Shown here: piece by piece, positions 1 through 64,000 of the stretch
Position numbering within the stretch: position 1 is the stretch's first letter
How the letters are laid out: each line of letters starts with the position of its first letter
Notes under the pieces: generated by a model
Told to the model about the DNA's origin: nothing
Seen by the model: the letters and a program-made list of their open reading frames with translations, nothing else
Databases searched by the model: none
Translations under genes and position numbers: made by a program
From: Saprospiraceae bacterium
GTDB taxonomy: Bacteria; Bacteroidota; Bacteroidia; Chitinophagales; Saprospiraceae
Direction of reading: 5' to 3'
Length of the DNA: 64,000 nt
Assembly: GCA_021298335.1 (NCBI GenBank)
Contig: JAJTEZ010000001.1
Span: 1 to 64,000 of the forward strand

Positions 1-128
1 AAAATAAACATATGAAATGAGCATGAGGCGATCACGCAAAGCAGGATGATTATTTCTCATGCGAATTCCATATGATCTTGATAATCAGACACTAGGAGAG
101 TGACAAACTAAAAATAAACATATGAAAT
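1..128. repeat. 18-nt direct repeat (aaaataaacatatgaaat), copies at 1-18 and 111-128
   Basis: Exact match of 18 nt, extending to 22/24 with two mismatches (gagcat vs atgcat). Confidence 0.8.
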
Positions 129-232
129 ATGCATTTATTGTTTTACACAAACCACAATGAAGACTTTTCAACTGTATTACATAATGAACCGATAATAAAC
201 ATTTTACAGAGTACTAAATTAGAGATCAACAT

Positions 233-577
233 ATGAACTTCTCAGATTATCAAAAGAAAGTAGATCATTGGATACAAACTATAGGAGTCAGATATTTTGC
301 TGAAACAACAAATGCTCTGATCCTCTCTGAAGAAGTGGGAGAGGTTTCGCGACTCATCTCCCGAATGTATGGCGAACAATCATTTCGCCAACCAGTTTCT
401 CCTGATGAACAGAAAGAGATGCTCGCAGATGAACTTGCGGATGTTCTATGGGTTGTAGTATGCTTGGCAAATCAGACAGGAATCAATCTGGAGGATGCTA
501 TTCACGCTAATTTCAATAAAAAAAATCAAAGGGACTTTTCCAGACATCAGGATAATCCCAAGTTACACTCATCATAA
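233..577 (+). CDS. MazG-like nucleotide pyrophosphohydrolase
   Basis: 114 aa; EEVGE...DELADVLWVVVCLANQTG motif of the MazG/all-alpha NTP-PPase family. Confidence 0.85.
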   Translation: MNFSDYQKKVDHWIQTIGVRYFAETTNALILSEEVGEVSRLISRMYGEQSFRQPVSPDEQKEMLADELADVLWVVVCLANQTGINLEDAIHANFNKKNQRDFSRHQDNPKLHSS

Positions 578-596
578 CACTAATTCAAAATATCCA

Positions 597-2711
597 GTGC
601 ATTACAAACTCCTCTTCATTTTTTGCATCTTTCTGGGGAACTTTTCCAGTGAATTGCAAGCGCAGAATATTGCAGATTTTGTTTCCGTAACTCCTGCAAT
701 TCAATCTACGAATTTTATTTTCCCCGAATCACACAAGTTTCAAAAAATTCTGGAACATAATGATGAAATCACAGGTGGAACAATGCGCGACAAATTTGAC
801 TTTACAGCATATGTACCTGCTTTAGGATCTTCTAAAAATGGATACCTGAGTATTAATCATGAATTGAGTCCGGGTGGTGTCACTGCAATGCAATGCCAGC
901 TAGACACAATCGCAAAATTGTGGACGGTCTCACAAATCTCAGAAATAGATTTTTCTTCTACTACCGTAAATGGTACATCCAATAATTGCTCTGGTGCAGT
1001 AACACCCTGGGCAAACGTAATTTCCTGCGAAGAAACCTCAGTGACGACAGATACAAATGCAGATGGTTACTACGATTTAGGCTGGCATGTAGAAATAAAT
1101 CCTGCGACAAAACAGGTCATAGGTAAACGTTGGGCAATGGGCAATGGTCCCAAGGAAAATGCTGTAATTCACAGCAATTTAAAAACAGTGTATTTTGGAA
1201 ACGATGCCAATCCAGGGTACTTGTTTCGCTTCGTGGCCAATAATACTTCAGATTTATCTAGCGGAAACTTATTTGTTTACACTGGTCCAAAAACAGGCGC
1301 CGGTACATGGGTTCAACTTGCAAATTCTACTGCAACGGAAAGAAATACTACGATGTCTCTTGCGGCAGCTGCAGGCGCGACAGTATTCAATGGCATTGAA
1401 GATGTAGAACTGGGCCCGGATGGAAAGGTCTATTTTTCAGTAAAAAATGAAAATAGAGTATATCGATTTAGTGATACCGACCCACTAACGGGGTTGACTA
1501 CATCATCAATGGAAACATATGTAGGCAATGCTTCCTATAGCATTACTCACAATGGCGGATCTACCGTGGTGCCATGGGGAACTGGAAATGATAATCTGGC
1601 TTTTGATAGTCAGGGAAATTTGTGGGTACTCCAGGATGGAGACAATAATTATATCTGGGTTGTACTCAACGGACATTCACAAGCATCACCACAGGTAAAA
1701 CTATTTGGAATCGCACCCGCTGGTTCTGAACCAACAGGAATAACATTTACACCGGATTATAAGTATTTATTTCTTTCTTTCCAGCATCCCAGCTCCACTA
1801 ACAATACAGACTACCAGGAAGATGCAGCGTTTCACCAGATAGGTTTTGAAAAAGACATTGCAATAGTGATGGCATTATCTCAAAACCTTGGATGCAGCCT
1901 TGCCGGTCAGTCTTGTGATGATAATAATCCTGCAACCGCCTCAGATGCGTACACAACTTATTGTGTTTGTCAGGGTTTGCCACTTGCAGATACCATTACA
2001 ATACAGTTAATTACCGGAAATGATGATGCTGAACAGAATTCATCAAGCGGGACTTTATCAACGACGAGTACTGATCTGGAAATGGTCATGGATGGCACAA
2101 CTCAACAGGTTATTGGCATTCGATTTAAAAATATTCCTATTCTGAAAAATTCCTTGATAGAAGAAGCAAGCATTCAGTTTACAGCCGATGAAGTGACAAC
2201 AGCAGCCACCAGTATTTGGATACATGGTGAAAAGGCAGCCAGCGCACAACCATACAACACAGGAGATCTGTACAATATCTCTGAAAGGGTAAAAACAACC
2301 GACAGTGTTTCATGGGGGGTTCCGGCATGGAATTCCATTGGAGAATCAGGTCCTAATCAAAAAACACCAGACCTATCCTCAATTGTCCAGGAAATTATCA
2401 ACCAGAATGACTGGGCAAGCGGCAATGATCTCTCTTTTATCATAACAGGTTCAGGATCGAGAGTTGCCGATTCATTTGAAGGAGGTAGCAATAATGCTCC
2501 AAAATTGCAAATAGCCTACAGACTTCAAAATGTCAATAACGTCGGAATTGGGGTCACAGATCCAGCCACCAAACTGCAGGTAAAGGATGGAGATATCTTT
2601 TTAGAGACCTTGGGTACAAGCTTGATTTTGAGATCACCCGATGGAAACTGCTGGAAAATTTCAGTATCCAATACCGGTATCATTCAAGCGACTCAGGTAA
2701 CCTGTCCATAG
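597..2711 (+). CDS. Secreted PhoX/DUF839-like beta-propeller protein with extra C-terminal modules
   Basis: The 495 ATG overlaps mazG. An in-frame GTG at 597 gives a clean signal peptide (MHYKLLFIFCIFLGNFSSELQAQ). N-terminal part resembles PhoX/DUF839 (LSINHELSPGG, SCEETSVTTD, GIEDVELGPDGKVYFS, PAGSEPTGITFTPD). Confidence 0.7.
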   Translation: MHYKLLFIFCIFLGNFSSELQAQNIADFVSVTPAIQSTNFIFPESHKFQKILEHNDEITGGTMRDKFDFTAYVPALGSSKNGYLSINHELSPGGVTAMQCQLDTIAKLWTVSQISEIDFSSTTVNGTSNNCSGAVTPWANVISCEETSVTTDTNADGYYDLGWHVEINPATKQVIGKRWAMGNGPKENAVIHSNLKTVYFGNDANPGYLFRFVANNTSDLSSGNLFVYTGPKTGAGTWVQLANSTATERNTTMSLAAAAGATVFNGIEDVELGPDGKVYFSVKNENRVYRFSDTDPLTGLTTSSMETYVGNASYSITHNGGSTVVPWGTGNDNLAFDSQGNLWVLQDGDNNYIWVVLNGHSQASPQVKLFGIAPAGSEPTGITFTPDYKYLFLSFQHPSSTNNTDYQEDAAFHQIGFEKDIAIVMALSQNLGCSLAGQSCDDNNPATASDAYTTYCVCQGLPLADTITIQLITGNDDAEQNSSSGTLSTTSTDLEMVMDGTTQQVIGIRFKNIPILKNSLIEEASIQFTADEVTTAATSIWIHGEKAASAQPYNTGDLYNISERVKTTDSVSWGVPAWNSIGESGPNQKTPDLSSIVQEIINQNDWASGNDLSFIITGSGSRVADSFEGGSNNAPKLQIAYRLQNVNNVGIGVTDPATKLQVKDGDIFLETLGTSLILRSPDGNCWKISVSNTGIIQATQVTCP

Positions 2712-2778
2712 CCCAAGGGTAAATGGCTTTTATCGTCAATTTCTTTTCCCGTACATTTGAACATAAAACACAATTTAT

Positions 2779-4896
2779 ATGAATGCTCCGGAATCTCAGT
2801 CAGACAGGATGGAACAGACGATGCACTTTCTGAAGAATGAAGCCAAATTGGAGGATATAGAAATTCTGCGTGGAATATTGCATTTTCATGAGCGAAAATA
2901 TTATGTAGAGGACGACCCGATCGTCAGTGATTACGATTACGACAGGTTATATCAACAGTTGGTACGACTGGAAGAACGATTTCCAGACCGGATTACTCCC
3001 GATTCGCCGACTCAACGAGTAAGTTCAGATTTGTCAGGTGATTTTGTTTCAGTGCAGCATAAAGTCCCGATGCTATCCTTAGACAATTCCTACAATGAAC
3101 AGGATCTTGATGATTTTGACCAGGCAGTGAAAAAATTATGTAGTCTTCCTACTGACGCAAAAGTTGAATATTGTGTAGAACCAAAATTTGATGGAGGTAG
3201 TATTGCTTTGTTGTACGAAAATGATGTATTAGTCAGAGCAGCAACCCGAGGAAACGGCACTATGGGGGAAGAAATGACGCCAAATGCAAAAACACTGCCC
3301 AGCATACCTTTGCGGGCTAACTTTTCTGACCTAGGAATTAAAGTTGCAGAACTCAGAGGGGAAGCATTGATAAAAAAAGAGATTTTTCAAAAAATAAATG
3401 GAGACCGCGAAAAGGAAGGGCTGGTTCTCTTTGCTAATCCACGAAATGCTGCCACAGGCGGACTACGAACCAAAGATCCCAACGAAACTAGAAAAAGAGG
3501 ACTCGAAGCATTCGTGTATCACCTCGCCTACGCAGAAACTGCAGATGGACGAAATTTTCTTCCTAGTCTGCAAACACATATAGCAGGAATAGATCTTTTA
3601 GGTAACCTTGGATTTAAAATTCCGAAAGAGGGAAAAACTCTTTGTCAGGGTATTAGCGAGGTGCACACTTTTGTCAGAAAATGGGAAGAATACAGGGATG
3701 CATACGATTATGAAATCGACGGCATGGTAATCAAAGTCAATCAGCTTGTACTTCAGGAAAAATGCGGCTTCACGGCACACCATCCCCGGTGGGCAATAGC
3801 ATTCAAATTTAAACCCAAACAAGCAACCAGCACATTATTGTCAGTAGAGTATCAGGTTGGTAAAGTAGGGTCTATTACCCCGGTTGCTAAAATTGAACCC
3901 ATTCATCTGGCCGGAGTGATGGTCTCTTCAATTTCTTTGCACAATGAAGAGTTTATTACTTCAAAGGATCTAAGGATAAATGACAAAGTCCTGGTAGAAA
4001 GGGCGGGCGATGTCATTCCGTATATCGTAAAGTCATTCCCTGAACTTCGGACTGGAATCGAACAGGAAATTTACTTCCCTGAAAATTGTCCTATCAATAG
4101 CACAGAGAGCCCTGTTGCTTTGATTCGAGAGGAGGGAGAAGCAGCGTGGAGATGCCCCAGCTGTGTTTGTGGAGCGCAAAATTTGCAAAAACTCATTTTT
4201 CACATATCTAAAGATGCCATGGATGTTGACGGCCTTGGAAAGTCAAACATAGAGCGATTTTACAATCTCGGCTGGGTCAAAGACGTTTCGGATGTCTACC
4301 ATCTGGAGTATGAAAAAATTTCCCTGTTGGAGGGTTTCGGCAAGAAATCAGCAGAGAAAATCAGAGTATCTGTAGAAAAGGCAATGAAAAATCCCATTCA
4401 TCGGCTCTTACATTCTCTAAGCATTCATCACCTGGGTAAGAAAGCCAGCAAGTTGATTGCCGAACACATCAGTCACGTATTGGATTTACAGCAATGGACA
4501 GTGGAACAATACCTTCAAATAAAAGATATAGGCCCTGTCGTGGCTGAAAATATGAAAACCTGGTTTTCCAACCAGTCTAATATTGACATGTTGATTCGGA
4601 TGGAAACATACGGCGTTAATCTCGCCCAAACAGAGGAGGACAAACCATTGGAAGTCTCGGCAAACGGGAAACTTTCGGGCAAAACAATTTTATTTACGGG
4701 AACACTGTTGAGAATGGGCCGTAAAGAAGCGGAAGAAAAAGCAGCTAAAGCCGGCGCCAGAAATATATCAGCAGTCAGCGGTCAGCTCGATATGTTGGTG
4801 GTTGGCGAGAAAGCCGGCTCAAAACTCAAGAAAGCCCGGGAGCTGGGTACTGTGCAAATTTTGACTGAAGATGAATTTTTACAACTACTCGAATGA
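2779..4896 (+). CDS. ligA: NAD-dependent DNA ligase LigA
   Basis: 705 aa; adenylation motif (EPKFDGGSIALLYENDVLVRAATRGNG), Cys4 zinc finger, HhH and C-terminal BRCT domain. Confidence 0.97.
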   Translation: MNAPESQSDRMEQTMHFLKNEAKLEDIEILRGILHFHERKYYVEDDPIVSDYDYDRLYQQLVRLEERFPDRITPDSPTQRVSSDLSGDFVSVQHKVPMLSLDNSYNEQDLDDFDQAVKKLCSLPTDAKVEYCVEPKFDGGSIALLYENDVLVRAATRGNGTMGEEMTPNAKTLPSIPLRANFSDLGIKVAELRGEALIKKEIFQKINGDREKEGLVLFANPRNAATGGLRTKDPNETRKRGLEAFVYHLAYAETADGRNFLPSLQTHIAGIDLLGNLGFKIPKEGKTLCQGISEVHTFVRKWEEYRDAYDYEIDGMVIKVNQLVLQEKCGFTAHHPRWAIAFKFKPKQATSTLLSVEYQVGKVGSITPVAKIEPIHLAGVMVSSISLHNEEFITSKDLRINDKVLVERAGDVIPYIVKSFPELRTGIEQEIYFPENCPINSTESPVALIREEGEAAWRCPSCVCGAQNLQKLIFHISKDAMDVDGLGKSNIERFYNLGWVKDVSDVYHLEYEKISLLEGFGKKSAEKIRVSVEKAMKNPIHRLLHSLSIHHLGKKASKLIAEHISHVLDLQQWTVEQYLQIKDIGPVVAENMKTWFSNQSNIDMLIRMETYGVNLAQTEEDKPLEVSANGKLSGKTILFTGTLLRMGRKEAEEKAAKAGARNISAVSGQLDMLVVGEKAGSKLKKARELGTVQILTEDEFLQLLE

Positions 4897-4916
4897 TGTC
4901 TTTGCAAAATTAAATT

Positions 4917-5711
4917 TTACCAACCGTCTCCGTCAATCAAATTTCCGAGTCCACCCAAGACACTGCCCTCATCTTTTCGGCCATAGCCACCTGCGTGACT
5001 CATTACTCTGTCAGCGAGTCGACTGAAAGGAAGTGACTGAATCCAGACTTTACCAGGTCCTGTCAATGTCGCAAAAAACAACCCTTCGCCCCCAAACAAG
5101 GCATTCTTGATGCCTTTCACAAAAACAATGTCGTAGTCAACATTGCGGGTAAATGCCACAAGACAGCCTGTATCAACACGAAGTCTTTCTCCGGCCCTCA
5201 ATTCTTTTTCTATGATATAGCCGCCGGCATGAATGAAAGCCATCCCGTCACCTTCCAGCTTTTGCATGATAAAGCCTTCACCTCCAAAAAATCCACGACC
5301 CAGTTTTCGGGAGAATTCAATGCCAACCATGGTCCCTTTAGCAGCACAAAGAAAAGCATCTTTCTGACAAATCAATTTTCCCTCGTATTGTGTCAAATCA
5401 ACAGGAATGATCTTTCCGGGATAAGGTGATGCAAATGAAATTCTGCCTTTACCGACGCCAGTCTGCGTATATGCTGTCATGAACAAATTTTCACCTGTAA
5501 GCAATCTCTTTCCTGCCCCCATTAGCTTTCCCATAAAACCTTGGTTTTCCTGCGCCCCATCTCCAAAAATGGTTTGCATGTCGATAGAATCATCCATCAT
5601 CAACATCCCACCAGGTTCAGCAATCACGGTTTCTCCCGGATCCAGCTCTATTTCCACCATTTGCATTTCCTCTCCTAAGATTCGGAAATCGATTTCATGT
5701 GCGTTTTGCAT
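4917..5711 (-). CDS. TIGR00266 / AIM24 family protein
   Basis: 264 aa; [26 protein letters not shown] and [15 protein letters not shown] motifs. Confidence 0.88.
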
Positions 5712-5792
5712 AAACCAAATTTTTTCAATATAAATCGTTCTAGGACAAAAATAGTTCTCTAAAAACTCAAAGTTCTGCCGGTATTTCTATGA

Positions 5793-6965
5793 ATGAATCC
5801 ACAATTTCGATTAGATTTAGCCCAAATCCTTATTATAATGAACAAACGGCTTTTGTCGATAGATATTTTCAGAGGAATGACGATTTTCTTTATGATCGTT
5901 GTAAATACACCCGGATCGTGGGACTATGTATATGCACCGTTAAGGCATGCCAAATGGGATGGGCTGACACCCACAGATCTTGTATTTCCGTTTTTTCTCT
6001 TTATAGTAGGCGTATCTCTTTTTCTGTCAAATCAAAATGGATTTAAACAAGGAGTTATCTATGTAAGGAAAAAAGCGATTACCAGAGGTCTCACAATAGT
6101 ACTGTTGGGATTGTTATTAAACTGGTATCCGTTCTTTACAAAATCCTTAGATCAACTCCGGATTTTTGGGGTTCTGCAGCGCATCGGAATCAGCTTTCTT
6201 TGCGCCTCACTTCTCGTAACAATCATCCCGAAAAAAAGAGTTTGGTGGCTGGTTATGGTTTTGCTTTTTACCTATTGCCTTATGATCTTATCCGTCGGAG
6301 AAGGGGCTCTTACGCTGGAAGGTAATTTAGTCCGAAAAGTTGATCTTTGGCTGCTGGGCGAAAATCATGTGTACAAAGGTTATGGTATACCTTTCGACCC
6401 GGAAGGACTGTTAAGCACAATACCATCCGTAGTGACAGTTTTACTGGGATATATCACAGGGGCAATGCTGACAGAATATCCGGATAAAACACAATTGATT
6501 AAAGCACTAATCAAAACAGGCACCCTTTTGACAATTTTTTCTCTGATTTTGGATCAGACCATCATTCCCATTAACAAACCCATTTGGTCAGCAAGTTATG
6601 TTTTAATAACAGCAGGTTTCGCAATGTTTCTATTGTCTTTATTGATCTGGATCATTGATATCAGGAAATGGATAACTCTTTTTGGAAAAAATGAGCATTT
6701 CAATCCCTTATCCAGGTGGGCAGAAGTGTTTCATGTTTTTGGAGTGAACCCCCTTGTTAGTTATATACTGTCCGGATTATTTGTCAAGACAGCATTACTG
6801 ATAAAGATTTCAGATAAAAACCTGTATCAATGGACATTCAGTCAGGTATATCAACCTTATCTGGGTGATTATTTTGGATCTCTCGTATTTGCAATTTCTT
6901 ATGCATTGTTCATCTGGATTTTTGCCTACATCCTCTACAGGAAGGAAATTATTATCAAGGCTTAA
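5793..6965 (+). CDS. Multi-pass membrane protein, heparan-alpha-glucosaminide N-acetyltransferase-like (DUF5009/NagX-like)
   Basis: LSIDIFRGMTIFFMIVVNTPGSW...HAKWDGLTPTDLVFPFFLFIVGVS signature. The start may be the internal ATG giving MNKRLLSIDIFRG. Confidence 0.85.
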   Translation: MNPQFRLDLAQILIIMNKRLLSIDIFRGMTIFFMIVVNTPGSWDYVYAPLRHAKWDGLTPTDLVFPFFLFIVGVSLFLSNQNGFKQGVIYVRKKAITRGLTIVLLGLLLNWYPFFTKSLDQLRIFGVLQRIGISFLCASLLVTIIPKKRVWWLVMVLLFTYCLMILSVGEGALTLEGNLVRKVDLWLLGENHVYKGYGIPFDPEGLLSTIPSVVTVLLGYITGAMLTEYPDKTQLIKALIKTGTLLTIFSLILDQTIIPINKPIWSASYVLITAGFAMFLLSLLIWIIDIRKWITLFGKNEHFNPLSRWAEVFHVFGVNPLVSYILSGLFVKTALLIKISDKNLYQWTFSQVYQPYLGDYFGSLVFAISYALFIWIFAYILYRKEIIIKA

Positions 6966-7000
6966 CAAAAATTTCATCTAATTTTGCCACAAAAAACAGA

Positions 7001-7465
7001 GTGAAATCAATCCTTAGTCTATTGGGCATAGCACTTACTGTACTGTCCTGCAACAGCGATGTGTTATATGAACAAGAAGAACGTCCGGGGAATCCATGGA
7101 AATCAGACCAGATTCTGACATACAAATATGAGGTAACTGATACAATACACCCGTATGATATTGTGCTTAAGGTTCATCACAGCGATACATTCGCATATGA
7201 AAACCTATATGTTAAAATTGCTACATTTTTTCCCAAAGGAGATTCGATTGTTAGCCCGCTTTCACTTGAACTGGCAGATGACCAGGGAAACTGGCAAGGG
7301 AAATGCAAATCCGGCAACTGTGAGACAACTATTGTAATGTCTCAGGCCGCCTACTACCCACAAACCGGTATATATAAGTTGCAACTTGAACAGTTTTCAA
7401 GAGAGGATGAACTGCCAGGAATTGAAAGCATTCAGATAATCGTCAGAAAACACACCGGTAAATGA
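7001..7465 (+). CDS. gldH: Gliding motility lipoprotein GldH
   Basis: 154 aa; lipobox-like LTVLSCNSD; GldH-like body (F..NLY(V/I)KI, SLELADDQGNWQGKCKSG). GTG start. Confidence 0.82.
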   Translation: MKSILSLLGIALTVLSCNSDVLYEQEERPGNPWKSDQILTYKYEVTDTIHPYDIVLKVHHSDTFAYENLYVKIATFFPKGDSIVSPLSLELADDQGNWQGKCKSGNCETTIVMSQAAYYPQTGIYKLQLEQFSREDELPGIESIQIIVRKHTGK

Positions 7466-8886
7466 CACAAAAACTCGAGCGCATCATAGCATTCTTTTCC
7501 TGGCTAATCATCACACTTTTTATAGCTTACTTTAAGTTCAGCTATCACGAATTATGGAAAGATGAATGGCAGGCTTGGTTTGTGGCGAGGGATATGTCAA
7601 TTGGAAAACTACTTTCATTTCTGTATTATGAAGGCCATCCGGCGCTTTGGTATCTGTATCTGAAAATATTTACCCCTTTTTCTCAGATAGTCACAGAAAC
7701 AGCTTTGTTGTCCTTCGCACATCTCGTCGTTATTTCAAGTGCGATTTGGGTGTTATTTTTCAAAGTTCAGGGCCAGTTACTTTTAAAATGGCTATATGTT
7801 CTTTCCTATTTTTTCTTCTTCGAATATGGAATCATCAATCGGGGTTACGCTTTGGTAGTACTGCTTTCGCTGATGGTAATATGGCAACTCCAGCAGGAAA
7901 ATCGACAAACAAAAACATTGTTGTTCTCACTATTCCTTCTCTGTCAGACAGAGGTATATGGAGCTATGATGGCAATGGGATTTGGCGTTGTTCTTTGGGC
8001 GAAGGCAGGATATACGATTAAAACAGAAATTCAGAAAGCTGGATGGGCTATCCTTTCTGGCTTGTTTTGTTTTGTGCTCAGTGTGTTTCCCCGAACATCC
8101 GGACACGTCGCAAAAACGAAGGGAAAAATGCTCAGCCTTACAGATACCTGGCTGACATCCTTACAGGGCAATCTTAGCAATGCATTTTTGCCTGGAGGAA
8201 CAAAAGATACATTTGTATACGGATGGACCATACACGGATTGCTACTTTCGGCTTTTGTGATCGCCGCACTTTATTGGATTTTCAGAAAACAGAAACACTA
8301 TCTTCTTCCGCTGGCCTTTTTTACTGGCATGATGATTTTATTTAGTGCACTGGTTTTTATGGGAGGTATCAGACAGTGGGGTATGGGCTATGTGTTTTTT
8401 ATGTCTTTGTTGTTACTGCAAGGCTTACACTTCCGCACAGAAAAGATATCTCTTTGGCTAGTTCTTACTTTGTCCATATTTCAAATGGTCCATGGTTTCA
8501 GGGCTTTAAAGGAAGATTTCAAGCTCCCATTCACCAATGCATTGGAGGCAGGTCTTTTTATTCGTGAGAAGGTCCCGGAAAAAGTGCCGGTTGTCGCAAT
8601 CAATAAATTTGAAACAGCACCTGTAGGGGGATATGCCGGAAGAAAGTTCTATGAACTTCCTTCAGGAACACCTTTCAGTTATTTTCGGTGGGTAGACCGC
8701 ATCTATATTCCTACACAGGGGGAGATTCAATTATTTGCCAGATACAAAAACGTTGGGGGAGTCGTGATCATTAGCCCAACGCCACTGGATGAAGAGAGGT
8801 TTCCATCTGCTAAATTATGGAAGCAGTTTACCTCGCTGAATTATAAAAATGAAAATTATTTTCTTTACAGCTTGCCGGTAAAGTAA
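7462..8886 (+). CDS. GT-C-fold membrane glycosyltransferase-like protein
   Basis: 474 aa multi-TM protein with an N-terminal acidic loop (KDEWQAW...YYEGHPALWYLYLK). ATGA overlap with gldH. Confidence 0.6.
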   Translation: MTQKLERIIAFFSWLIITLFIAYFKFSYHELWKDEWQAWFVARDMSIGKLLSFLYYEGHPALWYLYLKIFTPFSQIVTETALLSFAHLVVISSAIWVLFFKVQGQLLLKWLYVLSYFFFFEYGIINRGYALVVLLSLMVIWQLQQENRQTKTLLFSLFLLCQTEVYGAMMAMGFGVVLWAKAGYTIKTEIQKAGWAILSGLFCFVLSVFPRTSGHVAKTKGKMLSLTDTWLTSLQGNLSNAFLPGGTKDTFVYGWTIHGLLLSAFVIAALYWIFRKQKHYLLPLAFFTGMMILFSALVFMGGIRQWGMGYVFFMSLLLLQGLHFRTEKISLWLVLTLSIFQMVHGFRALKEDFKLPFTNALEAGLFIREKVPEKVPVVAINKFETAPVGGYAGRKFYELPSGTPFSYFRWVDRIYIPTQGEIQLFARYKNVGGVVIISPTPLDEERFPSAKLWKQFTSLNYKNENYFLYSLPVK

Positions 8887-8888
8887 AT

Positions 8889-9101
8889 TTATTTCTCACA
8901 GGGTCCGGAAACAAAAGAAGTGATTCCGGCACACTTTGCTTCACTGGCATTGCCATATGTTTTTTGATTACATCCGCAAACAGGCATGTATTCCTTGGTA
9001 GAAACACATCCGTCAACAGGTTTTTCCTCGCAGGTATCTTTTGTACAGGCAAATATGAAGGTACAAGATAAAACCACTATACTCAATATTTTTCCACTCA
9101 T
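8889..9101 (-). CDS. Small Kazal-type inhibitor-domain lipoprotein
   Basis: 70 aa; lipobox TFIFAC; Kazal-like EYMPVCGCNQKTYGNASEAKCAGI. Confidence 0.8.
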   Translation of the reverse strand: MSGKILSIVVLSCTFIFACTKDTCEEKPVDGCVSTKEYMPVCGCNQKTYGNASEAKCAGITSFVSGPCEK

Positions 9102-9116
9102 CTATATAACCAGATT

Positions 9117-12100
9117 TTAATTAATACTAAAACGTAAAGTAACCCCTGTTCGTATGGTCGTCACAGGAAAAGAAAGAGAAGTCTTGGGTGTGATTTTCGA
9201 ATAATCAAAATAAAACCGGAGCGATAGGTTCTTGTTAACATCATATTCTACTGTAGGATTCATTGTCACGGTTTTGTTACCCCTGTCTGCCTGTGCATCG
9301 ATACCGGTTAGCAAGTCATAGATCTGAGAAATATCATCCCGGAGTGAGTAACTGAAATTAATTTTCAGGTCTCTTCCTTGGGCTGCCGTACCTTTATCTG
9401 TACCGAGCTTGCCCAAAAGACCGGTTAGTTTATCCTTTTCTGGACTTGTTTCATCCGCTTCCTCTTTTTTCTTGGTCTTTCTCGCCTTCTTTTTCTTTCC
9501 AAAACCTTTAAAGTTCTTGACGACATAACCCCCCCCGATCACAATTTCCTTGCTCTTGTTTTCACGCAACTGAGTAATTCCCAATTCAAGTCCCCGGGTC
9601 ATTTTATATTCCAGATCCAGTTTCATGTCACTCACTGTTTTCAGACTGAGACCAATGATAGGGACAAATTGTTCCTGGATACTGACAGCTGGAATTTCCA
9701 GTCGGGAATAATAATTGTTGTTTGGTGAGAGTTCCACAAAGGGATTTGACTCATTGTAATTGGGTGATGTCTGGAAGTTATTTACCCGAATATTTGAGGT
9801 ATAGCCATGTTTGAGGGTGATATTTGTAAAATTCTTTTTAAACCACCCAATTTTTGATAAGCCGTTATAATTTAACTGCCAGTTGGGTTTTGGTATATAG
9901 GTATTGCTTGCAAAAACCTTTTGCTGGTCCAGATCTACATCAAAGGCCGATTGACGCGTATAAGCGGCGATAAATGCTGGGATGGTGACGTTATTGTGTG
10001 ATGGTCCGTATCCTCCGGCATAAGCTGGATCTGAAGGGTGCACCCCTGGATTACTTACATTGGGCAGTCTTCGTGAAATAATTTCCCTGTTTTCTTTAAA
10101 TTGATTATAAACGCCAAAACTATTATCAAACAAGGTATTCATTGCAAAGAATGAAGCGTCAAAGGAGCCCACATCATATTTAGCAAGTTGCATGTACATC
10201 TCCTTACCGTCCATATTTTTCTTTCTGAACACCTCAGTATGGCTTTGTTGGTAGTTTTTCTTCAAAGAAACGTCTATGCTAAATTCTTTAAACGGCTCCA
10301 CAAGAAGTTTTGCATCAAATGACTGCCTGCGTGTCTGAGTGAGTGCATCATTAAAGTTGCTGCTTGGATTAAACCAGTCCTTGTTGCGCTGAAGCCAGTT
10401 ATTCTCTCCCGCGAGCACCGGTTGAATGCCGGAAACAAAGTCCCAGCCTGGCGCAGAAAAACCGTCTCCCATTCCCAACAGAGAAGCCTGAGGCATGAAG
10501 CCCGGAATCAGTGTGGTTCGGTCATCTTTATAATTTAATTTGACTGACCGGATCAGCATCAGCGGCCTGAGTACAATTCGTTCTGCCAGTGTGGGGTCTC
10601 TTGGCTTGTCTTCTTTTTCTTTTTTCGAAGCCTCTTCTTTTTTTCCTTTTTTATCATTGCCGCCGTCATCTTCTACCGCCAGTTCCGCTCCATCCTTACC
10701 TTTATTTGATTTTCTGGCAGGAGGGGCAGATCGCTGTCGACTTGAACGAGTGGCTTTTCCGGTCTCAATTGATTTTAAGTAGCCGGATTTTGCATAAAGC
10801 TTACTGAAATCGAAGGTAATGTTGAAGCCAGCATTTTGCTGGTTTCGGATGGTATTTCCAAGGGGCGTTCCCAGATCGTCAATCGTAATCAAGCTACCGC
10901 CTTCCCAACCGTATTCTGCCTTATAATCAGCGCCCGAATTAATCCAGTCAAGGATAGGAATGCTTTTGAACGGCAACTTATAATTTAATGATAGATTATG
11001 CGAGTAATATTTACTCCTTCCCAGCCTCTGCAGGTTCTCGTTTCTGTAGCGCGTAGGATATGTGGGTTCGTCGATGACATTTTGAGTGACGTTGTTGCCA
11101 TACTGGTCTACCCATTCCCGATCCTCGGCTGTATCTGCAATACCGGACTGGCGAATCTGGTCTACAATAGATCGACTGTTCACGCGGAAATTAAACCGCA
11201 GCGACCGGGTCAAATCCCAGTCTAGTACATAGTTCCTTTCCCAGTTCAGTCGTTTATCATCAAAAATAAATACAGGACTCACCGGCAATCGGAAAGTACG
11301 CGAATTATTCTGATCCACCAGCCTGCTTGTAAACGAAAAGTTGCTGGGCAACAGGCTAAAATTAAAATCAGACAATAACTTCAATGCCGACCCTTTGATA
11401 AATTTAAAAGGTTCGATATAAGTGCTTTTTCGCGAGTAAACATAATCCACGCCCAGAGATCGCTGAATGGTTTTGTCCTGTTTTACGAGAGGGTCAGATT
11501 TTGTGTTTTCGGTAAATGCGTAGGATAAACCCACATTTGAAGGAGACCAGGGCTTTCCGCTTCCCCCTGCCTGTGTCTTCACGTTTGTCACGTTGAAGGT
11601 TTTGATAGTGATTTCTTCTCTCGCTACTTCACGAATAGAATCTTTCACATTGCTTTCAGGAATCAGGCTAAGTTTGTCTTTTACTTCAAGATCCTGATCA
11701 AAAGGATCAAACTGAGGGGTCACAAAGGTCTTCTGATATTGTGCATAGACGGGAACTGTTAGTTGCAGACCTTTCGGCAGCACTTTTCCTGCATCAACGT
11801 TTGCAGCAACGTCATATTGTATGGTTTCCTCCCTGTTACGTTCGAGGAGTCGTTTATCCAACGCCCCAAAACCTATACTGCTGTAATTTCCGGATACGTT
11901 GATTTCGCCCAGGTCGGCCATTTGAATTTGCATTTTTGCCTGAGCTGCCACTCCTCCGGATTCTTCAAAACCGGTCACCCTCATTTCATTAACCCAGACC
12001 TCACCATTATACAACTTGTCTTTATCCTTATTTCGAATCGCAATTTGAAACACCTTTACAGCGCCCAGGGATGGATTCCCGACCATTCGGATGATGTCTC

Positions 12101-15100
12101 CTTTTTCGGGATTCACGACCATTTCAATGGTGTCTCTTACGGCTTTATTGTTTTTTATCCGGAACCGTTTCAATTCAAGCAAGCTGTCAAGAGGAATATT
12201 GATATAATTCTTGTCAGGCCATATATTGCCGGGATTCTGGCTCGCCGTGCTACCTAGGTCTTTTGACAGGGTCAACGGGAGTTCATACTCATAGAAATTA
12301 TTTGCGGCCTTTGTTTTGGATCTTGTGTTGCTGCTATTGTCAAAATCCTTTCCGATACGCACGACAACAGATAATTTTCCATCTTCTATAAATGGACCAT
12401 CATTTGCTCTTTCTGCGTGAACAAACATTTGAAAACGCTTGTATAGTGCAAGATTTACGTTGGCCAGCTTAGTCATGCTCACTTCGCAATCGTCGGGAAG
12501 CTTTTTAAATTTCATGACGATGGATCGTTCGTCCTGCAGCAGGTTAGCAAATGTACCAAAAGCCTGTGTACGCACGACTCCCTTTGGTGTGACGTAATTG
12601 AAAGGCAGCTTTCCAGAGTTTTCCTCAATCCCTACGTCGTCGATACTAAATTCGATGGTTCTTGGATCGAAGTCAGTGACGCAATTGGGTTTTTGCTTTC
12701 TCCATTGACTGCGCTGCAATTGGAAGTCCGCAAGTCGGAAAGTTTTCGGTGACTTAAAATTGGTAAGGTAGAGTCGCATGAACTGAATCGCCCTGAATCC
12801 TGCAATTCCATTAATCGGCACTCCGGCATTAATTGGTACTTGAAAACGGTACCATTTTTCCTGCTTTCCGTTTGGAGCAGTTACAATGGTGGTTTGTCGG
12901 TAATGATTCCCTAAAATCGAGGTATCCAGTTCGTTTGTGCCCGGAATTTTTCGGATAACGATTTTATATTCATAGAATGCTTCCGTCTGGTCCAGTGATT
13001 TATTATTATTGACGTCTTCATTGTCCGGATACCGGTTTCCTCTGATAAAATTATTGGTTTGACTGTTGTTTAGAGGTGCATTTCCTTCGGGACCGTTAAA
13101 CCCTTTCATTCGGTTGAGCAGGTTGGGTTCGTTGTTGAGAGACTCATCATTGAAAAATAAAAAGTCGTCATTTGCAGGGTCTGTGGCCACTTCAGGAAGA
13201 TTAATGATGTTGTTTTCATTCAACCAGTATTGGAACTTTTCCTGTTCCTGTGCATTACTCAATCCGTCAAAACCCAGATCCTGGTTTTTTCCTTCCTGCA
13301 AATCGAAACCATTGACCATAGGAATGCTCACAGTGGCACGACCGTAAATGGTGTTGGTGGTGGGTACACGGCGTGTTGTAGTCGGGATGGCATTTTCAAA
13401 AAACAGAAAGTTGTCTTTAATGATATCCTCCGATACGCTTCCCAGGTTAAAAATAATTTCCCCTTCTTCATCCTCAGGGTGTACGGTACCATCAAGCCGA
13501 TCCATAAATGGATTTAGCATCCAGAATTCAATGCTTTCGTAATTGGCTGCTTCGAAGTCTGAGTTCTGGAAGTAACGCATGATGCCAGCCCATCTTTTTT
13601 CTGGATTGTTCAGGACAATCTTATTATTCTGCACTCTGAAACCGCTGCTGTTGGCCTCTATATTTCCATTTCGGGTTTCGAAGTTGTAAGGCCCTCTGTC
13701 GGAGGGGTAGTAATTGAGGTCAAAAGTAAATAATTGCTGTTGCCCCGGTTGCACCTGTCTGTTTGAGAATAATTCAGTCTGCTGAATGATACGCGCATAA
13801 GGGTTATTGTTGTCTTCGGCTGTTCGTCGGGTGCCCAGGTCAAGAGAGTACCAGTTCAATCTTGCCCGGTTTGCGTTGTAGGCCAGAGAGTTGTCTTTGA
13901 GTGCTTCGGGAAAAATATTTGTGGAAAGGGCGGATGCGCTGGGCGTACTTGCCAGTGTCCATTGGTTATAATTGAAGCCACCCAGATTCAGTGTCGTGAT
14001 GGCTCCTTCAAAATCATCGATGTTGGCGATTCCTGAATCATCAAACGATGTATTTATGGCCTTTGAGTGTCCGGGCAATATACCGGCTACCTCTGCTGTG
14101 AGGTTTATATTGGATTTTTCCGACGTGCTATAAAAAGGCAGTTTATCAATAATTTTAGTTACCAAAGGTACTTCATTGCTGTAGTTGTAATCCAGCCCGA
14201 AAATCCGGTTGTTGATCGGGTCATCACCCACGTTGACCTTTTGGGTAAAAGGCCGTTCGTACAATCGAAGATATGTGGCCCCCAGGCTAGATTTTTTATT
14301 AAATTGATATTCGGCACGCAAACCCAACATGTTTTTTTGTTGAAGACTAAACAGCGAATTATCCTCAAAACGAACGTCTATGGGTGTGCCCTGAGCCAGG
14401 TATGTTTCATTAATGATCCGGAGCCGGCCCAAAGAATAATCGATCTCATAATCCTGACCTTCCACCAGCTGCTTGCCGCCGGCCGATACTCTCACAGACC
14501 CCTGCGGCACAAAGGGACCCAAAGGAATTTCTCCATTATTTGCAGTGGATTTTACCTTTCCCAGCATTCGGAATTTGTTCTTAGCGAGATCCTGAGCGGC
14601 AATACTAATGGTTGTGTCATACAATTCCTGATACCTGTATTTGGCTAGCAGCAGCGAATCTGAGATCGTGATGTTAGGTAAGTACTGTTCAATTTTTTCT
14701 GCGCTAAGGTGATTTCCGAAAGGCTCTAGCACCGGAAAAACCACGCTTCCGCTTCGCTCAATCACAGTCACGCCTGAAATGTAATCAAAGTAGCCATCCG
14801 GTTGCGGGTCTCCAAAGCGATTTAACCTGTCGAGGTTAAAAAGTTGGAGGAGTGGAAGCTTATTCAAGCCTTTTTCTGGCAGGAATTTTTTCAGAGTAGC
14901 GTCATTATAATCGTCTTCATAAAAAATATCGAATTCAAAATCCTGCTGATTGAGCTGATTCGTGCGAAGACTGTATACATTTTTCATCATCAGATTCCAC
15001 ATTGGCGAGGTAGTCACCTGATTGGTTGATTTGATGAGCTTAACAAAGTGTACTTTCGGCGGCTCTATGCGGGTGGTATCGGTCTGGCTACCTGGCTGAA

Positions 15101-16610
15101 CCGAACTTGCCGACAATTGACCTACCTGATACAGGGTGTCACAATTGGATGTGTAATAATAATTGTAGGCAACGCCCAGAACCTGATTTGGGCGCAAGCG
15201 GATATTCAGAGATAAGGTACCTAGTTTAGGATGGTAAGTAAACTCAGAAGATGAAAGTCGTCGTCCCCTGAACACTTCAAAGTCTCGGGTTCTTTTTAGC
15301 CTGAATTCAGGGCCCGAAAGCTGCCGGGCTACCTCGTCGATATCTACAATATCTCTGTTCTTGATGATTTTGCTGTAAATGTTATTGGCGGCATTTCTTG
15401 GCAGACAATTTTCCAGATCGTCCTTTGCCTGGCAATTGACCTGGGCAAAATCAGGATCAGAGGTAAACCTTGAAGGATCAGGCTCTCCCAGGTCTGCAAT
15501 GGCAGTCACCATAGTGGAGTTGTCCTGATATTCAGGCCTGTCGTCAGAAATCCATACCTCAATCTGAGCTATCTGATGAGGTGTTCCAATGTATGGAATA
15601 TTGGAAAGATTCCTTTCATAGGCATCTCGATTGTAATGAGAAAGGAAGAAATGTCTGTTTTCATCGTATTCATTTGGAGTAATAGTAAACTCCTGAACAG
15701 ACACCCCATTTTCAACCTTGATATTGTTTGATCGGGATCTTTGTTGAGAAGCCAGAGCCGTAATCCGCAATCGGGCAAACTGCAATTCAGTTTTTAGCCC
15801 GAAAAGACTTTGAGCTCCTTGAATCAAATTTCCACGCAAAGGCAGACTGACGTTACCGGCCTCAATTTTCTTGATAATGTCATCTTCAGAAAAAGCATCT
15901 GAATCAAAGGCGAGTTTGATTTGCCTGTCAAAATCAAACGTCGACTGGGTATCGTAGTTGAATTTGAGGTCCATTTTCTTTCCGATCTTTCCGTCGACGT
16001 TCATTTTAATCAGTGGAGTTGGGAAATCAGGCTGGCTTTGCCTTTGCGCACGCAGAGGAAGTTGGGGATCGTCTCTTCTGCTGTACAACCAACCAACACT
16101 TAGATTTACACTTCCCTGAGGCTGAATATTTACTTCAGTACCACCAAACAATCTGTCAATCAGGCTGTTTTGCAAATCGATTTTGTCCATGGGGTCAACA
16201 CGCCCAGACCTTGACTTTTTGTCCGACTTGATTCCCGCCAGCGTCTGAAAGTACAACCTTTCCTGTTCTTCAGCCCGGTAAGCCAGATATTCCTCAAAGG
16301 TCATGTAGGTCGGCGTCCTGTAATATTCATCACCAATTTTCTCAAGAATCACATACTGTCCAGTTTCAGGATCGTATTCTACCTTTTGGTTGATTTCTTT
16401 TGTAAGAATATCAAAAGGATTGTATTTTTTATCTGTGATGTAATCATCCTTTCGGTCTTCTAGGGGAATCGTATCCGTGTAGAGTACAGTAGAGGCACCC
16501 TGAAACGGAAGAAATCCGTTCCTTTCCTCAGTCCCGGAATAGCTTCCGGTTACGAAAAAGGCACAACAAATAAAAGCAACAAAACCTCGCCAATAACTCA
16601 TAATCATCAT
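9117..16610 (-). CDS. sprA: T9SS outer-membrane translocon / gliding protein SprA (Sov)
   Basis: 2497 aa; SprA-typical length and motifs (GSVNLSVGWLYSRRDDPQLPLRAQRQSQPDF, FNYDTQSTFDFDRQIKL, SFDDSGIANIDDFEGA). Confidence 0.96.
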   Translation of the reverse strand: MMIMSYWRGFVAFICCAFFVTGSYSGTEERNGFLPFQGASTVLYTDTIPLEDRKDDYITDKKYNPFDILTKEINQKVEYDPETGQYVILEKIGDEYYRTPTYMTFEEYLAYRAEEQERLYFQTLAGIKSDKKSRSGRVDPMDKIDLQNSLIDRLFGGTEVNIQPQGSVNLSVGWLYSRRDDPQLPLRAQRQSQPDFPTPLIKMNVDGKIGKKMDLKFNYDTQSTFDFDRQIKLAFDSDAFSEDDIIKKIEAGNVSLPLRGNLIQGAQSLFGLKTELQFARLRITALASQQRSRSNNIKVENGVSVQEFTITPNEYDENRHFFLSHYNRDAYERNLSNIPYIGTPHQIAQIEVWISDDRPEYQDNSTMVTAIADLGEPDPSRFTSDPDFAQVNCQAKDDLENCLPRNAANNIYSKIIKNRDIVDIDEVARQLSGPEFRLKRTRDFEVFRGRRLSSSEFTYHPKLGTLSLNIRLRPNQVLGVAYNYYYTSNCDTLYQVGQLSASSVQPGSQTDTTRIEPPKVHFVKLIKSTNQVTTSPMWNLMMKNVYSLRTNQLNQQDFEFDIFYEDDYNDATLKKFLPEKGLNKLPLLQLFNLDRLNRFGDPQPDGYFDYISGVTVIERSGSVVFPVLEPFGNHLSAEKIEQYLPNITISDSLLLAKYRYQELYDTTISIAAQDLAKNKFRMLGKVKSTANNGEIPLGPFVPQGSVRVSAGGKQLVEGQDYEIDYSLGRLRIINETYLAQGTPIDVRFEDNSLFSLQQKNMLGLRAEYQFNKKSSLGATYLRLYERPFTQKVNVGDDPINNRIFGLDYNYSNEVPLVTKIIDKLPFYSTSEKSNINLTAEVAGILPGHSKAINTSFDDSGIANIDDFEGAITTLNLGGFNYNQWTLASTPSASALSTNIFPEALKDNSLAYNANRARLNWYSLDLGTRRTAEDNNNPYARIIQQTELFSNRQVQPGQQQLFTFDLNYYPSDRGPYNFETRNGNIEANSSGFRVQNNKIVLNNPEKRWAGIMRYFQNSDFEAANYESIEFWMLNPFMDRLDGTVHPEDEEGEIIFNLGSVSEDIIKDNFLFFENAIPTTTRRVPTTNTIYGRATVSIPMVNGFDLQEGKNQDLGFDGLSNAQEQEKFQYWLNENNIINLPEVATDPANDDFLFFNDESLNNEPNLLNRMKGFNGPEGNAPLNNSQTNNFIRGNRYPDNEDVNNNKSLDQTEAFYEYKIVIRKIPGTNELDTSILGNHYRQTTIVTAPNGKQEKWYRFQVPINAGVPINGIAGFRAIQFMRLYLTNFKSPKTFRLADFQLQRSQWRKQKPNCVTDFDPRTIEFSIDDVGIEENSGKLPFNYVTPKGVVRTQAFGTFANLLQDERSIVMKFKKLPDDCEVSMTKLANVNLALYKRFQMFVHAERANDGPFIEDGKLSVVVRIGKDFDNSSNTRSKTKAANNFYEYELPLTLSKDLGSTASQNPGNIWPDKNYINIPLDSLLELKRFRIKNNKAVRDTIEMVVNPEKGDIIRMVGNPSLGAVKVFQIAIRNKDKDKLYNGEVWVNEMRVTGFEESGGVAAQAKMQIQMADLGEINVSGNYSSIGFGALDKRLLERNREETIQYDVAANVDAGKVLPKGLQLTVPVYAQYQKTFVTPQFDPFDQDLEVKDKLSLIPESNVKDSIREVAREEITIKTFNVTNVKTQAGGSGKPWSPSNVGLSYAFTENTKSDPLVKQDKTIQRSLGVDYVYSRKSTYIEPFKFIKGSALKLLSDFNFSLLPSNFSFTSRLVDQNNSRTFRLPVSPVFIFDDKRLNWERNYVLDWDLTRSLRFNFRVNSRSIVDQIRQSGIADTAEDREWVDQYGNNVTQNVIDEPTYPTRYRNENLQRLGRSKYYSHNLSLNYKLPFKSIPILDWINSGADYKAEYGWEGGSLITIDDLGTPLGNTIRNQQNAGFNITFDFSKLYAKSGYLKSIETGKATRSSRQRSAPPARKSNKGKDGAELAVEDDGGNDKKGKKEEASKKEKEDKPRDPTLAERIVLRPLMLIRSVKLNYKDDRTTLIPGFMPQASLLGMGDGFSAPGWDFVSGIQPVLAGENNWLQRNKDWFNPSSNFNDALTQTRRQSFDAKLLVEPFKEFSIDVSLKKNYQQSHTEVFRKKNMDGKEMYMQLAKYDVGSFDASFFAMNTLFDNSFGVYNQFKENREIISRRLPNVSNPGVHPSDPAYAGGYGPSHNNVTIPAFIAAYTRQSAFDVDLDQQKVFASNTYIPKPNWQLNYNGLSKIGWFKKNFTNITLKHGYTSNIRVNNFQTSPNYNESNPFVELSPNNNYYSRLEIPAVSIQEQFVPIIGLSLKTVSDMKLDLEYKMTRGLELGITQLRENKSKEIVIGGGYVVKNFKGFGKKKKARKTKKKEEADETSPEKDKLTGLLGKLGTDKGTAAQGRDLKINFSYSLRDDISQIYDLLTGIDAQADRGNKTVTMNPTVEYDVNKNLSLRFYFDYSKITPKTSLSFPVTTIRTGVTLRFSIN

Positions 16611-16710
16611 ATCGTTAACAAAACAGACCCCCTGCCAGGCAGAGGTTTGTGGTTATAACATCGAAATACAACGTTTGCATCATATAATTTGGTATGTGGG
16701 CACCTGATTT

Positions 16711-17310
16711 TTATGAACTCATTTGTCTCAGAGCCATTTTAATCAATTCTTCCACCTGCTGTATGGCAGGTGATTTGTCCAAAACTGCCTTTACTTGCTT
16801 CTCTACGACAGGACGTGGAAAACCAAGAGCAACCAGCGCTGAGATCGCCTCCTGTCTAAAAGGAAAATCACTTACAGCAGAAGATGGTTTAATCCCCTCT
16901 GCAGTAATCGTTTTTCCCAGTTTATCTTTCAGGTCCAGAATAATCCTCTTGGCAGTTTTGGCCCCAATTCCTTTTACTTTTGAAAGGGCCACTTCATCTT
17001 CCCTTAATATTGCCGAGGCGACTTCTTCGGGAGACATATAGGATAATATGACCCTGGCGGTGTTTACCCCAATTCCCGAAACAGAAATCAGGTGGATAAA
17101 TAATGTACGTTCTTCCTCTTCGTAAAACCCATACAAGGACTGCTCGTCTTCCTTCACATGAAGGTATGTCAGTACTTTTACCTTATTCAAAGATTCCAGA
17201 CGACTGTATGTATTTAAACTGATGTTGACGTGATAACCCACCCCATGACATTCTATATATATGAATGCAGGGTTTTTGAGGGTTATTTCACCGTTTAGAT
17301 AAGCAATCAA
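16711..17310 (-). CDS. ruvA: Holliday junction branch migration protein RuvA
   Basis: 199 aa; MIAYLNGEI N-terminus, VSGIGVNTARVILS and VKGIGAKTAKRIILDLKDK HhH motifs. Confidence 0.95.
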   Translation of the reverse strand: MIAYLNGEITLKNPAFIYIECHGVGYHVNISLNTYSRLESLNKVKVLTYLHVKEDEQSLYGFYEEEERTLFIHLISVSGIGVNTARVILSYMSPEEVASAILREDEVALSKVKGIGAKTAKRIILDLKDKLGKTITAEGIKPSSAVSDFPFRQEAISALVALGFPRPVVEKQVKAVLDKSPAIQQVEELIKMALRQMSS

Positions 17311-17399
17311 GTATAAATATTTATTTAGAAATTATAACAGACAAGGAACACAAAGCTTCCAACCTACAAAGGTACGGATTTTATATATTTTAAAGAAGT

Positions 17400-18440
17400 C
17401 TAATATGATTTGGTTTTCATACTGCGGTTCTGTTCCCATGTCCAGGCAGTTCTCATGATGTCCTCAACCCCAAAATTTGGTTTCCATTTCAGGTTTTTGC
17501 TTGCCTTTGAATAATCGGAATATATCGCAACCACATCTCCAGGTCTTCGGTCTCCCATTCTATAAGGTAACTTTACCCCCGTCACCTGCTCGAATGCCTG
17601 GATGATTTCAAGAACAGAAAGGCCCTGACCAATACCCAGGTTGTAAATGTCGACTGCTTCGGCTTGTTTTCCGCTAAGCAAATAATTCAAAGCAAGTACA
17701 TGGGCCCGGGCAAGATCAGAAACATGAATATAGTCCCGGACACAGCTTCCATCCCGCGTGGGATAGTCAGTACCAAAAACTGTCAACTCCTGTCTTTTAC
17801 CAATGGCAGCTTCTGTAATGGCAGGAACCAGATTTTGAGGAGCGTTCATCGGAGACTCCCCCAACAATCCACTGGCATGCGCTCCTGCAGGATTGAAATA
17901 CCGAAGAAGAATACTTTGGGTCTTGGAATTTGCCAGACAGTCACAAATCATTTCCTCACCCATTTGTTTTGTACGGCCATATGGCGAGGCTGCCTCTTTC
18001 AATGGAGTTTGTTCATCTACCGGACACGTTTCTGTATCACCATAAACGGTACAACTGGAACTAAAGATGAAGGAGGAAATGTTGTATTTCAAACACATTT
18101 CCAGCATATTGAGGAGAGAATTCAGATTATTTCTGAAATAAAGAACAGGTTTCTCCACAGATTCTCCCACAGCTTTCAAGGCGGCAAAATGAATAATCCC
18201 AGAAAGGTCAGGATGATCGGTAAAAATACACTCAGAATGTTCCCTGTCACAGAGATCGACGCGATAGAAAGGTATCTTAACTCCGGTCAGCTCATGGATA
18301 CCCTGTAAAGAGGACTCGTCAGAGTTTATGCAATTGTCTGCACAAACCACATCGTACCCCGCTTCAATAAGCTCAACAATCGTATGACTTCCAATGTATC
18401 CGGTACCCCCAGTGACAAGTATTTTTTTTTTCTTCATCAT
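17400..18440 (-). CDS. galE: UDP-glucose 4-epimerase
   Basis: 346 aa; VTGGTGYIGSHT Rossmann motif, SPYGRTK (YxxxK), RYFNPAGAH. Confidence 0.95.
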   Translation of the reverse strand: MMKKKKILVTGGTGYIGSHTIVELIEAGYDVVCADNCINSDESSLQGIHELTGVKIPFYRVDLCDREHSECIFTDHPDLSGIIHFAALKAVGESVEKPVLYFRNNLNSLLNMLEMCLKYNISSFIFSSSCTVYGDTETCPVDEQTPLKEAASPYGRTKQMGEEMICDCLANSKTQSILLRYFNPAGAHASGLLGESPMNAPQNLVPAITEAAIGKRQELTVFGTDYPTRDGSCVRDYIHVSDLARAHVLALNYLLSGKQAEAVDIYNLGIGQGLSVLEIIQAFEQVTGVKLPYRMGDRRPGDVVAIYSDYSKASKNLKWKPNFGVEDIMRTAWTWEQNRSMKTKSY

Positions 18441-18445
18441 TGTGT

Positions 18446-19945
18446 TTATCGCAGTTCTTTTCTCAGTCGGGCCACTGGAATATTTAATTGCTCACGGTAT
18501 TTTGCAATTGTCCGACGGGCAATATTATACCCCTTTTCTGACAAAATCTCCATCAGTCTCTCATCAGATAAAGGCTTGGTCTTATCTTCCCGCGCAACCT
18601 CATCATTCAGAATTGTCTTGATTTCCAAAGTGGAAACTTCTGCCCCATCCTGCATTTGCATAGATTCAGAAAAGAAGTCCTTTAGTTTTTTTGTTCCAAA
18701 TTCGGTTTGCACAAACTTACTGTTTGCAACGCGGCTGACTGTGGAAATGTCAAGCCCTGTCACTTCCGCCACATCTTTCAGAATCATAGGCTTTATCCTT
18801 CGTTCATCACCTGTAGTAAAATATTCCTGCTGGTATTGCATAATCGCATACATGGTTCTGTATAATGTATCCTGCCGCTGCTTGATCGCATCGATAAACC
18901 ACTTTGCTGAATCAATTTTTTGTTTGATAAACAAAACCGCCTCTTTTTCCGGCCTGGTAGCCTTTCTTCCATGAACCGCATCCCGATATCCCTTCAGCAT
19001 TTCCGTATACTGATCGTTAATTCTCAAATCTGGAGCGTTTTTACTGTTGAGCGTAAGTTCCAGTTCACCATCTCTGTTATAAATAATAAAATCAGGGATA
19101 ATGTATTGACTTCCCGAACCAGAACCGTCAATCATTCCGGCAGGTTTGGGGTTACACTTCAAAATTTCATCTATAGCCACTTTGAGTTCACTGTCTGAGA
19201 GGCTCAACAGCTTTTTCATTCGGAGATAATGTTTTTTTGTAAACTCCTCAAAAAAATCAGTGAGGATTCTCAGCGCAAGTATTCTCTCATGAATGAGAAT
19301 ATTCGGCTCTTTTTCTATTTTGTCTTCCAGTTGAAGAATCAGACACTCCTGTAGATTTCTTGCGCAAATCCCAGCCGGCTCGAATTTTTGAATTTTTCGT
19401 ACAATAAACATGACCTCTTCCAGATCTGTTTCTATATTTTGGGCAAACAACACATCATCAACAATTGATGAGGGCTCCCGCCGAAGGTATCCATCCTCAT
19501 CAATGGATCCTATGATCTGCATCGCAATCAGATATTGCTGTTGATCCAGATCAAGCATACCCAGCTGTCTTTCCAGGCTTTCATGAAATGTATTCTCAAC
19601 AGCCACAGGCATTGTTCGTTCTTCTTCATTCATATATTCTTCACCCTTCATCTTATAGCTGGACGGGTCGTCATCCAGGTACTCGTTCAGGTAGTCGTCA
19701 AACTCAAATTCCTTTTCACCGGCATCAGAATCTCCCTCCTGGTTATCGGAGGCAGAAAAGGAATCTCCATCAAGATCAAACACATCATCATAATCGTCTC
19801 CTTCTTCCAGTGCTGGATTGGATTCCAGTTCCTCCTTAATTCTTTGCTCAAGGCTTGCGGTGGGAATCTGAAGCAGTTTCATCAGCTGAATCTGTTGTGG
19901 AGACAGCTTTTGCAACATTTTCTGGCTAAGACTTTGCTTTAACAT
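18446..19945 (-). CDS. rpoN: RNA polymerase sigma-54 factor
   Basis: 499 aa; Q-rich N-terminus, RPEKEAVLFIKQKIDSAKWFIDAIKQR, RpoN box ARRTIAKYREQLNIPVARLRK. Confidence 0.97.
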   Translation of the reverse strand: MLKQSLSQKMLQKLSPQQIQLMKLLQIPTASLEQRIKEELESNPALEEGDDYDDVFDLDGDSFSASDNQEGDSDAGEKEFEFDDYLNEYLDDDPSSYKMKGEEYMNEEERTMPVAVENTFHESLERQLGMLDLDQQQYLIAMQIIGSIDEDGYLRREPSSIVDDVLFAQNIETDLEEVMFIVRKIQKFEPAGICARNLQECLILQLEDKIEKEPNILIHERILALRILTDFFEEFTKKHYLRMKKLLSLSDSELKVAIDEILKCNPKPAGMIDGSGSGSQYIIPDFIIYNRDGELELTLNSKNAPDLRINDQYTEMLKGYRDAVHGRKATRPEKEAVLFIKQKIDSAKWFIDAIKQRQDTLYRTMYAIMQYQQEYFTTGDERRIKPMILKDVAEVTGLDISTVSRVANSKFVQTEFGTKKLKDFFSESMQMQDGAEVSTLEIKTILNDEVAREDKTKPLSDERLMEILSEKGYNIARRTIAKYREQLNIPVARLRKELR

Positions 19946-20135
19946 TCTCTTTTCTTTTTCACTTTAACAAAAACAGAAACAACAGAATTTTATTTCTGGT
20001 TTCCTACCATTCAATAAATACAATTAGTATGTTTACGGGACAAATATAATAAGTTAAACAATCATATTATAAATTTTATTAATATTTTGTATATTTTCAT
20101 TCAACCAATAACAAATTATTTAAATATTTAATAAC

Positions 20136-21914
20136 ATGAGTATTGCTCAACGATTAGGTCTTCTTCGCGCTGCCATGCAAACAAAAGGTATAGATGCAGT
20201 GATAGTACCTACAGCTGACCCGCACCAAAGTGAATACATTCCGGCATTCTGGCAGGAAAGGGAATGGATCTCAGGTTTTACCGGCTCAGCTGGACTGGTC
20301 GTCGTTGAAAAGGACCATGCTGCCCTTTGGACAGATTCAAGATATTTTCTTCAGGCCGAAATGGAATTAAGGGAGACAGGCGTCCTCCTTCAGAAAATGG
20401 TAAACCAGTTTGGTAGCCCATACATTGACGATCTGGCAGAGAGGTTGCCCGAAGGCTCAACAGTGGGAGTAAATGGGTTTCTGTTTTCCAGATCTTCTGT
20501 TGAGGCTATGCAGGCCAGGTTTACGTCAAAAGGCATTCATCTGAATTACAGGTGTGATATATTTTCAGATATATGGGAAAATCGTCCGGAATTGTCAAGC
20601 TCTCCAATTTCCTGTTTTGAAGATCAATATACAGGACAGTCACTGCAGGATAAATTAAATGCAATTCGCAGTGAGCTGGGTAAAAATGGGGCACAAAACC
20701 ATCTCATTACAGCATTGGACGATCTTGCCTGGACATTTAATATACGAGGAAAAGATGTAGAATTTAATCCAGTGTCATTGGGCTATGCAATCATTGGTGA
20801 AACAACAGCAACGATTTTTATTGATGAATTCAGACTTACACCCAAAGTCAAGTCGGCATTTAAAAAAGCCGGGGTCAGCATTCGCCAGTACAACGAACTG
20901 ATCTCGTTTCTTTCCAATATGAAGGAGCACGATACAATTCTGATTGATCCTTACCTCTGCAGCATGGCTGTGTACGAATCAGTCAATGCAACCATTGTAC
21001 ATGGGCCATCAATTGCCAAAAAGCTGAAAGCAATCAAAAACGAAAAAGAAAGCCAGCACATCCGACAAGCAATGCGCAAAGATGGTGCAGCGCTGGCGGC
21101 TACATTTTTTTGGCTTGAAAATGCGCTGAATCATAAAGAGAATGTCACAGAATTTATCCTTGCACAAAAGCTGGCTGAGTTTCGAGCCACTCAAAAGCTT
21201 TATCAGGGCGAAAGTTTTTCAGCAATAGTCGGATATAAATCCAACGGGGCTATCATCCATTATCGCCCCGAAGAAGAAACTTCTGCAAGAATTGCCTCTG
21301 AGGGAATATTGCTGGTAGATTCAGGTGGCCAGTACCTCGATGGTACAACGGACATTACCCGCACATTTGCTCTAAGCCAGCCATCGGACGAACAAAAAAC
21401 AGCCTATACGCTCATCCTTAAAGGGCTGATTGCTTTATCGCGGGCAATATTTCCCGAAGGCACTATGGGTGTACAACTGGATACGCTTGCCCGTCAGTTT
21501 TTATGGTCTCACGGGCTCAACTATGGTCATGGTACGGGCCACGGCGTAGGTTTTTATCTGAACGTGCATGAACCGCCACAGGGCTTTGCCCCGGGAATTG
21601 CGGAGAGAGGTAAAACAATCCATGAACCTGGCATGCTTAGCAGTAACGAACCCGGATTTTATAAAACAGGTGAATTTGGCATTAGACTTGAAAATTTAAT
21701 TCTCGTTGAAAAATCATCCATGCAGGGCTTCTTACAATTTGAGACTGTCACCCTCTACCCTTTCGACCACACACTGATTCAGGATTTCCTCCTGACCAGG
21801 GAAGAGAAAGACTGGATCAATACTTACCACAAAAAAGTGTATTCCCAGGTAAGCCCTTTGCTTACAGCTGACATTAAGTTGTGGTTTAAGGATAAGTGCA
21901 GGAGGCTGAAGTAA
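20136..21914 (+). CDS. Xaa-Pro aminopeptidase, M24B family
   Basis: 592 aa; VPTADPHQSEYIPAFWQEREWISGFTGSAG; catalytic domain DSGGQYLDGTTDITRTF, GHGTGHGVGFYLNVHEPP. Confidence 0.95.
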   Translation: MSIAQRLGLLRAAMQTKGIDAVIVPTADPHQSEYIPAFWQEREWISGFTGSAGLVVVEKDHAALWTDSRYFLQAEMELRETGVLLQKMVNQFGSPYIDDLAERLPEGSTVGVNGFLFSRSSVEAMQARFTSKGIHLNYRCDIFSDIWENRPELSSSPISCFEDQYTGQSLQDKLNAIRSELGKNGAQNHLITALDDLAWTFNIRGKDVEFNPVSLGYAIIGETTATIFIDEFRLTPKVKSAFKKAGVSIRQYNELISFLSNMKEHDTILIDPYLCSMAVYESVNATIVHGPSIAKKLKAIKNEKESQHIRQAMRKDGAALAATFFWLENALNHKENVTEFILAQKLAEFRATQKLYQGESFSAIVGYKSNGAIIHYRPEEETSARIASEGILLVDSGGQYLDGTTDITRTFALSQPSDEQKTAYTLILKGLIALSRAIFPEGTMGVQLDTLARQFLWSHGLNYGHGTGHGVGFYLNVHEPPQGFAPGIAERGKTIHEPGMLSSNEPGFYKTGEFGIRLENLILVEKSSMQGFLQFETVTLYPFDHTLIQDFLLTREEKDWINTYHKKVYSQVSPLLTADIKLWFKDKCRRLK

Positions 21915-21916
21915 AA

Positions 21917-22639
21917 TCAGATGCGGCCCCAGGTATTATACTTTAATATGCAGTAAATTGCCCGGAATCCGTCTTTCCAGTTGATTTTTTTACCCTCTGC
22001 ATAGGTCCGTCCGTAGTAGGAAATCCCTACTTCGTAAATTCTGATCCCGGGTATTCTTGCAATTCTTGCTGTGACCTCTGGTTCAAAGCCAAAGCGTTTT
22101 TCCTGAAGGGTTACATTTTTGATAATTTCCGCCTTCCACATTTTATAGCATGTCTCCATGTCTGTCAGATTCAGATTTGTCATTGCGTTGGATAGAAAGG
22201 TGAGAATCTTATTTCCAATCGAATGCCAGAAAAATAAGATTCTGTGGGCATTTCCCCCCATGAATCTCGATCCGTAAACAACATCAGCAAAGCCATCAAG
22301 AATGGGTTTGAGCAGCATGTTAAACTCTTCAGGGTCGTATTCAAGATCTGCATCCTGAACGATGACCAGACTACCTGCAGCCTTTTGAATTCCGGTGTGC
22401 AAGGCAGCCCCTTTTCCCTGATTTACAGAGTGTTTGTAATAAGAAATCTGAGTATCATTGTGCTTCTCCATATATTCCTGTACTTTTTTTTCCGTATCAT
22501 CCGATGAACAATCGTTCACAATGATGATTTCTTTATCAACACCTCCAATGAGATGTACAGAACGCACTTTGTCGAGAATGGTATGAATGGTTTTTCCTTC
22601 ATTATAGGCCGGTATGATTACAGAAAGTGTATGGTTCAT
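21917..22639 (-). CDS. Glycosyltransferase family 2 (dolichol-phosphate mannosyltransferase-like)
   Basis: VIIPAYNEGKTI, VNDCSSDDT, QDADLEYDPEEF motifs. Confidence 0.9.
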   Translation of the reverse strand: MNHTLSVIIPAYNEGKTIHTILDKVRSVHLIGGVDKEIIIVNDCSSDDTEKKVQEYMEKHNDTQISYYKHSVNQGKGAALHTGIQKAAGSLVIVQDADLEYDPEEFNMLLKPILDGFADVVYGSRFMGGNAHRILFFWHSIGNKILTFLSNAMTNLNLTDMETCYKMWKAEIIKNVTLQEKRFGFEPEVTARIARIPGIRIYEVGISYYGRTYAEGKKINWKDGFRAIYCILKYNTWGRI

Positions 22640-22736
22640 ATTTTAGATTTTACACAGTGCTCTTTTTGGTGAAAATAGTTACTTTCGAGGCCAAAATTGA
22701 AAAGCACACCAATTAATAAACAGCAAAAGTAAAAAA

Positions 22737-23834
22737 ATGACCTTTCATTCACTAAAGATCCGTAAGATTGTACAGGAAACACCTACGGCTATCACGATTT
22801 ATTTTGACATCCCTCAAGAGAGAAAGCCAGATTTTCACTACGAAGCCGGCCAATATCTGACAATAAAAGCCACGATCAACGGCAAGGAAATTCGTCGTGC
22901 GTATTCCATCTGCACGACACCGATCGATCAGGCATTGGCTGTGACAGTCAAAAAAGTGCCTCAGGGGCAGATGTCAAATTACCTGCACCAACAGGTGCGT
23001 GAAGGTGATCATCTTGACGTGATGTCACCGCAAGGCCATTTTGTGGTCAGACCAGACCACGCACGTGAAAGAGACTATTATTTTATTGCGGCCGGAAGTG
23101 GTATTACCCCAGTGATTTCCATGATTCGGACCATTCTGGAAGAAGAGCCCAAATCGCGGTGTCATCTCTTGTATGGGAATAAAAACGAAACTGAGATTAT
23201 CTTCAGAAGTCAAATTGAAGGACTTCTCAGTAAATATGAAGGTCAATTTACATCAGAAATCATTCTTAGTCAGCCTCTGGTCAGAAAGGAAGGGGGCGTT
23301 GCAGGTCTTTTTGCAAAAAAAATCATTGACTGGAAGGGTAAAACCGGACGAATTACTCCTGGCGTTTTCAAAACTTTTCTGGGAGACAACCCTACGGCGA
23401 TAAAAGATAAACATTATTTATTGTGTGGCCCCGGAGACATGATTTTAACACTGGAGTCTTATCTACGGGATGGAGGAACTGACACGCATTGCATTCACCG
23501 AGAATTTTTTACTACCGCATCCGGACAAAAAGAGGAAAAAAATGATGAAGCTGCCGCGTTATCCGCAATGCATGTTACCCTTCATGGACAAACTTTTGAA
23601 CTTGATGTTCCTGCGGGCAAAACGATTTTGGATGTTTTGGTCGACGCCAAAAAAGATCCTCCCTACTCATGTACAAGCGGCGCCTGTTCTACCTGTATGG
23701 CAAAAGTAACAGCAGGAGAAGTCAAAATGGACAGTTGCTATGCCCTAGACGAAGATGAAGTTGCTGCAGGATTCATCCTTACCTGTCAGGCAAGACCTCT
23801 GACAGAAAAGGTGGAGATTACCTTTGATGTCTGA
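22737..23834 (+). CDS. PaaE-like ferredoxin:NAD(P)H oxidoreductase with C-terminal 2Fe-2S domain
   Basis: FAD-binding RAYSICT, NAD-binding [13 protein letters not shown], plant-type 2Fe-2[14 protein letters not shown]...C. Confidence 0.85.
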
Positions 23835-23846
23835 TCAATCTGTCAA

Positions 23847-24701
23847 ATGAACACTCCCGGACTTTCAATCCTGAAAACACCGGCATATTGCAGCATACAG
23901 GATGCCGGAAGATATGGATGGAGGCATGCCGGTGTACCTGTATCAGGATGGATGGATACTCAGAGCGCTTTGCTAGCCAATCAACTTCTGCAAAATATTC
24001 CATATGCTCCTGTGATTGAGTGTTTGGGTTCCGGCGGAGAATTCTTGTTTCATGATTCGGTGTGGATCGTATGTACAGGTGCAAAAGCAAACATTGCGAT
24101 TGATAACCAACCCATTGAAACAAATAAGGTTATTCAGGTTTCACAAGGGCAAACACTTCACATTGGAGCATTTATGGAGGGACATGTACTCTACCTTGGC
24201 TTGGCCGGAAGCATTTATACCCAACAGGTTCTGGGCAGTCAATCACCGATTCAGTGCGCCCATCAGCAACGCCTGGAAAAAGGTATGACAATCATCGGAG
24301 ATTGGAAGAAATCCATGCAACCTTCCACAAGCAGAATCTCTAACAACGCAAATTATAAAGAGTTATGTGTGCCTGTTTTGCCAGGACCAGAGTATCACTG
24401 GCTCAACCAGCAGCATAGACAAACACTTCAGGGAATATTCAGGGTTTCTACCCGAGCAGACAGGATGGCATACCTGCTTGAGGGTCCCCGAATCATAGCC
24501 GAGATACAGAGAAATATGCGTACATCGGCCGTGATGCCCGGAGTGATTCAGTGGCTTCCATCCGGCACTTTGATGATTCTGATGCGCGATTGTCAGACGA
24601 CTGGTGGTTATCCGAGGATTGCGATTCTTGAAGAAGCGAGCATCAATCTTATTGCACAGAAACCCCCGGGTAGTCAGATTAGCTTTGCAATACAGACATA
24701 G
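23847..24701 (+). CDS. Biotin-dependent carboxyltransferase family / 5-oxoprolinase subunit C-like (PxpC/KipA)
   Basis: 284 aa; SIQDAGRYGWRHAGVPVSGWMDTQSALLANQL and QTTGGYPRIAI motifs. Confidence 0.85.
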   Translation: MNTPGLSILKTPAYCSIQDAGRYGWRHAGVPVSGWMDTQSALLANQLLQNIPYAPVIECLGSGGEFLFHDSVWIVCTGAKANIAIDNQPIETNKVIQVSQGQTLHIGAFMEGHVLYLGLAGSIYTQQVLGSQSPIQCAHQQRLEKGMTIIGDWKKSMQPSTSRISNNANYKELCVPVLPGPEYHWLNQQHRQTLQGIFRVSTRADRMAYLLEGPRIIAEIQRNMRTSAVMPGVIQWLPSGTLMILMRDCQTTGGYPRIAILEEASINLIAQKPPGSQISFAIQT

Positions 24702-25078
24702 TGTGGAAGATGGCGCAAATCTTTTGGAACATACCCAATGAATCAGGTCCGGATTATGAAGTTGGACTTTACCACGGAGAGAAGAGTGGACATGTCATTG
24801 TATACTCCGGAACCGCAATACTCCGGATTGCATTTTCCGTAACAGCGTCTGCCAGCTACTCATTTTTGCTTGGCGATTCATTGTACCTGATCAAACTGAC
24901 GTTTGATGCAGAAGAGTGGAAATACTTCCTTGAATCCGTAGAGAATGGTCTGCAGATCCCTCAAAGCAACCTTACCCGGAAAGAACAGCCTTTCCCTTCT
25001 GATGCAATTAAAATAACGTTGATTATTTTTATAGTAGTGTTGCTTTTGGCAGGATATTTCTATTTTGTCATCGGATGA
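24701..25078 (+). CDS. Hypothetical protein with one C-terminal transmembrane helix
   Basis: 125 aa ORF, GTG start 1 nt inside the pxpC-like stop; C-terminal ITLIIFIVVLLLAGYFYFVIG. Confidence 0.6.
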   Translation: MWKMAQIFWNIPNESGPDYEVGLYHGEKSGHVIVYSGTAILRIAFSVTASASYSFLLGDSLYLIKLTFDAEEWKYFLESVENGLQIPQSNLTRKEQPFPSDAIKITLIIFIVVLLLAGYFYFVIG

Positions 25079-25133
25079 TCCTTACATTTGCATCCTGATT
25101 TTATTTTTTACAGACTTTAGAAAATCCGCAAAT

Positions 25134-25748
25134 TTGAACAACTTAGCCAGACATACAGAAGCGTTGATTTTTGCCGCTAACCCATCTATTTCTCTTGAGG
25201 AGATGAAAGCTACCCTTGAAGAGATACTCGGAATTGCAATCAGTCTTGATGAAATCATAGAGGCTATTGAAGCGTTGAAAGTCAGATATTCGGAAGATTT
25301 TTATGCATTTGAACCCGTTGAAATAGCAGGAGGATTTCGGTTTATGACCAAAGGAGCGTACCATCTCACAATAGGCACATTTTTGAAGCAAAATACTCAG
25401 AAAAAATTAAGCCGTTCGGCGATGGAATCACTTGCAATCATCGCTTATCGCCAGCCAGTGACTAAGGCCGAAATAGAGTCAATCAGAGGAGTAAACAGTG
25501 ATTATACCATTCAAAAACTTTTGGAAAAGGATTTGATTGAAATTACCGGTAGGAGCGAAGGGCCGGGGAAGCCCCTTCTCTATAGCACTTCACAAAAGTT
25601 TACTGATTATTTTGGTTTAAAGTCAATCGCTGATCTCCCCAGGTTAAAGGAAATTGAACCTGTGGATCACCAGATTGGGGAACCTATGCCGATAGAGACA
25701 CAAAACCCTGCGGAGGAAAAATCTGTTTCAGAGGAAGAAAATCACTAA
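25134..25748 (+). CDS. scpB: Segregation and condensation protein B
   Basis: ScpB core ALIFAANPSISLEEM...SRSAMESLAIIAYRQPVTKAEIESIRGVNSDYTIQKLLEKDLIEITGR. In-frame TTG at 25134 is a better start than 25065. Confidence 0.9.
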   Translation: MNNLARHTEALIFAANPSISLEEMKATLEEILGIAISLDEIIEAIEALKVRYSEDFYAFEPVEIAGGFRFMTKGAYHLTIGTFLKQNTQKKLSRSAMESLAIIAYRQPVTKAEIESIRGVNSDYTIQKLLEKDLIEITGRSEGPGKPLLYSTSQKFTDYFGLKSIADLPRLKEIEPVDHQIGEPMPIETQNPAEEKSVSEEENH

Positions 25749-25749
25749 A

Positions 25750-26271
25750 ATGTCAGACACAGCCTTAATCAACAGAGTAGCGGAAAGCGGTATTATCACC
25801 ATCAACCTGGAAGAATGGTATCCCTCGGAAGAAATCGTCACCTTTGATCTAAAAAAATATTTATTTCACGAACTGATCCTTAGGGAAAAGGATTTCAGAC
25901 AGGCTCTTTTGGAACAGGACTGGTCGGTATTTCAACATAAAATTGTACTGATTAACTGTACCGCAGACGCTATCATACCTCTTTGGGCCTATATGCTGGT
26001 AGCAAATTATCTTTCGGGCATTGCATCGGATGTATTTCAGGGTGAAGCAGAAGAGTACCTGACGTGTTACTATAAGAAAGTAATAGAATCCCTCGATACC
26101 AAACAATATGAAGGACAACGTATCGTTATCAAAGGGTGCAGCCACAAACCGGTGCCGGCACAGGCATACGCAAGCATGACAATAAGGTTAAAGCCCCTTG
26201 CTCTAAGCATCATGTTTGGAGAACCTTGCAGCACAGTACCCATTTTTAAAAAACCCAAATCTGCTGAATAA
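25750..26271 (+). CDS. DUF2480 family protein
   Basis: 173 aa; NRVAESGIITINLEEWYP...DCTADAI-like core and GCS.KPVPA.AY motif seen in Bacteroidota DUF2480 proteins. Confidence 0.8.
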   Translation: MSDTALINRVAESGIITINLEEWYPSEEIVTFDLKKYLFHELILREKDFRQALLEQDWSVFQHKIVLINCTADAIIPLWAYMLVANYLSGIASDVFQGEAEEYLTCYYKKVIESLDTKQYEGQRIVIKGCSHKPVPAQAYASMTIRLKPLALSIMFGEPCSTVPIFKKPKSAE

Positions 26272-26279
26272 ATTATTAT

Positions 26280-27176
26280 ATGATGACTCAAAATCGAATC
26301 TCCGTTTTTTTTGCCCTGAGTTTTCTGGTCAGTACTACTCTGCTTTTTTTAAGTTATACAGAAAATGACAAACCAAATGTTCTACGACAAAACGTGACCG
26401 CGGTCAACCTGAATCGCGAATTTGCCTTTGCAGGAGAGACTTTACCCATTAATGATGATACGAGGGAACGTCTGGATAAGGAGTTGTCTGTCAATGCTTA
26501 TCTGCAGTCCACCACACTTCTTAATTTGAAGAGAGCAGCGAGATATTTTCCTGAAGTAGAACGTATTTTGAAAGAAAATGAGATTCCAGAGGATTTCAAA
26601 TACCTCGCCATTGCAGAAAGTGGTTTGCGAAACGTCACATCTTCCGCCAGTGCCAAGGGATATTGGCAATTTATGCTTCCTGCAGCAAAAGAAATGGGTC
26701 TGGAAGTAACAGAAGAGGTGGACGAGAGAATGCATATCGAAAAATCTACAAAAGCAGCATGTGCTTACCTGAATAAACTATATAAACGCTTTGGAAGCTG
26801 GACCAATGCCGCTGCTGCATACAACATGGGGGCGGGAGGTCTGGCCAAATACATTGCAGAACAAAAGGAATCAGATTATTATCACCTTCATCTCAATGAA
26901 GAGACCTCCAGATATGTGTTTAGAATTATCGCTATAAAAGACATCATGAGCAATCCGGAAACTTATGGTTATTTTTTAGAACAAGACCACTATTACCAGC
27001 CTCACCAGAAGTTAAAACAAATCCAGATATCCCACACTATTCCCAATCTGGTAGACTTTGCAAAACAACAAAAGACCACATTGCGAATGCTCAAATACTA
27101 CAATCCTTGGCTGACAGGTAGCCAGCTTACGGTGAAAGCTGGTAAGATGTATAGCATATTGATCCCCGACGTGTAG
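26280..27176 (+). CDS. Lytic transglycosylase domain protein (MltD-like)
   Basis: SLT motifs AIAESGLRNVTSSASAKGYWQFMLPAA and AAAAYNMGAGGL; C-terminal LysM-like segment. Confidence 0.9.
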   Translation: MMTQNRISVFFALSFLVSTTLLFLSYTENDKPNVLRQNVTAVNLNREFAFAGETLPINDDTRERLDKELSVNAYLQSTTLLNLKRAARYFPEVERILKENEIPEDFKYLAIAESGLRNVTSSASAKGYWQFMLPAAKEMGLEVTEEVDERMHIEKSTKAACAYLNKLYKRFGSWTNAAAAYNMGAGGLAKYIAEQKESDYYHLHLNEETSRYVFRIIAIKDIMSNPETYGYFLEQDHYYQPHQKLKQIQISHTIPNLVDFAKQQKTTLRMLKYYNPWLTGSQLTVKAGKMYSILIPDV

Positions 27177-27237
27177 TGCGCTGATAAGAAAAGCATTTCA
27201 GATTACTACAATCAGGATTCAAAACAGAAACAGACTT

Positions 27238-27738
27238 TTACAATCCAAGAGCCTTTTTGATCTGCTCTGTATGCTCAGCAGCTACAACGTCTCCAATAAG
27301 ATGTGTTATCACACCTTTTTCATCAGTCACAACGGTCGTACGGTAAGTGCCCATCACTTCTTTACCCATAAACATTTTCGGACCAAAAAACCCAAAGGCA
27401 TTCAACATGGACATTTCAGGATCTGCAATCAATGAAAAGGGAAGAGAGTATTTATCGATAAATTTTTGATGTTTTTTGGCGGTATCCTTGCTGATGCCCA
27501 GTACAGTGTAGCCTTGTTGTTCGAAAAAGGAATAGTTATCCCGAAGATTGCAGGCTTCTTTCGTGCAGGTTGGTGTATCGTCCTGCGGATAAAAAAACAA
27601 AATGTGTTTTTTTCCGACGATTGAGGACTCCGTGATTTCTTCACCTGTCTGCAGAGTTGCCCGGAATGCAGGCACCAAGTCTCCTACGGTTACATTTCCC
27701 ATATATATTATCTTATTTGGCAGCGAAACATGAAACAA
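27238..27738 (-). CDS. bcp: Thioredoxin-dependent thiol peroxidase (Bcp/PrxQ-type peroxiredoxin)
   Basis: FYPQDDTPTCTKEACNLRDNY active site. Likely start is the ATG at MGNVTVGDLVP. Confidence 0.93.
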   Translation of the reverse strand: MFHVSLPNKIIYMGNVTVGDLVPAFRATLQTGEEITESSIVGKKHILFFYPQDDTPTCTKEACNLRDNYSFFEQQGYTVLGISKDTAKKHQKFIDKYSLPFSLIADPEMSMLNAFGFFGPKMFMGKEVMGTYRTTVVTDEKGVITHLIGDVVAAEHTEQIKKALGL

Positions 27739-27866
27739 ATGATAAAGTTTTTAGAAAAAATGACGAATTGTCACTTAAATGGTAAAATTAACGCCAAAAT
27801 GGCGGTGTTTTTCAATTGGATACAAATTTGATGCTGCGTTATCGAAAACAAACACAACCCATCATC

Positions 27867-30545
27867 ATGAATTACGATCAATTTACCATCCATGCCCAGG
27901 AGTCATTAAGCAAGGCTCAGCAAATCGCTGCTTCTCTCGATCAACAGACTGTGGATACGGCTCACCTGATCAAAGGCGTCTGGGAAACAGACGCCAGACT
28001 GACAGAGTTTTTATTCCAGAAAGCAGGAATCAATACACCGGCACTTGAGAAGGCTATTTCGCAACAATTGGAAAAATACCCGAAGGTACAAGGCTCCGAA
28101 AAGCAGTATCTCACCCATGATGCAAACAAAGCATTGAGTAATGCAAAAAAGGCCATGGCTGAAATGGGTGATGAGTTTGTTTCTACCGAATTACTGATTC
28201 TGGGGATTTTGGATGGCAATGACCAGACATCCAGGATATTGAAAGAGGCAGGTTTAACCAAGGAACTGCTTAAAAAGGCCATCCTGGAATTGCGGAAAGG
28301 AGCTCGCGTCAAAAGTCAGGCTGCGGAAAACCAATATCAGGCCTTGAAAAAGTATGCACAGGATCTGAATGAAATGGCAGAAAATGGCAAACTGGATCCG
28401 ATCATAGGAAGGGATGAGGAAATCAGAAGAATTTTACACATTCTTTCCCGAAGGAAGAAAAACAATCCCATTTTACTGGGTGATCCCGGTGTAGGGAAAA
28501 CCGCCATTGTTGAGGGTATCGCATGGCGAATTGTAAGCCAGGACGTACCGGAAAATCTAAAATCCAAAAGACTGTTTACACTGGATATGGCGGCGCTGAT
28601 TGCCGGTGCCAAATATAAAGGTGAGTTTGAAGAGCGCTTGAAGGCAGTCATCAACGAAGTCATAGCCTCGGAGGGAGAGGTGATTCTGTTTATAGATGAA
28701 ATTCACACTTTGATAGGTGCCGGAGGAGGCCAGGGAGCTATGGATGCAGCCAACATACTCAAACCGGCATTGGCCAGAGGCGAACTGCGAACCATTGGGG
28801 CAACTACTCTCGATGAATATCAAAAATATTTTGAAAACGATAAGGCCCTGGTTAGGAGATTTCAGACTGTCACGATTGATGAGCCAACTGTAGAGGATAC
28901 GATTTCCATACTGCGGGGCATCCAGGACAAATATGAAGTCTATCATAAGATCGGCATCCTTGACGAGGCACTGATTGCGGCAGCAGAACTATCACACAGG
29001 TATATTTCAGAACGAAAACTACCCGACAAAGCTATTGATTTGATTGATGAAGCAGCTGCAAAACTCCGCCTGGAACTCGATTCTGTTCCCGAAGATGTCG
29101 ATGAGATGGATAGAAAATTGCGACAGCTTGAGATAGAAAGGGAGTTTATCAAAAAGGAAAATGATGAAAAAAAGCTGTCAGCCATCGTTGAGCAAATTGA
29201 AAATACCAGAGAAAAGCTGGATTCTCTGAAAGCAGCTTGGCAATCGGAAAAAGAAATTGTGGATACAATTCAAAATATTAAGAAGCAGATTGAGCAACTG
29301 GAATACGAAGCGCAAAAAGCAGAGCGGGAGAGTGATTTTGAAAAGGTTGCACGTTTGAGATATGGCGAACTCAAGGAAAAGGAAATTCAGCTTCGTGTGG
29401 CAAATGAAAAACTGGAACAGCTCCCGGAACAAAGCAGATTTACCAATGAAGTAGTAAAGGCGACAGATATTGCAGATGTGATCAGCAAATGGACAGGCAT
29501 TCCGGTTTCCAGAATGATGCAAAGTGAAAAAGAAAAATTATTGTTGCTGGAGGCAGAAATAGGAAAAAGGCTGATTGGACAAAAAGAAGCAGTCCAAGCA
29601 GTGTCAGATGCCGTAAGAAGAAGTCGTGCCGGATTGCAGGACGAGCACAAACCGATTGGTTCATTCCTTTTTCTTGGTCCCACAGGAGTAGGTAAAACAG
29701 AGCTCGCAAAGGCACTGGCAGAGGTATTGTTTAATGACGAGGCTTCAGTAACGCGCATTGATATGAGCGAATATCAGGAAAAACATTCGGTATCCAGACT
29801 CGTAGGCGCACCTCCGGGATATGTGGGATATGATGAAGGAGGCCAACTCACAGAAGCGGTACGAAGGAAACCATATTCCATCATTCTTCTCGATGAAATT
29901 GAAAAAGCACACCCGGATACCTTCAATATTTTATTGCAGGTTCTGGACGATGGTAGGTTGACGGATAATAAAGGTAGGGTTGCCAACTTTAAAAACACGA
30001 TTATCATCATGACGTCAAATCTTGGAGCAGACCGGATTTTGGAGAACTTTGAACAGCTAAAGGACGAAGACCAGTATTCGAGGACAGAAATCATTGAAAC
30101 TACCCGTCTGGAGCTGCTTGAAATGCTCAGGGAAAGAATGAGGCCGGAATTTTTGAACCGCATCGACGAAAAAATCATGTTTTTACCTCTCACAAAGAAG
30201 GAAATACGCAAAGTGGCAGAGCTCTTGATTGCCAAACTCACCAGGAATCTGGGCAAACAACAGATTACACTAGAGTTTACAAAATCCGCCATGGACTTGA
30301 TGGTAGATCTGGGTTATGAGCCTCAATATGGAGCCAGGCCAATGGCCAGAGTGATCCAGAAGGAAATCGTCAACGAACTGGCAAAAAGTGTATTAAGCAA
30401 TCGGTTTGGTCCTGGAGACCATGTGATTATAGATACAGACAACCAGGGGTTTCTCTTCTACCCGGAAAGGAAATCCTCAGGCAAAGAAGCAATCGAAGGT
30501 CCTTCTCTGCTGGATACGTTTGAAGAACCGGAGACGGACAAATAG
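27867..30545 (+). CDS. clpB: ATP-dependent chaperone ClpB
   Basis: Two AAA+ modules (GDPGVGKTAIVEG, GPTGVGKTELAKALAE), coiled-coil middle domain. ATG at 27867 gives the canonical N-terminus MNYDQFTIHAQESLSKA. Confidence 0.97.
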   Translation: MNYDQFTIHAQESLSKAQQIAASLDQQTVDTAHLIKGVWETDARLTEFLFQKAGINTPALEKAISQQLEKYPKVQGSEKQYLTHDANKALSNAKKAMAEMGDEFVSTELLILGILDGNDQTSRILKEAGLTKELLKKAILELRKGARVKSQAAENQYQALKKYAQDLNEMAENGKLDPIIGRDEEIRRILHILSRRKKNNPILLGDPGVGKTAIVEGIAWRIVSQDVPENLKSKRLFTLDMAALIAGAKYKGEFEERLKAVINEVIASEGEVILFIDEIHTLIGAGGGQGAMDAANILKPALARGELRTIGATTLDEYQKYFENDKALVRRFQTVTIDEPTVEDTISILRGIQDKYEVYHKIGILDEALIAAAELSHRYISERKLPDKAIDLIDEAAAKLRLELDSVPEDVDEMDRKLRQLEIEREFIKKENDEKKLSAIVEQIENTREKLDSLKAAWQSEKEIVDTIQNIKKQIEQLEYEAQKAERESDFEKVARLRYGELKEKEIQLRVANEKLEQLPEQSRFTNEVVKATDIADVISKWTGIPVSRMMQSEKEKLLLLEAEIGKRLIGQKEAVQAVSDAVRRSRAGLQDEHKPIGSFLFLGPTGVGKTELAKALAEVLFNDEASVTRIDMSEYQEKHSVSRLVGAPPGYVGYDEGGQLTEAVRRKPYSIILLDEIEKAHPDTFNILLQVLDDGRLTDNKGRVANFKNTIIIMTSNLGADRILENFEQLKDEDQYSRTEIIETTRLELLEMLRERMRPEFLNRIDEKIMFLPLTKKEIRKVAELLIAKLTRNLGKQQITLEFTKSAMDLMVDLGYEPQYGARPMARVIQKEIVNELAKSVLSNRFGPGDHVIIDTDNQGFLFYPERKSSGKEAIEGPSLLDTFEEPETDK

Positions 30546-30570
30546 GAGCTCAATTCAGCAAAATAATTGA

Positions 30571-30599
30571 AAAGGGTCAGGCAATTTGTCTGGCCCTTT
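30571..30599 (+). terminator. Hairpin terminator downstream of clpB
   Basis: AAAGGGTCAG gcaatttgt CTGGCCCTTT, 10-bp stem with one G-T pair, 25 nt after the clpB stop. Confidence 0.7.
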
Positions 30600-30703
30600 C
30601 CATGTTCAGAAAGCACCATAAGATAAGACTTTCTGTAAAAAACACTACTTTTGCTCTCGTTTTTCTCACAAAAGGGGTCTTTTTAAGGCTAAAACACAGA
30701 TAA

Positions 30704-33700
30704 ATGGCAAGATATAATGACGAGCTAAAGCAGCTGAATCTACCACACATAGATGAGATCATTCGTAATTTCTGGGAAGAAAATCACATTTTCGAAAAAA
30801 GTGTCAACCAACGCCCCGAAGACAACAGATTTGTCTTTTTTGAAGGACCTCCCTCGGCCAATGGTAAACCAGGAATCCATCATGTGATGGGCAGAGCCGT
30901 CAAGGATTTGTTCTGCCGATATCAAACAATGAAGGGAAAGAGGGTCGAACGAAAAGGGGGATGGGATACCCATGGCCTTCCAATTGAGCTTAGCGTTGAA
31001 AAAGAACTTGGAATTACCAAGGAGGATATTGGCACGACAATTACAGTAGAGGAATACAACGCCAAATGCAGAGAAACGGTGATGCAATACAAGGATTTGT
31101 GGGATGATATTACCCGTAAAATGGGCTACTGGGTTGACCTCAACGATCCTTACATCACATTCAACAACGAATACATAGAATCTGTCTGGTGGTTGCTTTC
31201 CAGCTTGTATCAAAAAGGATTGCTCTACAAAGGCTATACTATACAGCCATATTCTCCTGCAGCTGGCACCGGATTAAGTTCACATGAGCTCAATCAGCCA
31301 GGGTGTTATAAGGATGTATCAGATACCACCGTGATTGCACAGTTTCTTACAAAGCAGGAATCATTGCCTTCGTTTTTGCAGGATCTGGGTGATATCTATA
31401 TTCTTGCATGGACGACAACACCGTGGACACTGCCATCAAATACAGCACTGACTGTGGGCCCTAAGATAGAATATGTTCTTGTCAGAACATACAACCAATA
31501 CACTTTCAGGCCTGTAAATGTCGTTCTGGCGAAAGCGTTGCTAGACAAAACCTTTTCTGGAAAGTATGTCGCCGTGGATTCAGCAGACCAACTTTTGTCT
31601 TTTCACCAGGACGACAAGAAGATTCCATATTTCGTGCACAATTCCTTTATGGGACATGACCTGATAGGAATACGTTATGAACAGTTGCTGCCGTATGCTT
31701 TGCCTTATCAGAATCCCGAAAATGCGTTTCGCGTGATTGGCGGAAATTTTGTCACAACTGAGGACGGCACCGGTATTGTCCATACTGCCCCCACATTTGG
31801 TGCAGATGATGCCAGGGTAGCAAGAGAGGCTATCCCTGAAGTTCCTCCAATGCTTGTTCTTGACCAGAATGGCAATGCGGTTCCATTGGTCGATCTCCAG
31901 GGCCGATTCAGACCAGAACTAGAGCAAATCGGCGGAAAATATGTAAAAAACGAGTATTACGAAGAGGGCAAGGCCCCTGAAAAATCGGTCGATGTTGAGA
32001 TTGCCATTCGTCTAAAGGAGGAAAACAAGGCCTTCAAAGTGGAAAAATATGTGCACAACTATCCTCATTGCTGGCGCACGGACAAACCTGTTTTATATTA
32101 CCCATTGGACAGCTGGTTTATCAAGACGACAGCCCTGAAGGAAAGAATGATTGAGCTAAATGCAACGATCAACTGGAAGCCCGCACACACAGGTGAGAAA
32201 CGATTTGGAAACTGGCTTGAAAATCTGAACGATTGGAACCTGTCCAGATCAAGATACTGGGGCATTCCGTTGCCCATCTGGAGAACGGAAGATGCTTTAG
32301 AAGAAACATGCATAGATTCCATAGAAACTCTAGGTAAGGAAATACAAAAAGCCAATAATCTTTTTGGTCTCAACCAGTCTGTTCCAGCTGATTTACACCG
32401 GCCTTTTATCGACCAGATCATACTGGCATCACCTTCCGGAAAGGAGATGAAACGTGAACTCGACCTGATTGATGTTTGGTTTGATTCGGGAGCCATGCCG
32501 TATGCCCAGTGGCATTATCCAATGGAGCAAACACAGAAAATTGATGAAGGGCTGGCATTTCCTGCAGACTTTATTGCAGAAGGGGTAGACCAGACAAGAG
32601 GATGGTTTTTTACCCTCCACGCAATCGCCAGTATGGTCTTTGACAATGTTGCCTTTAAAAACGTTGTGTCAAATGGCCTGGTTCTGGATAAAAATGGAGT
32701 AAAAATGTCAAAAAGACTGGGCAATGTGATTGATCCATTTGACACGATTGCTCAGTATGGAGCTGACGCTACGCGCTGGTACATGATTTCCAATGCGCAA
32801 CCCTGGGACAATTTGAAGTTTGATCTGGACGGAATTGATGAAGTACGAAGAAAGTTTTTTGGCACTTTGTTCAATACCTATTCGTTTTTTGCACTCTATG
32901 CAAACATTGACGATTTTAGGTATGCAGAGCCTTCTGTACCACTAAAGGACCGCCAGGAAATTGACCGCTGGATACTTTCTTTGCTCCATTCCCTGATTGA
33001 AAGTGTAGATCGGGAATATGCTAACTACGAACCCACCAATGCTGCACGTCTGATTATGACATTTGTAGACGAACATTTGAGCAACTGGTATGTGCGTTTG
33101 TGCCGTCGGAGGTTCTGGAAAGGCGAATACTCTCAGGATAAAATCGCAGCCTACCAGACTTTGTATGATTGCCTGGTTGTGATTTCTAAACTGATGGCCC
33201 CGGTTGCCCCTATGTTTGCTGACTGGCTTTTTAAAAACCTGAATGCAGCTACTGGAAACGAACAAAGCATCTCAGTACATCTTTCTGATTTTCCGGTGGT
33301 CCAGACAGAAACCATCGACAGAGTACTGGAGCAGCGAATGGATTACGCGCAGCGAATTTCTTCACTGGTGTTGTCAATCAGGAAAAAAGAAGGCATTCGG
33401 GTTCGTCAGCCGCTGACAAAAATTCTGTTGCCCATACTTCATCCCGAATACATAGCTCAGGTAGAAGAAGTCAAGGAACTGATTCTCTCAGAAGTGAACG
33501 TAAAACAGATAGAGTACATAACTGATACCGAAGGTTTTATAACAAAAAAAGCAAAAGCAAATTTTAAAACTTTGGGCAAAATCCTTGGCAAACACATGAA
33601 AGCAGGCGCGCAGGCAATTGCCGACATGACGCAGCAGCAAATTTCAGCGCTTGAAAAATCAGGAGGTTTTACCCTGACATTTGAGGGAGATGAATTTGTT

Positions 33701-34063
33701 TTAACACAAGAAGATGTGGAAATAAGCTTTGATGAAATTCCCGGCTGGCAAGTGGCTGTTGACAAGGACATTACAGTAGCACTGGACATCACACTTTCGG
33801 AGGCGCTCTTGGCAGAAGGTATTGCCAGGGAAATTGTAAATCGAATCCAAAACATCAGAAAAACCAGGGACTTTGCGGTGACAGATAGAATTGTCGTTGA
33901 AATTCAATGGAATGAAACTATTGAGCAGGCTGTGGAGATGTTTGGTGAATACATTCAAAATGAGGTTTTGGCAAATCAGCTGGTAATCGGTGATGCCGGG
34001 GAAGGAGAAATGGTTGAAATTACTGAGGATATGCAGCTGCGCATCTTTGTCAGGCAGGCGTAA
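30704..34063 (+). CDS. ileS: Isoleucyl-tRNA synthetase
   Basis: 1119 aa; HVMGRAVKDLFCRY (HIGH-like region), KMSKRLGN (KMSKS). Confidence 0.97.
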   Translation: MARYNDELKQLNLPHIDEIIRNFWEENHIFEKSVNQRPEDNRFVFFEGPPSANGKPGIHHVMGRAVKDLFCRYQTMKGKRVERKGGWDTHGLPIELSVEKELGITKEDIGTTITVEEYNAKCRETVMQYKDLWDDITRKMGYWVDLNDPYITFNNEYIESVWWLLSSLYQKGLLYKGYTIQPYSPAAGTGLSSHELNQPGCYKDVSDTTVIAQFLTKQESLPSFLQDLGDIYILAWTTTPWTLPSNTALTVGPKIEYVLVRTYNQYTFRPVNVVLAKALLDKTFSGKYVAVDSADQLLSFHQDDKKIPYFVHNSFMGHDLIGIRYEQLLPYALPYQNPENAFRVIGGNFVTTEDGTGIVHTAPTFGADDARVAREAIPEVPPMLVLDQNGNAVPLVDLQGRFRPELEQIGGKYVKNEYYEEGKAPEKSVDVEIAIRLKEENKAFKVEKYVHNYPHCWRTDKPVLYYPLDSWFIKTTALKERMIELNATINWKPAHTGEKRFGNWLENLNDWNLSRSRYWGIPLPIWRTEDALEETCIDSIETLGKEIQKANNLFGLNQSVPADLHRPFIDQIILASPSGKEMKRELDLIDVWFDSGAMPYAQWHYPMEQTQKIDEGLAFPADFIAEGVDQTRGWFFTLHAIASMVFDNVAFKNVVSNGLVLDKNGVKMSKRLGNVIDPFDTIAQYGADATRWYMISNAQPWDNLKFDLDGIDEVRRKFFGTLFNTYSFFALYANIDDFRYAEPSVPLKDRQEIDRWILSLLHSLIESVDREYANYEPTNAARLIMTFVDEHLSNWYVRLCRRRFWKGEYSQDKIAAYQTLYDCLVVISKLMAPVAPMFADWLFKNLNAATGNEQSISVHLSDFPVVQTETIDRVLEQRMDYAQRISSLVLSIRKKEGIRVRQPLTKILLPILHPEYIAQVEEVKELILSEVNVKQIEYITDTEGFITKKAKANFKTLGKILGKHMKAGAQAIADMTQQQISALEKSGGFTLTFEGDEFVLTQEDVEISFDEIPGWQVAVDKDITVALDITLSEALLAEGIAREIVNRIQNIRKTRDFAVTDRIVVEIQWNETIEQAVEMFGEYIQNEVLANQLVIGDAGEGEMVEITEDMQLRIFVRQA

Positions 34064-34068
34064 ACTAC

Positions 34069-34944
34069 TTATTTCCTGGCGAGGATGTAATTTTTATAGT
34101 TAAAGTCAAGGCCCAGATTGTCCCGAAGCCACTCTTTGGTTCGCTCTTTGAGCGAAAGGGAGTTTTTGCTTAAATCAAAGTCAAACGCCCAGTTTGCTTG
34201 CTGAATTCTGTCCTGCATCACCAGCGGGTGTTCACCGTCAAACCTGGCAAGACGATCAATGCCGGAGTAGTCAAACTCATCTGCTTTGGCGACATGTTTG
34301 TCGACCCATCCGTCTGAATGCCATAGTTTTTGAAAACTTCTTTGTTTTGCCTGCATGGAGGCGGGAGGTTTGACCCAGCCATAATGATATATATATGCAT
34401 CAATGGGTTTGACTACCAGCATTTTGTTGTTTCCCATCCGAAACCCCTGGGCATCGCGAAACGAGTAAATCGAAGGATTGTTTCTCACCACACGGATTTC
34501 ATGCCTGTACCACCGAGAGGATGTGCCCACATAATCGTAGGAACCATAAAAGTGCAGGTACTTGAACAACAAACCATCAATCTTCCGGTCATGCAGGTTT
34601 TCTTCCATGGCTTTTTTGACCGTATCGTGGTATTTTTCATGAAGCACTTCATCTCCCTGGATGTAAAAGCACCAGTCACTTTCTTTTTGTATCGCCCGGA
34701 AGGCTTTGTTTGTCTCTTCAGCCAACACCCGACCTCCTTCACGGAGGCCTTCATCCCATGTTGTGTGTATGATTTTTAGCTTTGGAGATGAGATACTTTG
34801 CAATAATTCAAGCGTTCCGTCTTCGCATAGGCCCAGCGCGACCACAAATTCATCACATATAGGAAGTACTGATTGAATCGCCTCCACAATCGGATAATCA
34901 AACTCTACAGCATTGCGTATAAAAGAGAATCCACTGACCTTCAT
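34069..34944 (-). CDS. Glycosyltransferase family 2-like protein
   Basis: FIRNAVEFDYPIVEAIQSVLPICDEFVVALG; QGDEVLHE. Confidence 0.75.
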   Translation of the reverse strand: MKVSGFSFIRNAVEFDYPIVEAIQSVLPICDEFVVALGLCEDGTLELLQSISSPKLKIIHTTWDEGLREGGRVLAEETNKAFRAIQKESDWCFYIQGDEVLHEKYHDTVKKAMEENLHDRKIDGLLFKYLHFYGSYDYVGTSSRWYRHEIRVVRNNPSIYSFRDAQGFRMGNNKMLVVKPIDAYIYHYGWVKPPASMQAKQRSFQKLWHSDGWVDKHVAKADEFDYSGIDRLARFDGEHPLVMQDRIQQANWAFDFDLSKNSLSLKERTKEWLRDNLGLDFNYKNYILARK

Positions 34945-35052
34945 TTGTTGAGATTTGTTTGATGGGAGTGCAGAATATGTGAATCTTGTAACTTTGCAGA
35001 CACAAAAGTTGTTAGACCATAGAAATATTCAGTTGAAAACCCAAAGGTACAC

Positions 35053-36747
35053 ATGATGAAGGGTAAAATAAGAGATATTGCAGTTTTTTTGATCGTATGT
35101 TTGATAGGCGTATCTGTTTACGGACAACAAAAATCCAGACTGGCAACAGAGTATTATAATGCCGGAGAATTTGAAAAGGCAGCGCAGCTTTTTGAATCCC
35201 TCTATAGGGAAACCCCTGCCAACAAAACCTATTTTAACTGGTATATTACCTGCCTGCTGGATATGAAAGACTATGTTACTGCAACCAGAATTGTGCAGCA
35301 GGAATTGAAAAAAAATCCGGCCGACGTCGCATTGTATGTCACAAACGGCAGCATTCTTGAACGGCAAGGCTTTTTAGAGAAGGCTAATGAAGATTATAAA
35401 AAGGCAATTCAAAATCTACCAGCCGATGTCACCAGTGTCACAAATCTGGCGGGCACATTTACAAATCTGGCCAAATATGATCTGGCGATAGAAACGTATC
35501 TGAAGGGAGAGAAACTGGCCAATACAGAAAATTTGTATGTTTATTATCTTGCTGACCTGTACCGTCGGCAAGGGGATATCAAAAACATGATAAAATACTA
35601 TCTGATTACGGCAGAACGGGAAAACAATCCCACAAACGTACAGACAAGCTTGCAGCGATTTTTAGGAGAGGCCGACTATCTTGAACTGCAAAAACAACTT
35701 TACCTCAAAGTGCAGGAAAAACCCGATGCACCAGTCTTTGGCGAATTGCTTCTTTGGACGTTTTTACAAAAGAAGGAAAATGAAAAAGCCCTGAGACAAG
35801 CCAAAGCCATGGACAGGCAATTTGATGAAAATGGTTCCAGAGTATTCACACTGGCAGAGACATTTTACAAGGAAAAAGATTACACCAACGCCATTGAAGG
35901 ATATAACTATCTCATACTACAGCATGGAAAAGGATCCGGCTTATATCTTGAAGCAAGACGGGGTCTATTGAACAGTAAAAAGAATCGGGTAACAGAGAAT
36001 TTTACCTACAGCAAGGAAGACTTATTTTCATTAAAAAATGAGTACCAGGTTTTTTTGCAGGAAATGGGCCAAAACACTCGCACGGCCTACATCATGCAGG
36101 AATATGCCGAGTTTGAAGCGTTGTATGTAAACGAACTTGACACGGCGATTCAAATTTTGGAAGAGTTAAAATCTTTTGGGGGTTTAAACCCTGAAATTCT
36201 GGCAACGGCAAAGCTTTCTTTGGGCGATTACTATCTGATGAAAGGAGACCGATGGGAAGCCAGCCTCTTATTTAGTCAGGTAGATAAAGACTTTAAGGAG
36301 GGTGACGCGATTGATATGTCAGTATTTATTCTGGACAATCTGGGCATGGATACCACAGAAGCAACGTTGCGTTTATATGCCACTGCTGATTTACTTGTGT
36401 TTCAAAACCGCTTTGAGGAAGCACTCCAAAAACTTGATTCCATCAAAATATTGTTTCCCGACCATAGTCTGGACGACGACGTCTTATATTCCAAGGCGCA
36501 GATTTATCAGAAATTGCGCAAAACGCAGGAAATGATTGCCATGTACCAGGCCATCATTGATACCTATCCGGAGGAGATCAGGGCGGATAACGCCTTGTTT
36601 GAGCTGGCTGAATTTTATGAAAAGGCTATGAAGGATACAGAAAAGGCCAAGGCCCTGTATGAAAAAATTTTTCTGGAATACACGTCCAGCACCTATGCTG
36701 TGGAAGCCAAGGCCCGGTACAGGAGGCTCAGGGGAGATTCTTTGTAG
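35053..36747 (+). CDS. Tetratricopeptide repeat protein with signal peptide
   Basis: 564 aa; N-terminal signal, multiple TPR-like helices (NAGEFEKAAQLFESLYRETPANK; EKAKALYEKIFLEYTSSTYAVEAKARYRRLRG). Confidence 0.85.
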   Translation: MMKGKIRDIAVFLIVCLIGVSVYGQQKSRLATEYYNAGEFEKAAQLFESLYRETPANKTYFNWYITCLLDMKDYVTATRIVQQELKKNPADVALYVTNGSILERQGFLEKANEDYKKAIQNLPADVTSVTNLAGTFTNLAKYDLAIETYLKGEKLANTENLYVYYLADLYRRQGDIKNMIKYYLITAERENNPTNVQTSLQRFLGEADYLELQKQLYLKVQEKPDAPVFGELLLWTFLQKKENEKALRQAKAMDRQFDENGSRVFTLAETFYKEKDYTNAIEGYNYLILQHGKGSGLYLEARRGLLNSKKNRVTENFTYSKEDLFSLKNEYQVFLQEMGQNTRTAYIMQEYAEFEALYVNELDTAIQILEELKSFGGLNPEILATAKLSLGDYYLMKGDRWEASLLFSQVDKDFKEGDAIDMSVFILDNLGMDTTEATLRLYATADLLVFQNRFEEALQKLDSIKILFPDHSLDDDVLYSKAQIYQKLRKTQEMIAMYQAIIDTYPEEIRADNALFELAEFYEKAMKDTEKAKALYEKIFLEYTSSTYAVEAKARYRRLRGDSL

Positions 36748-36808
36748 GGGCGAGAGGAACTGTAATTTCATCGAATACCCATTGTCCAGAATTACACTAT
36801 CCCGATTG

Positions 36809-37228
36809 ATGCCACTCTTTCTGAAACACGGACGTTCAGAAGGAGTGTTTGGGTTAATACGGGAAATTATTGTACTCCAATGTAAGTTGGACAACCTGGA
36901 TGAACAGGACTTTTATTTTCAAAAAGGGCAGGAAAACCATCGCGACCGACTCGAATCGTTGAAAGAAGAATACGCACGGCTTCTTGAAATGATCAACAAT
37001 AATGGCGTTCATTTCTTTTTGGAACAGCTTGCTGGTAAAGAAAACGACATCCGGAAAATCACCTCAAAACGTGGGATAAGTACCCATGATCAAATTGCAT
37101 TGCGTGCATTGCAAGACCAGATTGAAGAATATCAAAACATCCTGCACATCAAGGGAAAACTTGGCGGACTAAAGCCCATAGACGAATTCATGTCTAACGA
37201 ATACATATTGAAAGAGATTTTTTCTTAA
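36809..37228 (+). CDS. Conserved hypothetical coiled-coil-rich protein
   Basis: The upstream part of ORF 36659-37228 overlaps the TPR gene. Internal ATG at 36809 lies just after the TPR stop. No family recognised. Confidence 0.5.
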   Translation: MPLFLKHGRSEGVFGLIREIIVLQCKLDNLDEQDFYFQKGQENHRDRLESLKEEYARLLEMINNNGVHFFLEQLAGKENDIRKITSKRGISTHDQIALRALQDQIEEYQNILHIKGKLGGLKPIDEFMSNEYILKEIFS

Positions 37229-37256
37229 CTATGCAAAAGACCTGAAAACGCCACCA

Positions 37257-37360
37257 TTTGTGAACAAACTCACAAAAAAGCATAACCAAAAATGATTACA
37301 TTTCAAAATAGCGCTATTTTGGAAAAAAATGCACCAAAGATTTTTAAAAGACAAAATCTT
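37257..37360. promoter_or_regulatory. Cluster of three inverted repeats in an intergenic region
   Basis: TTTGTGA-acaaac-TCACAAA (37257-37276); CAAAATAGCGCTATTTTG perfect 18-nt palindrome (37304-37321); AAGATTTT-N8-AAAATCTT (37337-37360). Confidence 0.55.
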
Positions 37361-37567
37361 GGAAAAAATGAATTCGGGCAAGGCAATTTTTTTAATTCGT
37401 CCGAGGCAGGTGGGAATGGGCAGAAACAAAAACCAAAAACCTGTCAAAAACATTTACTGAATCATATCAATCTGTCAACAAAATAATTCTAAGAAGCAAT
37501 TTCAGAAAATTTGTGATTATTAATCACCACCGGAAAACGTGGCCATACAATAAACAAAAACAAACGG

Positions 37568-37885
37568 ATGAAGATTTTGTACAATGTAACTGTAAAAGTG
37601 GATGAAGCAATTCATTTGGAATGGCTGGCCTGGATGAAGCAAAAACACATCCCAGACGTCATGCGTACCGGATGCTTTGAATCTTATAGAATCATGCGTA
37701 TTTTAGGAGATGACAATGAGCACGGAGTGACATATGCCATGCAGTATATTTCACCGGATCAGGAGGCATTTCAGACTTACCAGAAGGAATTTGCTAAGAC
37801 ACTTCAACAAGACCATGCGGATACATTCAAAGACCGGTACGCCGCCTTTCGTACGCTTATGCAGATAGAAGAGGAAGGGAAATAA
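37568..37885 (+). CDS. DUF4286 family protein
   Basis: 105 aa; LYNVTVKVDEAIHLEWLAWMKQKHIPDVMRTGCF is typical of the family. Confidence 0.85.
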   Translation: MKILYNVTVKVDEAIHLEWLAWMKQKHIPDVMRTGCFESYRIMRILGDDNEHGVTYAMQYISPDQEAFQTYQKEFAKTLQQDHADTFKDRYAAFRTLMQIEEEGK

Positions 37886-39023
37886 CGAAAGTAGTTCTTT
37901 CGTGGGGTACGGATTCCTTAACCCAGATTTTTCCTTTGTGGTATTCTTCAACAATGCGTTTGGCCAGGGAGAGACCTAAGCCCCAGCCGCGTTTTTTTGT
38001 AGAGTAGCCGGGCTGGAAGATTTTCTTAAACTGATTCAAAGGAATGCCATGTCCGGTATCAGAAATCCATACCTCGACATGGTTGTTTGTCAAATGAAGC
38101 GTACAGCTGATGTTCCCCTTTCCATTCATGGCGTTTAATGAGTTGTTAATGATGTTTTCAATAACCCAGGAAAATAAGTGACGATTCATTCCCACCAAAA
38201 CGTCATTTTCAGGACGTTCAAAGTGAAAAGCCACCTTTGAAGGCGCCAGTTCCTGCATGTATCGGCCGACATCTTCAATTGTCTCAAACAAAAATACCGA
38301 CTCCAGAACCGGTACTGAACCAATTTTTGAAAACCTGTCGGCAACCAACTCAAGCTTACCCACATATTTTTCCATGTTTTCTATCATCTGCCCCATTGCC
38401 TCTTTGTCGTCGATACACTCTTTCATATTTTCAATCCCAAACAGCAAAGCGCTGATGGGCGTACCAAGCTGATGGGCTGTTTCTTTTGCCATTCCAGCCC
38501 AGACTTTACTTTGTTCAGATTTTTTAAATGCATTAAACATCAGATAGCCCAGCAAGATATACATACCCACCAACAGCGCCAGAATGCCTGGAAAATATTC
38601 GAGGTATCGGATATAAGGTGATTCGAGATAGTAAATATATTTATAGTAATCCCGCCCTTCCAGTGGAACACTCCCCGATGACAAAAACTCTTTTCTTTTT
38701 TGTGCCAGAAATGTCGAATCTGTATTTAGTGAGGCGGGTTCAAAATGATGCCCTTCCAGTCTTCCTTTCTCTCCTTCCAGAATAATCGGGACGGACAAGG
38801 TGTCCTGAATGTAAAAGATTAATTCATAGAGATCTGATTCGCTCTTTGTTTTAGCAATTTTTAAGGCCAGGGACTGTAAAATCACACGCTTTTTTTCCAT
38901 ATCCTTGAATGCCGAAGCAAGCCAGAATGAGTAACCCACGGTAAACGCGAGGATGGCTGTACCAATGATAATCAGTATTGCTTTTCCTGAATTGTTATGG
39001 GTACTGTATAACGACATTTGCAA
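37857..39023 (-). CDS. Membrane sensor histidine kinase
   Basis: Two TM segments; H-box AKETAHQLGTPISALL; N-box IENIINNSLNAM; G boxes DTGHGIPLNQF, GWGLGLSLAKRIVEEYHKG. Confidence 0.92.
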   Translation of the reverse strand: MQMSLYSTHNNSGKAILIIIGTAILAFTVGYSFWLASAFKDMEKKRVILQSLALKIAKTKSESDLYELIFYIQDTLSVPIILEGEKGRLEGHHFEPASLNTDSTFLAQKRKEFLSSGSVPLEGRDYYKYIYYLESPYIRYLEYFPGILALLVGMYILLGYLMFNAFKKSEQSKVWAGMAKETAHQLGTPISALLFGIENMKECIDDKEAMGQMIENMEKYVGKLELVADRFSKIGSVPVLESVFLFETIEDVGRYMQELAPSKVAFHFERPENDVLVGMNRHLFSWVIENIINNSLNAMNGKGNISCTLHLTNNHVEVWISDTGHGIPLNQFKKIFQPGYSTKKRGWGLGLSLAKRIVEEYHKGKIWVKESVPHERTTFVISLPLLSA

Positions 39024-39057
39024 AAACCCTGTGAATGCTTTGTGTTAGCCTGGCGCT

Positions 39058-40077
39058 TTAGAATAGAGTGACGCTCGTTCCAATCATAAACGTATTGAAA
39101 TTATAATTGGGATTTTTATCAAAGAAATCAGAGAAAGAATAACGGCACATGACATTCAGTCCCGCCAGACTTACATTGGCGCTGGCGCCATACAGCCAGT
39201 TATTTAAGTGAAAATCAGAATATCGCTGTGTGTGAATGTGGTCTTCTCCTGCTTTAAAGCTTGTTTTCTGTACAGAATGCAAGCGGTAGCCGGCATAGCC
39301 ACCGAGTTCCAGTTTCAATTTTCTTGACAGGGAAAATCTGAAATTTACCGGCAAATTTATATAACCTACATTCAATTTAGGGTGCTTAGTCGTGTTTTCC
39401 AGAACGACAAACTCCGGGCCTTCCACAGAAGTTTCATTCAGCACAACATCATTCTGAAACGAAAAGCGATTGATGAGCCACGAGACTCCAAAGATAAATG
39501 CTACTCGGCTGTGTTTTCCGCCCAGGCGAATTTTTTTGACCAATCCCAGATCCCAGTACCACGAACCTCCAGTATTGATTTTTGGGTATGTAAATCCAGA
39601 GATAGGGTCAGAGTCGTTGTATAAACTGTTGATCCCAAATTGTATGCGAAGCCCGGTGTCTGATTTCTTTTTAAAGGGCGCAAATTTTGAAACATGAAAA
39701 TCACCCCCCTCATCTTCTTCCACTACTTGATTTTTTTCATCGTTCCATTCGTCCTGTATTTCTATCGTTTCAGATTCTATTGCAACAGGAACTTCCACTT
39801 CTTCGGCTTGCGCAGTTTCTTCCGCTGGCTCAATACGCGCAATTTCTTCGTCTACGAGCAGAGCAACAGAATCCAGTTGATTGAGACGTGCTGACAATGT
39901 TTCAGATTCCGAAAACAGTTTCATAGATTCAATATTTTCGCGGACTCTTGCAGAAGACTCCTGAAGATAGATCAGGCTTTCAACGGATATCTGCTGTCCG
40001 AAGGATTGACTCTGAACCAGGATAAAACTGATTGACAGAATGGAAAGCGATAGATATTTGGCAGAATAACGCATCAT
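39058..40077 (-). CDS. Outer-membrane beta-barrel-like protein
   Basis: Signal peptide, acidic linker, C-terminal alternating-strand barrel ending FMIGTSVTLF. Confidence 0.6.
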   Translation of the reverse strand: MMRYSAKYLSLSILSISFILVQSQSFGQQISVESLIYLQESSARVRENIESMKLFSESETLSARLNQLDSVALLVDEEIARIEPAEETAQAEEVEVPVAIESETIEIQDEWNDEKNQVVEEDEGGDFHVSKFAPFKKKSDTGLRIQFGINSLYNDSDPISGFTYPKINTGGSWYWDLGLVKKIRLGGKHSRVAFIFGVSWLINRFSFQNDVVLNETSVEGPEFVVLENTTKHPKLNVGYINLPVNFRFSLSRKLKLELGGYAGYRLHSVQKTSFKAGEDHIHTQRYSDFHLNNWLYGASANVSLAGLNVMCRYSFSDFFDKNPNYNFNTFMIGTSVTLF

Positions 40078-40147
40078 ACAAAGATTAAGGTCAGTAAAAT
40101 ATTCTCAAAAATAAAAGAAAAGCGTGTCAAAGACTGCTAATAAAGCG

Positions 40148-40678
40148 TTAAAAAGCCGCATATCCAAACTCAAGTCTGGCCGTCAAAGGACCAGGAACAA
40201 ATTGTCTGACATTGATTCTGATTTCCAGGTCAATAGTTTCCTCCTGAAAAAGGTCTTTCAACTGAGTGGTACTGGAGAGCATTCTGAGTTCCTTACCAAC
40301 AGACAGAGGTACCTGATCCAGGTAAAACATTTCCCGCTTTACTGAAGGATTCTTTCGGGAAACGGCATACACAGAAATCCGACTGATGAAATCAAAGTTT
40401 ACATTCAGAAATTTATCCCGCAGTAGCCCTTTTGAGGCAAGCAAACTTTGCACTTGAGAGGTATCAAGGTTGTACCGGGCAGCGTTTTGAGAAAAAAAGA
40501 CTGGAACATTTCTGAGCAAAAAGTAGTGCGTTTCGACAGTATTTAAGCCGGAAGGGACATCAAATTCGGCGTCTAGTTCCGCAATAAATTTTACTGGAGT
40601 TTCTTTTTCGCAGGAAAAAAGGAAAGGAATCAGGAAGAAAAAACCCAGCAAATAATTGCGCATAAAAACAGGAATCAT
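40148..40678 (-). CDS. Hypothetical lipoprotein
   Basis: 176 aa; lipobox IPFLFSCEKE. Confidence 0.6.
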   Translation of the reverse strand: MIPVFMRNYLLGFFFLIPFLFSCEKETPVKFIAELDAEFDVPSGLNTVETHYFLLRNVPVFFSQNAARYNLDTSQVQSLLASKGLLRDKFLNVNFDFISRISVYAVSRKNPSVKREMFYLDQVPLSVGKELRMLSSTTQLKDLFQEETIDLEIRINVRQFVPGPLTARLEFGYAAF

Positions 40679-40783
40679 TAAATGATTAACGTCCTGAGAG
40701 TATATTTGTTATATAAGAGCAGAAAGATTTATATATTTAACCAATGAATGGCCTTTTTTTTGTAGGTAAAAAGTAAACCGATT

Positions 40784-42694
40784 ATGGGAGAACAAAAAGT
40801 GTCTCTGGTCAATGATCAAAAACAAATGCAACGATTTGTAAAATCTTTGCTGCAGGACGTGAGGGCTCTAGAACAGATGCTCGAAAAAGGATGGTTTGAG
40901 TCGGACATCATACGGATCGGAGCAGAGCAGGAGATGGTGATGGTTGATAAAACTACGTTTAAGCCGGCTCTGGTTGCGATGCAGGCACTTGATCAGATGC
41001 AGCACTACCCATGGGTAGAAACAGAGCTAGCCAAATTCAATTTGGAAACCAACATTGAGCCAAAGGAGTTTTCCGGAAAATGTTTTTCCCTGCTCGAACA
41101 GGAAAACACGGAAAAGCTCGATAAAATACAGGAAGTACTCGATGGTATGGATGCGTCAATTGTGCTGACAGGAATACTTCCCACACTCAGGAAGTATCAC
41201 CTGGAAATGGAAAACCTGACGCCTAAAAAGAGATATTTTGCTTTAATGGAAGCGCTGAACCAACAACTCATAGGTCAGTCGTATGAGTTGAGAATCGTCG
41301 GCATTGATGAGTTGCTGGTAAAGCACAGCTCACCATTGCTTGAAGCTAGCAACACATCTTTCCAGGTACACCTTCAGGTTTCGCCTGAGGAATTTGTCAA
41401 AATGTACAACATTGCACAGGCACTGGCAGGCCCTATGATGGCTATTTCGGCAAACAGCCCGATAGTCTTTGGAAAGAGGTTGTGGCATGAAACGCGGATC
41501 GCGCTGTTTCAACAATCATTGGATACTCGAACGACTCATGACCACATGCGGGAAAGAAGTCCGCGGGTAAGTTTTGGAAGGGACTGGATTCATGAGTCTA
41601 TCCTGGAGATTTACAAGGAAGATATTGCACGGTTCAGGGTGCTATTGAGCAGTGATGTCGAGGAGGATTCACTAGCAATGATAAAGGAAGGAAACGTTCC
41701 AAAATTGAGGGCATTGCAAGTGCACAACAGCACAGTTTATCGCTGGAACAGGCCATGTTATGGAATCAGTGAAAACGGTAAACCACATTTGCGGATTGAA
41801 AACAGAATCCTCCCTTCAGGGCCCACAGTGCTTGATGAAGTGGCTAATGCCTGTTTTTGGTTGGGGTGCATGATAGGTATGGCTGAAGAGGTAGACGATA
41901 TCAGGAACAAAATGTCTTTTGTCGATGCAAGAGACAATTTTGGTAAGGCAGCCAAATTTGGTATAGATTCAAAATTTACCTGGTTTCACGACAGGAAAGT
42001 ATCTGCTGAAGAGTTGATAAAAGAGTTGTTGCCTGTAGCACGCAAAGGCCTTACCTTAAGAAATGTGGCTGAAGAGGATATAAACCGGTACCTTGGTGTA
42101 ATTGAACAGCGGGCAGACAAAAATATGACCGGGGCAAGGTGGATGCTCCGTGCCTATACAAAGCTGATTGAAACAGCCAACACAGACGAGGCATTGAGTG
42201 TGCTAACGGCGACAATGATAAAAAATCAGCAATCAAACAGGCCTGTCCACGAGTGGGAATTGCCTAATGCCCATGATTTAACGATGTATCGTCCTTCCCA
42301 CCTGAAAGTGTCGGAGTTTATGCTTACGGATCTGTTTACAGTACAGAAAGACGACATTGTCGATTTAGTGGCAGAACTAATGGACTGGAATACCATCAGA
42401 TATACCCCGGTAGAAGACACAAAGGGAAGACTCGTGGGCCTTGTCACGGCACGCATGGTGCTTCGACATTATATTAAAACGAGGGAGGCGCCTAAAAAGA
42501 CAGTTCTGGTATCTGATATTATGATTAAAAACCCCATCACAGTCACACAAGAAACCAATATTCTGGAAGCAATGAAGCTGATGAGGGAAAACAGAATTGG
42601 CTGTCTTCCTGTAGTAAATGGTGAAGAGCTTGTGGGATTAATCTCCGAGTCAGAATTTTTAGGGATCACAGCACGACTTATTCAGCAGTCTTGA
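40784..42694 (+). CDS. Glutamate-cysteine ligase-like (GCS2/carboxylate-amine ligase fold) protein fused to a CBS pair
   Basis: IRIGAEQEMVMVD substrate/metal motif near the N-terminus; C-terminal CBS pair (FMLTDLFTVQKDDIVDLVAELM...; VSDIMIKNPITVTQETNILEAMKLMRENRIGCLPVV). Confidence 0.82.
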   Translation: MGEQKVSLVNDQKQMQRFVKSLLQDVRALEQMLEKGWFESDIIRIGAEQEMVMVDKTTFKPALVAMQALDQMQHYPWVETELAKFNLETNIEPKEFSGKCFSLLEQENTEKLDKIQEVLDGMDASIVLTGILPTLRKYHLEMENLTPKKRYFALMEALNQQLIGQSYELRIVGIDELLVKHSSPLLEASNTSFQVHLQVSPEEFVKMYNIAQALAGPMMAISANSPIVFGKRLWHETRIALFQQSLDTRTTHDHMRERSPRVSFGRDWIHESILEIYKEDIARFRVLLSSDVEEDSLAMIKEGNVPKLRALQVHNSTVYRWNRPCYGISENGKPHLRIENRILPSGPTVLDEVANACFWLGCMIGMAEEVDDIRNKMSFVDARDNFGKAAKFGIDSKFTWFHDRKVSAEELIKELLPVARKGLTLRNVAEEDINRYLGVIEQRADKNMTGARWMLRAYTKLIETANTDEALSVLTATMIKNQQSNRPVHEWELPNAHDLTMYRPSHLKVSEFMLTDLFTVQKDDIVDLVAELMDWNTIRYTPVEDTKGRLVGLVTARMVLRHYIKTREAPKKTVLVSDIMIKNPITVTQETNILEAMKLMRENRIGCLPVVNGEELVGLISESEFLGITARLIQQS

Positions 42695-43668
42695 GGCATT
42701 AGGTCGTCTACTGTGATGACCAGATCGTTCATACAGCGAAAGTGTGATTTTGGACAATGATGGAACCCGAGTTTTGAGCATGGCCGGCAGGAAAGACCTT
42801 CTACTTCGAGGTTCGTGGAGACGTCAGGAACATTTTTACCATAGTAGGGAGACATTCCAAACGTGGGTGTGGTGTTTCCCCAAAGTACGACAATTTCTTT
42901 TTTAAGAGCGGCAGCTATATGCATCATGCCAGTGTCTCCGGTGACGACTTTGGAGGCAAGCTTTAAGATTCCTGCACCTACGCCAAGGCTGGTTTTGCCG
43001 CAAAAGTTGAGTGTTTTGTCCGGATGTTTCTTTTGCAGTTCTTCCGACAGAGCAAGTACATCATTACCGCCCAGCAGTACAACGGGAAGAGAAGATTTGG
43101 CAATAATATCCGTACATTTTTCTTTAGGAATGCGTTTTGTAGTATAGGTAGCCCCTAGCACGAGGGCAATAAACTGAATTTCTTTGACTAATCTGAATGC
43201 TTCTTCTCTTTCATTCCGGCTGAAAAAGTAGTCTAAACCTTCTCCATCATCCACAACACCAACCGGCCGAATTGCCTCAAAATATCTGTCTACAATGTGA
43301 TTGATTTTTGGCATAAAGCTCCGTTTGAGCCTTACAGTCAACCATTTTTCAACATTTAATTTTTGGTAGGTCAGGGTGTTTTTGCAGACACCTTTACTGA
43401 TGAGGACCGAGCTCAGGTTTTTCTGGAGGTCTACAACCAGGGTAAAGTTTTCCTTTCTCAGTTGGGAGATTGTATGCCACAAATTGTGATGAAGGGTGTG
43501 AATCTTGTCGACATATGGGTTGTTGGCCAGAACATTCTGGTAAGAAGCCTTTACCAGCAAATGTACTTCGGCGTCCAATTGTTTTTTGAACACTCGAATC
43601 ACGGGTGTAATCAGGACAATATCTCCAATAGAGCTGAAACGAATCAAAAGAATTTTCTGTCGGGACAT
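42682..43668 (-). CDS. Glycosyltransferase family 9 (heptosyltransferase-like)
   Basis: [48 protein letters not shown] at 43668 ([11 protein letters not shown]) avoids the fadA overlap. Confidence 0.9.
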
Positions 43669-43672
43669 CCGG

Positions 43673-44845
43673 TCACGATAGGTTTTCGATAATACCGGCA
43701 ATACCCTGCCCGCCTCCTACACAGGCTGTAATCATACCGTATTTTTTTTGTCTTCGTTTCAGTTCGTTCATAGTTTGGATGGCTAGTTTTGCTCCGGTGC
43801 AACCCAAAGGATGTCCGAGAGCTACTGCCCCTCCGTTTACATTGACGAGTTCAGGGTTGAGACCAGCTTCCTGCATCACAGCAAGGGCCTGCACCGCAAA
43901 GGCTTCGTTCAGCTCGATCAAATCAATATCTGCAAGGGATAATCCTGCCATTTTCAGTGCTTTTGGAATTGCCACAACAGGACCGATACCCATAAACAAA
44001 GGGTCAACCCCCCCTACGGCATAAGATACCCATCTGGCAGAGGGTGTGAGTTGAAGAGTCTGAAGCATTTCTTCACTTACGACAAGTATAAAAGCTGCTC
44101 CATCTGATGTTTGAGAAGAGTTACCGGCAGTCACAACACCATTCAATTTGAACGCTGGTTTTAGTCGGGCCAGAGCCTCCAGTGTTGTGTCGGCACGCAC
44201 CCCTTCGTCAGTATCCACAACCCACTCCTTTTCCACTCTGGCGCCATCTATTACTGACACATCTTGTACTTTTACAGGTATAATTTCCTCTGTAAACTTA
44301 CCTGAAAGAATGGCCTGATGTGCAAGCTGATGTGAGCGAACCGAAAACAAGTCTGCCTGTTCCCGGTTAATCTGGTATTTTGCCGCAACAGCTTCCGCTG
44401 TATGGCCCATGGACACATGATAGTTCATGTTTTCCATGGTTGCTGCATAGCTTGGGGCCAGTTTATAACCTGTCATGGGAACGAGAGACATGGATTCAGT
44501 GCCTCCTGCTATAAAACAGTGCCCCATTCCTGCCTGAATTTTTGCAGCCGCAATGGCAATAGCTTCAAGTCCCGAGGCACAATACCGGTTGATGGTGATG
44601 CCGGGGACTGTCTCACCCAGAGCCCTCGCTGCGATGAGACGGCCAACCTGCAAGCCCTGTTCCCCTTCCGGGTTAGCACAGCCTACAATCACATCATCAA
44701 TGACAGCAGGGTCAAGCTGTGGTACATTTTTGACCAAATGGCGAATGATTTCAACAGCAAGGTCGTCCGATCTGAAATTTCGAAATCCTCCTTTTTTCGC
44801 TTTTCCTACAGCCGACCTAAAACCAGTGACAAGATATGCGCTCAT
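43673..44845 (-). CDS. fadA: Acetyl-CoA C-acyltransferase (thiolase)
   Basis: 390 aa; [39 protein letters not shown]. Confidence 0.95.
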
Positions 44846-44870
44846 GATAAATTTTTATACATGAAGTAAA

Positions 44871-47249
44871 TTAGTTTCTTAATGGCTTATTATTTACAAG
44901 CAAGTATTGAATTCTGTCCAGAGTTTTTTGGTTTCCGAGCAATTGTAAAAATGGCTCTCTTTCCAGATCAAGCAAATATTGTTCGCTTACTTTTTGCTGA
45001 CTGGTCAGATCCCCGCCACATAATACAAAGGCTATTTTTCGGGCAATTTCTACGTCATAGGCCGACATATAGCCCCCCATAAAAAACTCATTGATGGCAG
45101 TATACAAAGCGCCAAGTCCAGTTCTCCCTAAAACTACTACTTCCTTTTTTGCTGGTGCCACATAGGTTTCCGAGAGATCTACTACTTTTTTCCGTGCTTC
45201 AAACAATATTTTAGGTTGGAAAATTTCAACAGTGTCTCTTTCTGGAAGAAGGTAGCCGTGCTGGTAACCTTCATAGCCTGATGTTGAAACGGTAGCTGTT
45301 GCTATCACCTTCAGTTTTTCAAGCAGTGTTGGTATTTGTACATCTCCGTCAAAAAAAGAATCCGATGCCCGGACAGCAAACTCTTTGGTTCCTCCACCTC
45401 CCGGAATCAGGCCAACACCTACTTCTACCAGTCCAATGTAGGATTCAGCGGCACAAACGGCAGCATCTGTGTGCATCAAAATTTCACAGCCGCCTCCAAA
45501 AACGTAGCCCTGCGTAGCAGTTACGATGGGAAAGGGAGCTGTTCGCAATGCCATATTAATCTGTTGAAAACCATGCACCATTTCCTCGAGTTTAGCAAAA
45601 TCTTTCTGCATTGCCGCCATGCCTACAGCCATGAGGTTGGCACCGACAGAAAAGTTTTTTGCATTATTACCTATGACAATGCCTTTCCAGCCATGGTCTT
45701 CACAAATCCGTAGTGCTTCAAGAGCCCCTTCGCCAACCCCTTCGCCAATCGTATTTGATTTGGCGGTAAATTCAAAACAAAGTACTCCATCTCCTATATC
45801 ATGAAGCGTGCACTCGCTGTTTTTATACACCTGTGACTGATTTCGGATCAGATTAAGTACAATTTGTTTATCGGATCCGGGCAGGAGAACATAGTCCTGA
45901 ATATCGATATCGTAGTACCATTTTTTTCCGCTACGTTCTACATAAAACGAGGTAAGGCCTCTTTCCAACATGTTGTGTATCCATGCTGGCAATGTAAGAC
46001 CGGATTGCGCTATCAGTTCAGCCCCATCTTTAAGGCCAAGAAGGTCCCAGAACTCAAACGGACCGTATGTCCAGGCATAACCTGATTTCATGGCCATATC
46101 TATGCTGTACATGTTTCCGGAAATTTCGGGAATTCGGTTGGCTGCGTAGCACATGATGCCACATAAGAGTTCTCTCACAAAGTGGCCTGAGGAGTCTTCG
46201 CAAAGCATCATTTCCCTAAACCGCTTATCCATCATCTCGACTTTTTTGGCGATGGCTACGACTGGAATCTGAGGTTTTGATGCGGGTTTGTACTCAAGAG
46301 TTTGAAGGTCCAGCGCAAGAATCACTCTTTTTCCTTTTTCATCACGCTGTTCAGTTTTTTTATAATAACCCTGACCCGATTTATCTCCCAGGAAAGAGTT
46401 TTCCAGTAAGAAGGCTGTTGAGCGTGGCATGGCACGATCTTTCAGCTGCCTGACATATTCGTCGTCTGGGCAATTTTCTATCACACCTCTGGTCACACGC
46501 ACACTGGTATCAAGTCCTACGAGGTCGAGCAACCGGTAACTGCCAGTGTTGGGCCATCCAATAGGCTCTCCGGTAATTTTATCTACTTCTTCTATGGAGA
46601 GATTATATTTTTCTGTAAGTTCTGCAACTTTATTGCCGGAAAAAAAACCGATTCTATTCGCGATAAATGCAGGTGTATCTTTACACAACACAGTCCTTTT
46701 GCCAAGAAAAGTTTCTCCAAACTCCATCAGAAAACTCACCACATCTTCTTTTGTTCCCTCGTGGGGAATGATTTCAAGCAAAGGCATATAACGGGCCGGA
46801 TTAAAAAAATGCGTACCACAAAAATGACTCTTAAAATCATCAGACCGTCCTTTAGCAAGCTGCGATAAAGGAATTCCCGAAGTATTTGTTGTCACTAAAC
46901 TTCCGGCTTTTCTGAGCTGATCGACTTTTTCAAACATAGCTACTTTTGCATCTGCTAGTTCAATGATCACCTCGATGATCCAATCTGCATGTTGAATCTC
47001 TATTAAATGGTCGTCAAAATTGCCCACTTGTATGCGCGAAACCAAATCTTTCGAGTATAAAGGGGAAGGTGTAGTCTTTACGGAAGCATCCAGTGCTTTT
47101 TGTGCAACAGAATTTCTGTTCTGCTTGCTGTCCTTGGGCAAGACATCCAGCATCAATACTTCAAATCCGGCGTTTGCCATGTGGCATGCAATACCAGACC
47201 CCATGACTCCGGATCCCAAAACTGTGATCTTTTGAATTTTCCTTCCCAT
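44871..47249 (-). CDS. fadB: 3-hydroxyacyl-CoA dehydrogenase / enoyl-CoA hydratase fusion
   Basis: VLGSGVMGSGIACHMANAGFEVLMLD; HFFNPARYMPLLEIIPHEGT; C-terminal crotonase domain (FGGGCEILMHTDAAVCAAESYIGLVEVGVGLIPGGGGT). Start refined to MGRKIQK at 47249. Confidence 0.93.
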   Translation of the reverse strand: MGRKIQKITVLGSGVMGSGIACHMANAGFEVLMLDVLPKDSKQNRNSVAQKALDASVKTTPSPLYSKDLVSRIQVGNFDDHLIEIQHADWIIEVIIELADAKVAMFEKVDQLRKAGSLVTTNTSGIPLSQLAKGRSDDFKSHFCGTHFFNPARYMPLLEIIPHEGTKEDVVSFLMEFGETFLGKRTVLCKDTPAFIANRIGFFSGNKVAELTEKYNLSIEEVDKITGEPIGWPNTGSYRLLDLVGLDTSVRVTRGVIENCPDDEYVRQLKDRAMPRSTAFLLENSFLGDKSGQGYYKKTEQRDEKGKRVILALDLQTLEYKPASKPQIPVVAIAKKVEMMDKRFREMMLCEDSSGHFVRELLCGIMCYAANRIPEISGNMYSIDMAMKSGYAWTYGPFEFWDLLGLKDGAELIAQSGLTLPAWIHNMLERGLTSFYVERSGKKWYYDIDIQDYVLLPGSDKQIVLNLIRNQSQVYKNSECTLHDIGDGVLCFEFTAKSNTIGEGVGEGALEALRICEDHGWKGIVIGNNAKNFSVGANLMAVGMAAMQKDFAKLEEMVHGFQQINMALRTAPFPIVTATQGYVFGGGCEILMHTDAAVCAAESYIGLVEVGVGLIPGGGGTKEFAVRASDSFFDGDVQIPTLLEKLKVIATATVSTSGYEGYQHGYLLPERDTVEIFQPKILFEARKKVVDLSETYVAPAKKEVVVLGRTGLGALYTAINEFFMGGYMSAYDVEIARKIAFVLCGGDLTSQQKVSEQYLLDLEREPFLQLLGNQKTLDRIQYLLVNNKPLRN

Positions 47250-47321
47250 TTTACCAACAGAGTGATTACAGCATAAAATTAGTAAAAATTTAGGAACGAG
47301 ATTTACAAACAACCCAAAAAG

Positions 47322-47336
47322 TTAACCCCGGGTTAA
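47322..47336. promoter_or_regulatory. Palindrome upstream of fadBA
   Basis: TTAACCC-C-GGGTTAA perfect 7+1+7 palindrome, about 73 bp upstream of the refined fadB start. Confidence 0.45.
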
Positions 47337-47402
47337 AAAAACAATGTTGTTGATGGGACAAAAATCGAATTAGGACAGTTTTGCCAGAGGGGAGAAAATA
47401 AA

Positions 47403-47426
47403 AAAGGCGGTGAACTCACCGCCTTT
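47403..47426 (-). terminator. Rho-independent terminator, probably for glgB
   Basis: AAAGGCGGTGA-ac-TCACCGCCTTT, perfect 11-bp stem, followed on the minus strand by TTTATTTTC. Confidence 0.8.
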
Positions 47427-47653
47427 CTTATTACTAACAAATCACCTTTTTAACAATTGAGGGTAAGAGAAAAATCATTTCCCCGTTACATCAATCACAA
47501 TGCAAAAGTACGTATTTTCATGATTTCATCAAGCCTTTTAACGCAAGATTAACAAAATTATGTTTTATTATCCAGATTACAAAAGACACTAAAACAACAT
47601 AAATTTCAAAAAAACAACCCAACACAAGTAAACATGTTGCTTAAATAGAAAAA

Positions 47654-49669
47654 TCAGGATTTATGGCCATTAGGCTTGGTCAAGGAAGATTTTGAGCCAC
47701 TGCCATCGGATTTATCTTCAGCGTCCACAGGTCTTATGGTATACATCGTGACAGACAAGGGAGGTATGTCTACTTCCAGATACAATGGCCAGCTTTGAAA
47801 AGACTGGTCTTGGGTGGAAACTAAACTTTGAATTTTATAATCGCTACCCCAATATTTCTTGTGATCAGAGTTGAACAAGAGTTTCCACTCTTCGTGTTTT
47901 GAACGCCCGACTTTGTATTTTTGGTGAGGGTTGACATTCAAATTACAAATGATGGCTACTGCGTCATGATCTGAGTTTCCATTTCTTTTGTAGACCAGGA
48001 TGGAGTTTTCTCTATCGGACGCATCTATCCATTCAAACCCTTCGATAGAAAAATTATAAATATGTAAGGCGGGGATTGATTTGTAGAGTGAATTTAAATC
48101 TTTCACCAGCTCTTTCAAACCCAGGTGAGGTGCAAACTCCAACAGATGCCAGTCAAGTTGCCAGGTGAAATTCCATTCTCCATAAGATCCGATTTCACTA
48201 CCCATAAAAAGGAGTTTACTTCCTGGATGTGAATACATATAACTGAATAAAGTGCGAAGGTTTGCGAATTTTGTCCATTCGTCGCCACTCATTTTTCCGA
48301 TGAGAGAGGATTTTCCGTGGACCACTTCATCATGGGAAAGTGCCAGCATAAAGTTTTCCGAGAAGGCGTACATAATACTGAAAGTGAGGTCATTTTGGTG
48401 AAATTTCCGGTATAAGGGTTCTCGTTTGAAGTAATTGAGTGTGTCATGCATCCATCCCATCATCCATTTCATTCCATATCCCAGACCACCATGATCCACC
48501 GGTCTGGAAACGAGTGGAAAGGACGTGGCCTCCTCTGCGATGAGTTGTATGCCTGGAAAAGCTTCATAAAGGGCGGTATTGCATTCTTTTACGAAGGAAA
48601 TGGCATCCAGATTTTCTCTTCCCCCCAGGTGATTGGGTTCCCATTCCCCTTCTTTTCGGGAATAATCAAGATAAACGATGGAAGAGACGGCATCGACTCT
48701 TAGTCCGTCGGCATGGTATTTTTCCATCCAGAAAAAAGCACTGGAGATCAAAAAACTGCGCACTTCGGGTCTGCCATAATTGAAAATCAAGGTATTCCAG
48801 TCTGGGTGGAATCCTTTTCTTCGATCAGGATGTTCATAAACACATGAGCCATCAAAGGTTGCCAGCGAAAAGTCGTCTGCAGGAAAATGGGCGGGGACCC
48901 AATCAAAAATGACACCAATTCCTGCCTGATGAAGTTGATCAATCAGCGACATCAATTCTTCTGGATTGCCATAACGCGAAGTAGCGGCAAAGTAACCGCT
49001 CACCTGATACCCCCAGGAAGGATCATAAGGGAATTCTGTCAAAGGTAAAAACTCAACATGAGTAAATTCCATATCTACCAGATAATCGACCAGGACATCC
49101 TTCATTTCGGCATATGACAACGGCCGATTTTCCGAGAGGTTTCTTTTCCAGGAACCGAAATGTAGCTCATAGACTGAAACAGGAGAAGAATGAGCATGTT
49201 GTTGCTGTCTCATTTGCATCCATGCAGAATCATTCCAGGAGTAATCCATTGACCAGACGATGGACCCGGATCGGGGAGGAACTTCCATTTTGACAGCGTA
49301 AGGGTCTGCTTTCAGCCGGATTCTTCCATAATTATATGGGAAAATTTTATACTTATAGACCATGCCATGGGTCACACCGGGAATAAAACCCTCCCAGATG
49401 CCGGATCCATCCCATCGGCTATAGAGCATGTAACCTTCGTGCTTCCAGTGGTTAAAATCGCCAACTACAAATATTTTTTCGGCATTTGGAGCATACACTG
49501 CAAAATAGCAACCTTCCACACCATTAAGAGACATCGGGTGAGCTCCCATTTTATCATAGAGACGATAATGCTTTCCGGTTTTAAACAAGGAGATGTCAAA
49601 TTCCGTAAAACAACTATGAAACTGAACATGAGCAGATTCCATATACATCCAATTTTGTGCAAGATACAC
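47654..49669 (-). CDS. glgB: 1,4-alpha-glucan branching enzyme
   Basis: GH13 motifs DWVPAHFP, GLRVDAVSSIVYLDYSRK, ALSHDEVVHGK, FMGSEIGSYGEWN. Confidence 0.95.
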   Translation of the reverse strand: MYLAQNWMYMESAHVQFHSCFTEFDISLFKTGKHYRLYDKMGAHPMSLNGVEGCYFAVYAPNAEKIFVVGDFNHWKHEGYMLYSRWDGSGIWEGFIPGVTHGMVYKYKIFPYNYGRIRLKADPYAVKMEVPPRSGSIVWSMDYSWNDSAWMQMRQQQHAHSSPVSVYELHFGSWKRNLSENRPLSYAEMKDVLVDYLVDMEFTHVEFLPLTEFPYDPSWGYQVSGYFAATSRYGNPEELMSLIDQLHQAGIGVIFDWVPAHFPADDFSLATFDGSCVYEHPDRRKGFHPDWNTLIFNYGRPEVRSFLISSAFFWMEKYHADGLRVDAVSSIVYLDYSRKEGEWEPNHLGGRENLDAISFVKECNTALYEAFPGIQLIAEEATSFPLVSRPVDHGGLGYGMKWMMGWMHDTLNYFKREPLYRKFHQNDLTFSIMYAFSENFMLALSHDEVVHGKSSLIGKMSGDEWTKFANLRTLFSYMYSHPGSKLLFMGSEIGSYGEWNFTWQLDWHLLEFAPHLGLKELVKDLNSLYKSIPALHIYNFSIEGFEWIDASDRENSILVYKRNGNSDHDAVAIICNLNVNPHQKYKVGRSKHEEWKLLFNSDHKKYWGSDYKIQSLVSTQDQSFQSWPLYLEVDIPPLSVTMYTIRPVDAEDKSDGSGSKSSLTKPNGHKS

Positions 49670-49714
49670 GAATCATGCAGAAATAGGAATCTAAAGGATG
49701 ATGAGAAAAATGGA

Positions 49715-51470
49715 TTATTTATCATTAAGTATTGGGGAAGGAAGGACGGCCAGGTCAGGAGTAGATGTGTCAAACAGGCCTTTAAACATTCTTTGTTCCA
49801 GGTCTTTTCTTTCAGGTCTGATTTTTCCCGTTAGAAACTTTTCTATCAGAAGGCTTGATATGGGTGCTGCCCAATCGCCTCCCCATCCGGCATTTTCCAC
49901 AAAAACAGCGACTGCAATTTTAGGACTATGTTTTGGAGCAAAGCCAAAAAAGACAGAGTGGTCCTTTCCGTGGGGGTTTTGGGAGGTCCCTGTTTTCCCG
50001 CAGATGTCCAAACCGGGAACATAGGCTACGCGAGCGGTGCCTGAAGTAACCACTGCTTCCAGTCCGTCAATGACAGGTTCAAAATGTTTTTTGTGAATTC
50101 TTACTTTGTGCTGTGTCGTCAATTCTTGAGGAATAGGTCGACCGGTTCTGAATTTCTTCAGGAAATGGGGGATATAAAATACACCTCTGTTTGCAAGAAT
50201 TGATGCCAGATTTGCCATTTGGATTGTGGTGAGCTGCACTTCTCCCTGACCTATGCCCATAGAAAGCACCCACATCGACCTCCATCCATTGGCTTCTTTT
50301 CTGTATACCCGGTCGTAAAACTTAGAATCTGGAATAAAGCCCCGTCCTTCATAACTATAATCCAGACCAAGTTTTCTGCCAAGTCCAAAATCTTTCAAAT
50401 AGGAAACAAGCGTGTCAAGACCAATACCAGGCCTCCTATATCCATACATATCCAGGAAGTCTTTTGTGATCTGAAGATAATAAGTGTTACAGGAATATTG
50501 AATCGCAGAGGCAACGCCTCTGAGTGGTGCGTGGCCGTGGCATTTTTGAATTTTAGAAGGGGTCAGCCGGAATCCCCCAAAGCAGGGAATAGTTCGTTCG
50601 GCCGTAGTTATTCCCTTTTGCCAGTAGGTTGGGATTGTAAAATGGAGCACTCACCAAAGCTAGAATTTCACCGGTGGAAGGCTCAATGGCGACTAGAGCC
50701 CCTCGTTTATTCATCATCAGACTATCTGCATATTGTTGCAGAGCCAGATCAATACTTATGATAATGTCTTCCCCGGGTACTGCAGAGCTATCAAGTTTAC
50801 CATTGTCATATGCTCCAACTTCACGCCCCAAATTATCCTTTAGAATATAATTTACACCCTTTTTACCTGCCAGCTCCCGTTCGTATGCCAGCTCCAGTCC
50901 GGTTTTTCCGATGTAATCACCAGAGATATATGCTCCTTCGGATTGTTCAATGATTTTCTTATCAACTTCACCGAGGTAGCCCAAAATATGACAAGCTGTC
51001 TGGTGGGGATAACCCCGGATACTTCTTTCCATTGCCGTAAACCCAGGAAATTTATGAATATGTTCCTGGAAAATAGCAAATTGCTTTGGGCTGATTTTTG
51101 GAAGAAAGACAAATGGGATGGATTTGTGAAATTGAGGGCTGGACCAGTCTTTATTCAGATTTTCTATAAACGTCTGTTTGTCAATATCAAGCAAATTACA
51201 GAACAACGCCGTGTCCATATCGGGTTTAATTTTTCTGTACGTTGCATAAAGCGAATAAATTGGCTTATTGTATACCAAAGTTTTATTGTTTCGATCAAAA
51301 ATAACGCCTCTGGAAGGATAAATCACTCTCTTTTCAAGTGTGGTTCGGCGCGCTTGTTCCTTATATTTGGATGAAATCAGCTGTAAGTATGCCACGCGAA
51401 AAACCAGTATTGCTGCAATCAAAGCAATGCTGTACAGAATGACAAATTTGCGTTCTTCCAATTGTCTCAT
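49715..51470 (-). pseudogene. mrdA: Penicillin-binding protein 2 (MrdA-like), split by an internal deletion/frameshift
   Basis: ORF 51470-50553 has the TM segment and PBP dimerisation domain through ALVSAPFYNPNLLAKGNNYGRTNYSLL. The other frame to 49715 has GGFRLTPSKIQKCHGHAPL...SCN...CGKTGTS. The expected PLFNRA..YPPGSxFK segment is in neither frame. Confidence 0.85.
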
Positions 51471-51477
51471 TCAGGAA

Positions 51478-51999
51478 TTAATGTTTGAAGCGAAAGAGAA
51501 ACTGAGAAATAAAAATAGCTGCAAATGATGCAAAAAAAGTAAACAGGCTGTTGATAAAGATGGAAAAAAAATACACCAGAGAAAATGCTTCGAGGCTAAA
51601 GTATGTAAAGACATGGACTAAAAGCAGAATGCTCATAAATGAAACATACCACCCCAGTCCAAGGCGGTGAATGGTTGGACTGTCGTCAAGGCTGTAGCCA
51701 TGAAAGGGCTCAAGAAAGGCAATGACCAGGATTCTTACATAGGCCGTAAAGACACAGGTAGCTGCATGTATTCCGGGTGAATTGTAAAAAAAATCAAGAC
51801 ACAAACCAAAAAGAAAAGCGATCAGCAAAACCAAAGATCTGGAGGTTTTGATGGGAAGCATCAGAAACGCCATAGGGTAATACAGAATATGAACAAAGGC
51901 GATTCCTTCCAGAGAGTATGTTGCCTGCCTGAATATTAAGACCTGAGCCAAAAAAACCAGGACCAGGCGTAAACCATGGATATATAGTACATTATTCAT
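51478..51999 (-). CDS. mreD: Rod shape-determining protein MreD
   Basis: Hydrophobic multi-TM protein in mreBCD order. Start refined to MNNVLYIHGLRLVLVFLAQ. Confidence 0.8.
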   Translation of the reverse strand: MNNVLYIHGLRLVLVFLAQVLIFRQATYSLEGIAFVHILYYPMAFLMLPIKTSRSLVLLIAFLFGLCLDFFYNSPGIHAATCVFTAYVRILVIAFLEPFHGYSLDDSPTIHRLGLGWYVSFMSILLLVHVFTYFSLEAFSLVYFFSIFINSLFTFFASFAAIFISQFLFRFKH

Positions 52000-52816
52000 T
52001 GGCCACCTCGTTTTCAAGTTGCAATCTTTCTCCTGCAAAACGATTTGACACCACATAGGCATAATTTGTGCCGGCCATGTCGTTGAATAGTTTTACAGTA
52101 ATGTAGTGGCTGTTGCTACCTGCCTGATTTTCAATTTTTTCGATAGTTCCCACAAGTATGCCTTTTGGAAAAATAGTCGAATACCCACTGGTGATAACTG
52201 TGTCACCTTTCATCACTGTTTCGTGCTTTGGAATGGAGGTCAACGTCATACGTTGAGGGTCCGGTGATGTCCAGATCAGTGATCCATGACCAGAACGGCC
52301 TTTGATGCTGCAACTAATTCTTGTCTGTGAATGCAAAATGGAAATCACGTGTGAAAAATTTTCAGAAACATTTCTTACGATACCAATGATGCCCTTATGG
52401 GAAGCAATCACACCCATGTCAGGACGAATTCCTTCGCGTGACCCTTTGCACAAAGTCAGGTGGTTATTGTTCAGGTGAATTGAGCTGTTGCAAACGTAAG
52501 CCGGAATAATGCTAAAACCAGTATATAAAGAATCGTACTCAGGAATTTTATCTGAGGAGTACTCTATGGTGATCAGGTTTTCAATCAAAGTCGCATTTTC
52601 TCGCAGCAAGCTGTCATTTTGTTCTTGCAAGCCAAGATATTGTTTCATTTTATCCCCCTGTTCAGTAATTCTTCCTGCATAAAAATTAGAGGAGTTGATG
52701 AAAATGTCTCTTTTATCTTGATTATACTTGACGATCAGGAAAAAACACAAAATCTCCAGAGCCACAAATAAAATGTGACTACCATACCGAAAAAAAATCA
52801 GTGCAATATTGTGCAT
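51992..52816 (-). CDS. mreC: Rod shape-determining protein MreC
   Basis: TM + coiled coil; GIIGIVRNVSENFSHVISILHSQTRISCSIKGRSGHGSL. Confidence 0.93.
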   Translation of the reverse strand: MHNIALIFFRYGSHILFVALEILCFFLIVKYNQDKRDIFINSSNFYAGRITEQGDKMKQYLGLQEQNDSLLRENATLIENLITIEYSSDKIPEYDSLYTGFSIIPAYVCNSSIHLNNNHLTLCKGSREGIRPDMGVIASHKGIIGIVRNVSENFSHVISILHSQTRISCSIKGRSGHGSLIWTSPDPQRMTLTSIPKHETVMKGDTVITSGYSTIFPKGILVGTIEKIENQAGSNSHYITVKLFNDMAGTNYAYVVSNRFAGERLQLENEVANE

Positions 52817-52826
52817 TTTTCAAAAA

Positions 52827-53858
52827 TCAGATACTTTTTCTATCCATCAGGAAAGAATATCTTTCTGTGTTTTTCAGCGCAATGCCTGTTCCCCGGACGA
52901 CTGCTTTCAAAGGATCCTCGGCTACGTGAATTTTTAGTTTTGTTTTGGAAGACATGCGCTTGTCTAGTCCTCTCAACAGTGCACCGCCTCCAGTAAGGTA
53001 AATTCCCTTGCTGAAAATATCAGAAGATAACTCTGGCGGTGTGTCTTCCAGTGCCTTCAATACGGCTTCTTCAATTTTAGCGATGGACTTGTCAAGTGCT
53101 TCAGAAACCTCAATGTGGGTTGTAAAAATTTGTTTGGGTATGCCAGTCAGAAGATCACGTCCATTTACAGCGTATCTTGGCGGTGGATCCTGTAAATCCT
53201 GAATGGCTGAGCCCACGTTGATCTTGATCTGTTCTGCTGTGCGTTCTCCGATGAGCAGGTTGTGCTTCCGCTTCATATAATCAATAATATCGTTGGTGAA
53301 TTCATCACCGGCGATACGGATGGACTGATCAGTAACGATACCCGAAAGGGCAATGACTGCAATTTCGGTGGTTCCTCCGCCAATATCAATGACCATGTTT
53401 CCTACAGGCTCTTCAACGTCAAGCCCGATACCTAAGGCAGCAGCCATTGGCTCGTGAATCAAGTACGTTTCTTTAGAGTCTACGTGGTCAGCGGAGTCAA
53501 ATACCGCTCTTTTTTCAACTTCAGTTATTCCTGAAGGAATACAAATAACCATTTTTAAATGGGTAAAGAATCGCCTTTTCTCACCTATCATATTGATCAG
53601 GCCCTGAATTAATGCTTCAGCAGCCTGAAAATCAGCAATGACTCCATCCTTTAAGGGGCGAATCGTTTTAATATTGTCATGCGTTTTTTCATGCATCATC
53701 ATGGCTCTGTTGCCGACTGCAATCACTTCCCCTGTATTTCTGTTGATGGCAACAATCGATGGTTCGTCTACAACGACCTTATCATTTTGTATAATGAGCG
53801 TATTAGCTGTGCCTAGATCGACAGCCAGTTCCTGTGTGAAAAAATTAAAGAATCTCAT
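52827..53858 (-). CDS. mreB: Rod shape-determining protein MreB
   Basis: AVDLGTANTLI, MVIDIGGGTTEIAVIALSGIV, YLTGGGALLRGLDK. Confidence 0.97.
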   Translation of the reverse strand: MRFFNFFTQELAVDLGTANTLIIQNDKVVVDEPSIVAINRNTGEVIAVGNRAMMMHEKTHDNIKTIRPLKDGVIADFQAAEALIQGLINMIGEKRRFFTHLKMVICIPSGITEVEKRAVFDSADHVDSKETYLIHEPMAAALGIGLDVEEPVGNMVIDIGGGTTEIAVIALSGIVTDQSIRIAGDEFTNDIIDYMKRKHNLLIGERTAEQIKINVGSAIQDLQDPPPRYAVNGRDLLTGIPKQIFTTHIEVSEALDKSIAKIEEAVLKALEDTPPELSSDIFSKGIYLTGGGALLRGLDKRMSSKTKLKIHVAEDPLKAVVRGTGIALKNTERYSFLMDRKSI

Positions 53859-54018
53859 ATTAATCTAAAATCAGCTATAATTAGGATAAATCAGGTCATG
53901 CCTGAACGGAGGAGCAAATTTACATTTTTTACAGATACTATTAGCAATTTAACTGATTCATATCCAAAATAATGCAAAAATTGTTAGGAGTTCATTTTCT
54001 GCAACTTTTCACGTGTGT

Positions 54019-55293
54019 CTAATCCGGAGTCACTACGACTTCAATCATGTCTTCCTTTTTGAGGTATTTTTGCGCAAGGTCTAAAATTTGCGAAGGTTGA
54101 ATGTCCAGAATTTTTTGCACAAAGTCCATGAATTCGTATTTACTTTGACCTATTGTAACCATGGATTTTACAAAACCGCCGAGGTTCATTGGGCCGTCAA
54201 GCATATTCATAAAGTTGCCCAAGAGATAGTTTTTTACCATTTGCAACTCCTCGAGGCCAACTTTTTCCTGCTGAAGCACGGCCATCTGGTGGTAAAGTTC
54301 TTTCAAAAGAGGTGATACGTATTCATTTGCCGCTTCAGTGCTGATGTAGAAACACCCATCATACAACATTTGATCAATGCTGCTGTAAATATCGTAAGTA
54401 AAACCTTTTTCTTCTCGGATGGATTTCATTAATCTGGATCCAAAATAGCCGCCAAGAATGGTGTTTAAAACAAAAAATCCGGCATTATCGGCATGGTTTT
54501 TATCAAATAGTCTTCGGCCGGTTTTTATAGCGCTCTGGTGTTCTTTCCTACTGTGAATCCGGATGTTTTTTCCTGCAACGGGGAGATCACAGTAAGGAAT
54601 TTGGGTAGGCAAGGATTTTTTTATTTCAGCACCAAAACAAGACTCTACTTTTTTTCGTATATCATTATTTAACCGGCCACTTAAGAAAATGAAAGCATTG
54701 TCACTACCATAGAACATCTGATGGTGCTCGATAATAGACTGCCTCGACAGTGAATGATAATCTTTTTCTACACTATTATACCCGTAAGGATGTTTTGCTC
54801 CGAAAATCTCCTCTGTAATTTGTCTGTAGCTGATAACCTCATTTTTGGATAATTCTTCCCGCAATTTCTCAATGTTGACTGAAACGAAGCGTTCGATCTC
54901 GTGATCAGGAAAGTCAGGCAAAAAATACATATCCCCAATCAATGGGATTAATTCAGGAGCATGCCGGGACATAGAATAAAAAGTGGTGTAAGCAAAGTCC
55001 ATATTTGCCCCGGTTTTCATGCTGGCGCCATAAAAATCAATTTTTTCAGCGATGTCCCTCGAAGACAATCCGGCACAACCCTCCTTGATTAGAGTGGAAA
55101 CGGCACGACTGCAAAGAGGAACTTTTTCTGTGGACCGTCCTGCCCGGTGCACAATCTCCAGTTTGAAAATATCCTGAGTACCCATATCTACCTCACAAAC
55201 AGTCACTCCATTTGGTAAAACATATTGCTCAAATTCAGGCAATATAAGAGAGTCTGGTCGGGTAATCTGAGGGCCCTTTCTTCGGTTAAGCAT
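54019..55293 (-). CDS. M16 (insulinase-like) family protein lacking HxxEH
   Basis: M16 fold motifs HRAGRSTEK, GGYFGSRLMKSIREEKGFTYDIYSS. ATG at 55293 (MLNRRKGPQITRP) is the likely start rather than 55578. Confidence 0.85.
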   Translation of the reverse strand: MLNRRKGPQITRPDSLILPEFEQYVLPNGVTVCEVDMGTQDIFKLEIVHRAGRSTEKVPLCSRAVSTLIKEGCAGLSSRDIAEKIDFYGASMKTGANMDFAYTTFYSMSRHAPELIPLIGDMYFLPDFPDHEIERFVSVNIEKLREELSKNEVISYRQITEEIFGAKHPYGYNSVEKDYHSLSRQSIIEHHQMFYGSDNAFIFLSGRLNNDIRKKVESCFGAEIKKSLPTQIPYCDLPVAGKNIRIHSRKEHQSAIKTGRRLFDKNHADNAGFFVLNTILGGYFGSRLMKSIREEKGFTYDIYSSIDQMLYDGCFYISTEAANEYVSPLLKELYHQMAVLQQEKVGLEELQMVKNYLLGNFMNMLDGPMNLGGFVKSMVTIGQSKYEFMDFVQKILDIQPSQILDLAQKYLKKEDMIEVVVTPD

Positions 55294-55516
55294 GAAAATC
55301 AATTCTGCAACAAATGTAAGAAGAAATGATAAACTCGAAATGAAACAATATTGAAGGTAAATTCCAATAATATCCTTTATTTTTGCACCGAGATAAAAAA
55401 ACTGGTTTAATGAGCAAAGAGTATAAACCTTCTTGTCTGGATTAAATGAATGTTTTTGATTTAAAAAGTACTCACACCATTTCCTAATTGGATTACAGAT
55501 CCAAAAAACCATACAC

Positions 55517-56629
55517 ATGAGATTTGAGGTATCATCATCTGAATTATTAAAACAACTCAATATTGGATCAGGCGCCATCGGAGCAAATCCGGTTTTGCCG
55601 GTTATGGAGGACTTTTTGTTTCATGTTGAAAAAAATGTCTTGACAATTACTTCCACCAACCTCGAAACCACAATCATCACGCAACTTGATGTTACAGCTG
55701 ACGAAGATGGAGTGATTGCCATTCCTGCAAAGATTTTGCTGGATACGATAAAGGCCTTACCTGAACAACCACTCACCCTTACAGCTGATGAACAAAATGG
55801 TGTAAAAATATTGTCAGCGTTTGGAGTCTATAAGTTGTCCGGAGATGCGGCAGATGATTTTCCCACACCACCGGAAGAAGACGACGTAGAGTCTCTCACA
55901 ATGAATTCAAAAAAAATTCAAAAAGGGATTACCAACACAATCTTTGCGACCAGCAATGACGAATTGAGGCTTGCCATGACAGGAGTGTTGATTCAGATAG
56001 ACTTCACCAGACTGCATTTTGTGGCCACAGACGCCCACAAGTTGGTAAAGTACACTGTTGGAAATTTGAATACAGACATCACAAGGTCTTTGATTATACC
56101 TAAAAAAGGGTTAAATCTGGTAAAAAATGCTCTGACAGAAGAATGCGATGTTTCCATCAGCTTCAATAAGGCAAACATTTTCTTTTCTTTTGGCAGGACC
56201 AAAATTGTCTGCCGTCTGATTGATGCGAAATACCCGGAATATAATGCAGTGATACCTGTTGAAAACCCTTTGGAAGCCATTATAAACAGAAAAGATTTTC
56301 TCAATTCTCTTCGACGGATTGCTATTTATGCCAACAAATCGACGAATCAGGTCATTTTAAATCTGACCGAAAAGTCAATGACGATTTCAGCGCAAGACCT
56401 GGATTTTTCCAATGAAGCTACCGAGCAGCTTACATGTTCATTTAACGGAGATGCTATGACAATAGGATTTAATGCCAAGATCTTTTCTGAAATGCTTTCC
56501 GTAATGGAAAATGAAGAGGTGAAACTCCAGTTATCAACACCTAGCAGGCCGGGACTGATTGTGCCTACAGAAGATGAGCCGGGAGAGACCCTTCTCATGC
56601 TTGTCATGCCTGTTATGATGGGTAATTAA
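55517..56629 (+). CDS. dnaN: DNA polymerase III beta subunit (sliding clamp)
   Basis: 370 aa; MRFEVSSSELLKQLNIGSGAIGANPVLPVMEDFLF; C-terminal MLVMPVMMGN. Confidence 0.97.
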   Translation: MRFEVSSSELLKQLNIGSGAIGANPVLPVMEDFLFHVEKNVLTITSTNLETTIITQLDVTADEDGVIAIPAKILLDTIKALPEQPLTLTADEQNGVKILSAFGVYKLSGDAADDFPTPPEEDDVESLTMNSKKIQKGITNTIFATSNDELRLAMTGVLIQIDFTRLHFVATDAHKLVKYTVGNLNTDITRSLIIPKKGLNLVKNALTEECDVSISFNKANIFFSFGRTKIVCRLIDAKYPEYNAVIPVENPLEAIINRKDFLNSLRRIAIYANKSTNQVILNLTEKSMTISAQDLDFSNEATEQLTCSFNGDAMTIGFNAKIFSEMLSVMENEEVKLQLSTPSRPGLIVPTEDEPGETLLMLVMPVMMGN

Positions 56630-56634
56630 TTGCA

Positions 56635-57207
56635 ATGAAAACCGGTCTGTTTTTTGGGTCTTTCAATCCAGTGCACACCGGACATATGATTATAGCCTCG
56701 TATATGGCAGAATTTACCGATCTTGACCAGGTTTGGATGGTTGTTAGTCCTCACAATCCTCTGAAAAACAAATCGACTCTGGCCAAGGATTATGACAGAC
56801 TCTATCTTGTGCAGCAAGCTATCGGAGATAGTGATAAAATTAAAGCTTCCAATATTGAATTTTCTCTACCACAGCCATCTTATACCATAGATACGTTGAC
56901 GTATCTCTCTGAACGTCACCCGGATAAACAATTCTGCCTCATCATGGGCTCAGACAACCTAAATACTCTTTCAAAATGGAAAAACTACGAAAAAATTTTA
57001 AGCCAATATCCCATATATGTGTATAGAAGGTGGCCAGATACAGCGGGACCATTTGATCATTTTCCCGGAGTGAAGCTGGTTGATGCCCCGTTGGTTGAAA
57101 TTTCATCTACATTTATTCGAAGGGCACTCCGCGAAGGAAAATCAGTTCGCTATCTAGTACCTGACAAAGTACTCGAGACTCTCGAAAATTCAGGAATGTA
57201 CCGTTAA
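56635..57207 (+). CDS. nadD: Nicotinate-nucleotide adenylyltransferase
   Basis: GLFFGSFNPVHTGHMIIA; ISSTFIRRALREGKSVRYLVPD. Confidence 0.96.
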   Translation: MKTGLFFGSFNPVHTGHMIIASYMAEFTDLDQVWMVVSPHNPLKNKSTLAKDYDRLYLVQQAIGDSDKIKASNIEFSLPQPSYTIDTLTYLSERHPDKQFCLIMGSDNLNTLSKWKNYEKILSQYPIYVYRRWPDTAGPFDHFPGVKLVDAPLVEISSTFIRRALREGKSVRYLVPDKVLETLENSGMYR

Positions 57208-57317
57208 ATTCAGGTTTTTACCAAAAGGTAAATGGATATAAATTTAGATAGGAATTAACAGATCAACCAGGTCCAGATAGCTTTTCACTTCAGATGTAAC
57301 AAACTAAAAACGAAGGC

Positions 57318-59541
57318 ATGAGACAAAATAAATTTGATGCAATATATAAGCCACTCTTTGCTGTTTTTATTTTTTTTCATTTTGGAAATTCTCAATCAGG
57401 GATATTACCAGGAACCTGGAAATCACACCTTTCTTACAAGGAAGGAAGATTGGTTACACAAAGTGATGATAAAGTTATCTATGCAGCCCAAAGAGGGATA
57501 TTTACTATTGACAAGGCTGATCTTTCTGTTGAATTTTTATCAAAAGAAAACAATCTTTCAGAAGTGGATGTCTCAGGCTTGTTTTATGACGATAGGAACC
57601 AGCAATTGTTTGTGGTTTACAGTAGCAATTTTATCGATATCCTTTCAGGGTCTACAATTTTCACAGTATCGGACATTGCTAATAATTCTACCATTATAGG
57701 AAGCAAAACAATCAACGACATCACATTTGCAAGTGCAGAAAACGCCTATATAGCCACGGACTTTGGAATCCTGGGCTTTAGTCCGAAACAGAAAGAATTT
57801 CAATTTACTACATTCACACAACAAAAAGTATATTCCGTGTGCGAAAACAGAAACAGCATCTATGCTGCCACTGAGAACGGATTGTATTTTATTTCAAAAT
57901 CTGATTCAAGGATTTCGGATTTTAATGCCTGGCAAAAAATACTTCCACAATCTGGCCTGCCATCAGCAGATCAGATCAAAAAGGTCAGAACAAAAGCTTC
58001 GTTACTTGTAGTTTGGCAGGACAATGCAATATATATCCAAAATAATCAGGACCAGTTTTCTGAAATACTGGCTCCCAATTGGGGCAACGCAGCGATTAAC
58101 TTTTTCTCTACAGAAGGTTCTTATATTATGGCCGGCGTTGAACAAAATAACCAGACCCAGGTGTTTTTCCTTGAAACCTCAGGAAATATAGCGGGTATTC
58201 GACCGGAGGGTTGTCTGAATAAAACAAGAAATGCGATTGAAGACGAGAAAGGTAGGGTATGGTATGCAGATGAATGGGAACCCGTCAGGTACACCGAAGG
58301 CTTGGCTAATGGTGAGTGCCGTCAGTTGAGTTTTTCTACTCCTTATACCAATGACGCAAGCAACATCAGGTTTAAAGGAGAAAAAGCGTATGTTGCTTCG
58401 GGTGGAGTTACGGAGGATTACCAGTATAAATTTACCAGATATGGATTTTATACTTATGAGCAGGGAGACTGGATCAATTTTACTCAGGAAAAAATACCTG
58501 AAATCCTGGAATATGACTTTTTAAATTTGTTTTGTCTTGCGCCAGATCCGTTTTCTTCAAATATTTATTTGGGAAGCTATTACAATGGCCTTCTTTCGTT
58601 TGATGAAAAAACAGGAAAAGCGGAGCATTGGAATAAGGACAACAGCATATTACAGGGAGTCATCGGTGATCCGCAAAGAACCCGAGTTGCAGGCTTGGCT
58701 TTTGATAAAAAAGGCAATCTTTGGATATCCAATTACGGATCTACCTCACCGCTTGTAGTCAAAACAAAAGAGGGATCATGGCACAAATTCAGTTTGCCGG
58801 GAAGCAGTCAGCTTGCGGAGATTGCCATCGACCAGTCAGGCAATAAATGGATCGTTGTGCCGGGAGTTGGGAATGGAATTCTTGTATACAACGAAGGAGA
58901 AAACATTTCAGATACCGGTGATGATACTTTCAGGTTCATCAATCGCAACAATAGTATACTCACTGGAAATAAAGTGAATTCGGTCCTTGTGGATCTGGAT
59001 GGCGCTGTTTGGGTGGGTACGGATCAAGGTCCTGTCATTTTTGACTGTGGCAATCCTTTTCAGGAGTCAGTCTGTCGGGGTAGCACAAGACCAGTTGTCG
59101 TAGACGGTATTCCCTCTCTCCTTTTGAGGGATGAAGACATACTTTGTATGGAAGTGGATGGGGCAAATAGAAAATGGTTTGGAACGAGAAACGGAATTTT
59201 TGTACAATCGACCGATGGAACAACTCAAATTGACCAGTTTACTACAGGCAATTCCCCACTGCTCAGCAATAGGGTGGTAGATCTGGCGTATAATTCGCAG
59301 ACCTGAATACGAAGGACTGATTTATGTCAAAGGTCTGGTCAGGGATGCAAATGTGAAAATTACAGACGTCCAGGGAAGGCTGGTCTATGAAACCAGAGCA
59401 TTGGGTGGACAGGCAGTCTGGGATGGAAGGGATTATCATGGCTTAAAGGCATCCCCTGGGGTTTATCTGGTCTTTAGCGCCAACGAAAACACTTCCGGTG
59501 AAAATGACTCCTATGTCACAAAAATATTGATCATTGATTGA
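57318..59541 (+). pseudogene. porZ: T9SS component PorZ-like beta-propeller protein, C-terminal domain out of frame
   Basis: 662-aa ORF with two-component-regulator-type propeller repeats ends at 59306 (RVVDLAYNSQT*). The next frame reads RPEYEGLIYVKGLVRDANVKITDVQGRLVYETRALGGQAVWDGRDYHG...GVYLVF...YVTKILIID*, a PorZ/T9SS-type C-terminal domain. Confidence 0.8.
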
Positions 59542-60670
59542 TTTTGCTTTTCCTGAGAATTTCTTCATAAAATTCTTCATACTGGGGCAAGATCTGATCA
59601 ATGTCAAAACGACGCGCCTGAAGGAAGGCATTTTGTCTGAACTGATTTAATGTGTCTTCGTTTTCCAGAAGTTCAATACATTTCTGAGCCATGCCTTTGA
59701 TGTCGCCCACTGCACACATGTAACCAGTTTGACCATCAATATTGACTTCCGGGAGACCTCCAGCATTGGATGAGATTACCGGAACTTCACAAGCCATCGC
59801 TTCCAGTGCAGCCAATCCGAAGCTTTCATTTTCTGAAGGAAGCAAAAACAAGTCTGAAATAGCGAGCAATTCTTCTACAGCCTCTTGTTTTCCCAGGAAA
59901 CGAATGTGGTCGCACAGTCCGATTTGGCGACAAAGATCTTCCATCGCCTTTCTTTCTGGTCCGTCTCCGATCAGGAGCAGTTTGCTTTCAATCTGCTTAG
60001 ATACAATTTCAAAAACACGAATCACATCTTCCACACGTTTCACTTTTCTGAAGTTGGAGATGTGAATGAGTATTTTTTCACCATCAGGAGCGATGGCCTT
60101 TCTGAAATGGTCCTTATTTATTTTTCGAAAGCGACTAAAATCTATAAAATTATGGACGACTTTAATTTCCCGGTCAATGTGGAATGTGCTGATGGTTTCG
60201 TTTTTCAATTGTTCAGAAACCGCAGTCACACCATCCGATTGATTGATCGTAAACTCCACAACCGGTGCGAATGAACTATCATTTCCTACCAATGTAATAT
60301 CTGTTCCATGTAATGTAGTAATAATTGGAATATAGATTCCCTGGGAAGCTAGAATTTGTCGCGCCATATATCCTACCGCAGCATGAGGAATTGCATAGTG
60401 TACGTGAAGCAGATCAAGTTTTTCAAACAGGACAACGTCTACAAGTTTACTGGCCAGAGCAGTTTCATAAGGAGCAAACTCAAACAGCGGGTACTCCATT
60501 GCCGTCACCTCGTGGAAATATACGTTGGCATGAAACGAAGTGAGCCGAACAGGTCTTTTGTAGGTGATAAAATGCACATCATGGCCTTTATCCGCCAAAC
60601 CAAGTCCCAGTTCAGTGGCAACAACACCACTGCCTCCAAAAGTAGGGTAACAGACCATTCCAATTCTCAT
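59531..60670 (-). CDS. bshA: N-acetyl-alpha-D-glucosaminyl L-malate synthase BshA
   Basis: 379 aa; MRIGMVCYPTFGGSGVVATELGLGLADKGHDVHFITYKRP...FHEVTAMEYPLF is diagnostic. Confidence 0.96.
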   Translation of the reverse strand: MRIGMVCYPTFGGSGVVATELGLGLADKGHDVHFITYKRPVRLTSFHANVYFHEVTAMEYPLFEFAPYETALASKLVDVVLFEKLDLLHVHYAIPHAAVGYMARQILASQGIYIPIITTLHGTDITLVGNDSSFAPVVEFTINQSDGVTAVSEQLKNETISTFHIDREIKVVHNFIDFSRFRKINKDHFRKAIAPDGEKILIHISNFRKVKRVEDVIRVFEIVSKQIESKLLLIGDGPERKAMEDLCRQIGLCDHIRFLGKQEAVEELLAISDLFLLPSENESFGLAALEAMACEVPVISSNAGGLPEVNIDGQTGYMCAVGDIKGMAQKCIELLENEDTLNQFRQNAFLQARRFDIDQILPQYEEFYEEILRKSKINQ

Positions 60671-60748
60671 ATTCTCGTATAACTAATAGAACTTCATAAC
60701 AAATGAATGTTCAAAACGTTTGTATGAGGTATTTATACTCATCAATTT

Positions 60749-61657
60749 ATGGATTGGACCAGCAGTTTAAAGGGGTTTCAGGCATACCTATTGCTGGAAA
60801 AATCATTGTCAATGCACTCTATTGAGGCGTACATTAGAGATGTGGGAAAATTGATGGAGTATGTTTTTACCCTCAAAATAGACCTGCCTCCAGATCAACT
60901 TAGTGCTGATCAACTCACAGGATTTGTCTATTTTATCAATGATCTGGGGCTGGAGGCCAGAAGTCAGGCAAGAATTATTTCTGGCATAAGGGCTTTTTAC
61001 AGGTTTTTACTTTTGGAAGACATCATCCACGAAGATCCAACTGCCTTACTCGAGAGTCCTAAATTAAAAAGAACACTACCGGATGTTTTGTCTTTTGAGG
61101 AAATTGAACAGATCTTGTCATCGGTAGATTTGTCAGAGCCCAACGGACAGCGAAATCGAGCTATTTTTGAGACGTTATATGCATGCGGACTAAGAGTTTC
61201 AGAGCTTGTCACCTTAAAGTTGAGCAATTATTTTCCAGAGCAGCAATTCATGAAAGTTTTGGGGAAAAACAACAAGGAAAGGCTCGTGCCGATAGGCCCT
61301 TCAGCAATAAAGCAAATTGAGGTTTATTTGACCACTGAAAGAAATAAAATGCATATTTCTGATAAAAACAGCCAGGACACCCTATTCTTAAACCGAAGGG
61401 GAAAAGGTCTTACCAGGGTTATGATCTTTACATTAATCAAAAAACATACTGCGCTGGCAGGCATCAATAAAAATGTAAGTCCACATACTTTCAGACACTC
61501 GTTTGCCACGCATCTTGTGGAAGGAGGGGCTGATTTGCGGGCTGTGCAGGAGATGCTGGGTCACGAATCAATCTTGACCACGGAGATCTATACACATGTT
61601 GACAGAAACTACCTGAAAGAAACACTTTTAAAATTTCACCCGTTAAGCAGGAGTTAG
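60749..61657 (+). CDS. xerD: Site-specific tyrosine recombinase XerD/XerC
   Basis: 302 aa; ACGLRVSELVTL, HTFRHSFATHLVEGGADLRAVQEMLGHESILTTEIYTHV. Confidence 0.93.
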   Translation: MDWTSSLKGFQAYLLLEKSLSMHSIEAYIRDVGKLMEYVFTLKIDLPPDQLSADQLTGFVYFINDLGLEARSQARIISGIRAFYRFLLLEDIIHEDPTALLESPKLKRTLPDVLSFEEIEQILSSVDLSEPNGQRNRAIFETLYACGLRVSELVTLKLSNYFPEQQFMKVLGKNNKERLVPIGPSAIKQIEVYLTTERNKMHISDKNSQDTLFLNRRGKGLTRVMIFTLIKKHTALAGINKNVSPHTFRHSFATHLVEGGADLRAVQEMLGHESILTTEIYTHVDRNYLKETLLKFHPLSRS

Positions 61658-62509
61658 TTTCCCATAAAGGATGACATTGTCAATTAGCCGAACTCCATCC
61701 ACCCAAACCGCAATACAAACAACCGCACAGAGGCCTTCTTTTATATTCTTAATTGGATGGAGCGTTGTGCAATCTACAATTTCCAGATATTCCGGAGACA
61801 AGGACCTGTCATCAAGCATTTTTCTGGCTTCGTTCAGTAAGTTGTCCGTTGAATTATGCTGTATATGTTTTTTTATCCATTGAAGAATCTGGAATATTTC
61901 CCCTGCTTTATATCTTGCTTCGCTTGATAGTCTCTCGTTTCTTGAACTCATTGCCAACCCATTTTCTTCCCGGATTATGGGGCAGATCACCAATTGTATT
62001 TTGCTTTTCCAAACATACAACATATGGCGTATGATCGTAAATTGCTGAAAATCTTTTTGGCCCATATAGAGTTTTGAAGCCGGCACGATACACAGAAGCC
62101 GTTGGACAACCTGCACCACTCCCTGAAAATGCCCGGGCCGGTGCCTTCCTTCCATAGTTTGTTCGAGAAAACCCAAATCTATCCGTTGGATTAAATTAGT
62201 ACCATCGGGATAAATTTCTTGAATTTCCGGAGCAAAAACCACCACATCACCGAGTTTATTAAGCAAATCCAGGTCTTTATCAAGATTGCGGGGGTATTTT
62301 TCCAGATCAGAAGGATTATTGAACTGTGTTGGGTTGACGAAAACAGAAAGTATCGTGATATCGTTTTCTCTCAGAGAAGCCTGAACCAGGGAAATGTGGC
62401 CCTCATGTAAAGCACCCATTGTAGGAACAAAGCCTGTAGACTTGTTCTCTTTTGTCCAGCGGACCATAGCGGAAGTCATGTCGGCCGCTGTACGGATTAC
62501 TTCTATCAT
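61643..62509 (-). CDS. panC: Pantothenate synthetase
   Basis: GFVPTMGALHEGHISLV, VFVNPTQFN, YMGQKDFQQF, MSSRNERLS. Confidence 0.97.
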   Translation of the reverse strand: MIEVIRTAADMTSAMVRWTKENKSTGFVPTMGALHEGHISLVQASLRENDITILSVFVNPTQFNNPSDLEKYPRNLDKDLDLLNKLGDVVVFAPEIQEIYPDGTNLIQRIDLGFLEQTMEGRHRPGHFQGVVQVVQRLLCIVPASKLYMGQKDFQQFTIIRHMLYVWKSKIQLVICPIIREENGLAMSSRNERLSSEARYKAGEIFQILQWIKKHIQHNSTDNLLNEARKMLDDRSLSPEYLEIVDCTTLHPIKNIKEGLCAVVCIAVWVDGVRLIDNVILYGKLTPA

Positions 62510-62515
62510 GACAAC

Positions 62516-64000
62516 CTACCTCTTTTTTTTCCCGGTCTTGGGATGAGTCAGTTTCATTTCTGAAACAAGGTGACCAGCACCGGCGTATTTATCAATGACC
62601 CATAGGATGTAACGTACATCAACCATGATATTCCTACAGATAGACACATCATAGTGTATGTCACTCATGGTGCCTTCCCAAACCCTGTCAAAGTTTAGTC
62701 CTATGAGATTACCCTCAGCATCAATGGCAGGACTACCGGAATTTCCCCCAGTAGTATGGTTGGAACCGATAAAGCAAACGGGCAATTTTCCGGATTTGTC
62801 GGCATAGATTCCAAAGTTTTTACTATTGTATAATTCAAGCATTCTGGGTTGTACATCAAATTCGTAGTCTCCAGGAATATATTTTTCAATAATTCCGTCC
62901 AGATACGTTACGGGCTGGTAGGTGACAGCGTCTTTGGGTTGGTAGCCTTCTACTTTTCCGTATGTAACTCGCAAGGTACTATTGGCGTCCGGATAAAACC
63001 TGATCTCTGGAAACAACTCCAGCTGGGCTTTTGTGTAAAGGGCCTGTTTTGCGTCAATTTCTTTTTTTAAGGTTGTATAGGGTGTAAGGATATCGCGGTT
63101 ATACAAATCCAGCCAGTCACCGACCCACAAGTACAATGGATCCGTCTTGATCTTCTTCACTGCGATATCAGCGGATTGTTCAAACAATTCGGACACCTTT
63201 TGACTGGACGAAAACAGTGACTGATTGTACATTTCCTCCACTATAATGCTAAAATCAGGATTTTTGCCTGAAGAAGTTCCTTTTAGGCCCGAGGGGATAA
63301 AGGAAGGGGCGACACCTTTCACATACAAATCTAACAAAGCGGTTAATTTTTCCTGATCAATTTTTGCATCAAAATCAGGATAAAAATTGTCAAACATTCC
63401 TGATACTTTGGGCAACATTTCCAGATATCCGGACTCTCCCTTTTTATCATATTCATTCACCAGTCTTCTTACACTGCTGATTGTGGATGTCAGGTCAACA
63501 TTGCGGAACAAAATTTCACTCACATAGTCGTTGGCAAGAGCATAAGGCTCTATCTCCTGATACAGCCTGTTCAAATCCAGGAGCACTGCGGAATATGGAC
63601 TTTCTGCAGATAGTCTCCTTGTGAATTCGGCTTCAAAAGCTTGTTTTTCACCGAGGGCATTTGTTTGTTTGAGGCCCTGAGATTCTCCGATCCATTTTTT
63701 CCAGTAATTAGCGATGGAGGCATACTTTGCTGCATATTTTATTTTTGTGGCTTCGTCAGCCCGCATGTACTTATCCGTAATTTTGAGTGCTTTATCTCTG
63801 ATAGTAATTTTAGCCGGATTTAATGTGGTGATGATCTGATTCACAGCAGAGGCAGGAAGGTATTGGTTTGTTTTTCCGGGAAAGCCAAAAACCATCGTAA
63901 AATCACCCACTTCAATACCGTCCATTGATACTGGCAGGAAATGTTTTGGTACGTATGGTACATTGTCAGGTGAATAATCAGCTGGCTTATTGTCTTTACC
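62516..64000 (-). CDS. S46 family dipeptidyl-peptidase (DPP7/DPP11-like), 5' end outside the window
   Basis: Open frame continues past the listed Met to the window edge (...YVPKHFLPVSMDGIEVGDFTMVFGFPGKTNQYLP); catalytic Ser region GSNHTTGGNSGSPAIDAEGNLIGLNFDRVWEGTMSDI. Confidence 0.93.
   Translation of the reverse strand, partial: GKDNKPADYSPDNVPYVPKHFLPVSMDGIEVGDFTMVFGFPGKTNQYLPASAVNQIITTLNPAKITIRDKALKITDKYMRADEATKIKYAAKYASIANYWKKWIGESQGLKQTNALGEKQAFEAEFTRRLSAESPYSAVLLDLNRLYQEIEPYALANDYVSEILFRNVDLTSTISSVRRLVNEYDKKGESGYLEMLPKVSGMFDNFYPDFDAKIDQEKLTALLDLYVKGVAPSFIPSGLKGTSSGKNPDFSIIVEEMYNQSLFSSSQKVSELFEQSADIAVKKIKTDPLYLWVGDWLDLYNRDILTPYTTLKKEIDAKQALYTKAQLELFPEIRFYPDANSTLRVTYGKVEGYQPKDAVTYQPVTYLDGIIEKYIPGDYEFDVQPRMLELYNSKNFGIYADKSGKLPVCFIGSNHTTGGNSGSPAIDAEGNLIGLNFDRVWEGTMSDIHYDVSICRNIMVDVRYILWVIDKYAGAGHLVSEMKLTHPKTGKKKR

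Follow-up and report, generated by a model that had tools for sequence, protein, structure and literature searches.

A split mrdA gene in a Saprospiraceae-family draft genome is very probably an assembly artefact

Introduction

PBP2 (MrdA) is a class B penicillin-binding protein, described as essential in E. coli in the part consulted of one source (PMC7793260). Another source reports that RodA is stimulated by the conformation of PBP2 in the same organism (PMC6207328). Genes that look broken in draft genomes have been described from a technical side as well. According to Cooley and Wright, assembly errors account for many of the pseudogenes seen in bacterial genomes (PMC11017572). Chen et al., in the sections drawn on here, described Ns inserted despite overlap in IDBA-UD and CLC assemblies, and noted that databases come to contain incorrect or incomplete protein-coding genes when errors are left uncurated (PMC7111523).

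Here we analysed a broken mrdA gene in a window of 64,000 nt, i.e., the whole stretch of DNA under study, corresponding to bases 1-64000 of contig C182 (69,407 nt). The source is a Saprospiraceae-family draft genome of 2.97 Mb (218 contigs, 83.7% complete), and short contigs make up most of the remaining assembly. Of the named relatives, the closest were a genome labelled Aureispira and one of a Saprospiraceae bacterium. A search for a same-species genome among genome contigs found none (best match 73%), and a plasmid search gave no match.

Results

The mrdA reading frame is broken and lacks the SxxK segment

On the minus strand, the gene follows mreB, mreC and an mreD-like gene, and glgB comes next. 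The same order was found in same-genus genomes, and the conserved neighbourhood beside mreBCD is retained around the broken gene. The features of the locus are as follows:

52827-53858, minus strand: mreB, intact; PF06723, 414.9 bits
51992-52816, minus strand: mreC, intact, 274 aa as in the relatives; PF04085
51478-52062, minus strand: mreD-like gene, open, named by its position and its likeness to the relatives' gene there
50621-51470, minus strand: upstream part of mrdA in the correct frame, with the membrane anchor, PBP_dimer and the start of the transpeptidase; ends ...SAPFYNPNLL
50620/50621, minus strand: mrdA junction, 137 nt missing and a frame change, by alignment with same-genus genes
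49715-50620, minus strand: downstream part of mrdA in the correct frame, starting QKGITTAERTIPCFGGF; PF00905, TIGR03423
50553-50620, minus strand: tail of the upstream ORF, read in the wrong frame up to the stop codon, KGNNYGRTNYSLLWGIPADPF, outside PBP2

Neither Pfam nor NCBIfam gave a match for the mreD-like gene at 51478-52062. Most other genes tested in the window were open, as was rodA in the draft genome. A peptidase S46 suspected of being truncated at the window end proved to be intact on the full contig.

The mrdA gene is split over two minus-strand ORFs, 50553-51470 (305 aa) and 49715-50650 (311 aa), and the preliminary description was correct in reporting such a break. The profiles PF03717, PF00905 and TIGR03423 were divided between the two ORFs. 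The PBP_dimer domain (PF03717) was found in the upstream ORF with 129.6 bits (cut-off 24.4). The transpeptidase domain (PF00905) scored 128.4 bits in the downstream ORF and was not full-length, covering only profile positions 55-295 of 299. The TIGR03423 (pbp2_mrdA) model was matched at positions 2-288 by the upstream and 321-591 by the downstream ORF, and the scores of the two pieces (220.7 and 180.7 bits) did not exceed 455 bits. The SCN (SxN) and KTGTS (KTG) motifs, earlier said to be kept by the other frame, are indeed present in the downstream ORF. The SxxK segment, carried by intact same-genus mrdA genes as PPGSIxKP, was absent from every frame at this locus, as had been claimed, and also from the rest of the genome. 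Between PNLL and QKG, five intact same-genus genes carry 46 residues, PPGSIxKP included. The net loss relative to same-genus genes is 137 nt, close to the former estimate of 40-45 residues, and the 46 residues gone include the catalytic SxxK.

The position of the junction had to be revised. In the same-genus alignment, homology follows the upstream frame as far as NPNLL and continues in the downstream frame at QKGITTAERTIPCFGGF, and bases 50553-50620 read QKGITTAERTIPCFGGFRL in that other frame. The switch at 50620/50621 therefore lies approximately 45 nt upstream of the NYSLL/CFGG site (50553-50600) at which it had been placed. The codons preceding CFGG, QKGITTAERTIP, already belong to the downstream frame and are aligned to QKGVTWVQRPMN in the relatives, so that NYSLLWGIPADPF is wrong-frame readthrough. 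Since the NYSLL/CFGG site lies inside downstream-frame sequence, the 6-nt direct repeat proposed as the site of a deletion plays no part; the codon alignment sets the junction elsewhere.

The junction sequence is clean, with no N, and the search for a second intact PBP2/mrdA in the genome, which had been advised, returned none. Both results would also suit a real, recent deletion of the PBP2 active site in this strain, with the elongation transpeptidase lost and the two halves not yet decayed.

Both halves of mrdA are normally conserved

Compared with the four closest same-genus PBP2 proteins, the upstream part showed 72-74% identity, and identities of the two halves to the four closest same-genus genes were 69-74% each. 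Residues invariant in seven relatives were kept almost completely (117 of 118 in one half and 107 of 109 in the other). Relative-rate tests were mostly flat; 2 of 24 exceeded a chi-square of 5, both against G001 and in the N half. The normal conservation of the halves therefore indicates that selection acted until very recently, or still acts. It is also compatible with a deletion in the strain, provided that the event was very recent.

The presence of a PBP_dimer domain and an open rodA raised the question of two working polypeptides, in which the N-terminal piece (anchor and pedestal) would activate RodA and another PBP would supply the transpeptidase; the reported stimulation of RodA by the E. 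coli PBP2 conformation fits this arrangement. However, the downstream ORF has neither the SxxK serine nor a conserved start, and soluble enzymes, e.g., MurC, share the loss pattern (see below), where such a role would make no sense. We regard this explanation as barely tenable.

mrdA in related genomes

A match to the pbp2_mrdA model was found in all 399 genomes of the order, and 327 of these exceeded the curated cut-off; a weaker match may come from another class B PBP. Intact mrdA occupies the same place in same-genus genomes, which had been named beforehand as the sign of a sequence error; the correspondence holds at the genus level. The low scorers examined were explained by contig ends, Ns and a one-base loss. 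In G004, mrdA is split by a contig end inside the segment lost here, in G411 a contig end lies nearby, and the G021 gene contains an N-run. These are gaps rather than losses, and no relative was found with a parallel loss. Breaks of mrdA in draft genomes are therefore technical in several other cases. In G005 (L011), which belongs to the same genus, mrdA is split by one base lost in an A run, and this genome has many frameshifts of approximately 1 nt elsewhere.

Losses of similar size affect unrelated genes of the same assembly

Same-genus proteins were compared with 528 kb of the genome (total 2.97 Mb), and coding sequence aligned over 129 kb. In this aligned part, frame-breaking losses of 113-137 nt were detected in four genes, namely mrdA, porZ, a cytochrome/PA14 gene and murC; an ftsW-murG fusion adds to the unrelated genes in which such an event recurs. 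The affected features other than mrdA, together with an in-frame case, were:

57318-59541, plus strand: porZ-like gene, frame change at approximately 59302/59303, 37 residues (net 113 nt) gone; two same-genus homologues agree
C182, approximately 66395 (L112, approximately 6395), just beyond the window: cytochrome/PA14 gene, broken, with a net 122 nt missing by comparison with its G003 homologue
contig C181 (L114), approximately 10700: murC, broken by a 124-nt loss
contig C181 (L114), 7985-10180: ftsW-murG, ORFs fused, 103 nt missing between them, removing the N-terminal MurG GGTGGH region
35053-36747, plus strand: TPR-repeat gene, 40 residues missing in frame after approximately 36303 relative to the G003 homologue

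The in-frame loss in the TPR-repeat gene could possibly reflect the same type of error. The in-frame losses seen measured 120, 93, 171 and 261 nt, and could either be natural or share that origin. With the in-frame cases counted, the lengths range from 93 to 261 nt, and because they vary, no single k-mer or overlap rule fits. On C182 the losses are located at 36.3, 50.6, 59.3 and 66.4 kb, a spacing roughly like the lengths of the short contigs of the assembly. The idea that the joins fell in unusually conserved DNA failed for mrdA, as the lost segment is not unusually conserved at the DNA level.

The same screen applied to the independent assemblies of three relatives (286 kb of G003, G005 and G009) found no gene-breaking loss of at least 100 nt, and in G005 only frameshifts of approximately 1 nt. 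The one-sided binomial P for this genome against the relatives was 0.009 with four events and 0.003 with five, values that are small rather than extreme, that treat the events as independent and that were calculated after the pattern had become apparent. Intact copies of murC, murG and mrdA were all absent from the assembly, the other murC and murG matches being partial, weak or from related families, and the rest of the checked wall pathway was open.

These observations bear on three further readings of the mrdA break. A real deletion in the strain would leave four other breaks unexplained, including those in murC and murG, neither of which is intact elsewhere in the assembly, and an essential role has been described for PBP2 in E. 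coli; we consider it highly improbable. Widespread gene decay through numerous deletions of approximately 100-140 nt, e.g., in a wall-poor or host-dependent lineage, would account for such losses in several genes, three of peptidoglycan synthesis among them. Decay of this kind should nevertheless also speed up evolution and leave stop codons and small indels, whereas the screen gave no small frameshifts in this genome, nearly every invariant residue is kept in the mrdA halves and most other tested genes in the window are open, which leaves this reading next to no probability. Strain bubbles can occur in draft genomes from mixed populations, and a minority-strain variant, deleted in part of the population, might have been chosen by the assembler at such a bubble. 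This would need independent strain deletions of similar size in at least five genes and is scarcely conceivable.

An N-run of 27 nt was observed on contig C120 (L210) at 2965-2991, with identical 13 nt (AAGATCTGCCCTG) on each side. The 13-nt overlap around this N-run is a sign of imperfect scaffolding in the assembly.

Discussion

The comparison with same-genus genes indicates that the mrdA break is very probably an artefact of assembly and not biology. An assembly error is the most likely cause because murC, murG and other genes have lost pieces of similar size, and the three relatives screened have lost none. Of the two readings left side by side in the preliminary description, a real loss of activity and a sequence or assembly error, the recurrence in unrelated genes favours the second and speaks against the first. 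Two neighbouring stretches of mrdA would have been joined directly, leaving out the intervening approximately 137 nt with the SxxK segment, and such joins would come from gap closing or from the scaffolding of contigs. In the cell itself, mrdA is almost certainly intact. It is not credible that a cell would lack MurC, MurG and PBP2 and yet keep the remaining pathway, whereas sequence missing from the assembly is a credible cause.

If the loss were real, wall elongation would proceed without a PBP2 active site. That a Saprospiraceae-family bacterium has truly lost this active site while keeping MreBCD and RodA, and elongates without a transpeptidase of its own, is very unlikely. The mrdA break is biologically of low interest, and the initial observation was right in substance and wrong in the junction. 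Its value lies in a caution: in this draft genome several essential wall genes seem broken, and claims of gene loss drawn from it need checking against the reads. Comparison with same-genus proteins for losses of approximately 100 nt would quickly detect such assemblies.

The gene resembles PBP2/MrdA (TIGR03423, PF03717 and PF00905) in the mreB-mreC-mreD-mrdA order, the PBP_dimer domain and the SxN and KTG motifs. It differs from the class B penicillin-binding protein in that 46 residues with SxxK are gone and the frame is broken in the assembly. In line with the spurious pseudogenes of PMC11017572, intact genes would here look broken by assembly, the sign being a raised number of broken genes; that work treats frameshifts and internal stops generally, and losses of approximately 100 nt are not its specific subject. 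The case is also like the join errors of metagenome-assembled genomes in the consulted part of PMC7111523, with wrong or incomplete coding at joins and, on C120, an N-run between overlapping flanks. That part covers unsupported consensus and Ns inserted despite overlap, and the gap-free join with lost sequence that we infer here would belong to the same class of error.
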